From Akkermansia muciniphila (GTDB taxonomy: Bacteria > Verrucomicrobiota > Verrucomicrobiia > Limisphaerales > SIAT01): 50,610 bases of DNA. The position numbers and the translations under genes were made by a program. The stretch covers positions 1-50,610 of the forward strand of contig CAMDJP010000016.1 in assembly GCA_945900775.1 (NCBI GenBank). The letters run 5' to 3'. This document shows positions 1 through 50,610 of this stretch, piece by piece. The notes under the pieces were generated by a model. The model saw only the letters and a list, made by a program, of their open reading frames with translations, was not told the DNA's origin and ran no database searches. How positions within the stretch are numbered: the first letter of the stretch is position 1; each line of letters begins with the position of its first letter.

Positions 1-258
1 GCCACCCATCTGACCGCCGTAACCACCCATGCCGCCCATGCCGCCACCCATCTGACCGCCGTAACCACCCATGCCGCCCATGCCGCCACCCATCTGACCC
101 ATTCCACCCATCTGACCCATTCCACCCATCTGACCCATTCCACCCATCTGACCCATTCCACCCATCTGACCCATTCCACCCATTCCACCCATCTGACCCA
201 TTCCACCCATCTGACCCATTCCACCCATCTGACCCATTCCTCCCATACCGCCCATCTG
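1..258. repeat. Tandem repeat array, 42-bp then 18-bp units
   Basis: Two copies of a 42-bp unit begin at position 1 (GCCACCCATCTGACCGCCGT...), followed by about eight copies of an 18-bp unit (CCCATCTGACCCATTCCA). All are multiples of three, so the array stays in frame and codes for GGMGQM/GGYGGM repeats on the minus strand. Copy number is likely to vary between strains. Confidence 0.9.
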
Positions 259-1146
259 ACCCATTCCTCCCATCATTCCTCCGCCCATCGTAGCACCACG
301 ACCATAGCTAGGACGCCCCTTACCGCCTTTGCCACCATTGCCGTTGTTGCCGTTCCCATTTCCACCATTGCCGTTGTTGCCGTTCCCATTAAATCCACCA
401 GTGCCCCCCATCATCCCACCACCCATTCCGTTTTGATTTTCGCCTTGACCATTGTTGGGGTTATTATTGGCCGTTCCGGCTAATTCCTGTGCGTAGGAAA
501 GCAGCTCCATCATATTGACTATGGGCGGTGCCATCACAGCGCCTACGCCAATAGACCGACCTCGAGGAATCATGAACATACGGCCCGGCAGATTGATGCC
601 CGGAGCCGTCATCCCAACGCCAGCGGGCACGGGTACATCGATGGCTCCACGGCCCACGCCGCGCTTTTTGGCAATCTCCGCGGCTGCCACTTGAGCCACG
701 TATTGTAGTTCGTTGGAGCTCATACTCCTACGCATGTTGTTGTTCGTGTCCAGCGAATCCAAGCCTTGGCCCATCGGGTCAAGCAAACTCATGGCGCCGG
801 AACTAAATGGGCTCATCGCCCCTCCCGGTCCCATCATACCGCCCATTCCTCCCATGCCCATGCCGCCCATTCCTCCCATCTGACCCATACCGCCCATTCC
901 TCCCATGCCCATGCCGCCCATTCCTCCCATCTGACCCATTCCTCCCATCTGACCCATTCCTCCCATCTGACCCATTCCTCCCATCTGACCCATACCGCCC
1001 ATCTGACCCATACCGCCCATCTGATCCATGCCTCCCATCTGACCGCCGTAACCGCCCATGCCACCCATCATACCACCGTATTGGGCAAAAACGGAGGACG
1101 CCCAAAAGGCGAGGACGAAGAGGTTTGTCCGCAACGAGAATTTCAT
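1..1146 (-). CDS. Secreted Gly/Met-rich repeat protein (3' end cut by window)
   Basis: The frame is open from an ATG at 1146 to the first base of the window, at least 382 codons, so the stop lies outside. The N-terminus (MKFSLRTNLF, then a hydrophobic stretch ending SVFA-Q) is a clear Sec signal peptide. The mature protein starts with tandem GGMGQM-type hexapeptides, has a non-repetitive middle of about 145 residues (roughly residues 105-250, containing a plausible helix near QVAAAEIAKKRG and a segment rich in Val, Pro and Ile), then an Asn/Gly stretch and a second GGMGQM block that runs to the window edge. Cysteine is absent from everything read. It lies 100 bp downstream of the zinc-ribbon coiled-coil gene on the same strand and may be co-expressed with it. 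I do not recognise the family. Function is unknown; a cell-surface, matrix or metal-binding (Met-rich) role is speculation. Confidence 0.8.
   Translation of the reverse strand, partial: MKFSLRTNLFVLAFWASSVFAQYGGMMGGMGGYGGQMGGMDQMGGMGQMGGMGQMGGMGQMGGMGQMGGMGQMGGMGGMGMGGMGGMGQMGGMGGMGMGGMGGMMGPGGAMSPFSSGAMSLLDPMGQGLDSLDTNNNMRRSMSSNELQYVAQVAAAEIAKKRGVGRGAIDVPVPAGVGMTAPGINLPGRMFMIPRGRSIGVGAVMAPPIVNMMELLSYAQELAGTANNNPNNGQGENQNGMGGGMMGGTGGFNGNGNNGNGGNGNGNNGNGGKGGKGRPSYGRGATMGGGMMGGMGQMGGMGGMGQMGGMGQMGGMGQMGGMGGMGQMGGMGQMGGMGQMGGMGQMGGMGQMGGGMGGMGGYGGQMGGGMGGMGGYGGQMGG
829..1077. repeat. Second in-frame 18-bp tandem repeat array
   Basis: Units of the type CCCATCTGACCCATTCCT repeat through this stretch, interspersed with CCCATGCCCATGCCG variants. 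On the minus strand they code for the N-terminal GGM/GQM block just after the signal peptide. The third-position differences from the array at 1-258 suggest that the two blocks expanded independently. Confidence 0.88.
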
Positions 1147-1246
1147 TTCTTTTAAAAGCTAACCTACTGTACGTAAAAACACCGTCTTGTCAATGTTGCA
1201 GACGGGGGCGGAACGCGATCGGTTACCCATAATGCAGCCACAGCTA

Positions 1247-4200
1247 TCAACCACCTTGGCCTGGTTGATCCGTAAACTTCTTCGTCTCCTGCTCAGCCTT
1301 GAGCAGGGCGGCTTGACGCGCCTCAGCCTCGGCATATGAGTTAGACGCAACTGGCGGAGTAAAATTGGGGGATGGCAGCATCACCGATGTAGCCGACCGA
1401 GGCACGGCGGGAATCACCGGCAACGGCGGCAGAGGCGGAACAGGGGGGATAAACTTGGGCAGCGATTGCGAAAGCGGGGCAACTGGCGGACCCACAGGCC
1501 GAGCCAACACCGCAGGCTTCGCTTGTATTGGTGGCAGAGGGGCGGTCAGACCGGCATCGTAGGCGCGCGCAGCGGCACCATCGGCAATCTTACGCAATTG
1601 TTGCTCGTACACCTGCCGCTGCGCCTCGACTGCGGCGGCCTGGATTTCCGCAGGAGATTTTACCGGCGCGGACGGCGCAGCCAATGGCTTCATCGACGGG
1701 ATAGCAGGTCTGATTGGCGGAGGCGTGCTAGCAGCGGGGGACATCGTCGGCTTTGGCAAAGTCAGCTTTGCGGGTGGCGTACCCGACAGCGGACCAAGTA
1801 CAGCGGGAGCACCTCCCAATGGAGTCAACGGCTTGGAAGCAGGAGCGAGAGCGACTGGCCGACCGGGAACGGGCGGCGGACTTCCGAGCGGTTTGATGAT
1901 TGCGGACATTGGCACCGGCGTGGCCGGCTTCGACAATGACGGCGGAATACCCAGAGCGGGCGGCACAACAGGCAAAAGCTTTGGAACAGGAATCCCAACC
2001 GGTCCAGCAATAACGGGTTTATCAGCGGCCACGGGCGTCATTGGACGCGGCGTAGCAGGTGTAACCAGCGACAGGGGGGCGATTTGAGCAGGCCGCGCGG
2101 CGGGTGTCTGTGCCCCCAAAATCTTGGGAGGCTGCATCTCGATTTGGATCTGCGGCATGACCGCCAGCTTGGCTTCTAACGGCGATGATGTGATTGGAAA
2201 GATGCGAATCGGCCCCACCGATTGTTCCGGTGCCGCAGTCATCATCAGTTTCGGCAGAGTCATCGCTGGCAGCGGCAATAACATGACCGGCTTGACCCCC
2301 TTCATCTCGGCCGCTGGCGCGGCAGATGCCGACTCCGGCGGGAATAGAATAGACCGCTCAATCACTGGCGTGGGCGTTGGAACTGGCGGTACGATGAGTT
2401 CCTCAGATTGGTTTTTGATTTCAGACTCGCCCTCAAACTCAATTTTTAGGCGTGCGGCTTCTTCGGCCTCAATCTTCAGCTTGGCTTCAGCGCGCAGCCG
2501 GCTCTCGAGTTCTTCCTTTGCACGGCGGGTCACCTCTTCCTCGGCAGCCTTGCGTTGCTCTTCGGCGAGACGCTTGGCTTCAAGCTCCGCTTTCAGTCGG
2601 GCGGTTTGTTCAATCTCAGTCCTCAGCCTAGCTTCCGCGCGCAGCCGGTTCTCAAGTTCTTCTTTCGCTCGGCGGGCGACCTCTTCCTCAGCAATCTTGC
2701 GCTGCTCTTCGACGAGGCGCTTTCCCTCGATTTCGGCCTTGAGGCGCGCGGATTCCTTGGCTTCAACCGCCGCCTTGAAACGAACGCGCTCGCGGGTACG
2801 GTCGGCCTCGAGTGTAGCTTGTTCAGCCATCTCCTTGGCCTTACGTCCGGACTCATCCTCAGAAATTCTCCGCAATTCCAGGGCAAGCCGCTCGGCCTCG
2901 CGTTGGAAAGACTGACGTGCAGCTTCCTTGGCCCGCAGCTCGGATTCATAACGCAGATTCTCGCGTGCGCGGGCGGCCATCTCGGCCCGGTGCCGCTCCT
3001 CCTCACGGTGCCGCTCCTCCTCGCGGGCGCGGTCCTCCATATCCTGCTTAACCTTCCAACGGATATGCTCCTCGGTGAGCGAGCGAACCTCCTCGGCCAT
3101 GTGCGAGGCGGAGCTCTCGGCCTTGAATCGCGAGGACTCCTTCGACTCCATCTCAGTGCGAAATTTTTCATCGGCACGAGCACGGGATTGCTCGCGTGCC
3201 TTGGCCTCGAGGGTCGCGTTGTCGCAGCGGCTAGCCTCTTCGTCGGAAAGTTTGCGTAACTCCTCGCTGAGGCGGCGCACTTCCGCTTCAGCCTTGAAGC
3301 GGGCGGTATCCTTCGCGTCGGCTTCAGCCTTGACCCGGACCTGCACCCGGGCTCTCGCCTCGAGAGCTTCTCGGGTCTTGAGCGTAGATTCCTCCTCTGC
3401 CTCCCGACGCAACTCTTCGGCCACACGCAGATCATCCATCTGCACCTTGAGCCACGCCGTCTCCATCGCCTCGCTCTCCTCGCGGAAATACTCCTCGGCC
3501 CGAGCGCGCGCCTCCGCATCCATCACAAGCGGAATCTCCGCTGCCGCTAGCGGGGAAACCGACGAAACCAAGGCGGGTTCGGGAATAACTGGTTTCGGAA
3601 ACGAGGTTGCGATTGGAATGGGAAGGTCGGGCGGCGGCGGCATTATTGTAGACGGAAGCGTCGCAGAAAAAGCGTCTCCAACTAGGGTCTCCATAGGCTG
3701 AGGTAGAACGGGTTTCGGACTCCCTTCAGATGGCCGCGGTGTTGCAACGGGAGTCGATGCGGCCTCGCTCGGCTTGTTTCCGGATATACCCTCCAAAACT
3801 CCCTCGTTGGCCAACGGCGCGAGAGAAGCGGTAGAGGAATTGGTCGGCGCGGGTAGCGCACCGGCAGCCGGAACTAGCGGCTTCAGCGGCAATGACTCAT
3901 TGATTTTTGTCACAGGTTCAACCGGCGATTCCTCGCCGGCAATCTCGGCAACGGGTGACTTTGGCTCAACAGAGGCAACTGGCACTCCGGGGACGACCGG
4001 TTTCGCGGCGTTGGGTGTTGCTACGGAAATAGGTCTAGGAGCAGGGGGCATCGGCTTGGCGCCGAGCGCGGGCGAGATAATCTTGGGCCCCGACGGGACG
4101 GACGACCCTGGAACTGGGAGCTTCGGTGCAGCAACGGGAGTCGGTGCGGCTTCGCTCGGCTTCTTCCCGAACATGCGCCCAAAGAGTCCGGGCTTGGGCG

Positions 4201-4912
4201 ACGGCGAGAGAGGAGCGGGAGAGGGATTGGTCGGCGCAGGTAGCGCGCCGACCGGAGGAACGACCGGCTTCAGCGGCAATGCCCCGTCGAGCTTCGGCAC
4301 TGCTTCAAGCGGCGATTCCTCGCCGACAATTTCTGGGACCGCTGGGCTTGGCCGAACAGGTGCCACTGGTGCTCCATGGACGATCGGTTTCGCGGCGATG
4401 GGTGTCGCTACGGAAATGGGTCTAGGAGCAGGAGCCATCGGCTTGGCGTCGAGCGCGGGCGAGATAATCTTGGGCACCGACGGGGCGAACGCCCCTGGAA
4501 CTGCGAGCTTCGGCACAGCAACCGGCAACGGCCTAGCAATCAGCTTCGGCACTGGTTCAACGGGCGGTTCCTCGGCGACAATCTCTGCGACGGTTGTTTC
4601 CTCAGCAACCGACTCGCGCGCGAGGTGAGGGACAACGATCTCGGAAGGGAGGGGTTCAGACTCAATCGCCATAGGAACATCATCAACAGGTACTTCCTCA
4701 GCAACCGACTCGCGCGCGAGTTCAGCGCCGACGATCTCGGAAGGGAGGGGTTCAGACTCAATCGCCGCGGGAACATCATCGGCGGGAGCTTCGAGAAGAA
4801 CCTCGGCGTTGCAATCGGGGCAGTTGGTGGTGAGACCGCAACCTTCTGCGGGGAACTCGATGTTCACTCCACATTGCTTGCATTCAATTGAGTAAAAAAG
4901 TTCTTCGCTCAT
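1247..4912 (-). CDS. Zinc-ribbon, Pro/Ala-rich and coiled-coil protein (TolA-like architecture)
   Basis: 1221 residues from ATG 4912; a TTG one codon upstream is an alternative start, and GGAG lies 9 bases before the ATG. The N-terminal 35 residues form a zinc ribbon with two Cys pairs (CKQC and CPDC). Residues about 45-440 are low-complexity Pro/Ala/Val with internal repeats (PISVATP, IISPALxAKPM, LPLKP). Residues about 450-830 are a long charged coiled coil with TolA-like phrases (ARLKAEIE, RRAKEELE). The rest is again Pro-rich. No transmembrane segment or signal peptide is evident, so it is probably cytoplasmic unless anchored by a partner. It is divergent from the ExbB-like gene, which has the same type of zinc ribbon, and co-oriented with the Gly/Met protein. 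A stalk, scaffold or periplasm-spanning role is inference; low complexity makes homology unreliable. Confidence 0.75.
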   Translation of the reverse strand: MSEELFYSIECKQCGVNIEFPAEGCGLTTNCPDCNAEVLLEAPADDVPAAIESEPLPSEIVGAELARESVAEEVPVDDVPMAIESEPLPSEIVVPHLARESVAEETTVAEIVAEEPPVEPVPKLIARPLPVAVPKLAVPGAFAPSVPKIISPALDAKPMAPAPRPISVATPIAAKPIVHGAPVAPVRPSPAVPEIVGEESPLEAVPKLDGALPLKPVVPPVGALPAPTNPSPAPLSPSPKPGLFGRMFGKKPSEAAPTPVAAPKLPVPGSSVPSGPKIISPALGAKPMPPAPRPISVATPNAAKPVVPGVPVASVEPKSPVAEIAGEESPVEPVTKINESLPLKPLVPAAGALPAPTNSSTASLAPLANEGVLEGISGNKPSEAASTPVATPRPSEGSPKPVLPQPMETLVGDAFSATLPSTIMPPPPDLPIPIATSFPKPVIPEPALVSSVSPLAAAEIPLVMDAEARARAEEYFREESEAMETAWLKVQMDDLRVAEELRREAEEESTLKTREALEARARVQVRVKAEADAKDTARFKAEAEVRRLSEELRKLSDEEASRCDNATLEAKAREQSRARADEKFRTEMESKESSRFKAESSASHMAEEVRSLTEEHIRWKVKQDMEDRAREEERHREEERHRAEMAARARENLRYESELRAKEAARQSFQREAERLALELRRISEDESGRKAKEMAEQATLEADRTRERVRFKAAVEAKESARLKAEIEGKRLVEEQRKIAEEEVARRAKEELENRLRAEARLRTEIEQTARLKAELEAKRLAEEQRKAAEEEVTRRAKEELESRLRAEAKLKIEAEEAARLKIEFEGESEIKNQSEELIVPPVPTPTPVIERSILFPPESASAAPAAEMKGVKPVMLLPLPAMTLPKLMMTAAPEQSVGPIRIFPITSSPLEAKLAVMPQIQIEMQPPKILGAQTPAARPAQIAPLSLVTPATPRPMTPVAADKPVIAGPVGIPVPKLLPVVPPALGIPPSLSKPATPVPMSAIIKPLGSPPPVPGRPVALAPASKPLTPLGGAPAVLGPLSGTPPAKLTLPKPTMSPAASTPPPIRPAIPSMKPLAAPSAPVKSPAEIQAAAVEAQRQVYEQQLRKIADGAAARAYDAGLTAPLPPIQAKPAVLARPVGPPVAPLSQSLPKFIPPVPPLPPLPVIPAVPRSATSVMLPSPNFTPPVASNSYAEAEARQAALLKAEQETKKFTDQPGQGG

Positions 4913-5110
4913 CAACGGTCACTCCAAACCCTGTCGACCGCGCCTCTTGCGCCGCCAGCCAAGCCACTCCTCTCCATCGCGCGGGACACCAAAACCGCCG
5001 CAGAAACTTCCGCTGTTTATCAGCGAAGCGTACGCGCGGCGTCAATCCAAAACACAACAGAAACAGAGCGGCAGAGAATTGGCGAAACGACGAAGGGCAC
5101 AAAAAAGATT

Positions 5111-5126
5111 TGATTAATCATATAAA
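5111..5126. promoter_or_regulatory. AT-rich palindrome in the divergent intergenic region
   Basis: The 279-bp gap between the divergent zinc-ribbon genes contains the perfect 10-bp palindrome TGATTAATCA (5111-5120) followed directly by TATAAA (5121-5126). It is much more AT-rich than its surroundings and sits about 70 bp before the ExbB-like start. It may be an operator plus a -10 element; no convincing -35 box was found. Confidence 0.35.
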
Positions 5127-5194
5127 ATGCCATTAGTTTCCATCCGCGCACAGACACACGTCTAACAAACTTCGCACCGTCCACGATTGAAGTT

Positions 5195-7321
5195 ATGATA
5201 CGTTTCCAATGCACCAAGTGTAAGATGAAAATGAAGGTTGAGCCGGAGGACGCCGGCTCACAAGTGGACTGCCCCAGCTGCGGCACCGCGCTGACTGTGC
5301 CGAGCCTCGACGGCGACACCGCTTCTAAGCGCGAGGGGTGGAAGGAGACCGATCCGACGAACCCGAACATGTGGGTCGCGCTGGGCATCGGCTCAGGTAT
5401 TTTCGCGGTGCTCTACGGCTTCGCACTGCTGTTGAAAGCAGTCTTCGGCAACCCTAACGGCAATGCTGCCAACTACATCTACAGCCTCCTGTGGGAGCGC
5501 ACATGGGTCAACTTCGCCGAGTCGTTCCTCTTCACGTGGGGCGTCGCCTTCCTCATCCTCAAGTATTTCAAGTACCGCCACCAGCACGCCGCGTTGCATT
5601 TGGACGTGATGCCCGAGGAACTCGGCCGCGAGGTCAATAAGGATAACATCGGGGTATTCATCGACCACGTCTATTCGTTGCCGGTGAAGCTGCGCGATAG
5701 TTTGATGGTGAACCGCATCCGCAAAGCGCTCGAACTCTTCGAATCCCGACGTACGAACAGCGAGGTCTCCACGCTGCTGACCAACCAGTCTGGCATCGAC
5801 GGATCCCGCATCGGCGGCAGCTATACGCTTGTGAAGGTCTTTGTCTGGGCCATTCCCATCCTGGGCTTCGTCGGCACGGTGCTCGGCCTCTCGGAAGCCA
5901 TCGGCCTGTTCAAGAACGTGATGAGCCCGGAGGCGATCAAAGATCCGGAGATTCTCATGAAGTCCATGGGCGGCGTCACCGGCGGCCTCGGCACCGCCTT
6001 CGACACGACGCTGCTGGCGCTTATCTACTCTCTCATCCTCAGCCTGCCGATGTCCTCCCTCCAGAAAATCGAGGATGACAACCTCACGCAAATCGACGCC
6101 TACTGCAACGAGACCCTCCTACCCCGCCTCGACGACGGCCCGAGTAGCGACGAAGCCAGCGTAGAGGCGGCTCAACTCGCCGAGGCCATGGCCAAGGTTC
6201 GCGAGCAGATTGCATTACTGGATGGGGCCTTGCAGCCGGCCGCGCAGCAAATGTCCGCCTTGGCCGCCGGCGCGCAAGAGGCCGCAATCCACCTGCCCGA
6301 ACTTCAACGTCAATCGCAAGAGGCTCAAGTTACCGCAATCGAGGCGCTGCACCAGAATCTAGGCCAGCTTCAGGAGAAACTCGGGCAAGCGGTGGTACAG
6401 GCGTTTCAGCCGGCCGCTCAGCAGCTACAGAGCGTCGGCGAACACCTCGCTGGGATTTCACGAAAACTGGAATCCGCTGGACTAGGCCAGCTTCAGGAGA
6501 AAATCGGGCAAGCGATGGGCCAGGCCTTTCAACCAGCCGTTCAGCAGCTACAGAACGTCGGCGAACAGGTCACTGCGATTTCACGAAAACTGGAATCTGC
6601 TGGACTAGGACAGCTTCAGGAGAAACTCGGGCAAGCCATGGGTCAGGCCCTTCAACCCGCTGTTCAGCAGCTACAGAGTGTCGGCGAGCACGTCGCTGGG
6701 ATTTCAAGAAAACTCGAATCCGCGGGTAATCTGGGACAAGTAATGGGACAAGCTTTTCAACCGGCCGCTCAGCAGCTACAGAGCGTCGGTGAACACGTCG
6801 CTGCGATTTCGCGGAGGCTCGAATCAGCGGGCCCGCGCCAGGATCCACTCCCTGCACTCCAAGCCGCTCTTCAGCCGGCCCTACAGCACGCCAATCGCCT
6901 CACCGAGGGCTTTGCCGCCATCTTCCAACAATTGCAAGACCTGAGCCGTGTCAACCAGGAACGCCACGCCGCCTCTCAGCGCATTTACGAAGGCATGATC
7001 GTCCTCTCCCAGCAACTCAACGAGATCCAACGTACCGCACAGGAGAACCACGCCTCGACCGTCGGCCAGAACGGCGGCGCGGGGACCGAAGAGACGCTCC
7101 GCGCTACGCACGCCCACCTAGCCGCCCTTGCACAAAGCATTCAATCCCTAAACCAACTGCTGGCAGAAAACAAAGGACGCCTTGGCAGCGAGCCCATGAT
7201 GCCCGCACCCGCATTCGGCTCGACAATGGCTCCGCCCCCGAGCATGCCCTCATTCGGCTCCCCGATGACTCCACCACCGAGCGCACCCGGATTCTTCGGC
7301 CGCCAGCCTAACCGCAGCTGA
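5195..7321 (+). CDS. Zinc-ribbon MotA/TolQ/ExbB-like proton channel with repeat-rich coiled-coil tail
   Basis: 708 residues. Residues 1-35 form a zinc ribbon (C6, C9, C26, C29). Hydrophobic spans lie at about 59-85 and 104-127. The typical MotA/TolQ/ExbB block follows: a span with WAIPILGFVGTVLGL, then GGLGTAFDTTLLALI in the last span, at about 210-290. After the channel comes a roughly 400-residue Gln/Ala-rich coiled-coil tail with four near-identical 41-residue repeats, and a Pro/Met-rich C-terminus. Canonical TolQ/ExbB is about 230-250 residues, so the tail is a major addition, reminiscent in layout of ZorA but without visible defence partners. Two ExbD/MotB-like genes follow at once (37 and 9 bp gaps), consistent with an ion-driven inner-membrane motor complex. 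Substrate and partner are unknown. Confidence 0.85.
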   Translation: MIRFQCTKCKMKMKVEPEDAGSQVDCPSCGTALTVPSLDGDTASKREGWKETDPTNPNMWVALGIGSGIFAVLYGFALLLKAVFGNPNGNAANYIYSLLWERTWVNFAESFLFTWGVAFLILKYFKYRHQHAALHLDVMPEELGREVNKDNIGVFIDHVYSLPVKLRDSLMVNRIRKALELFESRRTNSEVSTLLTNQSGIDGSRIGGSYTLVKVFVWAIPILGFVGTVLGLSEAIGLFKNVMSPEAIKDPEILMKSMGGVTGGLGTAFDTTLLALIYSLILSLPMSSLQKIEDDNLTQIDAYCNETLLPRLDDGPSSDEASVEAAQLAEAMAKVREQIALLDGALQPAAQQMSALAAGAQEAAIHLPELQRQSQEAQVTAIEALHQNLGQLQEKLGQAVVQAFQPAAQQLQSVGEHLAGISRKLESAGLGQLQEKIGQAMGQAFQPAVQQLQNVGEQVTAISRKLESAGLGQLQEKLGQAMGQALQPAVQQLQSVGEHVAGISRKLESAGNLGQVMGQAFQPAAQQLQSVGEHVAAISRRLESAGPRQDPLPALQAALQPALQHANRLTEGFAAIFQQLQDLSRVNQERHAASQRIYEGMIVLSQQLNEIQRTAQENHASTVGQNGGAGTEETLRATHAHLAALAQSIQSLNQLLAENKGRLGSEPMMPAPAFGSTMAPPPSMPSFGSPMTPPPSAPGFFGRQPNRS
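6359..6832 (+). repeat. Four tandem repeats coding for a 41-residue coiled-coil unit
   Basis: Copies lie at 6359-6481, 6482-6604, 6605-6727 (123 bp each) and 6728-6832 (shortened to 105 bp by loss of the LQEKLGQ part). The encoded unit runs LGQLQEKLGQAMGQAFQPA...GISRKLESAG. High nucleotide identity indicates recent duplication. Confidence 0.92.
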
Positions 7322-7358
7322 TCCAAAACGAAAACCGATATCCGAACCATTTGATTTC

Positions 7359-8180
7359 ATGGCCCGAGCCAAAGCTAGCGCGGTTCCCAGTGTCTCGCTC
7401 TTCCCCTTTCTAAGCATTCTGGCCTGCCTTTCGGGCGCCTTGGTGGTGATGATCTGCGTGCTTAGTATCGTGCAGGTGTCTGAATCCCGCTCGACCGCCG
7501 ACGCAAACCCGTCGGCAAGCCAACTGCAAAAACTCGAGGAGGAACTCGCCCAGCAGAACCTGGCCAATAAAGGCATCGGCGAAATGCTTGGTGCGACGGA
7601 AGAGGCCGAAAAGCGCATTGTTATTTTGAAAGAACTCCTGGAAAATCCTGATTTAGATGCCAAGGGCCAGGTTCGCATCCAGCTGGAAATCCAGAACCAT
7701 ATAAGAGTCATCGCCCAGTTGGTGACGCAAAAGCCAAACCTGCAGACGCAAATTACCAAACTCAAGGAGGAGCTCGCCAGCCGCAACATCAAGCCAGAGC
7801 TTCTGAAGCCCGCCATCCGTGTCCAAGGCACCGGTAGCGGTTATGGCAAGGACCGCCGGCTCTTCGTTATCGAGGCCACCAAGGATTCACTTGTCATCCA
7901 CAAGAACCGGCAAGATCAGATCCGCGTCGCCACGAGCACCATCGGAGCCGATAAGGAATACAACACCTACCTCAACGAGGTGTCGAAGCAAAAAAGTCCT
8001 CCACCGCTCGTTCTCTTCCTCGTTCGCTCCGACGCCTGGGGTAAAGACGGTTCATATGAGCGCGGCGCTGGCTGGGCCGAGAACCATTTCCGCCTCCCCA
8101 TCAGCAAGCTGCCAATCCCTGGTGATGGCAAGGTGGACCTGACCGAATTCGAGCAGTCCATGAAACCGAAGGCAAATTGA
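7359..8180 (+). CDS. ExbD/MotB-like single-span membrane protein (first copy)
   Basis: 273 residues. The N-terminus has one hydrophobic span (about residues 14-37, SLFPFLSILACLSGALVVMI), a signature seen in planctomycete and verrucomicrobial proteins that accompany MotA/ExbB genes. A coiled coil follows (about 48-145), then a C-terminal globular region (about 150-260) containing a LFLVRSDAWGKDGSY-type strand. No acidic residue lies in or just before the span, unlike the proton-carrying Asp of ExbD/TolR/MotB. It sits 37 bp after the ExbB-like gene and 9 bp before the next ExbD-like gene, so the three are very probably one operon. No Shine-Dalgarno sequence precedes the ATG. The role as stator partner is inferred from topology and context. 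Confidence 0.72.
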   Translation: MARAKASAVPSVSLFPFLSILACLSGALVVMICVLSIVQVSESRSTADANPSASQLQKLEEELAQQNLANKGIGEMLGATEEAEKRIVILKELLENPDLDAKGQVRIQLEIQNHIRVIAQLVTQKPNLQTQITKLKEELASRNIKPELLKPAIRVQGTGSGYGKDRRLFVIEATKDSLVIHKNRQDQIRVATSTIGADKEYNTYLNEVSKQKSPPPLVLFLVRSDAWGKDGSYERGAGWAENHFRLPISKLPIPGDGKVDLTEFEQSMKPKAN

Positions 8181-8189
8181 CCCGTTACC

Positions 8190-9653
8190 ATGGCCAAACG
8201 TTCCTCACAGAATCTGGACGAAGGGATCAACATGGACTCCATGATGGACAATATGACCAACGTGGTCGGCGTCCTCCTGCTCGTACTCATCATCGTGCAG
8301 TTGGGCGTAAAAAACTCCTCTGCGCAGCTCGAGGAGCAGTATGCCAATGCCACACCCGAGGACGTCGAGAAGGTCCAACAAAAGCTCAAGAAGGCCAAGG
8401 ATCTCGGCAATAAAGAGGGCGCCATCGAGGAGGCGGCCGAGAAACTTAAAACGACCCAGGCCGATTTGCGCGAGTTCGAATCCAGCCTCGCAAAGAAGGG
8501 TTTCAAGCTCGAAGAAATGATTGCCCTGAAGAAGGACCTCAAAAGCAAACAGGAGGATGAGAGTGCCAAGAAAAAGGTCGCCAATTCACTTCTTACAGAA
8601 ATCGAGGGCCTCAAGGCCGCCCTAGACAAGACGCCTGCTCCCAAAGGTCCGCCGCCTCTCAATGTGCGAGTACCGCTCCCGAGCGAGCCGCCGGCCAATC
8701 CGGTCTTCCTGAATATCCTCTGCATGAGCAACCGCATCTACATTCTGCGCGAGAAATACTGGGCCATACAGGTAGCCAACACAATCAATAGCAATTCTGT
8801 CGCGCTGAAATACTTCCGGCAGCCACTCGACCCCAAGGCTGGCCCAATCTTGGATCATCGTAAGACTGTCGATGTCTTAAACGGCCGTAATCTTGGCGAC
8901 GAATACGTGGCGATTCAAATTCCACTCGGCGACGGCGACCCCACCAAGAGCACCACAGACCGCCTGCGCATGCGCATCGTCCCCCGTCAGGACGGCGGCG
9001 TGACCGCGGAGCAGATGCGGGCCGATTACCAGCAGATTTCGCGAAGGCCGACCGAGCCGAATCTCGAGGACGAGGAACCGAAAGAATCGTTCAAATTCTC
9101 ACCCTTTCAAAAAAATGTTAAGGCCTTTAACTTCAAGCCTTTGCCGGGCGTGGTCTACCAGTTCTTAATCCATCCCAGCGGCGTCGCTGCCTACCACGCC
9201 GCCCGCGAGCTATGTGCATTTTACAAGGTGCCCGCCCGCTGGGATTTCACCGTCAGCACCGACTATAGCGAGGTGCTCAACCCGAGGCCCATCGTCAACC
9301 GCCTCAACGATCTACCGCCGTCACCGTTCAACGGCATCCTCGCCGCCGTAGACAGCGGGGCCAAGACCATCACCCTCCAGCGGACACCACCCTTGGTGAT
9401 TGCTATCACAAGCTCGTCTATCTCTCTCGACGGCAAAATGGTCCCGTTGGCCGAATTGCAACCAGGCAACTACGTCGCCCAGGGGTCCTACCTGCATAAC
9501 ATTTTTACCGGTCAGAACACGGGCACTATCATCAATGCATTATCTCAGGCCCCTCCGCCCCCTCCGCCCCCTCCGCCCAAGACTACTCCGCCTGCGAAGC
9601 CAACCGGCCCTGCCCCAATCATCATCACCGCGCCCAAAAAGAAGCTGGACTGA
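8190..9653 (+). CDS. ExbD/MotB-like single-span membrane protein with large C-terminal domain (second copy)
   Basis: 487 residues. A short cytoplasmic N-terminus with an acidic DSMMDNMTNVV motif leads into a span at about residues 23-41 (VGVLLLVLIIVQLGV). D16 or D20 at the membrane edge is the candidate for the ion-coupling Asp of ExbD/MotB, which the preceding gene lacks. A coiled coil covers about 48-145. The C-terminal part (about 160-440) looks globular, with no OmpA-type peptidoglycan-binding motif recognised. The tail is Pro-rich (polyproline near residue 455) and basic. Nine bases separate it from the previous stop. It probably completes a channel complex of one ExbB-like and two ExbD-like subunits. 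Specific function unknown. Confidence 0.72.
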   Translation: MAKRSSQNLDEGINMDSMMDNMTNVVGVLLLVLIIVQLGVKNSSAQLEEQYANATPEDVEKVQQKLKKAKDLGNKEGAIEEAAEKLKTTQADLREFESSLAKKGFKLEEMIALKKDLKSKQEDESAKKKVANSLLTEIEGLKAALDKTPAPKGPPPLNVRVPLPSEPPANPVFLNILCMSNRIYILREKYWAIQVANTINSNSVALKYFRQPLDPKAGPILDHRKTVDVLNGRNLGDEYVAIQIPLGDGDPTKSTTDRLRMRIVPRQDGGVTAEQMRADYQQISRRPTEPNLEDEEPKESFKFSPFQKNVKAFNFKPLPGVVYQFLIHPSGVAAYHAARELCAFYKVPARWDFTVSTDYSEVLNPRPIVNRLNDLPPSPFNGILAAVDSGAKTITLQRTPPLVIAITSSSISLDGKMVPLAELQPGNYVAQGSYLHNIFTGQNTGTIINALSQAPPPPPPPPPKTTPPAKPTGPAPIIITAPKKKLD

Positions 9654-9678
9654 CGTCTCGCTCTCTTTTCCGAGAAAT

Positions 9679-11145
9679 TCAGGCGAGAATCGGTTTTACC
9701 ACCTTGCCGTGGACGTCCGTGAGACGGAAGTAGCGACCTTGGAACTTGTACGTGAGCCGCTCATGGTCGAGACCAAGTAAGTGAAGGATGGTGGCCTGAA
9801 AATCGTGCACGTGCACCGGATCCTGCACCGCGTTGAACGCGAACTCGTCGCTCGCGCCGTAGCTGATGCCGGGCTTCACGCCGCCACCCGCCATCCACGT
9901 GGTGAACGCGTACGGATGATGGTCGCGGCCCCACGACTTCTTGTCGGCGATATTCCCTTGGCAGAACGGCGTGCGGCCAAACTCACCGCCCCAGATGACG
10001 AGCGTATCGTCGAGCAGCCCACGTTGTTTTAAATCCTTCACCAGCGCCGCGCTTGGTTGGTCGGTATCCTTGCACTGGATTGCGAACTGCGTGGAGAGGT
10101 TCCGGTGATGATCCCAGCCGGCGTGGAAAAGCTGCACGTGCCGCACACCGCGCTCGATGAGTCGCCGCGCGAGCAGGCAGTTGTGGGCGAAGCTACCCTG
10201 GCGCGTCACGTCCGGCCCATACATCTCGAGCACCGACTTCGGCTCCTTCGAAAGGTCCGCCAAATCTGGCACACTCGACTGCATCCGATAGGCCATCTCG
10301 TATTGCGCGATGCGTGTGAGAATCTCCGGGTCGCCGAACTCCAGGTGCTTCAGCTCGTTCAACTCCTTCACACCATCGAGCACTTCGCGCCGCACCGCAC
10401 GGCTCATGCCGTCGGGATCCTTTAGATAAAGCACCGGCGAACCACTACCGCGGAAGTTCACGCCCTGGAACTTCGATGGCAGAAAGCCGCTACTCCAGTA
10501 AAAGTCGTAGAAGATCTGGCCGCAGCTCGCCTCTTTGTCGCGACTCGTCATCACCACAAAGGCTGGGAAATCCTCCGTCTCACTGCCGAGGCCGTAGCTC
10601 GTCCACGCACCGAGACTCGGCCGACCCGGCTGCTCTCCGCCCGTGAGAAAGAAGCAGATTGCCGGGGCATGGTTCACCTGCGTCGTGTGCATCGAGTGGA
10701 TGAAACAGAGGTCATCCGTCACGCCCGCCGTGTACGGCAGCAGGTCACTAATCCACCGACCACACTGACCGTGTTGACGAAACGGTGCGATGGATGGCAG
10801 GACTTTCTTGTCCTTCTGCCCCGCCGTCATCGTCGAGAGGCGCTGGTTCTTGTGGACCGAATCGGGAATCTGCTCGCCCCGTAACTTCTCGAGCCCCGGC
10901 TTGTAGTCGAACATATCCATATGCGGCGGCCCGCCGTTCTGGAGCAGATAAATCACGCGCTTCGCCTTCGGCGCGAAGTGCGGCAAATCGGGAAGACCAC
11001 CGAATCGCTTCGCAGCCTTCGCCGGCGCGGCGTTCAAATCTTTTTGCAATAACGAGGACAACGCCACCGTGCCGAGGCCGATTGCGCCGTGACCGAAGAA
11101 CTGGCGACGGGTAAGGGCCGCTTGATGTTCAGAAATCGGGTTCAT
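9679..11145 (-). CDS. DUF1501 family protein, Tat-exported
   Basis: 488 residues from ATG 11145. The N-terminus carries a twin-arginine signal (TRRQFFGHGAIGLG, Arg13-Arg14). The body matches the DUF1501 family, which has a sulfatase/alkaline phosphatase-like fold: YLLQNGGPPHMDMFDYKPG near residue 65, a GGEFGRTP segment and a DHHPYAFTTWMAGGG segment. It starts 4 bp after the stop of the PSCyt1/DUF1549/DUF1553 gene, the classic pairing in Planctomycetes and Verrucomicrobia. Such pairs are abundant in these phyla and are linked by association to breakdown of complex, often sulfated, polysaccharides; no enzyme activity is firmly established. It is likely periplasmic and acts with its neighbour. 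Confidence 0.92.
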   Translation of the reverse strand: MNPISEHQAALTRRQFFGHGAIGLGTVALSSLLQKDLNAAPAKAAKRFGGLPDLPHFAPKAKRVIYLLQNGGPPHMDMFDYKPGLEKLRGEQIPDSVHKNQRLSTMTAGQKDKKVLPSIAPFRQHGQCGRWISDLLPYTAGVTDDLCFIHSMHTTQVNHAPAICFFLTGGEQPGRPSLGAWTSYGLGSETEDFPAFVVMTSRDKEASCGQIFYDFYWSSGFLPSKFQGVNFRGSGSPVLYLKDPDGMSRAVRREVLDGVKELNELKHLEFGDPEILTRIAQYEMAYRMQSSVPDLADLSKEPKSVLEMYGPDVTRQGSFAHNCLLARRLIERGVRHVQLFHAGWDHHRNLSTQFAIQCKDTDQPSAALVKDLKQRGLLDDTLVIWGGEFGRTPFCQGNIADKKSWGRDHHPYAFTTWMAGGGVKPGISYGASDEFAFNAVQDPVHVHDFQATILHLLGLDHERLTYKFQGRYFRLTDVHGKVVKPILA

Positions 11146-11149
11146 CGCA

Positions 11150-13666
11150 TCACTCTTTCGTAATCACCTCGTCGAGGTTCAGAATCAGATTGCAGAACGC
11201 AGTCCACGCAGCGTGCTCGGGCGCGGAGAGTTTTTCGTTGCGTGGCGATTCGCCGACCTTCAGTAATTTTTCGGACGCAACAGGATCGGCGGCGAAAGCC
11301 GTGCGTAACTTCGCCAGTCGTGTGACAAGCACGCGTTGTTCAGCTTTCGTCGGCGCACGCGCAGCGGCGAGACGGAAGGCGAACTCGATCCGCGCCTCAT
11401 CGTTGTCCGCAGAGGCGATGACGCGTTCCGCCATCGCGCGCGCAGCTTCGACATGCGTCGTCTCATTCAGCGTCGCAAGCGCGTGCAGCGGCGTGTTCGT
11501 GCGCGGCGATTTCACGGCACAGACCTGGCGGTTCGCGACGTCAAAGAACATTGTCGGCCCCACGATGCGGCGCCAGAACGTGTACAGACTGCGGCGGTAA
11601 AGCGCCTCGCCGTGGTCCTGCGTGTAACGAATCTTGCCGAACGTGGCATCCTCCCAGACGCCCTCGGGTTGATACGGGCGCACCGGCGGCCCGCCAACTT
11701 TTTCGACGAGCAGACCGCTCATGGCGAGTGCCTGGTCGCGCAGCATCCACGAGGGCATCCGGAACCGCGCGCCACGGGCGAGCAGGCGATTCTCCGGATC
11801 GCTCTCGATGAGCGAGGCGCTGGCTTTCGACGATTGCCGGTAAGTGGCGCTGGTGACAATGAGCCGATGCAGCGCCTTCACATCCCAGCCCGTGCGAAGA
11901 AATTCGGTGGCGAGCCAGTCGAGTAATTCCGGGTGCGACGGCTTCTCGCCCTGCACGCCGAAGTCTTCAGTCGTCTTTACGAGAGCGCTGTCGAAGAAAA
12001 TCTGCCATTGACGATTCACTGTGACGCGCGCGGTGAGCGGGTGGGCAGGCGAAACGAGCCAGCGCGCGAGGCCGAGGCGATTGGTCGGCGCACCGGCGGG
12101 AATCGGCGCGAGGTCCGGCGGCACGGCGATAGACACCTTCTCCGCCGTCTTGTTGTAATTGCCGCGCACGAGCACGAAGGTATCGCGCGGCTTGGGCATC
12201 TCCTCCATCACCATCACACGCGAAATAGATTTGTCGAAACCATCGCGACGTTCGATGGCGCTGCGAAGCTCCTCCAGCAGCTTGCTGTAATCGGGCTGCT
12301 TGGCTTTGGTGACATTCACCATCTCGCGCAAGCCAGGCAAGCTGCGCTGAACGGCGATTTTCTTCAACTCGCCGAGAACGTTGCCAGAAAACTCCTTCGC
12401 CGCCGGCGAGTCGGCCGGCAGCTTCTTTTCTTCGCGCGGGAAAAGCGTCTTCTCGAGTTCGTCAATCTTGGCGCCAATCCGTTTGATCTCTTCGCGCAGC
12501 TCGTTGATTTTCACCCCCTGCTCCGGCGTGGAGAAGTCCACCACCGGCGCGGTCTGTCCGTTGCCACCGCCGCCGTTCACCGGTGTGTTGTTGAAAAAAG
12601 CGAGAAGGGAATAATAATCGCGCTGCGAGAAGGGATCGTACTTGTGATCGTGACAGCGCGCGCAGCCGAGCGTGAGCCCCAGCCAGACGGTCGAGAGCGT
12701 CTCGGTCTGGTCGAAGAGATACTCGATGCGATTCTCTTCGGCGATGCGCCCGCCCTCGCCGTTAATCATGTGGTTGCGATTAAAAGCCGTGGCGATCCGC
12801 TGATTGAGTGTGGCGTTCGGCAGCAGGTCGCCCGCAAGTTGCTCGAGTGTGAACCGGTCGTACGGCATATTCGCGTTGAGGGCGTTGACCACCCAATCGC
12901 GCCATGGCCACATCGTACGGACGCCGTCGCCCTGATAGCCGTTCGAATCTGCGTAGCGCGCGGCATCGAGCCAGTCCCAAACCATCCGCTCACCGTAACG
13001 CGGACTGGCAAACAGCCGATCCACCACCCGCTCGAAGGCGTTCGTGGATTTGTCGGCAAGGAATGCGTCCATCTCCGCCGGCGTCGGCGGCAGTCCGGTG
13101 AGATCGAGCGTCACACGGCGAATCAATGTCTCGCGCGGCGCTTCGGGTGCGGGCTTGAGATTTTCCTTTTCCAGCCGAGCGAGAATGAAACGGTCCGCGT
13201 CGTTCCGCGGCCATTTATCTTCCTTCACTTTCGGCAACTCTGGCCGGCGTGGCGGTTCGAAAGCCCAATGCTTACCCCACACCGCACCTTCGTCCACCCA
13301 GCGCTTGAGCAGCGCGATCTGCGCAGAGGTGAGCTTGCGCTTCGAATCGGGCGGCGGCATCAAATCGTCCGCGTCCTTAGTGATGATGCGTTTGACGAGT
13401 TCGCTCTCGCTGCTCTTGCTGGGGATGATGACGGGGTCGGTGGTCAGCAGCGCGCCGTCCTTCGTGTCAAGTCGCAGCTTCGCCTGACGCGCTTTCTCGT
13501 CCGGTCCGTGGCAGTGGAAGCAGTTGTCCGAGAGGATGGGCAGGATATCACGCGAGAAATCCACCGGCGCCGCCGACAAGGCGACCGCCGTCCCCAGAAA
13601 AACCATTGTTATCAGAATCCGGTCTATTCGCTGATCATAAGCGAGTAATGGAGGGCCGCAAGGCAC
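11150..13666 (-). CDS. PSCyt1-DUF1549-DUF1553 domain protein
   Basis: 838 residues from a GTG at 13666; an ATG at 13606 (MVFLGTAVAL) is an alternative start, but the longer form supplies a basic segment before the hydrophobic export signal. Neither has a good ribosome binding site. Planctomycete cytochrome c domain 1 holds a single heme site, CFHCH (C49, C52, H53). DUF1549 follows (about 150-350, with RVTLDLTGLPPTP and ARYADSNGYQGDG), then a coiled-coil linker, then DUF1553 (about 530-800, with VNRQWQIFFDSALVKT). The concanavalin-like insert found in many homologues is absent, which explains the modest length. It is exported, probably heme-binding, and forms an operon with the DUF1501 gene 4 bp downstream. 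Confidence 0.92.
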   Translation of the reverse strand: MPCGPPLLAYDQRIDRILITMVFLGTAVALSAAPVDFSRDILPILSDNCFHCHGPDEKARQAKLRLDTKDGALLTTDPVIIPSKSSESELVKRIITKDADDLMPPPDSKRKLTSAQIALLKRWVDEGAVWGKHWAFEPPRRPELPKVKEDKWPRNDADRFILARLEKENLKPAPEAPRETLIRRVTLDLTGLPPTPAEMDAFLADKSTNAFERVVDRLFASPRYGERMVWDWLDAARYADSNGYQGDGVRTMWPWRDWVVNALNANMPYDRFTLEQLAGDLLPNATLNQRIATAFNRNHMINGEGGRIAEENRIEYLFDQTETLSTVWLGLTLGCARCHDHKYDPFSQRDYYSLLAFFNNTPVNGGGGNGQTAPVVDFSTPEQGVKINELREEIKRIGAKIDELEKTLFPREEKKLPADSPAAKEFSGNVLGELKKIAVQRSLPGLREMVNVTKAKQPDYSKLLEELRSAIERRDGFDKSISRVMVMEEMPKPRDTFVLVRGNYNKTAEKVSIAVPPDLAPIPAGAPTNRLGLARWLVSPAHPLTARVTVNRQWQIFFDSALVKTTEDFGVQGEKPSHPELLDWLATEFLRTGWDVKALHRLIVTSATYRQSSKASASLIESDPENRLLARGARFRMPSWMLRDQALAMSGLLVEKVGGPPVRPYQPEGVWEDATFGKIRYTQDHGEALYRRSLYTFWRRIVGPTMFFDVANRQVCAVKSPRTNTPLHALATLNETTHVEAARAMAERVIASADNDEARIEFAFRLAAARAPTKAEQRVLVTRLAKLRTAFAADPVASEKLLKVGESPRNEKLSAPEHAAWTAFCNLILNLDEVITKE

Positions 13667-13740
13667 ATTTTATTTACCCGTCGAATGGAAATTCACCAGC
13701 TTATTGCGGCCTTAACTCTCTTTGTTGCACCGCGAGGCGC

Positions 13741-14256
13741 TCAATCGAAAATGAACACTGGTGCGAAGAGATTCACGTAAAGCGCGGCGAGCAGATCGTC
13801 CACCACCACCCCCCAACCGCCGCTTAGGGACTGCGACTGCCGCACGGGCCACGGTTTCCAGATGTCGAAGAGGCGGAACGCGGCGAAGGCCGCGAGCGTG
13901 ACAATCCATCCTTCACGGGAGAAAAGGAACTCGGGCGGCGGCGCGGGCCAAACCGCCGCACAGCTCGTTGCCGCCATCGCAAAGAAGAGAAAAACGAAAC
14001 AGAACGGTACGGCCACAATCTCATCCAGTACGACCGACTCGGGGTCCTTCTTACCAAGAATCTTTTCCGCTTCGCCACAAACCCACACAGCGAGGAGCGC
14101 GACTGCAACCGCGACGCCGAGGTAAATCCAGAGGTTGCCGGTCCGCATCAGTAAGGCCGTCCAAAGCAATCCGCCGAGCGAGCCAAAGGTCCCCGGCGCG
14201 AACGGAATTCGACCGAGACCAAAACCTTGGGCGACGAAGAGGGTGAATCTTTTCAC
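13741..14256 (-). CDS. pgpA: Phosphatidylglycerophosphatase A
   Basis: 171 residues from GTG 14256. The family signature GLGRIPFAPGTFGS lies at residues 13-26, and several hydrophobic spans follow, with a conserved DxxVLDE-like loop (PESVVLDEIVAVPF). PgpA removes phosphate from phosphatidylglycerophosphate to make phosphatidylglycerol at the inner membrane. It lies 31 bp downstream of pgsA, which makes its substrate, so the two steps of phosphatidylglycerol synthesis are adjacent and probably co-transcribed. No Shine-Dalgarno sequence is visible, so the start is less certain than the frame. Confidence 0.93.
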   Translation of the reverse strand: MKRFTLFVAQGFGLGRIPFAPGTFGSLGGLLWTALLMRTGNLWIYLGVAVAVALLAVWVCGEAEKILGKKDPESVVLDEIVAVPFCFVFLFFAMAATSCAAVWPAPPPEFLFSREGWIVTLAAFAAFRLFDIWKPWPVRQSQSLSGGWGVVVDDLLAALYVNLFAPVFIFD

Positions 14257-14287
14257 AGCGGAGGAGCGAACGGCGTGGCTTCGCCGT

Positions 14288-14896
14288 TCACATGTCCTCC
14301 AGATAAATCTGCCGGTTTTTCCAGAGGTAGATTGCTCCGGAAGTGAAGGTGAGCAGCACCGTCACCCAGAGCGAGAGGTGCGCGAACCACGGCAGCAAAT
14401 ATCCAAACAAGTCCCTCAGCCACGGCCACCACTCGACGTGTGCGTCCAGCACCAGCAGCGCGATCACGGCGGTGATTTGCGAGAAGGTCTTGTGCTTGCC
14501 GAAGCGTTCGGCGGCGAGGGTCATCCCTTTTGAAGCTGCAAGCAGGCGCAGTCCCGTGATGGCCAACTCGCGCGCGACAATCAACACGGCCATCCACGCC
14601 TCGACGCTCACCGCCGGTAACGAATCGACGCTAGGGTTGAACTTGGCGCGCCCCACGAGCGCGATGAACGCGGAGCAGGTAAGAATCTTGTCCGCCAGCG
14701 GGTCCATGAGGATGCCGAAGTTCGTGATGAGTTTGCGTTCGCGAGCGATCTTCCCGTCGAAGTAGTCCGTCAACCCTGCGATGCTGAAGAGCAACAGCGC
14801 GATGGTATCGTTCACAGGTGACCGCGAGAACATGGCCACGAGGAAGAGGCCCGTGAGGACGAAGCGCGAGACAGTGAGTTTATTGGGCAGGTTCAC
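14288..14896 (-). CDS. pgsA: CDP-diacylglycerol-glycerol-3-phosphate 3-phosphatidyltransferase
   Basis: 202 residues, multi-span membrane protein. The CDP-alcohol phosphatidyltransferase motif is complete: D44, D47-G48, A51-R52, G61, D65, D69. It condenses CDP-diacylglycerol with glycerol-3-phosphate to phosphatidylglycerophosphate, the committed step to anionic phospholipids. It follows rimO by 18 bp and precedes pgpA by 31 bp. The order ftsK, rodZ-like, rimO, pgsA resembles the arrangement in many Gram-positive genomes, which supports the assignment over other members of the family. Confidence 0.95.
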   Translation of the reverse strand: MNLPNKLTVSRFVLTGLFLVAMFSRSPVNDTIALLLFSIAGLTDYFDGKIARERKLITNFGILMDPLADKILTCSAFIALVGRAKFNPSVDSLPAVSVEAWMAVLIVARELAITGLRLLAASKGMTLAAERFGKHKTFSQITAVIALLVLDAHVEWWPWLRDLFGYLLPWFAHLSLWVTVLLTFTSGAIYLWKNRQIYLEDM

Positions 14897-14914
14897 GCAG
14901 TCTTCGTGGTCACC

Positions 14915-16597
14915 TCAAACGGGCTCTGCAATCAAGTCGTAATCAGTATGCCCGATGACCTTCACTTTGGCAAACCGGCCGGCGGGCAGCTTGCCACGGA
15001 CATACACGCGTCCGTCGATGTCGGGCGCGTCCGCCTCGCCGCGCGCAACGAGGAAGCGGCCCTTGAGCGCAGCCACCCCCTTGTCCGTCTCGCGGATGAG
15101 GCCGTGCTCCCACGAGCTGACGTTCGCACTGGCCAACTCCTTCGCGTTCGCCTCCTTCTCGATGAGCACCTTCAGCGTGCGACCCACGAAGCTTTCGGAG
15201 ATCCCGCGCGCGACCTTGTGCTGTTCGGCCATCGCGCGTTCGCGGCGTTTCTGGCGCTCCTTCTCGGAGAGTTGGCTCGCCATCTTACCGGCGATGGTTC
15301 CCTCCTCCTGCGAGTAGCTGAAAACGCCGAGGCGCTCGAAGCGTGTTTCGCGGATGAACCCGAGCAGCGTCTCGAAGTGCGCTAGGCTCTCGCCGGGGAA
15401 GCCGACGATGAACGTGGTGCGCAAGGCGATGCCAGGGATGCCTGCACGGATGCGTGCGATGAGGTCGCGGATGTACTGACCGCTCGTCTCGCGGCGCATT
15501 TTCTGGAGCATCGCGTCGTCAATGTGCTGCAGCGGCATATCCACGTAGCGCGCGACCTTCGGGCACTCGGCGATGGTGCGGATCAACTCATCAGTCCAGT
15601 GCGCGGGATGCGTGTAAAGAAGGCGAATCCAGAAGTCGCCTTTGAGCGCGTTCAACTCGCGCAGCAACGTGCATAGCGTCGTGGCGTCCACGGGCAGCGC
15701 CTTCGCGGCAGCGTTGAACTTCTCGGGCGAAGCGATGTTGCGCGAGTGGTTAGCGCGGAGGTCGAGACCGTAGTAGGTCGAATCTTGGGAAATGAGGTTC
15801 AGTTCTTGCACGCCGTCTTTGATGAGTGCCTTGGCCTCGGCGACGATGTCGGCCTGCGTTCGGCTGCGGTGACTCCCGCGCATGCGCGGGATGATGCAAA
15901 AGCTGCACGGGTGGTTACAGCCCTCGGCGATTTTCAGGTAGGCGAAGTGGCGCGGCGTGAGCCGAAAGCGCGGCGTCTCGTAATCGGGAATGTAAATCGG
16001 GCGCGCTGTGACATCGAAGATGGGCTGAGTGAGTGGCGCAATGACAGTTTTCGTTTTGCCGAACTTGTCCGTACCGCGGAGAGATTCCTCGTGATCGTGC
16101 GCATGGGTCGCCTTGCCCTTGCCCAGCGCGGCGAGCTTGGAGGCGACCTTCGCTTTGGAACTTTTGCCTTTTGCCTTCGGGGAACGCGCGACCTTCGCGG
16201 CGCGCTGGGCGATGGCCTGCTGCACGATGTCGCCGACCTTCGCCACCTGGTCGATGCCCATGAAGGCGTCCACTTCGGGGAAGAGCTTCGGCAACTCGTC
16301 GCGGAAGCGCTGGGAAAGGCAGCCGGAGACGATGACGGCTTGGCCCCGGTTGTGAGCGTCGCGCAGCTCGGTGGATTCGAGGATGGAATCCACGCTCTCC
16401 TCCTGCGCGGCGTCGATAAAGGAGCAGGTGTTGACGATGACGGCGTCGGCGCCCGCGGCGTCGCTGGTGATCTCGACGCCAGCCTTCATGAGCGAGCCGA
16501 GCATGATCTCGGCGTCCACGAGATTCTTGGCGCAGCCGAGCGAGATCATACCGACCTTCACGGGGCGCACGGCGGGTGTGTCACTTTTGCGATTCAC
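14915..16597 (-). CDS. rimO: Ribosomal protein S12 methylthiotransferase RimO, with an internal insertion
   Basis: 560 residues from GTG 16597. The N-terminal MTTase domain has the cluster-binding motifs GCAKNLVD and NTCSFID. The radical SAM motif CNHPCSFC has Cys227, Cys231 and Cys234. A TRAM domain ends the protein (KVKVIGHTDYDLI). RimO methylthiolates an Asp of ribosomal protein S12. Family members are usually about 430-450 residues; the excess is mainly a Lys/Ala/Ser-rich insertion at about residues 135-190, between the MTTase and radical SAM parts, including a HAHDHEE motif. The radical SAM flanks match RimO better than MiaB. It sits 80 bp after the rodZ-like gene. No Shine-Dalgarno sequence precedes the GTG. 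Confidence 0.93.
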   Translation of the reverse strand: MNRKSDTPAVRPVKVGMISLGCAKNLVDAEIMLGSLMKAGVEITSDAAGADAVIVNTCSFIDAAQEESVDSILESTELRDAHNRGQAVIVSGCLSQRFRDELPKLFPEVDAFMGIDQVAKVGDIVQQAIAQRAAKVARSPKAKGKSSKAKVASKLAALGKGKATHAHDHEESLRGTDKFGKTKTVIAPLTQPIFDVTARPIYIPDYETPRFRLTPRHFAYLKIAEGCNHPCSFCIIPRMRGSHRSRTQADIVAEAKALIKDGVQELNLISQDSTYYGLDLRANHSRNIASPEKFNAAAKALPVDATTLCTLLRELNALKGDFWIRLLYTHPAHWTDELIRTIAECPKVARYVDMPLQHIDDAMLQKMRRETSGQYIRDLIARIRAGIPGIALRTTFIVGFPGESLAHFETLLGFIRETRFERLGVFSYSQEEGTIAGKMASQLSEKERQKRRERAMAEQHKVARGISESFVGRTLKVLIEKEANAKELASANVSSWEHGLIRETDKGVAALKGRFLVARGEADAPDIDGRVYVRGKLPAGRFAKVKVIGHTDYDLIAEPV

Positions 16598-16677
16598 AAC
16601 AACAAAACAAACAAGGGGGTAAGCTTACGCGGCGCGCGGGCTCCCAAGCAATCTTCGAAAAATCCGCGAGGAGGACC

Positions 16678-17181
16678 TCAGCGCTTCGTCGGAGCGTTCG
16701 TGGGGATAGGGAGATACTCCGGCGGCGGCGAAGTTTGGCGGAGGCCGGAGCCCAACTCGGAGAGCGGATCGGACGTGCCTTGGCTCTGCCAATAGCGGAA
16801 GGCGAAATAGCCGGCGACAAGCAGGCCGAGGAGGATGACCATCGGCAGAACGACCATTAGGTTCGCCTTGCTGAGCTGAAGCATCACGGCGTCGAGCAAA
16901 CCGCGATTCGGACCTCCGCCGCCGGAGATTTCTTTGAACTTATCGGACTTGCCCAACTCGGCATTGAGCGCCTCCTGAAGCGGCGGCCAAGGGAGTTTGG
17001 TAGCATCGGCATAGGCGCGGACGAATCCGCGTACGTAGATCGGTGCGGCGAAAGAATCTAAGCGACCCTCCTCGACGGCGAGGACCTGATCACTCCCCAT
17101 CTTGGTGATCTCGGCAATCTGCTGGACGGAGAGGTTCTGCTCCTCGCGCGCGCGACGCAATTGTTCACCGACGTTCGACAT
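16678..17181 (-). CDS. RodZ-like helix-turn-helix membrane protein
   Basis: 167 residues. An Xre-type helix-turn-helix of the RodZ kind fills residues about 4-65 (GEQLRRAREEQNLSVQQIAE, then YVRGFVRAYA). A linker and one transmembrane span (about 108-133) follow, with a short Pro-rich tail outside. RodZ links MreB to the cell envelope. This protein lacks the large periplasmic beta domain of E. coli RodZ (337 residues there), so it is a short version such as is common outside Proteobacteria. It lies between ftsK and rimO. A promoter-like sequence abuts its start. Confidence 0.82.
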   Translation of the reverse strand: MSNVGEQLRRAREEQNLSVQQIAEITKMGSDQVLAVEEGRLDSFAAPIYVRGFVRAYADATKLPWPPLQEALNAELGKSDKFKEISGGGGPNRGLLDAVMLQLSKANLMVVLPMVILLGLLVAGYFAFRYWQSQGTSDPLSELGSGLRQTSPPPEYLPIPTNAPTKR

Positions 17182-17189
17182 CGGAGCCG

Positions 17190-17218
17190 AAAGTAGGCGA
17201 CCGCGGACGAATTGACAA
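17190..17218 (-). promoter_or_regulatory. Candidate promoter of the rodZ-like gene
   Basis: On the minus strand TTGTCA and TACTTT are separated by 17 bp, a sigma-70-like arrangement. The -10 box ends 8 bases before the ATG, implying a very short or absent 5' leader. Confidence 0.45.
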
Positions 17219-17228
17219 TCTCGGAAAA

Positions 17229-17241
17229 CCGTAGACTACGG
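17229..17241. promoter_or_regulatory. Inverted repeat upstream of the rodZ-like promoter
   Basis: CCGTAG-A-CTACGG is a perfect 6-bp inverted repeat around one base, 11 bp upstream of the -35 box of the candidate rodZ promoter. Its core GTAGACTAC recurs at 30680-30688. It could be an operator; no binding protein can be named. Confidence 0.3.
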
Positions 17242-17456
17242 CGCGTTCAGCCTCCGGACTTAGGGTGCAACTCGCCTTCACGGCACTTCTCGTGATGGGG
17301 CGAACGCGACTTGTTCGACCAGTTGAGCAGGTCGAAGTCGGGTGCGAAGCGCCTCAGACGGCTCGGTATCATGGAAGGTTGGAATAGTAATGAATTGATG
17401 ATGCAGCCTGCGCGCGAGGTGACACGAACTCACCGGAAGGAGCGGCCGACCGAGCT

Positions 17457-20276
17457 TCAAATCAGTTGCTGATTGCCCCCATCAGCGCCGGTGCCATCGA
17501 GGTCGAGCAACACGTCACGCGGCTTGGCACCGTTCGAGGGGCCGACGATGCCGCGGTCCTCGAGCACATCGAGCAGGCGCGCGGCGCGGCCGTAGCCGAG
17601 ACCCATCCGGCGCTGGAGCAGCGATGTGCTAGCCTTCTTCTCCTGTCGAATGACCTCAATGGCTTTCTCGAGGAGCTCCTCGTCCTCTTCGCTCGCCTCG
17701 ATGTCACCATCGAAGCTGCTGACGGGTTTCTGGAGCTTCTGGTGAATCTCCATCTCGTAGCTCGGCTTGCCTTGTTGGGCGATGAAATCCACGATACTCT
17801 GAATCTCCTGATCCGTGATAAGCACGCCCTGCGTACGGTTCAACTTCGCCGAACCGGGCTCTAGATAGAGCATGTCGCCCTTGCCGAGCAGTTTGTCAGC
17901 TCCCTTGGTGTCGAGAATGGTGCGGGAGTCGATAGATGAGGCGACTTGGAAGGCGATGCGCGCTGGGATGTTCGCCTTGATGATGCCAGTGATGACGTCC
18001 ACGCTCGGCCGCTGGGTGGCGACGATGACGTGGATGCCCGCCGCACGCGCCATCTGCGTCAGCCGGGCGATGAGTTGCTCCACATCCGCCGGCGCAACGA
18101 GCATCAGGTCGGCCAACTCGTCGATAATCACGACCACATAGCTGAGTCTCTCAGGGATGACGATCTCCTCTTCGCGCGGGACCGTGATTTCCTCGTCCAC
18201 CTCCACGGCGAAACCGTCCGCACCGGGCTCCACCTTCTCCTTCTTGGAGCTGAGTGGCAGCTCCGGCTCGATTGGAGGAATCGGCTTGTCCTTGGGCCGG
18301 TCGTTGAACGACTTGATGTTCCTCACGTTGACCCTGGCAAAGATTTTGTAACGTTTTTCCATCTCCTGCACCGCCCAGCGCAGGGCGAGGATCACCTTCT
18401 TCGGGTCGGTGACAACCGGCACGACGAGGTGCGGTAAGGCGTTGTACTGCTGCAACTCGACGACCTTCGGATCGATCATCACGAAGCGGAGTTGGTCGGG
18501 CGGAAACTTGTAGAGCAGCGAGGCGATGATGGAATTGATACAGACCGATTTGCCGGAGCCGGTCGATCCGGCGATGAGCAGGTGCGGCATCTCGCCGAGA
18601 TCGGCGATTATCGGCTCGCCGTACACGTCCTTACCTAGAGCGAGCGGGATGCGCGCCTTCGTATTGCGCCACGCGTCGGACTCGAGCAGGTCGCGCATGA
18701 TGACCTTCGTCTTGACCGCATTCGGCACCTCGATGCCAACGGAGCTTTTGCCCGGCACGGGCGCGAGAATATTGAGGCGCTCGGCCTTGAGCGCGGCGGC
18801 AATGTTGTTCGAAAGGCTCGTGATTTTCTCGAACTTCACACCCGGAGCCGGATGCAACTCATAACGCGTGATGGTCGGACCCTTTGTAATATCTCCAAGC
18901 GCGACCTCAATGTCGAACTGCGCGAGCGTCTGTTGCATCAGCCGCGCGTTGGCCATCAACTCCTCCTTCGTCTCGGTTGGCTTCACGGAGAGATCGGGGT
19001 GTTTCAGAAAATCGATCGGCGGCAACTGATAATTGCCAATCATCGGCGTGGAAGCGACGGTGACCGGCTTCGGCCGACGCTGTACAGGCTTCGGTTTAGG
19101 CACCACGGCCGGAGTCATTGACGTGGGCTCGGTCGGCGCGGAAACAGCGGCGACAGCCGGAATCTCCGCAGACGTGGATACAGCGACTTCAGCAGCAGCA
19201 TTCGGCGCCACTGTCGCGGATGCGATGTCGACGGTCGGGTCTGTCCCTTGCTCCTCTGCCATAGCGGCAGCTTTACGCGAACGCTTCTTCTCTTTCGTCT
19301 CCGCAGGCGGCTCAACAAGCCGGGTTTCGTCCAGATTACCAGCGGGGCTGCGACCAAGAATATCGGCGGCGGAAGCCGTGCCCAACTCGCGGGCAGAAAT
19401 GACCATGCCCTCCTCGGCTGGAGCGGGTTCCTTGGCGGCAACGGATTTACGCGAACGCGTTGAAACAGCACCGAACTGCGGCACGCTCAGATCGCGCACC
19501 AACGGCTCGGGCACGGGTTGCATGTCCGCACCAAGGTTGGTCTTGGGGGCCGGCTGAGCAAAATCCGCGGTCGACGCCGGTTCTTTCAGCCCCTTGCGCA
19601 CGCGATCGGCACGGTCGATCTGCTCCTGTAATTCACGCGCCTGCTTCTCGAGATTGCGCGCACGACCTTCGAGCGAACTCTTCTCAACCGAGCCGACGAA
19701 TTCCTCTTCCCGTGGCACGGCAACCCGCCCCTCACGCCAGACGCACCACTTTTCACGCACCCAGTCGCCGAGTTGGAAGTTTGTTAGGAACAACAGACTG
19801 ACAAGGTAGAGGACAAGGAAAATGATTGTCGCACCAACGACGTTGAAGTGGCTGAAGACGTAGTTGTAGAAGAACTCGCCGATGAAGCCGCCGGCGTTCG
19901 ACACGCCGAGGCCGTTCTTGATGCGATCGGAATGATAGAGCGAAAGCGTGCAAGCACCACACAGCACCAGCACCAGTGCCCACGGCCAGCGGCGCAGCAA
20001 CGGGCCGAGGTTCGGGATGAAGTACGCGAGACCAAAGATGAGCAGCAAGGGCGCGACAAGATAACCCGACGCGCCGAGCAGCGAGAAGACCGCGAAGGCT
20101 GTCCACGCACCGAACCCACCAATCCAGTTGTGCTTGCGTGCGGCCTCCGTCGAGCCGAGATCCAGCTTGTCGTACGAAAAGGTCGCCAACAGCAAAAGCA
20201 CCGCCGCGCCGACCAAAATAATGCCGACGACATCGCTGCGATCCCGCTGTTGCTCCCTCCCTGACGAATCCTTCAT
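17457..20276 (-). CDS. ftsK: DNA translocase FtsK/SpoIIIE
   Basis: 939 residues from ATG 20276 (a TTG two codons upstream is possible). Four transmembrane spans occupy the first ~175 residues. A variable linker with Pro/Ala/Val-rich sequence follows to about 420. The motor domain has Walker A AGSTGSGKS (Lys576) and a Walker B-type VVVIIDELADL. The C-terminal winged-helix gamma domain (GYGRAARLLDVLEDRGIVG), which reads KOPS-type sites, is present. FtsK pumps DNA at the division septum and activates dimer resolution. An insertion of about 45 charged residues (KDKPIPPIEPELPLSSKKEK region) sits between the walker motifs, as in other FtsK proteins of this phylum. It begins 12 bp after the mobA-like stop. 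Confidence 0.96.
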   Translation of the reverse strand: MKDSSGREQQRDRSDVVGIILVGAAVLLLLATFSYDKLDLGSTEAARKHNWIGGFGAWTAFAVFSLLGASGYLVAPLLLIFGLAYFIPNLGPLLRRWPWALVLVLCGACTLSLYHSDRIKNGLGVSNAGGFIGEFFYNYVFSHFNVVGATIIFLVLYLVSLLFLTNFQLGDWVREKWCVWREGRVAVPREEEFVGSVEKSSLEGRARNLEKQARELQEQIDRADRVRKGLKEPASTADFAQPAPKTNLGADMQPVPEPLVRDLSVPQFGAVSTRSRKSVAAKEPAPAEEGMVISARELGTASAADILGRSPAGNLDETRLVEPPAETKEKKRSRKAAAMAEEQGTDPTVDIASATVAPNAAAEVAVSTSAEIPAVAAVSAPTEPTSMTPAVVPKPKPVQRRPKPVTVASTPMIGNYQLPPIDFLKHPDLSVKPTETKEELMANARLMQQTLAQFDIEVALGDITKGPTITRYELHPAPGVKFEKITSLSNNIAAALKAERLNILAPVPGKSSVGIEVPNAVKTKVIMRDLLESDAWRNTKARIPLALGKDVYGEPIIADLGEMPHLLIAGSTGSGKSVCINSIIASLLYKFPPDQLRFVMIDPKVVELQQYNALPHLVVPVVTDPKKVILALRWAVQEMEKRYKIFARVNVRNIKSFNDRPKDKPIPPIEPELPLSSKKEKVEPGADGFAVEVDEEITVPREEEIVIPERLSYVVVIIDELADLMLVAPADVEQLIARLTQMARAAGIHVIVATQRPSVDVITGIIKANIPARIAFQVASSIDSRTILDTKGADKLLGKGDMLYLEPGSAKLNRTQGVLITDQEIQSIVDFIAQQGKPSYEMEIHQKLQKPVSSFDGDIEASEEDEELLEKAIEVIRQEKKASTSLLQRRMGLGYGRAARLLDVLEDRGIVGPSNGAKPRDVLLDLDGTGADGGNQQLI

Positions 20277-20288
20277 TGCCAATGCCGA

Positions 20289-20909
20289 CTACATCACGAA
20301 CTTTCGCGATTGGAAAGCCGCAAATGCGGTGCGGAGTGCAACCAAGCGCTTTGCCGCGGCCATCTCTAGTGGCGTGTTCAAATTTGTAATATCGGCTGCT
20401 TCGCTTGACGGCAGCCTCAACCGTTTCGCGCGCAACACACGAGCGAGCGTTTGGACCGAAAGCTCACCCTCCTGAATCTGCCGTTCCACCCGCGGCAAAG
20501 CCTCCCGCCGGATGAGGAATGGAAACCCAGCCCCTTCTGCGCTAGTTGTGAAGACAGCGATTGGTTTTTTGCTTTTCGGCTTGGCCGCTTGGATTACGCG
20601 CTTGAGCAATCCCGGTGTAACAAACGGCATATCGCAGGAGAGGAAGAGCACCGCCGAGGCTTGCGTGGTAACGAGCCCGGTGAAGATGCCTCCGAGCGGT
20701 CCACAGCGCGGCACGAGGTCCCGCCGGATGACGCGTGTCGGCAGGCCAAGCGCACCAGCCACAGTCCGCGCATGGCCGAGCAGCGTCCGGCCGCCGAGGC
20801 GCAGGCGCGCCTTGTCGCGGCCCATCCGCGCGCTCTGCCCCCCGGCGAGTATACAGACCTCGATAAGGGTATGCCGGACGGCTTTGGCTGGGCTGATAGT
20901 GCGCGGCAC
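20289..20909 (-). CDS. mobA: MobA-like molybdenum cofactor guanylyltransferase
   Basis: 206 residues from GTG 20909. The nucleotidyltransferase signature LAGGQSARMGRDK lies at residues 21-33, with the metal-binding region LFLSCDMPFV further on. MobA joins GMP to molybdopterin to give the guanine dinucleotide cofactor. The family is related to other NTP transferases, so the exact substrate is inferred. No other molybdenum cofactor gene is in the window, and ActB here is not expected to bind molybdenum. It is 12 bp upstream of ftsK and divergent from rpsB. Confidence 0.82.
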   Translation of the reverse strand: MPRTISPAKAVRHTLIEVCILAGGQSARMGRDKARLRLGGRTLLGHARTVAGALGLPTRVIRRDLVPRCGPLGGIFTGLVTTQASAVLFLSCDMPFVTPGLLKRVIQAAKPKSKKPIAVFTTSAEGAGFPFLIRREALPRVERQIQEGELSVQTLARVLRAKRLRLPSSEAADITNLNTPLEMAAAKRLVALRTAFAAFQSRKFVM

Positions 20910-20957
20910 GACGCGACTGTGACGCTTCTGGCGGCTCTTTTCAGCCGAAAAATAAGT

Positions 20958-21138
20958 TTGCCACGGGGAGTACCTTTGTTAGGCTTCACATCCCTTTCCG
21001 TCAAAAGCGGCGAGGGTTGAACGGCCTTAAATAGCCGGTGCCCGTGTGGGTATCGGCGGCCACAATAACACCAAACACAATCCCGTGTTCCGCGGGATGA
21101 TTCGCCGCGAGGCGGATTTCTAACAAAGGAAAAATACA
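20958..21138 (+). promoter_or_regulatory. Candidate rpsB promoter and structured leader
   Basis: TTGCCA (20958) and TAGGCT (20980) are spaced by 16 bp and would give a leader of about 145 nt. Near the gene the leader can form either CGCGG...CCGCG or the later CGCC-GCGA-GGCG hairpin (GNRA-type loop); the two share bases. The ribosome binding site AAGGA lies 8 bases before the GTG. Control of rpsB by its leader is known in several phyla, but this element was not matched to any known family. Confidence 0.3.
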
Positions 21139-21921
21139 GTGATCAACATTGGTATCAAAGAATTGCTGGAAGCCGGCGTCCATTTCGGCCACCAGACCCG
21201 CCGCTGGAACCCCAAGATGAAGCAATTCATCTTCGAGGCGCGTAACGGCATCCACGTCATCGATCTCAGCAAGACCACCACGCAGCTTCAGGTCGCGTGC
21301 GATTTCCTCGCCGCCACTGTGGCCAAGGGTGGCAATGTGCTTTTCGTCGGCACCAAGAAGCAGGCGCAGCAGGCCGTGAGGGAGGCCGCGGAGGCCTGCG
21401 GCCAGATGCACGTCACCGAGCGTTGGCTCGGCGGCACGCTCACCAACCTCGCGACCGTCAAAAACTCTCTCAAGCGCCTCGACACGATTGAGAAAATGGA
21501 AGGTGACGGTTCCATCAACAATTACGTCAAGCAGGAGCAGGCTTCCATCCGGCGCGAGAAGGCCCGCCTCATCAAAAACCTCGGCGGTCTGCGCGCGCTG
21601 AAGGTCCAACCTGACGTGATGTTCGTCGTGGACATCAAGCGCGAGCACAACGCCGTGGCCGAGGCCCGCAAACTCAAGATTCCGCTCGTCGCCATCGTGG
21701 ACACCAACTGCGACCCCGATCTGGTGAACTACCCGATTGCGGGCAACGACGACGCCATCCGCTCCGTCCGTATCTTCCTCGGCACCATCACCGCCGTGAT
21801 TGCCGGGGCCAAAGGCGAGTACGAGGCCAAGTACGCCCGCGCCAAGAAGGTCGAGGCTGCGCCCGCTGAGGTCGCCCCCGCGGCCCCTGCCGAGACCGCA
21901 CCGGCGCCGGCTGGCAAGTAA
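21139..21921 (+). CDS. rpsB: 30S ribosomal protein S2
   Basis: 260 residues from GTG 21139 with AAGGA 8 bases upstream. Typical S2 motifs are visible: LLEAGVHFGHQTRRWNPKM at the start, VLFVGTKKQAQ, WLGGTLTN, and the closing PIAGNDDAIRSV. The last ~30 residues form an Ala/Pro/Glu tail beyond the core S2 fold. S2 is among the last proteins to join the small subunit. It heads the conserved order rpsB-tsf-pyrH-frr, with tsf 93 bp downstream. Confidence 0.98.
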   Translation: MINIGIKELLEAGVHFGHQTRRWNPKMKQFIFEARNGIHVIDLSKTTTQLQVACDFLAATVAKGGNVLFVGTKKQAQQAVREAAEACGQMHVTERWLGGTLTNLATVKNSLKRLDTIEKMEGDGSINNYVKQEQASIRREKARLIKNLGGLRALKVQPDVMFVVDIKREHNAVAEARKLKIPLVAIVDTNCDPDLVNYPIAGNDDAIRSVRIFLGTITAVIAGAKGEYEAKYARAKKVEAAPAEVAPAAPAETAPAPAGK

Positions 21922-22014
21922 GCTCTTCCAATGCGTTCCGCGTGGGTGGGTCTCCCCCTGCGCGGACGCTTTGGTGAACTCCCGCCCCAACGAAACCCAA
22001 ACGAACTGATTTTT

Positions 22015-22857
22015 ATGGCTGAGATTACCCCCGCCCTCGTCGGCAAGCTCCGTGAGATGACCGGCGCCGGCCTGATGGATTGCAAGAACGCGCTCGTCGA
22101 GTCGCAAGGCGACCTGCAGGGCGCTGTGGACGTGCTCCGCAAGAAGGGCGCCGCCAGCGCCGCCAAGAAGGCAACGCGCGAAGCCAAGGAGGGCGTCATC
22201 GCCCAGCACGTGACGTCTGGCGCCAAGACCGGCGTGCTCGTCGAGATTAACTGCGAGACCGATTTCGTCGCGAAGAACGACTCCTTCGGCCTCTTCTGTG
22301 CCGACATTGCCAAGAAGATTGCCGCCAACCCCAGCGTTGATCTCGAGGCTGACCGTACCGCTGCCGTCGCCAAGATTGGCGAGAACATCAAGATTACCCG
22401 CCACCAGCGCCTCGAGGTGCAGGGAGCCGGGGCTGTCGCCGCCTACATCCATACCGGCGCCAAGGTCGGCGTGCTGGTCGAGGTTGGCTGCAGCAAGGAA
22501 GCCACCACCGCGACCGAGGACTTCAAACAGATTGTCCGCGACATCACCCTCCAGATTGCCGCAGCCCATCCGACCGCCGTCAGCCGTGAGCAGGTGTCGG
22601 CCGAGGTCATCCAGCGCGAGGACGAAATCGCCCGCAACTCCGACGCTCTCAAGGGGAAACCCGCGGCCGCGATGGAAAACATCCTCAAAGGCAAACGCGA
22701 GAAGTTCTTCCAGACCACCTGCCTCGTGGACCAAGGCTTCGTGAAGAATCCCGATGTGACCGTGAAGGCCCACCTCGGCACCGTTTCCAAGCAGCTTGGT
22801 GACGAGTTGACCGTACGACGTTTCCTGCGCTTCCAGGTCGGCGAGGCTCTCGCGTAA
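22015..22857 (+). CDS. tsf: Translation elongation factor Ts
   Basis: 280 residues from ATG 22015, where the conserved start MAEITPALVGKLREMTGAG begins; the frame is open further upstream but that part does not resemble EF-Ts. The N-terminal UBA-like region carries the hallmark TGAGLMDCKNAL, and the core has NCETDFVAKND. EF-Ts is the nucleotide exchange factor for EF-Tu. It follows rpsB and is ended by a strong intrinsic terminator, so pyrH and frr probably have their own promoter. Confidence 0.97.
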   Translation: MAEITPALVGKLREMTGAGLMDCKNALVESQGDLQGAVDVLRKKGAASAAKKATREAKEGVIAQHVTSGAKTGVLVEINCETDFVAKNDSFGLFCADIAKKIAANPSVDLEADRTAAVAKIGENIKITRHQRLEVQGAGAVAAYIHTGAKVGVLVEVGCSKEATTATEDFKQIVRDITLQIAAAHPTAVSREQVSAEVIQREDEIARNSDALKGKPAAAMENILKGKREKFFQTTCLVDQGFVKNPDVTVKAHLGTVSKQLGDELTVRRFLRFQVGEALA

Positions 22858-22886
22858 GGCGAGTTCGGCAACGAAACCGGTTTCAT

Positions 22887-22920
22887 ACCGCGTCTCCGAA
22901 AGGGGGCGCGGTTTTTATTT
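22887..22920 (+). terminator. Intrinsic terminator after tsf
   Basis: An 11-bp stem (ACCGCGTCTCC with GGGGGCGCGGT, two G-U pairs) closed by a GAAA loop is followed by TTTTTATTT. It begins 30 bp after the tsf stop. Confidence 0.9.
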
Positions 22921-22970
22921 CCAGACTTCGAGAGTGAAGCTACGGCTCCTTTTCTTTCCCGTTAGATTGA

Positions 22971-23732
<762 letters not shown>

Positions 23733-23798
23733 GCGCGGGCGCCACATAGACCAATTTTTCAACCGCTACACTTCGATCTAAAAACTTGGAGGAAAATT

Positions 23799-24359
23799 AT
23801 GGCACTCGATGATATCCTGCTGGAAGCCGAGGAAAAAATGCTCAAAAGCGAAGAACATCTCGTGCACGAACTCACGGGCGTGCGCACCGGCAAAGCCTCG
23901 CCGTCGCTCGTCGAAAACATCGTCATCGAAGTGTACGGCTCGAACATGCGTATCCGCGAAGCTGCCACAATCACCTGTCCCGAGCCTCGCTCGCTGCTCA
24001 TCCAACCGTGGGACAGCACCAACACGCAGGCCATTGAGAAGGGTATTCTCAAGTCCAACCTCGGCCTCAACCCTTCCGTGCAGGGCAAGCTCATCCGCAT
24101 CAGCCTCCCTGACCTTTCCACCGAGCGCCGTCAGGAATTCGTGAAGCTCGTTAAGAAGATGACCGAAGAGGCCCGTGTGGCCGCGCGTCACAACCGCCGC
24201 GAAGCGCTCGAGCTCGTGAAGAAGGCCGGCAAAGAAGGCGGCGTAACCGAGGACGACCTGGAGAACGCGGAGAAGGAAGTCCAGAAGCTCACCGACCAAT
24301 GTATCGTCAAGCTCGACGCCCATCTCGCCACGAAGGAGAAGGAAATTATGACCGTCTGA
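23799..24359 (+). CDS. frr: Ribosome recycling factor
   Basis: 186 residues, the normal length. A strong ribosome binding site (GGAGG, 6 bases before ATG) precedes it. Family features: the hinge-region motif VRTGKASP near residue 30, ITCPEPRSLLIQPWD, and SLPDLSTERRQEFVKLVKKM. It splits post-termination ribosomes together with EF-G. It is the last gene of the classical rpsB-tsf-pyrH-frr series, with the YlbF-family gene following after 66 bp. Confidence 0.97.
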   Translation: MALDDILLEAEEKMLKSEEHLVHELTGVRTGKASPSLVENIVIEVYGSNMRIREAATITCPEPRSLLIQPWDSTNTQAIEKGILKSNLGLNPSVQGKLIRISLPDLSTERRQEFVKLVKKMTEEARVAARHNRREALELVKKAGKEGGVTEDDLENAEKEVQKLTDQCIVKLDAHLATKEKEIMTV

Positions 24360-24425
24360 CGGCCCTTGCGCCGTCTACCCCCCGTGCTAGAGTGATTATT
24401 CGCGATAACATACCGACTTAAAATT

Positions 24426-24836
24426 ATGCATCCCACTTTCTCAAACGAACTCATCGAGACCAAGACCAACGAGCTCTGCCAGACCATTCTCGCGCAGCCT
24501 GATTTTGGTGATCTCTTCAAGAAAATCGAAGCCTTCCTCGGCGACGAAGGAGCGAAGTACCAGTACCAGATGCTCAGCGACCGCGGCGCGATGCTGCAGC
24601 AGAAACAGGATCTCGGCAGCAAGGTCACCGACGAAGAGGTCACCGACTTCGAGACGGCCCGCTCGAAATTTCTCGAGAACCCTGTGGCCAAGGATTTCCT
24701 CAGCGCCCAGCAGGAAGTTCGCCTCGTGCAAGACGCGATCCACCAGCAAATCGCGAAGACCTTCGAGCTGGGCCGGTTGCCGAAGATTGAGGATTACGAC
24801 GACGGAAGTTGCGGTACCGGGTGCGGCTGCCACTGA
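24426..24836 (+). CDS. YlbF/YmcA-family protein with Cys-rich tail
   Basis: 136 residues, mostly helical and acidic. The body (about residues 8-115: ETKTNELCQTILAQPDF ... QQEVRLVQDAIHQQIAKTF) resembles the YlbF/YmcA (Com_YlbF) family. In Bacillus, YlbF, YmcA and YaaT form a complex that assists RNase Y and has been reported to carry iron-sulfur clusters. The C-terminus is CGTGCGCH with Cys129, Cys133, Cys135 and His136, which could bind a metal or cluster. It lies 66 bp after frr. The role here is inferred from the family; the family call itself rests on pattern rather than a search. Confidence 0.7.
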   Translation: MHPTFSNELIETKTNELCQTILAQPDFGDLFKKIEAFLGDEGAKYQYQMLSDRGAMLQQKQDLGSKVTDEEVTDFETARSKFLENPVAKDFLSAQQEVRLVQDAIHQQIAKTFELGRLPKIEDYDDGSCGTGCGCH

Positions 24837-25076
24837 GCGCGGTATCGCGTCACTTAAGAAGTTCCCCGCGTACGCGCACAAGTGCGCCTCCTTCTCTTTC
24901 CACGGCTCGAGCTTCGGCGGCAAAGGCGAAGGCAACAAAGCAGACGCACGAGAGTAACGCCCCGCGGAAGGTGTTGATGGACGTGAGTGTAGAATTTAAT
25001 TACGACCGAGGTAAGCGCCCGAGTGATTCGAAAAAAGAAACTTTCCGCTGCGAATGTGCCTCGTTACGGTGGGCGC

Positions 25077-26003
25077 ATGCACAATTTATCCCGCCGTGAT
25101 TTTCTCAGCCGCTCCAGCCTCACCACTGCTGGGCTAGCGCTCGCGACCGTCGCGCGCGCCATCGAGCCTTTCAAACGCCCCGGCCAGCCGGTGCTGCGCC
25201 TGAGCCTCGCGGCCTACTCGTTTCGCCAGTTCTTCAAGGACGGCCAGCGAGCGGAGAAAGGGGCCGCACTCGCGCGCACCATTGACCTCTTCCAGTTTCT
25301 CGACTTCTGCGCGGACCACCACTGTGAAGGTGCCGAGCTGACCAGTTACTTTTTCCCAAAGGAAACGGATGCCGCCTTCTTGCATCGGCTCCGCCGACAC
25401 GCCTTCCTTCGCGGGTTGGCCATCAGCGGCACGGCGGTGGGCAATAATTTTACGCACCCGAAGGGCGAGGTACGCGACCGCGAAATTGCGTTGGTGAAAC
25501 TCTGGACCGACCATGCGGCCGCACTCGGCTCGGCGCATGTGCGCGTCTTCGCCGGCCAGAGCAAGACACTGACCAAGACCGACGCGGAGAAGAACGTCAT
25601 CACTGCGCTCGAGGAGTGCTGCGATTACGCTGGGAAACGCGGAGTCTTCCTCGGCCTTGAAAATCATGACAGCATCGGCACGGGCGAAAATCTCATCCGG
25701 CTAATGAAGTCGGTCCAGAGCCCCTGGCTCGGCGTAAACCTCGACTCGGGCAACTTCCACACAGGCGACCCGTACCTCGATTTTGAACAAGCGCTACCTT
25801 ACGCGGTGAACATCCAGCTCAAGACAGAAATCCGGCGCGCGGGCGCGCTCAAGTCCGAGACAGCCGACCTGCCGCGCCTCGTGAAATTGATGCGCTCGGC
25901 GAACTATCAGGGTTTTGTCGCGCTCGAATACGAATCGGCCGAGGACCCGTTCACGGCTATCCCAGCGACGCTGCAGCAGCTCAAAAAGCTCTTTGCATCC
26001 TGA
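25077..26003 (+). CDS. Sugar phosphate isomerase/epimerase-like protein, Tat-exported
   Basis: 308 residues from ATG 25077, chosen because it places a twin-arginine signal (SRRDFLSRSSLTTAGLALA) at the very start; a GTG at 25023 is in frame. The rest is an AP-endonuclease-2/xylose isomerase-like TIM barrel: LSLAAYSFRQF, CEGAELTSYFFPKE, GVFLGLENHDSIG, GVNLDSGNFHTGDPY, and QGFVALEYES close to the end. Glu and Asp residues in these motifs are the usual metal ligands. Such exported isomerases are numerous in Planctomycetes and Verrucomicrobia and are thought to act in periplasmic sugar processing. Substrate unknown. No obvious operon partner. Confidence 0.88.
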   Translation: MHNLSRRDFLSRSSLTTAGLALATVARAIEPFKRPGQPVLRLSLAAYSFRQFFKDGQRAEKGAALARTIDLFQFLDFCADHHCEGAELTSYFFPKETDAAFLHRLRRHAFLRGLAISGTAVGNNFTHPKGEVRDREIALVKLWTDHAAALGSAHVRVFAGQSKTLTKTDAEKNVITALEECCDYAGKRGVFLGLENHDSIGTGENLIRLMKSVQSPWLGVNLDSGNFHTGDPYLDFEQALPYAVNIQLKTEIRRAGALKSETADLPRLVKLMRSANYQGFVALEYESAEDPFTAIPATLQQLKKLFAS

Positions 26004-26034
26004 CCGGCGGGTGGAGAGAGCGCCGTTGTACTAG

Positions 26035-26412
26035 GTTTGCGCGAAAGAATTCCGCGTCCCTCTTCGTTATTGCTATACCCAATCCGACCGCGTCCTGCTT
26101 CTCACCTTGGGCGCCACGGGTGTTCCCCTGCTCGCACTATTATTCTCCAGTGTGCTGGAAACGCTGAGGAATTTCCTGTGGGCCTGTTTTACGCTGACTT
26201 ACGCCGCCCTGCTAATGGATTTGTTCCGGTCGCTGACCATCGAGATTGATGCACGGCAACTGCGCCGACAGTTCGTCCACGACGTGATGCTGTTACTTCC
26301 CCGCGCTCTCGCCGGACGAACCGTCCCCGGCATTCTTCACGTGCTTATCGAACCACGCGAGCATCTCATGCAGCGTGTGACCAACCGACTCGCGCGCGAC
26401 ATAATTATGTGA
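26035..26412 (+). pseudogene. Possible remnant of a small membrane protein gene
   Basis: The frame opens at 26035 after a TAG and closes at 26410-26412, with TTG 26107 as its only reasonable start. Residues read VPLRYCYTQSDRVLLLTLGA, then two hydrophobic stretches (LLALLFSSVLETL; FLWACFTLTYAALLMDLF) and an IEIDARQLRRQF segment, which looks protein-like. The last 120 bp overlap the 3' end of the S9 peptidase gene antisense, where the sequence becomes shadow-like. I read it as a truncated 5' part of a lost membrane protein; no family was recognised. Confidence 0.3.
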
Positions 26413-28752
26413 TTCAAAGGGCAGCATTACCAAACGCGCCGTGCCGCCAGTGCCATTAAGCGCGTGAAAGAGGCGCTCGCTCTGTTCGGGAAAAGTGCCG
26501 GGGTTGTTGTCGAGCGTGCCGTGGATCAGCAGCAGCGGTTCCTTGAGCTTGTCCGCGTGCAGGACCGGCGAAACCTTGAAGTAGGTCTCCGGCGCCTCCC
26601 ATAACGTGCGGCGCTCGTTCTGAAAACCGAATGGCGTGAGGGTGCGGTTGTAGGCACCGCTGCGCGCCACTCCGGCACGAAAGAGGTCCGTATGCGCCAG
26701 TAAATTCGCCGCCATGAACGCTCCGTAGCTGTGCCCACCCACGCCGACACGGCGTCGGTCGGTCACGCCCAGTTCCACCGCCTTGTCCACCGCCGCCTTC
26801 GCCGCAGCGATGATTTGAGGCACGAATGTGTCGTTCGCCGTCTTCGGATCGCCAATCACCGGCAGTGATGCATTGTCCAACACTGCGTAGCCCTGCAGTG
26901 TGAAGAAGAGGTGCAATGAGCCGGCGAACGGCGTGAACCGGTGCGGCGAAGAGATTTGTTGAGCTGCAAGGTCGCCATCGGTGAACTCGCGGGGATAAGC
27001 CCAAAAAATCGTCGGCAACGGTTTGCCCGGCTCGTGCCCGGGCGGCAGATAAAGCGTGAAGGAAAGCGGCACGCCGTCCTCGCGCTCGTAGGTGACGAGC
27101 TGCTTTTTCACTGCGCGTAACTGCGGGGATGGATCACGGAACTGAGTAAGCGCCCGGGTTTCCCCGCTGCCGCTGAGAAAATAATTCGGCGGTTCAACCG
27201 AGGTCTCGCGACGCGTGATGAATTGCGAGCCATCGTTCTTCACGAAGGCCACCACACTCTCGTAGCTCGCCTCGTCGCAACGGAAGATGCGCTGGGTCTC
27301 GAACGTCGCTAGATCAAGCCGGTCGAGGAACGGCCGGTCGCCCTCGGGAGACGCGCCTTGGCCGGTGAGGAAAATCGCATCGGCTGACATCCGCATCGCA
27401 CGCTTGCCGTTCGGCAGAGGACGCATCAACGGCGTGCCGGGGTGGTTGAACCGCTCTTGCGACGAGAAATCCCACAAGAGACGCGGCGCAACCTGGGCCT
27501 TGCCCGCGTCAAGCAACCACGTGCGGTACCAGCGCCGGCTACTCTGGAACTCGCGTAGCAGCGCCGTTCGACCATCTTCGCCCCACGTAATCGCCGAAAA
27601 ACGATGTTCCAGCCGCGCGAGCTCGCGAGGTTCATCTGCGAATGGCGCAGGCCAAAGCAACACGCGATCGCGATGCTCCACCTTCGCACGCGGATCGCCA
27701 CCATCGAGAGCCTCCACCCACGCCAGCGTGGCCGGCTCAGTTGGTTGCCAGTGGTGGGCACGCGGTTGGGTCGCAACGCCGCCGAGCGTGATTTGCTCGC
27801 CCGACGGATGTTGAGCAAGCAGCTTGACCACTTGCCCTCCGCGATCCAACACCTCAGATTTTTTCGCGAACAGCGGAATCGGCACCTGATACGAGTAGGG
27901 GCGGAGAATGCTCTCCACGAGTAGGAACCGTCCGTCCGGAGATGGTTCCATGGCCACGAACACGCCGGGCTTGCCGATTGGCACGGCTTGGCCCGTGCGC
28001 ACATTCACCAACGCAAGCTGCGACGTGAGATAATGATCGAACAGCTCCTCGTCATGCGCACTCTCGAGCAGATCCTGATACGTTCGCACCGGTGCCGCCT
28101 TCGCCCCGCTCTCCTGCATCGTGGGACCGCTGGGCACCGATGGTGCAGCAGGCGTCTTCCCTCGCTTGCTTGGCACCGCTTTGCAGATCAAGTGTTGGCT
28201 GTCGGGCATCCATTGAAAAATCTCACCGAACCCGCCGTTGAGAATCGCGCCCTTCAGCGCCTTCATCTGACCGCTCTGAGCGTCACCGACCAGAAGTTCC
28301 AACTGAGTCGAACCGTAACGCACCACGGCGAAGAGTTTTCCATCCGGCGACCACACGGGGAAACTGACGCGTGAGTTGTCCGGCAACGTTATTTTCCGCT
28401 CCTTACCATCGGCGAAAGTCTTGAGTGTCAGCCCAACAAAACCGGGCACGCCATGCGGACCGTTGTTCTGTGGATTCACACGCTGACCTGCCAACCTCAC
28501 CATCGGTCGCGCCAACTCGGCGATGGGCGGGTGCCGAAGACCGTGCACCAGCAACATCCGGTCACGCGCAGGGCTGAGCGAAATCTGAGGCGCATCGGGC
28601 GCGGCGAGAATCTCCGCGATGTCTGCCGGCGGCTTCTGGTAACCCAAGGGCGCGGCCAAAACCGCCGACACGAGCGATGTCGCGAGCCAGCACGCCAGCA
28701 CAACACGCAGAAAACACGCGGGGACGGACGACATGTTGTGTTGCCAGTGCAT
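26293..28752 (-). CDS. S9-family serine peptidase (glutamyl endopeptidase-like)
   Basis: 819 residues with an N-terminal export signal (hydrophobic stretch ending VSAVLAAP near residue 34; ATG 28752, with an ATG six codons in as alternative). A beta-propeller-like region covers about 60-540. The C-terminal alpha/beta hydrolase has GVGGHSYGAFMAANLL (Ser675), HGTLDNNPG (Asp748) and ESHNY (His782), a full catalytic triad. The layout and these motifs match the prolyl oligopeptidase group, most closely the chloroplast glutamyl endopeptidase type (S9D). It is likely a periplasmic or outer-membrane oligopeptidase. It is transcribed divergently from the serine hydrolase gene at 28867. Confidence 0.9.
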   Translation of the reverse strand: MHWQHNMSSVPACFLRVVLACWLATSLVSAVLAAPLGYQKPPADIAEILAAPDAPQISLSPARDRMLLVHGLRHPPIAELARPMVRLAGQRVNPQNNGPHGVPGFVGLTLKTFADGKERKITLPDNSRVSFPVWSPDGKLFAVVRYGSTQLELLVGDAQSGQMKALKGAILNGGFGEIFQWMPDSQHLICKAVPSKRGKTPAAPSVPSGPTMQESGAKAAPVRTYQDLLESAHDEELFDHYLTSQLALVNVRTGQAVPIGKPGVFVAMEPSPDGRFLLVESILRPYSYQVPIPLFAKKSEVLDRGGQVVKLLAQHPSGEQITLGGVATQPRAHHWQPTEPATLAWVEALDGGDPRAKVEHRDRVLLWPAPFADEPRELARLEHRFSAITWGEDGRTALLREFQSSRRWYRTWLLDAGKAQVAPRLLWDFSSQERFNHPGTPLMRPLPNGKRAMRMSADAIFLTGQGASPEGDRPFLDRLDLATFETQRIFRCDEASYESVVAFVKNDGSQFITRRETSVEPPNYFLSGSGETRALTQFRDPSPQLRAVKKQLVTYEREDGVPLSFTLYLPPGHEPGKPLPTIFWAYPREFTDGDLAAQQISSPHRFTPFAGSLHLFFTLQGYAVLDNASLPVIGDPKTANDTFVPQIIAAAKAAVDKAVELGVTDRRRVGVGGHSYGAFMAANLLAHTDLFRAGVARSGAYNRTLTPFGFQNERRTLWEAPETYFKVSPVLHADKLKEPLLLIHGTLDNNPGTFPEQSERLFHALNGTGGTARLVMLPFESHNYVARESVGHTLHEMLAWFDKHVKNAGDGSSGESAGK

Positions 28753-28866
28753 TACTCTATTTATATGGCTGAATTATCGCCTCGCCGCACGCCGACGGCA
28801 AGCCCAAGAATGTAAAAAGACGTTACGCTTGTGACGCGAACACTGCCACGGCATCATCAATTTCAA

Positions 28867-30114
28867 ATGCATCGCGTCCTTGTTCCTCTCTCCCTTTCCA
28901 TACTGCTCACGTTGATTGCCTGTCGCGCGCCGGAGAAACCGCTGCCCGTTGTCACGAAGCCGCCACCAGCGACCGTTACTCTCCCTCCAACACCTGTTCC
29001 GGTGAAAAAGGTTTTCCGTGACGGAAAACTTCCAGCGCTAGATGCCGCCATCGCACAAGCTATCGTGGAGAGGAAACTGCCCGGCGGCGTACTCTGGCTT
29101 GAACGTGACGGTATTATCTATTCAAAGGCTCTCGGTCATCGCGCCCTCGCGCCACAGGTGGAGCCGATGACGACCAACACCATCTTCGACGCCGCCTCGC
29201 TCACCAAAGTCATCGCCACCACGCCCGCCATCGCGCTGCTGATTGAGCGCGGCCAACTGAAACTGGATGCGCCCGTGCACATTTACCTTCCTGAGTTCAT
29301 GGGCGACGGGCGCGAGCGTGTCACCTTGCGCCATCTGCTCACGCACACGTCAGGGCTGCGTCCTGGCCTCAGTCTGGCTCAGCCGTGGCAGGGCGCGAGC
29401 CAAGCCCTCCAACTCACCTGCGCGGAGAAGTTGCAATCGCCCCCCGGAACCAAATTCGTCTACAGCGATATCAACTTCATGCTGCTCGGCGAAATCGTCC
29501 GCCGCGCAAGCGGTGAGCCGTTGGACATATTTGCCGCGCGCGAAATCTTTCAGCCGCTGACAATGAACGATACCGGCTTCCGGCCCAGTACGGCGGCGCG
29601 CGGGCGCATCGCGCCCACGACGGCAACGAACAACGTCTATCTGCGTGGCGAGGTGCATGATCCGACGGCGCGGCGCATGGACGGGGTGGCCGGCCACGCA
29701 GGCCTGTTCACGACTGCGGCAGACCTCGCCCGCTTCGCACGGATGCTGCTGAACGGCGGCGACCTCGATGGCACGCGTGTGTTCAAGCTCGAGACGGTGA
29801 GGTTGATGGCGAGCGTGCAGTCGCCCGCGACTGTAGAAGTGCGGCGCGGCTTGGGCTGGGACATCGATTCGCCCTACAGCGGCCCGCGCGGGAAAATCTT
29901 CCCCGTCGGCTCGTTCGGTCACACGGGCTGGACCGGCACCTCGCTCTGGATCGATCCCTTCTCGCGCACGTTCGTGATTTTTCTTTCGAACCGGAATCAT
30001 CCCGACGGCGGCACCGTCGTCGCGTTGCGTTCGCAGCTCGGCACGCTGGCGGCGGAAGCGGTGATGGATTTCGACTTCATGAAGGTGCCCGGCGCGCTTC
30101 CGCGAAAGGAGTAA
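28867..30114 (+). CDS. Serine beta-lactamase-like hydrolase, lipoprotein
   Basis: 415 residues from ATG 28867, which puts a lipobox (LIAC, Cys19) right behind the hydrophobic stretch; a GTG 36 bases upstream would only lengthen the n-region. After a Pro-rich linker comes the class C beta-lactamase/esterase fold: S111-LT-K114 nucleophile motif, Y199-S-D motif, and GHTGWTGTS in place of the KTG box. Members cleave or transfer ester or amide bonds (esterases, D-Ala peptidases, cell-wall amidases); true beta-lactamase activity is not implied. Probably anchored in a membrane facing the periplasm. It ends just before a hairpin with a T-rich tail. Confidence 0.92.
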   Translation: MHRVLVPLSLSILLTLIACRAPEKPLPVVTKPPPATVTLPPTPVPVKKVFRDGKLPALDAAIAQAIVERKLPGGVLWLERDGIIYSKALGHRALAPQVEPMTTNTIFDAASLTKVIATTPAIALLIERGQLKLDAPVHIYLPEFMGDGRERVTLRHLLTHTSGLRPGLSLAQPWQGASQALQLTCAEKLQSPPGTKFVYSDINFMLLGEIVRRASGEPLDIFAAREIFQPLTMNDTGFRPSTAARGRIAPTTATNNVYLRGEVHDPTARRMDGVAGHAGLFTTAADLARFARMLLNGGDLDGTRVFKLETVRLMASVQSPATVEVRRGLGWDIDSPYSGPRGKIFPVGSFGHTGWTGTSLWIDPFSRTFVIFLSNRNHPDGGTVVALRSQLGTLAAEAVMDFDFMKVPGALPRKE

Positions 30115-30122
30115 CAGGCGGA

Positions 30123-30161
30123 AGAAGCCCGCGCTCGCGCGGCTCAGTAGCGCTTCTTTTT
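30123..30161 (+). terminator. Intrinsic terminator after the serine hydrolase gene
   Basis: Outer arms AGAAGC and GCTTCT enclose an inner CCGCG-CTCG-CGCGG hairpin, and the outer 3' arm runs into TTCTTTTTC. It overlaps the 3' end of the convergent small gene. Confidence 0.45.
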
Positions 30162-30623
30162 CTTCGGCACCGGAGGCAAAGGCTTCTTCGCTTCGGGCTT
30201 CAGCTCGAGCGTCGCCGTCGCTCGCCACGGCTCCTCGCGGCCATTCACGATAAGCGTACGCGGCAGTAGCTCGATGCCGTGGCCAAAGAGATTCAGCGTC
30301 ACCACGCCCGGCAGGTACATGAGATCGTCATAGAGAAATTCGCCGACCGGCACCTTTTGTTGGGGCGTGTCGAAGCGGACGGTAACGGGGGTGAAGTTCG
30401 TCGGTGCCCGTTCGCCGGCGAAGACTAGCTGAAACCGCTCGACGCCGAGTCCAGGCTGACGAATGACGATGGTCGGCGCGCCGTTTGTGTCGGCAGCGAA
30501 GTCGACTTCCCACGGCCCCTTGCGCGTCCGCAGGTGGTCATCGCACGAGTAGAGCGTCGCGTAGGCGACCAGCGCGATGGCGAAGGCAATCGCGGCGGGC
30601 TTGATCAGACTGTCTCTTTGCAT
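30144..30623 (-). CDS. Hypothetical membrane-anchored protein
   Basis: 159 residues. One N-terminal span (about residues 9-26, AAIAFAIALVAYATLYSC), then a beta-rich domain with conserved-looking segments (GPWEVDFAADTNGAP, PTIVIRQPGLGV, GEFLYDDLMYLPGVVTLNLFG), and a Lys/Pro-rich tail ending KKKKRY. The span could also be a signal anchor with a Cys at its end (YSC), but it lacks a good lipobox. It reads like a conserved verrucomicrobial protein, although I cannot give a family. It lies 61 bp after the end of the next membrane protein gene on the same strand, so the two may be co-transcribed. Confidence 0.7.
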   Translation of the reverse strand: MQRDSLIKPAAIAFAIALVAYATLYSCDDHLRTRKGPWEVDFAADTNGAPTIVIRQPGLGVERFQLVFAGERAPTNFTPVTVRFDTPQQKVPVGEFLYDDLMYLPGVVTLNLFGHGIELLPRTLIVNGREEPWRATATLELKPEAKKPLPPVPKKKKRY

Positions 30624-30684
30624 CAGCGCAAGCTTCGCGGGTGCGAAAGCAAAGTCAAGCGGGCGACCTCGGCGAATCGGTAGA

Positions 30685-31032
30685 CTACAATGTCGGCGGC
30701 GTGGCAGCGGCCCGCTTCGCCTCCTGCAAGAGGCTGAGCCCGCTGGAAAGCCCCCACAACCACGCGGCAGCGAAAATTACGAGTCCACCGACGGCCACGC
30801 CGAGCGGAAGCATAAGCCCAGACAGTTCCGTAACGCCTTCGGCCATCGCCTCGTGGTTCTTCTTAATCCAGAGGAAGGACAAGATTGCGCCGGTGCCCGA
30901 GGTGCAGAGGCCGAGGGCAGCGAGCGGGATTTGCACCCATCCGATGCGCCGATCACCGACCAGCGAGCCGAGGCCTGGCAGCACCAGCAGATTGCTCAGC
31001 AGGCAGGCACGGGCCTTGGCGACATCAATCAT
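30685..31032 (-). CDS. Hypothetical membrane protein with three or four spans
   Basis: 115 residues. Hydrophobic stretches cover about 10-27 (LLSNLLVLPGLGSLVGD), 33-53 (VQIPLAALGLCTSGTGAIL) and 72-95 (GLMLPLGVAVGGLVIFAAAWLWG). The opening NLLVLPGLGSL resembles small proteins of the type fused or adjacent to zinc-ribbon or TM2-like membrane modules, but no family can be named firmly. It starts 16 bp after the stop of the GYF-domain membrane protein and is probably in one transcription unit with it and with the small anchored protein downstream. Confidence 0.68.
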   Translation of the reverse strand: MIDVAKARACLLSNLLVLPGLGSLVGDRRIGWVQIPLAALGLCTSGTGAILSFLWIKKNHEAMAEGVTELSGLMLPLGVAVGGLVIFAAAWLWGLSSGLSLLQEAKRAAATPPTL

Positions 31033-31047
31033 CGAGTAATGAGAGCC

Positions 31048-32079
31048 CTACGCCGCATCAGTGCGCGGGCCAAAGAGTTTCTCGTAGGCGCTGGCGTAGG
31101 TGAAGAGCATCCACGGGCCGGTCACCAATCCGCCCAGACAGAAACAGAGGATGCCGGCAATGTTGATGAGACCGATCACGGAGACGAAGCCGAAGGTCAT
31201 CCACCAGTGTTTGCCGACGACTTTCCATCTCGTGACCATCGCCTGCCAGAAATCCATCTTGCGATCCACCACGAGTGGCAGAGTGAACGCCCAGCGCACG
31301 CTGAGGTAAATCACCGGCACAAAAATCGTCACAAAGAAGATTCCGACAGCCGCCAGCATAGCTTCGGGGGCGGGGTCGACGCCCTTCTCAAACTTGACGC
31401 CCATCGCAAGCAAGGTCCCAACGGTGAGAACGATGCCGGGAATCATGGAGAGAAATATCAGGATACCCTGGACAATCTGGGCGAGGACGAGATGGACGAA
31501 GTTCCGCTGAAAACCGGCGAAAAGGTCGTTAACGCCACCTTCTTGTCCGCGAGAACATTTGATGGAGAAATAAAGCAACCCACCCAGCAGGGGGCCGCCC
31601 ACCACCATACTGGCGAGAGAGAAGATAAGGCCGACGCACGGAATCAACCCCAACAGCGAGATGACAAAAATGATGCTGACATACAGCAATACAACCCCGA
31701 TGGCTATGCCGACATTGGCCTTGAAGAGTTCCCAGCCGCGGCCCAGACAATCGCTGATGTCTAGGTGAAAATCGCGCGTCAACACATCTGCCGGCAGCGC
31801 CACTTCGCCCGCTGTGCCGCCCCCGCTACTACTTCCAATTGGCTGGAAACCCAAAATTGGTTTAAAGCCTTGTGTCGGCTCCGCACTAGCGGTGAAAACA
31901 CCGCTCGCCCCCCCCAATAACACGGCTAATTCCGGATGGTTCGCCAGCGGTTGGAACTCCCCGCCTTCCTTCTGCACCTTGGTTTGCCCGTTGGCACGGC
32001 CCTGTGCGATCCATTGCTGAATCTGTTCGACCGTAACCGGCCCGTATTCCTTCCCGTCGCCGCCGATGATTTTGTACAT
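31048..32079 (-). CDS. GYF_2 (DUF4339) domain multi-span membrane protein
   Basis: 343 residues from ATG 32079, where the GYF_2 domain begins (MYKIIGGDGKEYGPV, then IQQWIAQGRANGQT); an in-frame GTG 14 codons upstream precedes the domain and is unlikely. The GYF_2 domain (about 1-55) may bind proline-rich partners. A linker leads to a membrane region (about 110-330) with four to six spans, in the style of the large membrane-domain families (VGIAIGVVLLYVSIIFVISL; MTFGFVSVIGLINIAGIL). The start of dprA's stop is 62 bp upstream. Function unknown; possibly a scaffold or sensor. Confidence 0.8.
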   Translation of the reverse strand: MYKIIGGDGKEYGPVTVEQIQQWIAQGRANGQTKVQKEGGEFQPLANHPELAVLLGGASGVFTASAEPTQGFKPILGFQPIGSSSGGGTAGEVALPADVLTRDFHLDISDCLGRGWELFKANVGIAIGVVLLYVSIIFVISLLGLIPCVGLIFSLASMVVGGPLLGGLLYFSIKCSRGQEGGVNDLFAGFQRNFVHLVLAQIVQGILIFLSMIPGIVLTVGTLLAMGVKFEKGVDPAPEAMLAAVGIFFVTIFVPVIYLSVRWAFTLPLVVDRKMDFWQAMVTRWKVVGKHWWMTFGFVSVIGLINIAGILCFCLGGLVTGPWMLFTYASAYEKLFGPRTDAA

Positions 32080-32140
32080 AGCTAGTCGGTGAGTTGCCCG
32101 AGCGTTGTAGGCGAAAATCACCGAGTAAGCAAGCGTCGCC

Positions 32141-33247
32141 TCAGTTGTTCCGCGCGAAGATTTTCCCAGGCAACTGCCGCACCAATCGCTTCATCTCTAG
32201 GCCGAGCAGTGTCACCGAGACCGTCGCAGCGGGCAGACCAGCGTCGCGGATAATCTCATCAATCTGCCGTTCTTCGTGTTCAAGCGCGCCAAGAATTTTC
32301 TGCTCGTCCGTTGAAAGCTCGATTCCCGAACGCCTACCGCCTTCGGCTAACGACGCCGGTCGATTGCTTGCAGGAAAGAGATACTCGAATTCACTCAAGA
32401 TATCCTCGACGTTCTCACAGAGTTTCGCGCCTTTCTTGATTAGATCGTGGCAGCCCTTGCTACGCGGCGAATCGACGCGCCCCGGCACGGCAAAGACCTC
32501 GCGCCCGTACTCCGTAGCCAAACCCGCTGTGATCAGCGCGCCGCTGGTGAGATTCGCCTCAACAACCACCGTGCCGAGCGTCATCCCGGCCACGATACGG
32601 TTTCGGATGGGAAAGCTCTGCTTGTCCGCCGATCTGTTAAACCGGAACTGAGTGATGACCGCGCCGTTGGCGGCGATGCGCTCGAACAACTCGACGTTCT
32701 CCGGCGGAAAAACGATGTTGATGCCCGTGCCAAGCACGGCGATGGTGCGTCCCTTCGCCGCGAGTGCCCCTTGATGTACAGCGGTGTCAATCCCTCGTGC
32801 GCCACCACTCACCACGGTGACGCCCGATGACGCGAGTTGCCACGCGAGTTTGCGTGCGGTATCGATGCCGTAATGTGTTGTCTGCCGCGACCCGACCATT
32901 GCCACCGCCTGACGGTCGCGCGGTTCCATCCGGCCTTTCACATAGAGAACGACGGGTGGATCATAAATCTCCCGGAGCGACTCGGGATATTCTTCGTCCA
33001 ATTGTGTAATCACACGGCAGCCGAAGTCATCGATACGTTTCAACTCGCCAGCGAGATCCACGTTCTTCTCCCAATCTGCAATGGCCGCGGCCGTCTCCGG
33101 TCCGATACCGCGCACTCGCTGCAACTCGGCCGCACGGGTCTTCAAAATCGCCGGCGCATCACCGAAGCAATCGAGCAATTGGCGGACGCGGATGGGACCG
33201 ACGCCTTCGATGAGGTTGAGCGCGATGAGCGCTTCACGGGGATTCAC
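32141..33247 (-). CDS. dprA: DNA processing protein DprA
   Basis: 368 residues, normal length. N-terminal helix-hairpin-helix region (LIEGVGPIRVRQLLD; RVRGIGPETAAAI) at about 10-60. The Rossmann-like core has MVGSRQTTHYG, VSGGARGIDTAVHQGAL, and ERIAANGAVITQF, the DprA signature. The C-terminal winged-helix region (about 300-360) contains ILGALEHEERQIDEIIRDAG. DprA loads RecA on incoming single-stranded DNA during natural transformation and is widespread even in bacteria not known to be competent. It lies 37 bp after the ceramidase-like gene on the same strand. Confidence 0.96.
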   Translation of the reverse strand: MNPREALIALNLIEGVGPIRVRQLLDCFGDAPAILKTRAAELQRVRGIGPETAAAIADWEKNVDLAGELKRIDDFGCRVITQLDEEYPESLREIYDPPVVLYVKGRMEPRDRQAVAMVGSRQTTHYGIDTARKLAWQLASSGVTVVSGGARGIDTAVHQGALAAKGRTIAVLGTGINIVFPPENVELFERIAANGAVITQFRFNRSADKQSFPIRNRIVAGMTLGTVVVEANLTSGALITAGLATEYGREVFAVPGRVDSPRSKGCHDLIKKGAKLCENVEDILSEFEYLFPASNRPASLAEGGRRSGIELSTDEQKILGALEHEERQIDEIIRDAGLPAATVSVTLLGLEMKRLVRQLPGKIFARNN

Positions 33248-33284
33248 GTCTTATCAGTAATGCCGAACCGTCGACGGCGCAAGT

Positions 33285-34652
33285 TCATCGCGGCGGGAGT
33301 AACAAGCGCCGGAGAGCATCAAGCATCACCGGCTCTGCACTGGGCGCAACCCAGCACCAGTCGTGCAAGTTGCCGTCGCGTTCGGCCCAGTGCTGCTCGG
33401 TCGGGATGTAGCCCGTCGCGCCGTCGCCATAGCCCGCCACCAGCACGAAGGAATCGGGGCGCAGTTTCTGCGCTGCGAGTTGGTATTCCACGTACGCCTC
33501 ACCGGGCAGGAGCAGGAATTGCGCGGAGCCGAAGTCGATTAGCGGCACATCAATCGGACGACCCGCAGCGGAGCGCTTGCGCCAGCTCAGGCCCATTGCC
33601 GCGAGGCATTGCTGAAATGGCGCGATGCCAGGCACAAGTTTCTTCTCCAACTCTGCAGGAGCGAAGTCGCCTTCCTCGCGCACCTTCAGCTTCAGCGGCA
33701 CGCTGCGGAAGGAAATTGTCTGCACTGGCTGACGGCGCGTTTCGCGCCACGCGGCGACCATCGCAGCATGAAGCCGATCGGCGAGCACAACCCGATTCGT
33801 ACGCGCACCGTCATTGTATTTCCCAGCAGTGACGTTGCCGCTGCAGCCGGAGAAGTAAATCTGGAACACGTCCGGCAACTCCTTTTGCCGCCGTGCGCGG
33901 GCGAGCCCAGGGAAATCGGCGGAAATCTCGCCGGTGCGGTAGTAGCTCATCGGGTGCACCGCGTAGCCGCTCACGGCTGCCAAAGGCATGGCGCCATCCC
34001 AGAAACTAAGTGTCTTGAGCTGCGGATCGATCACACCTTCGGGCGCCTCGCGAGCCAGCACGTTGCGTGTCGCGCTGCCGCGGTCGAAGGCCGGTTTGCC
34101 ATCGGGCAGCAGATAGCGGCGATCGCTGGCGATTCGTTCCACCTTCGCTTGTCCAACGCCGACATGCGTGAACCGTCGCGCCTTGGGCAACGCCGCACGC
34201 AACGCCCCAGCCACGCGCTGCACAGCCTTCTCGTGAAACTCCAGATCACACACGCTGCCGGTGAGTTTGCGCTCGCGCAAAATGCGTTCCGCCTCCAGAT
34301 CCGCCACCGGCGCCTCGTGCTGGTGGATGGTCGTGACAAGTACGCGCACCGGTTCGGTGCCCGCCGCCTCAGCGAGTACGGCACGCCAGCGATCGAAGGC
34401 GTCGTTACGGATCTCACACCAGTCGACTGAAACAAACACAATCGGTTTCCCCGAACCGACGATGACGAACCCGCGGGCGAGCAGCGGATCGGCCACGGAC
34501 TTCGCCTGCCACGCGCCGCCCATCATCCCGTGACCAATAGGCACGGTCACATCCGCCTCGAAGGTGGCGAGCGAAAACTCCGCGGCGATGAATGTGTGGA
34601 CAAGGCAGAACAGCACACCAATCGATATGAAACGCGAGAAACGGGAACGCAT
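33285..34652 (-). CDS. Exported neutral ceramidase-like hydrolase
   Basis: 455 residues with a Sec signal (basic start, hydrophobic stretch to about residue 23, FIAAEF). The mature start has the pattern of the neutral/alkaline ceramidase N-terminal domain (FEADVTVPIGHGMMGG). A IHQHEAP motif takes the place of the metal-binding THTHSGP of true ceramidases, and YFSGCSGNVTAGKYND corresponds to the GDVSPN-type loop. The end (LLLPGEAYVEYQ, VAGYGDGATGYIPTEQHWAE) is also typical. Planctomycetes and Verrucomicrobia carry many such proteins whose substrates are unknown; ceramide is not assured. It is 37 bp upstream of dprA. Confidence 0.72.
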   Translation of the reverse strand: MRSRFSRFISIGVLFCLVHTFIAAEFSLATFEADVTVPIGHGMMGGAWQAKSVADPLLARGFVIVGSGKPIVFVSVDWCEIRNDAFDRWRAVLAEAAGTEPVRVLVTTIHQHEAPVADLEAERILRERKLTGSVCDLEFHEKAVQRVAGALRAALPKARRFTHVGVGQAKVERIASDRRYLLPDGKPAFDRGSATRNVLAREAPEGVIDPQLKTLSFWDGAMPLAAVSGYAVHPMSYYRTGEISADFPGLARARRQKELPDVFQIYFSGCSGNVTAGKYNDGARTNRVVLADRLHAAMVAAWRETRRQPVQTISFRSVPLKLKVREEGDFAPAELEKKLVPGIAPFQQCLAAMGLSWRKRSAAGRPIDVPLIDFGSAQFLLLPGEAYVEYQLAAQKLRPDSFVLVAGYGDGATGYIPTEQHWAERDGNLHDWCWVAPSAEPVMLDALRRLLLPPR

Positions 34653-34701
34653 GCCTTTGGTCTAGTCGTACGCGGAAACGACGGCAAGTTTCAAATGCCT
34701 T

Positions 34702-34729
34702 TTGACATTCGGCCATCAAAGTTAACAAT
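34702..34729 (+). promoter_or_regulatory. Candidate promoter of the methyltransferase gene
   Basis: TTGACA (34702-34707) and AACAAT (34724-34729) are 16 bp apart, a close fit to sigma-70 boxes. The start codon at 34739 is only 9 bases beyond the -10 box, so the transcript would be nearly leaderless. Confidence 0.45.
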
Positions 34730-34738
34730 CGCGCCAGG

Positions 34739-35674
34739 ATGGCTGTTCCGAAGGAAACTTCCCCGAAGACGCCCGCGCAGGCTTGCGACTTGTGCGGCAG
34801 CGTGAACCATCTCCTTTTCGCGGAGAAGGGGCGGGGCGGCAGCCAATTGCGCACCGTCATCTGCCGCGGCTGCGGTCTGGTGCACACGAACCCGCGGCCG
34901 AGCGAGGAGGCGAACGCCGATTTTTATCACAAGGCCTACTGGGGTCAGTACAAGAGCCAGTCCGTGCCGGACGAGCGCTTCTTCCGCCGCCGGCTTCCGA
35001 AGATTAAACCACTGCTTCAGCTGCTCCGGCCCCACCTGCGCCCCGGCGTGAAGATACTCGAAATCGGCTGCGGCGTCGGCGCGCTGCTCTGGAGCATCAA
35101 GTCACTCGTCGGCACCGGCACCTTCATCGGCGTGGAACCGCACGATGGCCACGCCAAATTCGCGCGCGAGGTGAAGGGCTTTGATGTGCGCAATGCGCTG
35201 CTGCACGAGGCGGAAAAAGATTTGCCGCGCGGGCATTTCGACCTCGTGGTGATGAATCACGTGCTCGAGCACACCACCAGCCCCACGCAGACGCTCACGA
35301 CGCTCAAGAAACTGCTGCGACCCGGCGGGCTGTTCGTCGCTGAGGTGCCGAACATCGAGGCGCCCGGTTCGCGTCTCTCGCACTTCTTCCATGTCGCGCA
35401 CCATTACAACTTCTCGCCGCACACGCTCAAGCGACTCGCGGCGCGGTGCGCCCTACGCGTCCGCCAAGTCACCGCGCTCGATGGCGACCTGCCCGACACG
35501 CGCCTGCTTGGCCTCTTCGAGAACTCCGTACCGGACCCGGATGTGGCGCTGCATTTCATCCGTGACGACGCCGACGAACGCGCGACGGCCCTCCGCCGTT
35601 ACGAGCGTTGGTACTGGCTCACGGCAGCGAGCCTACGAAAGAAAATCACCCACTGGCAGCACCAGCGGGCGTAA
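34739..35674 (+). CDS. Class I SAM-dependent methyltransferase with N-terminal zinc finger
   Basis: 311 residues. A four-Cys zinc module opens the protein (C16, C19, C42, C45; CDLCG and CRGCGLVHTNPRP). The methyltransferase core follows with motif I ILEIGCGVGALL near residue 105, GVEPHDGHAKFAREVKGFDV, and FDLVVMNHVLEHTTSPTQTL. This layout is common among enzymes that modify sugars, including C-methyltransferases of deoxysugar synthesis, and other Methyltransf_23 members. No sugar-pathway neighbours exist, so the substrate is unknown. Convergent with the respiratory operon, sharing a hairpin in the 36-bp gap. Confidence 0.9.
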   Translation: MAVPKETSPKTPAQACDLCGSVNHLLFAEKGRGGSQLRTVICRGCGLVHTNPRPSEEANADFYHKAYWGQYKSQSVPDERFFRRRLPKIKPLLQLLRPHLRPGVKILEIGCGVGALLWSIKSLVGTGTFIGVEPHDGHAKFAREVKGFDVRNALLHEAEKDLPRGHFDLVVMNHVLEHTTSPTQTLTTLKKLLRPGGLFVAEVPNIEAPGSRLSHFFHVAHHYNFSPHTLKRLAARCALRVRQVTALDGDLPDTRLLGLFENSVPDPDVALHFIRDDADERATALRRYERWYWLTAASLRKKITHWQHQRA

Positions 35675-35685
35675 ATGTAGAAGAA

Positions 35686-35709
35686 TCTCAGCGCTGAAAG
35701 CGCTTGAGA
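35686..35709. terminator. Hairpin between convergent genes
   Basis: TCTCAGCGCT and AGCGCTTGAGA pair over 10 bp with one bulged T and a GAA loop. It fills the gap between the methyltransferase stop and the end of the respiratory operon. On the minus strand it is followed by TTCTTCTACATTT, so it may terminate the operon; there is no clean U-run in either direction. Confidence 0.5.
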
Positions 35710-35710
35710 A

Positions 35711-36331
35711 CTACTTGTCGGAAGTCTTCAGCAACTCCTCAGCCGACCACGGAGCAGTGCGGCTCTTATCGGCATCACGAATCTTTTTGACCTCCTCGGG
35801 AGTGACACCGGAGAAGCTGTGGTTCCAGTCCTTGTTGCGGCGGACGTAGGAGATGACCGAGGCGACCTGCTGGTCGGTCATGTTGTCCTTCCACGGAACC
35901 ATCGCGTTGTTGTAATCCAGCCCATTGACCTTGATGGGGCCCTGAATGCCGTGGAGCACGAGACGGATGATGCGGTTCGGCCCCTCGGTGTTCACCCAGT
36001 CCGAGCCGGCGAGCGGTGGGAACTGACCAGCCGAGCCGAGGCCGGAGGCCTGATGGCAGGCGGCGCAGTTTTGGCTGTAGAGCTTGCGGCCTTCGAGGAA
36101 GACAATCCGCTCGGGATCTTTCGGCAGCATATCCTCGAGTTCCTTGGTCGAGGTATAGGGGGCGAAGACCTGGGCGGAGAAATCGCCATCGTTGTCATCG
36201 AGGCGGAGGGCGACGCCGTAGGCGAAGACGGCGAGGGCGACCAGCACCCAGACGGGAAAAGTACCAGCATTGGTCTGCGGCTCGGCCGCATCGGCCGGAA
36301 GCGTGGAAATGTTTGGAGTGTCCGCGTTCAT
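35711..36331 (-). CDS. Membrane-anchored mono-heme cytochrome c (CcoP-like position)
   Basis: 206 residues. One span at about 24-42, then a class I cytochrome c domain with a CAACH heme site (residues 89-93), FPPLAGSDWV, and a distal Met in the NNAMVPWKDNMTDQQ segment. It overlaps the preceding CcoO-like gene by 4 bp (ATGA), so the two are translationally coupled. It is the last gene of the ten-gene respiratory operon and occupies the place of CcoP in a cbb3-type cluster, though it has one heme rather than two. It likely carries electrons at the periplasmic face. A role in a supercomplex with alternative complex III is inferred. Confidence 0.85.
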   Translation of the reverse strand: MNADTPNISTLPADAAEPQTNAGTFPVWVLVALAVFAYGVALRLDDNDGDFSAQVFAPYTSTKELEDMLPKDPERIVFLEGRKLYSQNCAACHQASGLGSAGQFPPLAGSDWVNTEGPNRIIRLVLHGIQGPIKVNGLDYNNAMVPWKDNMTDQQVASVISYVRRNKDWNHSFSGVTPEEVKKIRDADKSRTAPWSAEELLKTSDK

Positions 36332-37008
36332 TTCTTGGCAGGGGAATTAGTGCTGGGAGCCGAGAGCTTGGCCGGCTTCAGCCCGGGCTTGGCCGGCAGC
36401 GGTGCCTCGAAAAGCGGTGCATCGGCGCGCAGGCTGCGCAGGTAGGCGACCAGCGCGAGCGCATCGGGTTTTGGGACCATCTCGTAACCCTCAAGCCGCT
36501 TGGTCTCCTCGGGCGACAGCTTTAGCGCGTTGGGGGAAGGCTTGGCGCCGGCATCGAGGGCGCGCTTCGTGAAAAGGAAACGATAGGATGGCATGCTGGA
36601 TTTTTCGACTATCAGCCGCGGCTTGTAGAGGTGGATGAGATGCCAGTTGTCGTCAAGTTGGCGGGCACCGATGTTGGCGAGGTCCGGACCGATGCGGGAG
36701 GAACCGAGCATCACCGGCGCGTCGAAGAGGTAATCCTGCGCCACGGTGCGGCGCGGACCCCAGCCGCGATTGATGTCCGCCCCCGGACGTACCTGCTGGC
36801 TGTGACAAGCAGCGCAGTTGTTCGCGCGGTAGACCTCCGCACCCTGTTGGGCGAGGCCCGGGCGGGCGCTAGGGTAGATTTCACCGGTCTCCTCAATCTC
36901 CACCGGCTTGAGCGCACCGAGTTGGATCTGCGGCCAGACAACGAGGCCGAACCACGAGGTGGACAGCGCGGCGAAAATGCCGAGCATCAGAAGCGGGGCT
37001 TGATTCAT
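36328..37008 (-). CDS. CcoO-like membrane-bound cytochrome c
   Basis: 226 residues from ATG 37008, preceded by a strong Shine-Dalgarno sequence (GGAGGT, 5-base spacing) inside the end of the preceding gene. One N-terminal span (about 5-25). The CcoO signature is clear: EVYRANNCAACHSQQVRPGA with the heme site at residues 65-69, later RIGPDLANIGARQLDDNWH and KSSMPSYRFLF with the probable Met ligand. In cbb3 oxidases CcoO passes electrons to CcoN. Here the CcoN-like partner has lost most cofactor ligands, so this subunit probably hands electrons elsewhere. It overlaps both neighbours by 4 bp. Confidence 0.88.
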   Translation of the reverse strand: MNQAPLLMLGIFAALSTSWFGLVVWPQIQLGALKPVEIEETGEIYPSARPGLAQQGAEVYRANNCAACHSQQVRPGADINRGWGPRRTVAQDYLFDAPVMLGSSRIGPDLANIGARQLDDNWHLIHLYKPRLIVEKSSMPSYRFLFTKRALDAGAKPSPNALKLSPEETKRLEGYEMVPKPDALALVAYLRSLRADAPLFEAPLPAKPGLKPAKLSAPSTNSPAKK

Positions 37009-38429
37009 CGGGCACCTCCGTTCGATTGCATCGCGCAGGCCAGCGCATTGCACGGGCAGAACTGGCGCACGAGCAACCGCACCAGATTTCCCACCAAGAG
37101 CAGTGAGCCGGCAAGCCAGAGAATTTCGCCAAGCGTGGTAACGCGATAGGCCATCAGTGCGCGGCGCGAAATTTGGCTGAAGTCAATGCTCGGGTCGAGC
37201 AGGCTGATCCCTTGGCGCCAGCCGCCAAAGGCTAGCGGTAACGCGACGAGCAGCACGCCCGCGACGGCAAGTGTGTAGTGCCACTTCACAGGGCTCTCAC
37301 ACGGCCAGTCAGCACCGCTCAGACGCGGAACGATATGATAGATTGCGGCAAACATCGCCATCGCAAACGCGCCGTACAAAGCGAGATGCTTCACTCCCAC
37401 GGTAAAGTATGTGAACTGGGTTTGCGCGCTGAACATCGGGCTCATCACCATCACCAGCGTCGCCAGCAAGTAAGCGAAGAGGCCGAAACCGGCGAAGCGA
37501 AGCACGCGGCACTCGGCGCCGAGCACCGCTCGACCGTCAGCCGTCGCATGGAGGTTCCACGCCACCGCGAACAGCGGAAAGAGCATTAGCACGCTGGCGT
37601 AGTCGCCAATGCGAACCATCCAAAGCGGGAGCGGCGCGCCGTTGTGCAGTCCGGTCCAACCGCCGAGCACGAGCAGCATCCAAAAACCGATCAGCGCGTA
37701 GCTGCGGTTGTAAAGCGGGCGGTTGAGGAGCTTCGGCACGAGATAGAAAATCACAGCCAACGCCGAGCCACCGAGCCAGACTTCGCGCAACACCGCGCTG
37801 GCCCACCAGTTGATAGCCACCTGGGCCACGCCCCGCACTGGGTCAACCAGCAGCAGGCTCTGTACGGTGAGGTAGGCCCACGGCAAGGCGAAGAGCGCGC
37901 CGAGCAGGTACCATTGCGAAACGTAGCCTTCGCGCTCGCGGCGATTCAAATAGGTGCTCAGAGCGCAGAGGGCGATAGCCGTGTAGGCGATGAGGAGCGC
38001 CGGTACTGCGTAAGACGGGAACTCAAAGCCTTCGTAGCCACTGCTGTCGCCGGCAATAATCCCACCGATACCGACCGTCACGGCGAGATTCCAGACGACC
38101 GCGCCGAGCAGTGCCACGCGCGGTTGCACAAGCGGCGTCCCGCCGAGTCGGGCGAGCATCCAGAGCGTGACGCCGAGAATCGCTTGGGCAGCGAACCCGA
38201 ACAGAAAGGCATTGCTAGAGGCGGCGAGGATGCGGCCGTAGGTCAACTCGGCGCTGCCCTCGAGCAGGAGCGGTTGGTGCATCTTGAGCGAGGCAATCAG
38301 GCCGAGCACGGCGGCGGCCACGAGCCAGAGGGCGGCACTGGTGAAGAGGAACAGCACCGGAAGACGGCAGGAGGCGTCAATCTCCGCCGAGGCGGTGGCG
38401 CGGGATTCGGTTTGGGTCGGAAGGCTCAT
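37005..38429 (-). CDS. CcoN-like (cbb3-type subunit I) membrane protein lacking most heme/Cu ligands
   Basis: 474 residues from ATG 38429, about 12 spans. Similarity to CcoN runs through the whole length (for example FYLVPKLLNRPLYNRSYALI, FTYFTVGVKH, AIYHIVPRLSG). Compared by eye with classical CcoN, the low-spin heme His in the LHTNAV motif is Ser71, the CuB His of WWYGHN is Ala212, the CuB pair in GPHH is His262-Asn263, and the helix-X HVH is Val346-Lys-His348. Only two of six ligand histidines remain, and the active-site Tyr region is Gly-rich. Oxygen reduction is therefore unlikely. It may be a scaffold or quinone/cytochrome docking subunit in the alternative complex III assembly. The C-terminus has an odd Cys cluster (FCPCNALAC). 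Confidence 0.82.
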   Translation of the reverse strand: MSLPTQTESRATASAEIDASCRLPVLFLFTSAALWLVAAAVLGLIASLKMHQPLLLEGSAELTYGRILAASSNAFLFGFAAQAILGVTLWMLARLGGTPLVQPRVALLGAVVWNLAVTVGIGGIIAGDSSGYEGFEFPSYAVPALLIAYTAIALCALSTYLNRREREGYVSQWYLLGALFALPWAYLTVQSLLLVDPVRGVAQVAINWWASAVLREVWLGGSALAVIFYLVPKLLNRPLYNRSYALIGFWMLLVLGGWTGLHNGAPLPLWMVRIGDYASVLMLFPLFAVAWNLHATADGRAVLGAECRVLRFAGFGLFAYLLATLVMVMSPMFSAQTQFTYFTVGVKHLALYGAFAMAMFAAIYHIVPRLSGADWPCESPVKWHYTLAVAGVLLVALPLAFGGWRQGISLLDPSIDFSQISRRALMAYRVTTLGEILWLAGSLLLVGNLVRLLVRQFCPCNALACAMQSNGGAR

Positions 38430-38454
38430 CAAACAGTCGGGTTGGTGTTGCGCT

Positions 38455-38826
38455 TCACTCGAAATCAATCTTCGGCGGCGGCGCACTGGCCTTGTCCACG
38501 CGCTGCAGCAAATTGCTGCGCGCGCTGGCCGGGTTCTCCCATTCCTTCACGGTGAGCTTCATTGCCTCGGTGACGGGGAGGCGGACGATTTTGCGCGCGG
38601 GGTCGAGCCGACCGTAGTTGGCGAGGGCCTCGGCGTCGGCGGCATTCAACTCGGCGAGCGCCTTCGCACGTTCCGCGCCTCGGCCCGCGTCGATGGCTGC
38701 AGGACGGGCCGGCAGATAGTGGCTGATCACCCAGCCGATGAGAACGGCAACCAGCACAACGCCGACGATTTCGCGGACGTAGTGGGACTCGGCGACCTCG
38801 GCGGTCTTGTCGGTTCCGGTCTTCAT
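38455..38826 (-). CDS. Small single-span protein of the alternative complex III operon
   Basis: 123 residues. A short charged N-terminus, one span at about 20-38 (IVGVVLVAVLIGWVISHYL), then a soluble Ala/Glu/Arg-rich domain with VRLPVTEAMKLTVKEWEN and a Pro-rich end. No heme site or Cys. Its start codon directly follows the actF stop (TAA then ATG) and it precedes the CcoN-like gene by 25 bp, so it is firmly part of the operon. The IVRLPVTEAMKL phrase recalls a small motif seen next to oxidase genes (a sentence such as IPIDEAMRLT in cytochrome-linked proteins). Family unknown; probably an accessory subunit joining the two halves of the complex. Confidence 0.8.
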   Translation of the reverse strand: MKTGTDKTAEVAESHYVREIVGVVLVAVLIGWVISHYLPARPAAIDAGRGAERAKALAELNAADAEALANYGRLDPARKIVRLPVTEAMKLTVKEWENPASARSNLLQRVDKASAPPPKIDFE

Positions 38827-40035
38827 TTAAGCATGGTCTCCCTGATTCTCGGCGGCGCCGTGCCCGAGCGCTTCCTCGAAGCGCGGGTCCTTCTGCGGAT
38901 AAGGGGCGTGTGCGTGGAAATATTTCAGGAACACGATAGTCAACGTGCCACCGATGAACGCCATCGAGGCGAGGTCGGTCAGCGCGAAGTGGATCCCAGT
39001 CGTATGGAACACCGGCATGATATTGTACTGCATGTCGAGGTAATGCATCAGCCAGACCCAGATGATCATCGGGATCATCAGCTTGAGGTTCAGCTTGGCG
39101 TCGATACGCAGCATCAGCAGGAACGGTCCGAAGAAATGGCCGAACACGGTAATCATGCCGACCGCCCACCACGAACCCTGTTCGCGCAGCACGTACCAGA
39201 AAGTCTCTTCCGGCATCGCCGCGTTCCAAATCAGGAAGTATTGGGAGAAGTGAATATAGGCGTAGAACACCGTGAACGCGAAGAGCAGCACGCCCATGTC
39301 GTGGTACTGCCGCCGGTGCAAGATGGGGATGTACCCGCGGCGCTGCAGCACGATTGCGATGATGTAGACGGTCGCCAGCGTCGTCCAGACGCTGCCGGCG
39401 AAGTAGTACACGCCGTACATCGTGGAGAAGAACTGGTGCTGGAGAGATTTCATCCAGTAAATCGCCGCGAGCGTGAGCGAGAAAGCGAAGATGAAGATGC
39501 CGCCGGCTGCCCATTTGCGCAGTGCGAAGGTGCACTCAGGCGAACCAGTCTCGTCCTGCTTGAGCGACCAACTGCGGAGCTTGTAGCTCAGCAGGGCCCA
39601 AACGCCGAAGAGTACCACGGCCATGATGTAGAACGTCGGTGGGTTGAAGAGCGCGACCTTCACGTGCAGCGCGTGGTCCAGGTTCGGATCGATGGTCATC
39701 CACGGGTAGAGCTTCGGCGCCAGCCAGGCGATTGGGATGAAGAGCAGTCCCAGCACCGGCGTGAGGAAGGCAATATGCTCCAGAAAGCGGCGGATCGGCA
39801 CCGACCAACTCGAGTCGAACAGGTGATGCAGGAGCACCAAGAACATCGAGCCGAGGCAGATGCTCAGGAAGAACATGAAGGCCACCAGATAGGAGTAGCC
39901 GAATTGCTTCAGATCCGAGAACGCACCGACCGTCAGCCCGATGAAGCCGGCCACGGCGAACACGTACGGCAGCTTCTCCCAGCCCGACCCTTCGTGGGCG
40001 GCGGCGGGCGTAGCAGTGGCAGCGGGTGAACTCAT
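38827..40035 (-). CDS. actF: Alternative complex III subunit ActF
   Basis: 402 residues with about ten spans. It resembles the second quinol:cytochrome c oxidoreductase membrane subunit (GSMFLVLLHHLFDSSWSVPIRRFLEH; SQYFLIWNAAMPEETFWYV). Such subunits are distant relatives of ActC/NrfD. It is in the canonical place after actE, 4 bp away, and abuts the small single-span protein gene. In known structures ActF forms part of the membrane core; the quinol site is mainly credited to ActC. Confidence 0.93.
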   Translation of the reverse strand: MSSPAATATPAAAHEGSGWEKLPYVFAVAGFIGLTVGAFSDLKQFGYSYLVAFMFFLSICLGSMFLVLLHHLFDSSWSVPIRRFLEHIAFLTPVLGLLFIPIAWLAPKLYPWMTIDPNLDHALHVKVALFNPPTFYIMAVVLFGVWALLSYKLRSWSLKQDETGSPECTFALRKWAAGGIFIFAFSLTLAAIYWMKSLQHQFFSTMYGVYYFAGSVWTTLATVYIIAIVLQRRGYIPILHRRQYHDMGVLLFAFTVFYAYIHFSQYFLIWNAAMPEETFWYVLREQGSWWAVGMITVFGHFFGPFLLMLRIDAKLNLKLMIPMIIWVWLMHYLDMQYNIMPVFHTTGIHFALTDLASMAFIGGTLTIVFLKYFHAHAPYPQKDPRFEEALGHGAAENQGDHA

Positions 40036-40039
40036 AACC

Positions 40040-40654
40040 TTATTTCAGTTGCGCACGCTCGGCGGCGGAAAGCTCATCCTCAAAGGCCAGCCGACTGCGC
40101 TGGAGAGCACGCAGATAGGCAACAATCGCCCAGCGGTCCTCAATGGTGACATTCGCCTTGTAGCCACCCATCAGGTTGCGACCCTCCGAGATGACGTAGA
40201 ACAACTCGCCGTCCGGCAGCTTCACGATGCGCGAGTCGTGCAAGCTAGCGACGACCGCCATCGCACCGATTTTCTTCGTGATGCCGTTGCCGTCGCCCTG
40301 AGCGCCGTGGCACGGCAAGCAGCTGATCGCGTACCGATCGCGCCCACGAGAGAGAAGTTGCGGAGTGACCTTTAGCGGCAGGTTCTCCACGAAGTTCGTC
40401 ACACCCGACACGCGGCCGGTGTTCTTCGGCGTCGCGGCGAACGGCGTGCCGCGGGCAACCGTTCCATCCACCAAAAGCTGCGAGCTAAGGCCGTTGGGGA
40501 GTAACGCGTTCGGCTCCTGCGGGCGGAGCTTCGGCTGACGATCCATATCCGAGAAAATCTCGAGCGGCGGCTTGCGGGAGATGTCGCCACGGAAGCCGAG
40601 CACGCTCACTACGAGCGCTGAGACAAGGGTCAATCCGAGCACAAAGTAACGCAT
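40040..40654 (-). CDS. actE: Alternative complex III mono-heme cytochrome c ActE
   Basis: 204 residues. A N-terminal signal anchor (YFVLGLTLVSALVVSVLGF) and a cytochrome c domain with CLPCH (residues 112-116), then a MxGYK-type distal loop (GRNLMGGYKANVT). Mid-region FSDMDRQPKLRPQEPN is typical for ActE. A strong ribosome binding site (GGAGGAG, 4 bases before ATG) lies in the end of actD. ActE passes electrons from the multi-heme ActA side to the downstream acceptor. Confidence 0.94.
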   Translation of the reverse strand: MRYFVLGLTLVSALVVSVLGFRGDISRKPPLEIFSDMDRQPKLRPQEPNALLPNGLSSQLLVDGTVARGTPFAATPKNTGRVSGVTNFVENLPLKVTPQLLSRGRDRYAISCLPCHGAQGDGNGITKKIGAMAVVASLHDSRIVKLPDGELFYVISEGRNLMGGYKANVTIEDRWAIVAYLRALQRSRLAFEDELSAAERAQLK

Positions 40655-40655
40655 G

Positions 40656-41185
40656 TTACTCCTCCACCTGCTCGATGTGCTTGCTGCCGGCCGACTCCAG
40701 CAACTTGCGGGTTTCCGTTTCCGAGTACTGGCGATCGGTCGTCTCGATGACGATGTAGAACTTGTCGTGCGTCACCTGCGCGAACCGCTGGTTCTTGAGC
40801 AGCGGATGGTGCAGGCACGGCAGGCGGTTGAGGAAAAGCATGCCGAAGATCGTCGCGAACGAGGCGAACAGAATCGTCAGCTCGTAGCTCACCGGGAAGG
40901 CGAAGAGCGGACTGAAGAGCGGCTTGCCGCCCACCACGATGCGGTAGTCGACGGCGTTCTGGAACCAAATCATTAGCATGCCGCTGGTGTAGCCGGTCAC
41001 GCCACCGATGAAGGTGAACCAGCCGACGTTCGAATTCTTGAGGCCCATCGCCTCGTCCATCCCGTGGACCGGGAACGGCGTGTGCACGTCCCAGTGCTTG
41101 AAGCCGGCCTTGCGCACGGCGCGCGCAGCGGCCATCACATCCGCCGGGGTATCGAACTCGGCGATAATGCCGTAGGACTTGCTCA

Positions 41186-41186
<1 letters not shown>
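40656..41186 (-). CDS. actD: Alternative complex III subunit ActD (DUF3341)
   Basis: 176 residues. The DUF3341 start (YGIIAEFDTPADVMAAARAV, GFKHWDVHTPFPVHGMDEAM) is unmistakable, followed by two spans (about 60-80 and 97-122) and a C-terminal ferredoxin-like half (HDKFYIVIETTD). It shares one base with the actC stop (TGATG), with a GGGAGGG ribosome binding site. ActD contributes two membrane helices and a cytoplasmic domain to the complex and carries no cofactor. Confidence 0.95.
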
Positions 41187-42612
<1,426 letters not shown>

Positions 42613-42613
<1 letters not shown>

Positions 42614-45600
42614 CAGCGCACTCCTTTCTTGGTCTCAGCGCCGTTCTTGCCATTGTCATTCGCCTTGTGCTCACCGAATGGGCTCGCGTTCTTCTCGAAC
42701 TTGGTGCCGGTGTGCTCAGTGAGGCTGAAAGGGTACTCGTGGTAATCAGGCATTGCCGGGTTCGGATTGCGAACCTTGGCGAGGTAGGTAATGCGGGGGC
42801 GGTTGTCGAGGAAGCCAAGCACTGCGTAGTCACGTGGCTGCTGCTTGAGCTGGGAGACACGGCTCTTGGGATCGAGCACGTTGCCGAAAACAATCGCTTC
42901 TGCAGGGCAGGCCTGCTGACAAGCAGTCTGCAGCGCGCCATCGCGCACAGCAACATCGCCGGTCGGGCCGGCCTTCACCTTTTGCGCGATTTTGGCCTGC
43001 TCGATGCGCTGCACGCAGAACGTGCACTTCTCCATCACGCCGCGCATCCGGACGGTCACGTCTGGGTTGCGAGCGAGCTTGAGCAACTCCCACTCGTCGG
43101 ACTGGCGCTTGGCGAACGGTCCGGCGTAGAGATTCTCAATGGGGCGCTTGTTGTAATCGAAGAAGTTGAACCGGCGCACTTTCCACGCGCAGTTGTTCGA
43201 GCAATAACGCGTGCCGATGCAGCGGTTATAGGCCATCAGGTTGAGGCCTTCCTCATCGTGCACAGTGGCGTTGACGGGGCAGACGCTCTCGCACGGAGCA
43301 TTCTCGCAGTGCTGACAGAGCATCGGCTGGTTCACGACCTGCGGCTCGTCAATCCACTCGAACTTCGCTTGGTCCACGTCCGTGCCGGTCGGGTTGCGCT
43401 TGAGACTAGGCAGACCGGTGAAGTAACGGTCGATGCGCATCCAGTGCATCTCGCGACCGCGGGTCACCTGATCCTTGCCGACAATCGGGATATTGTTCTC
43501 GCTCTGACAAGCGATGACGCACGCCGAGCAGCCGACGCACATGTTCAGGTCGATCGACATGCCCCACTGGTGCACATCGCTCTTGAGCGTGGGGTGGGCG
43601 TCGTATGGGTGCTTGTAGATTCCGAGAGGTTGGCCGGTCTTCGGGTCAACCGGGATGTGCTTGGCATGCGCCGGCGAATCCAGGTCCATGTTCTTGGCGA
43701 AATCCGGCTTCTTCTCAAACTGTTTGAGGTTCGCCTCGCGGACGATCGGTCGACCTTCCATCGACCAATGATCCTGTGTGCAGGCGAACGGCGAAACGAA
43801 ACCCGTCTTGGAAAGGGTGGCACCCGCCGCGAAGTGGGGTCCCGCCGTCGCGCGGAGCTTGTAGGCATTGAAACCGACTGAGTCCTGCTTTAGAAACTCC
43901 GAGCCGCGGCTGTTGCTGCCGGCAGGCTTCGAAGGTCGCAACGGGTTGTTTGTCGGTTTGAAATTGGCGATGCGCCCACCCTTCTCGCGGCCGTAGCCGA
44001 GGGCGATGCCGACCGTGAACTCCGCTTGGCCGGGCTGGATCCAGATCGGACCCTTCACGGTCCGCGAGTCGAGCTTGAGCTCGACCACGTCGTTGTTCTC
44101 CACGCCGAGCGCGGCGGCCGTCTTGCGGCTCACCAAGACGGCGTTGTCCCAAGTGATTTTCGTAATCGGATCAGGCAATTCCTGCAGCCAGCCGTTGTTG
44201 GAGAACCGGCCGTCATCAAGGCTGTAGTCGCGCGTGAAAATGACTTCGAGACTTTCGGCTCCGGGCGCCTTGGCTGCGCTGGCAGCGGACGGAATCACCG
44301 CCTCATTCAATGTTACGTCCACCGGGATGGCAGCACTGCCGGCGAGGAAGCCGTCATGCAAGAACTTCTTCCACCGCTCCTCATTGTTGCCGGTGGTAGC
44401 AAGGGCCTTGAACGTCTCGCGCGTAAGATTGTACGGCTTGGTCACGGCGAGACCGGCAAGATGAGCGAGCATTTCAGCCTCAGTCAGCGCGTCGAAGAGT
44501 GGCGCGATGAGCGGCTGCACCGGCACCAGCGTGCCGTCGCTCGTGCGGGCGTCAGCCCAGGTCTCGAGATAATGCGCGACGGGCAGATGCAGGCTGGCAC
44601 CAGCGGCGAAGGTCTCGTCCTCGTAATAGCCGAGGCGGACAACGTTTTTGGCCTTCTTCTGCGCGGCGGCCCAATCGAAATCGGCTGGGGCATTGTAAGC
44701 CGGGTTGCCGCCAAGAATGACAAGCGTCGAGACCTTTCCAGTCTTCAGCGCGTCAGCAAGCGAACCCAAATTGTCTTCCACTGGCGTGGGCGCGGGCAGG
44801 AACTGGATGGTCTTGCCGTTGTTACCGAGTGCGGCGTTGATGGCGTGGGCGAAAAGATGGACGGCGAGCGGCTGGCGATAACCGGCGAGCACAAGCGAGC
44901 TGCCCTTGTGCTGGAGCAGATCTTTCGCGCATTCCTCCGCCCACTTCTTGTCGGTGGGGCTGAAACCGGCAGGTAAAGTGACTTCCTGTCCACGCACCTT
45001 CGCGAGAACCGCGGCGGCCAGCGCTGCAACGTGCGACGCAGAAAGGCGCAAGCGATGATCGGCGTTCGCGCCGGTCTGGCTCATCAGTGCCTCAGCCACG
45101 TAGAGCCGGTTCATCTTGTCGCCCGGCTTGGCGATTTTGCGGCCTTTGGCGAAATTGCGAATTGACCGCTGCACGTCTTCTTCGCTGCCGATGAAATCGC
45201 AGTCGAGCGAGAGAATCACGTCGGCCTTGTCGAGCTGCGGATAGGGGCGCACGTCCTGGCCATATGCGGCACGGGCCGCGGCGCGGTGGATATCGAAGTC
45301 CACGGGTTCATAAACGAACCAGCGAGCCTTCGGGAACTTGTCGGTGACAAGCTGCTGCACACGTGCGCGCGTGGGCGAATTGCTGCGCTCGAGCAGGAAA
45401 CAAAGGCCTTCGCCGCCATTCGCAGTCGCCGCAGCGGAAAGCGCGGATAGCTTCGCGAGCGCTTCCTCACGGGAGATTATTTTGCTCTCGTCGCGGAAAT
45501 GGCGCGCACGATCGGCATCGTAAAGATTGAGGAGCGACGCCTGCGCGAAAACATCCGTACCGCCGTTCGCCTGCGGATGTTCCCTATTGCCTTCCACCTT

Positions 45601-45969
45601 CACAGGGCGGCCCTCGTGGGACTTCACTAGCAACGGCACCGCACCCGCGCGCGTCGGCATCGACGTCGCGTAATACTGCACCACACCGTGTATGTAACCC
45701 TCGGGCTGCTTGGTGAAAGGGACAATCTTCTCGACCGGCCGACGACAGCCGGTGCCGAAGAGGCCGAGACCAGCCAGCGCGAACGGCGCGGCCATGAGCT
45801 TGATGAAATCGCGGCGAGTACTCTCGTCCTGCATCTCACTGGCGCCGGCGGGGAACTCGCGCACAGCCCAGTCCTTGAACTCGGGCGTATCGGAGAGTTG
45901 ATCGAGGCTGCGCCAGTAGACGACGCCGTTATCGGGCTCGGGACAGATGGGGGGAATCGTTTTGCTCAT
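42613..45969 (-). CDS. actB: Alternative complex III iron-sulfur subunit ActB
   Basis: 1118 residues. A variant Tat motif lies some 50 residues in ([19 protein letters not shown], Arg52-Arg53), preceded by the family start [14 protein letters not shown]. The large molybdopterin-oxidoreductase-like part (about 90-750) lacks a visible cofactor-binding Cys/SeCys in place, in line with ActB being Mo-free. The C-terminal ferredoxin-like part (from Cys811) has four Cys clusters: [37 protein letters not shown] and CTFC with CQQACP. Family members carry three [4Fe-4S] and one [3Fe-4S] cluster. It overlaps actA by 4 bp and actC by 1 bp. It works outside the membrane between ActC and ActA. Confidence 0.95.
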
Positions 45970-46616
45970 CGATGACAGGCAGAGCAGTTCTGCGAAGCGT
46001 TGACTTTCCAGTCGTGGACGAACTTGGCGCCATCACGCTGGGCGAAGCCCGGTGGAGCCTTCCAGTCGAGGTTGTACACCTGCTCGGGCGGACGAATCTT
46101 CTCGGCCGGATTGCGATGGCAATCGAGGCAGAAGGACATTGAGAGCGGTTTGTCATGCCGCACCTCGTCCATCTTGTTCACCTGCCCATGGCAATGGACA
46201 CAGGAAACACCTCGGTTCACGTGGACCGAGTGGTTGAAGTACACGTAGTCGGGTGTCTTGTGGATTTGCGTCCACGCAATCGGCACGTTGTTGGAATAGC
46301 TGTTACGGACCAAGGTGAGCTTCGGATCGTCCTTCAGCACTTGATTATGGCAATTCATGCAGGTGCTCGATGCCGGCACGTTCGAGTACCAGGATTTTTC
46401 CACACCGTTGTGGCAGTAGCGGCAGTCAATACCGAGCTGACCCGAGTGAATCGTGTGCGAGAAGGGCACCGGCTGGACCGGCTGGTAGCCCACGTTCGTG
46501 TACTTGTTGGTAAAATAATAGGTTACGCCAGCCACAGAAACGCCAGTCACGAGCACCGCGCCGATGATGAGCCACACCGGCAGCCGATTCGTCCATTTTG
46601 GAAAGATATCAGACAT
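45966..46616 (-). CDS. actA: Alternative complex III pentaheme cytochrome c ActA
   Basis: 216 residues from ATG 46616, matching the usual family start (MSDIFPKWTNRLPVW); an in-frame ATG at 46637 would add seven residues. One span at about 13-34 anchors it. Five heme sites are visible: CRYCH 65-69, CMNCH 86-90, CVHCH 139-143, CLDCH 163-167 and CSACH 211-215. It receives electrons from ActB clusters and passes them to ActE. It is the first gene of the operon; a perfect CRP/FNR-like palindrome lies about 55-70 bp upstream of its start. Confidence 0.95.
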   Translation of the reverse strand: MSDIFPKWTNRLPVWLIIGAVLVTGVSVAGVTYYFTNKYTNVGYQPVQPVPFSHTIHSGQLGIDCRYCHNGVEKSWYSNVPASSTCMNCHNQVLKDDPKLTLVRNSYSNNVPIAWTQIHKTPDYVYFNHSVHVNRGVSCVHCHGQVNKMDEVRHDKPLSMSFCLDCHRNPAEKIRPPEQVYNLDWKAPPGFAQRDGAKFVHDWKVNASQNCSACHR

Positions 46617-46669
46617 TCGAAAAAATAGCGGCCGCATCCTACCGCCCTACGCCACGAGCGCAAGCGGTT

Positions 46670-46687
46670 TTGTGATTTTTTTCACAA
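46670..46687. promoter_or_regulatory. CRP/FNR-family type operator upstream of the respiratory operon
   Basis: TTGTGA and TCACAA form a perfect inverted repeat with a 6-base T-rich spacer. TGTGA-N6-TCACA is the consensus half-site arrangement of CRP-type regulators. It is centred about 62 bp upstream of the actA ATG. No -35/-10 pair was convincing, so activation versus repression cannot be judged. The T-run in the centre makes an accidental match possible. Confidence 0.5.
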
Positions 46688-47087
46688 GCGACACAAAGAA
46701 TTAGTCCGTGCCAGCCGGAGCATCGGTGAGGCTAATGATTTTGCGTAATGAGAATTATGGCCCGTGATACGTCGAACCGACTTTGCCCTAAACACTCGGA
46801 GTGAACCTTGGCCGATGAATTGCCTCTAATCGACGGTTCCCCCCTCGGCCAAGGAATGTGGTGGCGATTGCCGCGGGAAATTATCATACCGTGGCGTTGA
46901 AGTTGGATTAGTCGTTTGGAGCTGTCATCGATTCCCATGCTACGGGAAACGGATTGAGAAACTGAACGGCGGGTGTTCATGATGTGCGTCTCAGCGCTCT
47001 CACAAACTGCGGCCACCCGCACGCACGAATTTACGCTGACCTTGCGTATGCAGATTCAATTAGACTAGAGTCCGGCTAGTTCCTGAT
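46688..47087. other. 400-bp non-coding stretch with a gene relic
   Basis: The gap between actA and the small PQQ-like lipoprotein gene holds no complete gene that I can support. It has lower GC than the operon, one RCC1 repeat relic (listed separately) and an AT-rich end. TAGACT at 47061 and TAGAGT at 47066 could be -10 elements for the lipoprotein gene. A 96-codon minus-strand frame across it (46732-47022) lacks any recognisable feature. Confidence 0.6.
46855..46911 (+). pseudogene. Relic of an RCC1-type repeat protein
   Basis: The plus strand reads NVVAIAAGNYHTVALKLD followed by TAG. NVVAIAAGxYHxVALKxDG is the core of RCC1 beta-propeller repeats, abundant in Verrucomicrobia. Upstream in the same frame no repeat can be seen and no start exists, so this looks like the last repeat of a deleted gene. 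Confidence 0.5.
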
Positions 47088-47405
47088 ATGAAAACACGTA
47101 CTCTTTTGCTCACTCTTTCGTTTTGTCTATGTGTGGCGTTGGTGGGATGTGTTCAAACCAAACCGGAGCCGACCAAGGGCATCAACCAAACTTCCACGGC
47201 CAAAATCGGCACCCCAATCTGGGAATTTGAAACGGGAGCTGAGGTGATCTCCTCCCCCGCCATTGGCTCTGATGGCACGGTTTACGTCGGGTCAGATGAC
47301 AAAAAGCTCTATGCCATCAAGACCGAGAGCCGTGGCCTGGCCAAAAGCCCATGGCTAATGTTTCGGCAGAATCCTCTGCACACAGGCCGGGTGATGGAGA
47401 AGTGA
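47088..47405 (+). CDS. Short lipoprotein with a single PQQ-like propeller repeat
   Basis: 105 residues. Lipoprotein signal with VGC lipobox (Cys about residue 21). The only domain is one PQQ-like beta-propeller repeat (PIWEFETGAEVISSPAIGSD, GTVYVGSDDKKLYAIKT). It ends with GLAKSPWLMFRQNPLHTGR, which resembles the closing segment of larger multi-repeat proteins of this type. Normal members have five to eight repeats, so this is a collapsed version, perhaps from recombination between repeats. With one blade it cannot form a propeller unless it assembles with others. It may be expressed but non-functional. Confidence 0.65.
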   Translation: MKTRTLLLTLSFCLCVALVGCVQTKPEPTKGINQTSTAKIGTPIWEFETGAEVISSPAIGSDGTVYVGSDDKKLYAIKTESRGLAKSPWLMFRQNPLHTGRVMEK

Positions 47406-47765
47406 CGAGCCCACCTTCTTTTTTGAGATCGTCCACTGACAGTTTTACTGACAGTGGAGATGTGAGTCGCGATGCGTTACTTCACTTTTTCGCGTCACCT
47501 GAACCGTTAGTCTGAGCTGCAAGAGAAAGAGGCCAGACACAGTCATCGGGGATGAAGATTGCGAAAGTCTTTTTAGAAAATTCTTCAAGCACCTCAATCC
47601 ATCAACCATCTCGCTCCCGCCCGAAACTGAGCCCCCCCCCGCCCCGAGCCGAGAATGGACAAAGCGAGAACAACCAAACAGCATGAGCTCAGTTCGCAGA
47701 CTAACTCTTTCAATTGCCGACAAAGGCGAGTCCGGTCAGCTGCACCAAGCCTTCACTGAAGAATT
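47406..47765. other. 360-bp intergenic stretch with a hairpin and a poly-C run
   Basis: It contains a hairpin at 47433-47457 (CCACTG-A-CAGT/ACTG-A-CAGTGG with a TTT loop; an internal A-A mismatch), without a T-run after it. A C-rich run (ten C, then GCCCC) lies near 47631. A 92-codon minus-strand frame (47445-47723) has no recognisable family and poor coding character. No gene is supported. Confidence 0.55.
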
Positions 47766-48473
47766 GTGACGAAGCCAAGTATCGCCAGCACAAAAAGTGC
47801 TTCAAATAGCACCGGCATCACCACCGTCGGCATTGATGTGGGTGGCGAGCGGAAAGGCTTCCACGCGGTAGCGCTCACCGACGGAAGGGATCCGAGGTGC
47901 TTTTCCACGACATGTGTGCGGGAACTGGTTCGCTGGTGTCGGAAAGAGGTTCAGGCAAGAGTCATCGCCGTGGATGCTCCCTGCAGCTGGAGCAAGAAGG
48001 ATGAGCATTCGCGGCTCGCCGAACGCGAGCTGATGAAAAATGGCATCGCCTGTTTCTCGACACCAATACGTGCGACGGCTATCGAACGAAAGCACCAGTA
48101 TTCCCTCGGTAAGGCATCGAATTACTACGGCTGGATGCTGAGGGGCGAGGAATTGTTCGAGGCTCTCGCTGAGGAATTTCCTCTCTGCCGCAAATTGCCC
48201 GCTGCAGGGCGAAAGTGTTGTTTCGAAACTTTTCCTCACGCCATCACCTGGCATCTGCGCGGCGGCACTGCCGATGCTTCTCAAAAACGAATCCAACGGC
48301 GGGCATTGTTAGAGGAGGCAGGAGTCGATATCGCTGACCTGACCAACATCGACCTTGTTGATGCTGCGCTCTGCGCTCTAACGGCTCATTATGCCGCCAC
48401 TGGCAAAGAGTGTGCGTCATTCGGTGAACCAGACACGGGCTTGATCATTGTCCCAAAGAAACAAAAGTCATGA
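47766..48473 (+). CDS. DUF429 family protein
   Basis: 235 residues from GTG 47766. DUF429 features: GIDVGGERKGFHAVAL near the start, VIAVDAPCSWSKKDEHSRLAERE, GIACFSTPIR, CCFETFPHAITWHLRGG, and IDLVDAALCALTA near the end. The family has an RNase H-like fold with conserved acidic residues (Asp in GIDVG, Asp in AVDAP, Asp in LVDAA), but its biochemical role is unsettled. No clear operon partner; a tiny frame overlaps its stop. Base composition is closer to 55 percent GC than the core genes, in keeping with the accessory character of this end of the window. Confidence 0.85.
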   Translation: MTKPSIASTKSASNSTGITTVGIDVGGERKGFHAVALTDGRDPRCFSTTCVRELVRWCRKEVQARVIAVDAPCSWSKKDEHSRLAERELMKNGIACFSTPIRATAIERKHQYSLGKASNYYGWMLRGEELFEALAEEFPLCRKLPAAGRKCCFETFPHAITWHLRGGTADASQKRIQRRALLEEAGVDIADLTNIDLVDAALCALTAHYAATGKECASFGEPDTGLIIVPKKQKS

Positions 48474-48625
48474 ACGCTTCCGCCACGAAACGCCTCGCCA
48501 CTTCCACGAGCGAAAGCGCGCTGACGCGAAGTCTTCGCACGCGGCTGATTCGGTTTGCCTGCCGTCCCCGTGCCTCACATCATCGCGTGGTCGACATTAC
48601 TCAAGAAACACAGTGCGCTAAATAA
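48470..48625 (+). CDS. Possible tiny ORF coupled to the DUF429 gene
   Basis: 51 codons beginning with an ATG that overlaps the DUF429 stop (ATGA). The product would be basic (MNASATKRLATSTSESALTR...), without hydrophobic span or known motif. The ATGA overlap is the only positive evidence; it may be non-coding. Confidence 0.18.
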   Translation: MNASATKRLATSTSESALTRSLRTRLIRFACRPRASHHRVVDITQETQCAK

Positions 48626-48648
48626 TCGCCGTCTCAACATCCTTTGCC

Positions 48649-48999
48649 ATGGAAAATCTGACAATCGTATTGCAAGCCCTCGTGGTTGCCTCGATTTTCT
48701 TTGTGTGGATTGTGCGCTACACAAACATCGTCGAGGAATTCAAACACTACGACCTCCCCGAATGGCTCCGGGATTTAGTTGGCATTCTCAAACTCACGCT
48801 CGCCCTGCTGCTGCTGATTGGAATCGAACGTAAACCCTTCGCGGTGGGCGGTGGGATCGGTATTGCCGTGCTCATGGCCTGCGCGTTCGTCACCCATCTG
48901 CGCGTGAAGAGTCCTGTGCTTAAAATGCTCCCCTCCCTGATCCTCCTAGCGCTCTCCCTGATCATCGCAGCTATTAACTATCGGCTACTCAAGGGTTGA
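48649..48999 (+). CDS. DoxX-like small membrane protein (first of two)
   Basis: 116 residues with four spans, typical of the DoxX-like superfamily: LTIVLQALVVASIFFVWIVR, then EEFKHYDLPEWLRDLVGILKL, where the F-x-x-Y-x-L-P-x-W-x-R-x-x-V-G pattern is the family mark, and two more spans with HLRVKSP in the last loop. A paralogue follows 116 bp downstream. DoxX-like proteins are linked loosely to quinone or thiol redox at the membrane, but no reaction can be assigned. It has no partner besides the paralogue. Confidence 0.75.
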   Translation: MENLTIVLQALVVASIFFVWIVRYTNIVEEFKHYDLPEWLRDLVGILKLTLALLLLIGIERKPFAVGGGIGIAVLMACAFVTHLRVKSPVLKMLPSLILLALSLIIAAINYRLLKG

Positions 49000-49115
49000 T
49001 GATACGCAAAGCCAATGTTCAATCTGCGAAAGCTCCAGCAAGGGCAAAGAGGTAAGCAGGTAATTCAGCCGGAACGAAATCGACACAGGCGAGTTGATGT
49101 CATAAACTACTTATC

Positions 49116-49451
49116 TTGAACGACGCACTAATCCTTTGCTCGGCCATTTCCTTTCTCGGGTACGGCTCCGCGTGTTTCCTTTCCGATTCTCTAAAACGAG
49201 AGTTCGAACGCTACGGCTTTAGTTCTCAGCGCGCTCTGATCGGGGGATTACAGGTGTGCGCCGCTGTGGGTTTGCTGGTCGGCCTGAGCGAGCCGTGGAT
49301 GTGGATGGGTCGCGCAGCAGCCGGTGGCTTAGCATTGATGATGCTGGTCGCGGTCGGCGTCCGCATCCGAATCAAAGATAAATTCCTACAGATGATCCCC
49401 GCTCTCTTCTATCTCGCTCTGAATGCCTACCTCTGCCTGGTCGTATTCTGA
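49116..49451 (+). CDS. DoxX-like small membrane protein (second of two)
   Basis: 111 residues from TTG 49116; a stop seven codons upstream (TGA at 49095) leaves no earlier start. Four spans in the same order as the preceding gene, with the matching loop SDSLKREFERYGFSSQRALI and the later loop VRIRIKDKFLQMIPALFYLALN, which aligns with the HLRVKSPVLKMLPSLILLAL part of the first copy. The two are diverged paralogues rather than a recent duplication. Function unknown. Confidence 0.72.
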   Translation: MNDALILCSAISFLGYGSACFLSDSLKREFERYGFSSQRALIGGLQVCAAVGLLVGLSEPWMWMGRAAAGGLALMMLVAVGVRIRIKDKFLQMIPALFYLALNAYLCLVVF

Positions 49452-49621
49452 CCAACTGAGCCGGCACACGGGCAGGACTTGATAAATCACGCCCACCATA
49501 TTGGCCTTCGGCGTTGGTCCAGTTCATATAGTCATAGCATCAAGAAAAGCATCATCCGGGAATTTGTCACCAACCCGGAGACGGATCAGTGAGCAGCCGC
49601 TTAAATGGTATTCGGAGCCTT

Positions 49622-50413
49622 TCATATTTGCTCCAGCGGAAAAATGGTGACGTCCACTCCGCGTGACATGATGACATGATCGGGTGGACGGCCAGTGGGC
49701 GCGAAGCCATTCAACCCGAGCAATTGCTCGCTCCAAGACGTCAAAATGGCCCTGCGTAGCGGATAGGGTTGATGGAACACTGTGCCGCTCATAAGACCAT
49801 CGGGCGTCTGGGAATAAAGCCGGTAGCGTTCGATGAGAAAGAACTCCAGCGTGCCCGGTGCCGCCAGCGGAATTTCCGCATCGGGGCCGTAAACAAAAAC
49901 GCCGCCTGAACCATCCGTCCCCCCACCGTTGCGGATCGACTCATAACGGATATGACCCTCGGCTGTTAGAGTCGACTTCATCCTCGCGTGTTCGTAGGGC
50001 AGATGAAAAAAATGACGGGCGATTTTCACCGCGAGCCACTGATTTGCATCGAGCGAGTAAAACCACACACCCGGCACTCCGGCCCGGTTATGCACGTAGG
50101 TGCGCAGATTTAATTCCATGAAGTTCGAGATGCCCGGCACCGCAGGAAGAAAGCGCGGCCGAATATTTTTCATGAAGAACGGCACGACACCAAGATAGGC
50201 CTTGCCGTCGAAGGTATCCACAAACAACCCGTCTGGCAGCGTCGCCTGAATCGCCGCCGCGGAATACTCCCAGTGCAGGAAAAGCAGGTCACGCCACTGC
50301 TGATACATCACCGCATTCCCCGCCGGACGCATCCGCGTCGCCAGGCGCTGCGCCTCGTTGGGAAGGGAAGGAATTGGCTCAAAGGTGGTCATTCGCGCGT
50401 TGCTCTTGGGCAT
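49622..50413 (-). CDS. DUF2071 family protein (YqjF-like)
   Basis: 263 residues from ATG 50413; an ATG seven codons in is an alternative. It matches the DUF2071 pattern: QQWRDLLFLHWEYSAAAIQA, LPDGLFVDTFDGKAYLGVVPF, RPRFLPAVPGISNFMELNLRTYV, and GVWFYSLDANQWLAVKIARHFFHLPY. The fold is like acetoacetate decarboxylase, but the enzymatic role of the family is not established. No signal peptide or span, so cytoplasmic. No partner gene is visible. Confidence 0.88.
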   Translation of the reverse strand: MPKSNARMTTFEPIPSLPNEAQRLATRMRPAGNAVMYQQWRDLLFLHWEYSAAAIQATLPDGLFVDTFDGKAYLGVVPFFMKNIRPRFLPAVPGISNFMELNLRTYVHNRAGVPGVWFYSLDANQWLAVKIARHFFHLPYEHARMKSTLTAEGHIRYESIRNGGGTDGSGGVFVYGPDAEIPLAAPGTLEFFLIERYRLYSQTPDGLMSGTVFHQPYPLRRAILTSWSEQLLGLNGFAPTGRPPDHVIMSRGVDVTIFPLEQI

Positions 50414-50434
50414 TAGTAGAGGGTTACAGACACA

Positions 50435-50518
50435 CTAGTTCAGGGGTAAGATTAGGAGCACACCGAGAGAGAGGCCGTGAACGGTCCAGCCAGCGGTCCA
50501 CCAGATATTGGCGCGCAT
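50435..50518 (-). CDS. Possible micro-ORF for a 27-residue hydrophobic peptide
   Basis: ATG 50518 to TAG 50435 codes for MRANIWWTAGWTVHGLSLGV and a few more hydrophobic residues, which would make one span. A stop lies two codons upstream. It could be the tail of a decayed membrane protein gene or a real small membrane peptide. Nothing else supports it. Confidence 0.2.
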   Translation of the reverse strand: MRANIWWTAGWTVHGLSLGVLLILPLN

Positions 50519-50610
50519 CAGTCATTGGATAGTCGGGGCTTCATATTCGTGGATGAGCCTCCGATGCGGAGGTATTAGCGAAAGCCAGGTAAAACCGCAG
50601 ATCAACCCGA

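Follow-up and report, generated by a model that had tools for sequence, protein, structure and literature searches.

Subunit I of the heme-copper oxidases is a textbook protein that is defined by its metal centre. The window analysed here (the whole stretch of 50,610 nucleotides, contig CAMDJP010000016.1 of the assembly GCA_945900775.1) encodes a relative of CcoN, subunit I of the cbb3 oxidases, in which most of the metal ligands are missing. Why is such a protein apparently kept without its metal centre, repeatedly and widely, and what could it do beside alternative complex III (ACIII)? The gene, called N below, lies in the following cluster:

45966..46637, minus strand: actA, pentaheme cytochrome c, five CxxCH
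42613..45969, minus strand: actB, molybdopterin-like and Fe-S subunit
41186..42613, minus strand: actC, NrfD-like (PF03916, E 5.5e-20)
40656..41186, minus strand: actD
40040..40654, minus strand: actE, mono-heme cytochrome c
38827..40035, minus strand: actF, multi-spanning ACIII membrane subunit, assigned by position and homology within the act cluster
38455..38826, minus strand: small conserved ORF, 123 aa, one apparent hydrophobic segment, without family match
37005..38429, minus strand: N, CcoN-like subunit, 474 aa, ATG start; four of the six heme/CuB histidines and the catalytic tyrosine missing
36328..37008, minus strand: O, CcoO-like mono-heme cytochrome c (PF02433, FixO, E 5.4e-27), one CxxCH
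35711..36331, minus strand: P, CcoP-like membrane cytochrome c, one CxxCH heme motif

The operon order is actABCDEF-small ORF-N-O-P, and the ACIII set is complete. A preliminary description of this DNA had placed N in an ACIII operon, and this context was borne out, with actA-F, the small ORF, N, O and P all in place. It had located the gene correctly at 37005-38429 and had left out that it is read on the minus strand (38429..37005). Its intact reading frame is an unbroken frame of 474 aa. The translational coupling of N to the CcoO-like gene was also exact: the N/O junction reads ...CCCGATGAATCAA, with a 4-nt ATGA overlap. In most loci, actF and N are separated by the small ORF; L066 and L068 have a longer, heme-bearing cytochrome there instead.

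N was assigned to the COX1 family (PF00115, E 1.9e-43, 149 bits). Against the CcoN model TIGR00780 it scored 96.5 bits, far under the 583-bit cut-off of that model. The closest solved relative was CcoN of P. stutzeri (3mk7; phmmer E 1.7e-21). The AlphaFold model of N (84 homologues) was almost entirely helical, with a mean pLDDT of 94.5 and a pTM of 0.93. When it was compared with the PDB by Foldseek, the seven top matches were CcoN chains (TM 0.86-0.87, rmsd 2.0-2.8), and the 12-helix CcoN fold was present on comparison with 3mk7 (TM-score 0.87). The alignment, the matches to COX1 and TIGR00780 and the TM-score agree with the full-length likeness to cbb3 subunit I proposed earlier.

The host locus shares with the cbb3 oxidase (C-family, CcoN/CcoO/CcoP) of 3mk7 the fold of subunit I, the N-O-P order and heme c in O and P. 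It differs in that N has two of the six metal-binding histidines and no tyrosine, P has one heme motif, ccoS is missing and the act genes are directly upstream. Classical CcoP is a diheme protein. As a cbb3 gene set, the host therefore has the heme-c CcoO partner and lacks the diheme CcoP; P is also monoheme in the ligand-intact relatives.

The ligand positions of N were numbered against P. stutzeri CcoN (3mk7). H60, H207 and H257 correspond to Ser71, Ala212 and His262 in N, and H345 and H347 correspond to Val346 and His348. Alignments differ on whether H258 corresponds to Asn263 or faces a gap, and in neither case is it histidine. The residues named in the preliminary description (Ser71, Ala212, His262, Asn263, Val346 and His348) were all exact, and the active-site Tyr251, which is Gly256 in N, had been overlooked. 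The bis-histidine pair of the low-spin heme b (H60, H347) is incomplete, with Ser71 and His348. The CuB/heme b3 set (H207, H257, H258, H345) and Tyr251 are likewise incomplete, and only H257 is kept, as His262. We infer that N carries no bound metal. Ligand loss of this kind also occurs in two genomes of the same genus (79-83% identity), which rules out sequencing error as the source of the missing ligands.

The survey covered 145 ACIII-linked N homologues in the class Verrucomicrobiae, where the gene order act-small ORF-N-O-P recurs. Six histidines were retained in 22 copies, five in 1, three in 4, two in 17, one in 42 and none in 59. Retention is close to all-or-none: 22/145 copies are ligand-intact with six histidines and the tyrosine, 1/145 is a five-His copy and 122/145 are ligand-poor (three histidines or fewer). 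Tyr251 was kept in 22/22 intact copies and in 0/122 ligand-poor ones. In the latter, the Tyr251 column holds Gly in 80/122, a more uniform replacement than at the histidine positions. The homologue scan used a narrower alignment, and 18 divergent homologues gave no sufficiently conserved stretch.

Histidines in shifted positions could in principle restore the ligand set, as the preliminary description itself had pointed out. The alignment left the set unrestored. Among the ligand-poor homologues (n = 122), the six histidine columns lie at the 68th-95th percentile of column entropy, that is, among the more variable ones, and therefore no hidden constraint is visible there; this candidate was rejected. 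A related reading is that N still works as an oxidase by means of a rearranged metal site, since two histidines are left and the gene is intact. However, the intact homologues have six histidines and the tyrosine, while the 122 ligand-poor ones have at most three and never the tyrosine. Together with the perfect co-loss of ccoS described below and the presence of another oxidase in the genome, this strongly disfavours the reading, which we consider very improbable.

CcoS (FixS) is needed for the insertion of cofactors into CcoN, as work on Rhodobacter has established. When 22 genomes were searched for FixS, ligand-intact loci had a match immediately ahead of N. An HMM for this ccoS-like gene was seeded with five intact-locus FixS matches and one copy from a true ccoN (cbb3) locus. 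With it, the gene was found upstream of N in 21/21 intact loci, in the single five-His locus (1/1) and in 0/116 ligand-poor loci. Every one of the 16 intact loci outside the seed gave a match with E < 1e-10. We regard this co-loss as the strongest evidence that the metal centre would no longer be assembled; it does not depend on aligning histidines. FixS and ccoG searches gave no match for ccoS or ccoG in the host genome (assembly 91% complete). The absence of ccoG carries limited weight, because several intact genomes are also without it.

Could His348, paired with some non-canonical ligand, still hold a single heme or a different cofactor in N? This histidine is conserved within the genus, and the Chthoniobacterales keep H60 and H347, so the family includes partial cofactor retention. 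Against this, members of the genus have Ser or Ala at the partner position H60, only 17% of the ligand-poor homologues have His at the H347 position, and the ccoS-like gene is absent. We consider residual cofactor binding by N quite unlikely.

In most Chthoniobacterales copies, the low-spin heme b pair (H60 and H347) is kept and the ligands of the binuclear centre are gone. Copies of this type were found in L108-L111, L114, L116, L118, L127, L056 and L198, and they may possibly be heme-b-only electron-transfer intermediates. In L054 (7581-9053), only the CuB ligand H207 is gone (Arg), and five histidines, the tyrosine and ccoS are kept; this copy is a candidate for an early step of loss. Together, copies of N that are intact, that keep just the low-spin heme pair or that are ligand-poor form a natural set for dissecting the structural role of subunit I.

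N is maintained as a protein. In comparisons with the two congeneric genomes, its dN/dS was 0.15-0.19, versus 0.05-0.09 for actC, and we conclude that the protein is maintained, less tightly than the core of ACIII. N also evolves faster than ActC or ActF, so the constraint on it is looser than on the core complex. This faster evolution is what a decaying pseudogene would show. But nearly all relatives of the order have matches without an internal stop codon, and Trp, Gly and Pro positions are deeply conserved. Taken with the dN/dS, this refutes the pseudogene reading for practical purposes, and we give it hardly any credence.

The number of losses was estimated from a maximum-likelihood tree of 76 sequences, from which the seven ligand columns had been removed and the longest branches left out. 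Without regain of ligands, the best tree called for six losses, and 1000 bootstraps gave 4-9; this count includes L054, several branches are long and the backbone is poorly resolved. A single loss, with all ligand-poor copies held together, was rejected by the AU test (p = 0.0002, delta lnL 165), which was run after a quick tree had been inspected. That quick tree placed a long ligand-poor branch beside the outgroup and was kept out of the loss count. The ligand losses are repeated, not single. Since ligand-intact homologues also follow actF, the ancestor of N was very probably an active ACIII-linked cbb3-like oxidase.

ActF lies directly upstream of N in 107/108 informative loci, that is, loci with enough sequence. 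The preliminary description had asked whether homologues with the same losses always follow actF. They do adjoin it, but the position is not specific to them, because the ligand-intact homologues adjoin it too. The heme motif is present in O in 111/113 ligand-poor loci and in P in 109/109.

An intact oxidase elsewhere in the genome had been suggested as something to look for, and a complete aa3 operon was found. The one further COX1-family gene of the host encodes an A-type CoxA in which every ligand motif is present. Its operon also encodes CoxC, a Cox4-like protein and a CuA-type CoxB without heme, and the aa3 set is thus complete. It is located on another contig and does not adjoin the act operon. 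Cytochrome bd was not found in the host genome (assembly 91% complete). In total, 68 genomes were searched, and 66 with ACIII-linked N were classed as ligand-intact or lost. Of 45 ligand-poor genomes with a completeness of at least 90%, 44 had a further COX1-family gene (counted by Pfam, possibly including nitric oxide reductase) and the other had cytochrome bd. N was the sole COX1-family gene in 3/9 intact genomes of the same completeness. The difference between intact and ligand-poor genomes gave a Fisher p of 0.012, with relatedness ignored. Three ligand-poor loci read gene by gene showed the order act-N-O-P-coxA-coxC-cox4-like-coxB, with coxA directly after P. Altogether, 20 ligand-poor loci but only 1 intact locus had aa3 genes in the 6 kb downstream; these come from a few related families and are not independent counts.

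We believe that N is probably a former cbb3-type oxidase core turned into a metal-free membrane scaffold for the c-type cytochromes that drain ACIII to another reductase. The heme-copper oxidase fold without metal ligands in an ACIII operon, as originally described, is well supported by the alignment, the structure model, purifying selection, the numerous relatives and the perfect co-loss of the ccoS-like gene. The ancestral unit would have been an ACIII-oxidase made of actA-F and CcoN-O-P. Its oxygen-reducing centre would then have been abandoned, here and in several other lineages; the catalytic tyrosine, the ccoS-like insertion gene and the ligands for heme b, heme b3 and CuB have disappeared. 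Purifying selection has preserved the 12-helix fold, and N would most probably serve as a scaffold in the membrane, keeping O and P, which are single-helix c-type cytochromes, in place against ACIII. The catalytic role would have passed to another oxidase, and the role of N as a platform beside ACIII would have remained. The earlier proposal of a structural or docking subunit, with the CcoO- and CcoP-like hemes as electron exit, fits this context, because O and P keep their heme motifs and aa3 genes follow directly in other families. Electrons may pass from menaquinol to ActB, ActA, ActE and the heme c of O/P, and from there to CuA of a separate aa3 oxidase. Exit through O/P to CuA would be the simplest path, and both the physical docking of N and the direction of electron flow are presumed here from the gene context. 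The findings suggest that, in supercomplexes, subunit I plays a structural part that can be separated from its metal centre.

Two other roles for a metal-free N were considered. N may be a cofactor-free ion-translocating subunit, moved conformationally by ACIII as proposed for ActC and ActF. ACIII already has two cofactor-free membrane subunits proposed as pumps (PMC5928083), and N is polytopic and conserved. However, the residues that are ionisable in at least 60% of the ligand-poor homologues lie mostly at loops and helix ends of the model, and a chain of buried carboxylates was not seen in it. We judge this role unlikely. Alternatively, N may help to assemble or stabilise the c-type subunits or ACIII without being a permanent subunit; the strict co-conservation in the operon would then look identical. 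A full 12-helix CcoN fold with cbb3-like partners directly downstream would nevertheless be large for a chaperone, and this role also seems improbable.

ACIII often precedes oxidase genes and forms supercomplexes (PMC5928083, PMC8361435). The locus resembles the ACIII-aa3/caa3 supercomplex (Flavobacterium johnsoniae; clusters in Rhodothermus and Acidobacteria) in that a quinol-oxidising ACIII is genetically linked to oxidase genes. In contrast to it, a ligand-poor subunit I here lies between ACIII and the c-type cytochromes, the likeness is one of gene linkage, and in some families a separate intact aa3 operon then follows.

Genome papers and a review place ACIII together with a cbb3 oxidase in verrucomicrobial methanotrophs and Opitutaceae (PMC6688271, PMC8498564, PMC11102522), and one of these three ties the ACIII-linked cbb3 oxidase to high oxygen affinity. 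The gene family and the operon are the same as here, and the protein is called an oxidase there, whereas the pmoA-bearing genomes here keep one of the six histidines. This was seen in six loci, read residue by residue, of the pmoA-positive family f68, whose assignment to the methanotrophs rests on pmoA and a nos insertion. Among the COX1-family genes of the pmoA-bearing f68 genomes, no ligand-intact CcoN was recognised. The published ACIII-linked "cbb3 oxidases" of verrucomicrobial methanotrophs thus appear to be the same ligand-poor protein and, judged by their residues, the copies examined should not be able to reduce oxygen. Of the Opitutaceae copies, some are ligand-intact and others are not. 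We found no description of ligand loss in the ACIII-linked CcoN-like protein in the openly readable literature. The same gene occurs in many Verrucomicrobiota of soil and freshwater, and ACIII-linked N is unsafe as a marker of microaerobic respiration unless its histidines are checked. The pmoA-bearing loci are L179, L199-L202 and L204 (genomes G146, G108, G140, G155, G160 and G124), and aa3 genes follow N-O-P in them.

The sole exception to the adjacency with ActF is the pmoA-bearing genome G124 (L204, L206). There, a nos-like (nitrous oxide reductase) cluster separates actF from small ORF-N-O-P-coxA, in agreement with the cluster published for Methylacidiphilum caldifontis IT6 (PMC11102522). 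Electrons of ACIII may therefore also feed nitrous oxide reductase. We would give about even chances to a wider view, in which, within one class of bacteria, the catalytic subunit of an ACIII-linked terminal oxidase became an adaptor without metals at least four times in parallel. Through c-type hemes, it would pass the electrons of ACIII to whichever reductase is available, mostly aa3 and possibly nitrous oxide reductase where nos is inserted.

CydA' of the archaeal CydAA' is likewise an oxidase subunit that was kept after losing its heme ligands; unlike N, it belongs to the unrelated bd superfamily. A second CcoN-like clade (L180-L183, L047) has intact ligands and no linkage to ACIII, and four of its five loci come from more distant genomes of the phylum.
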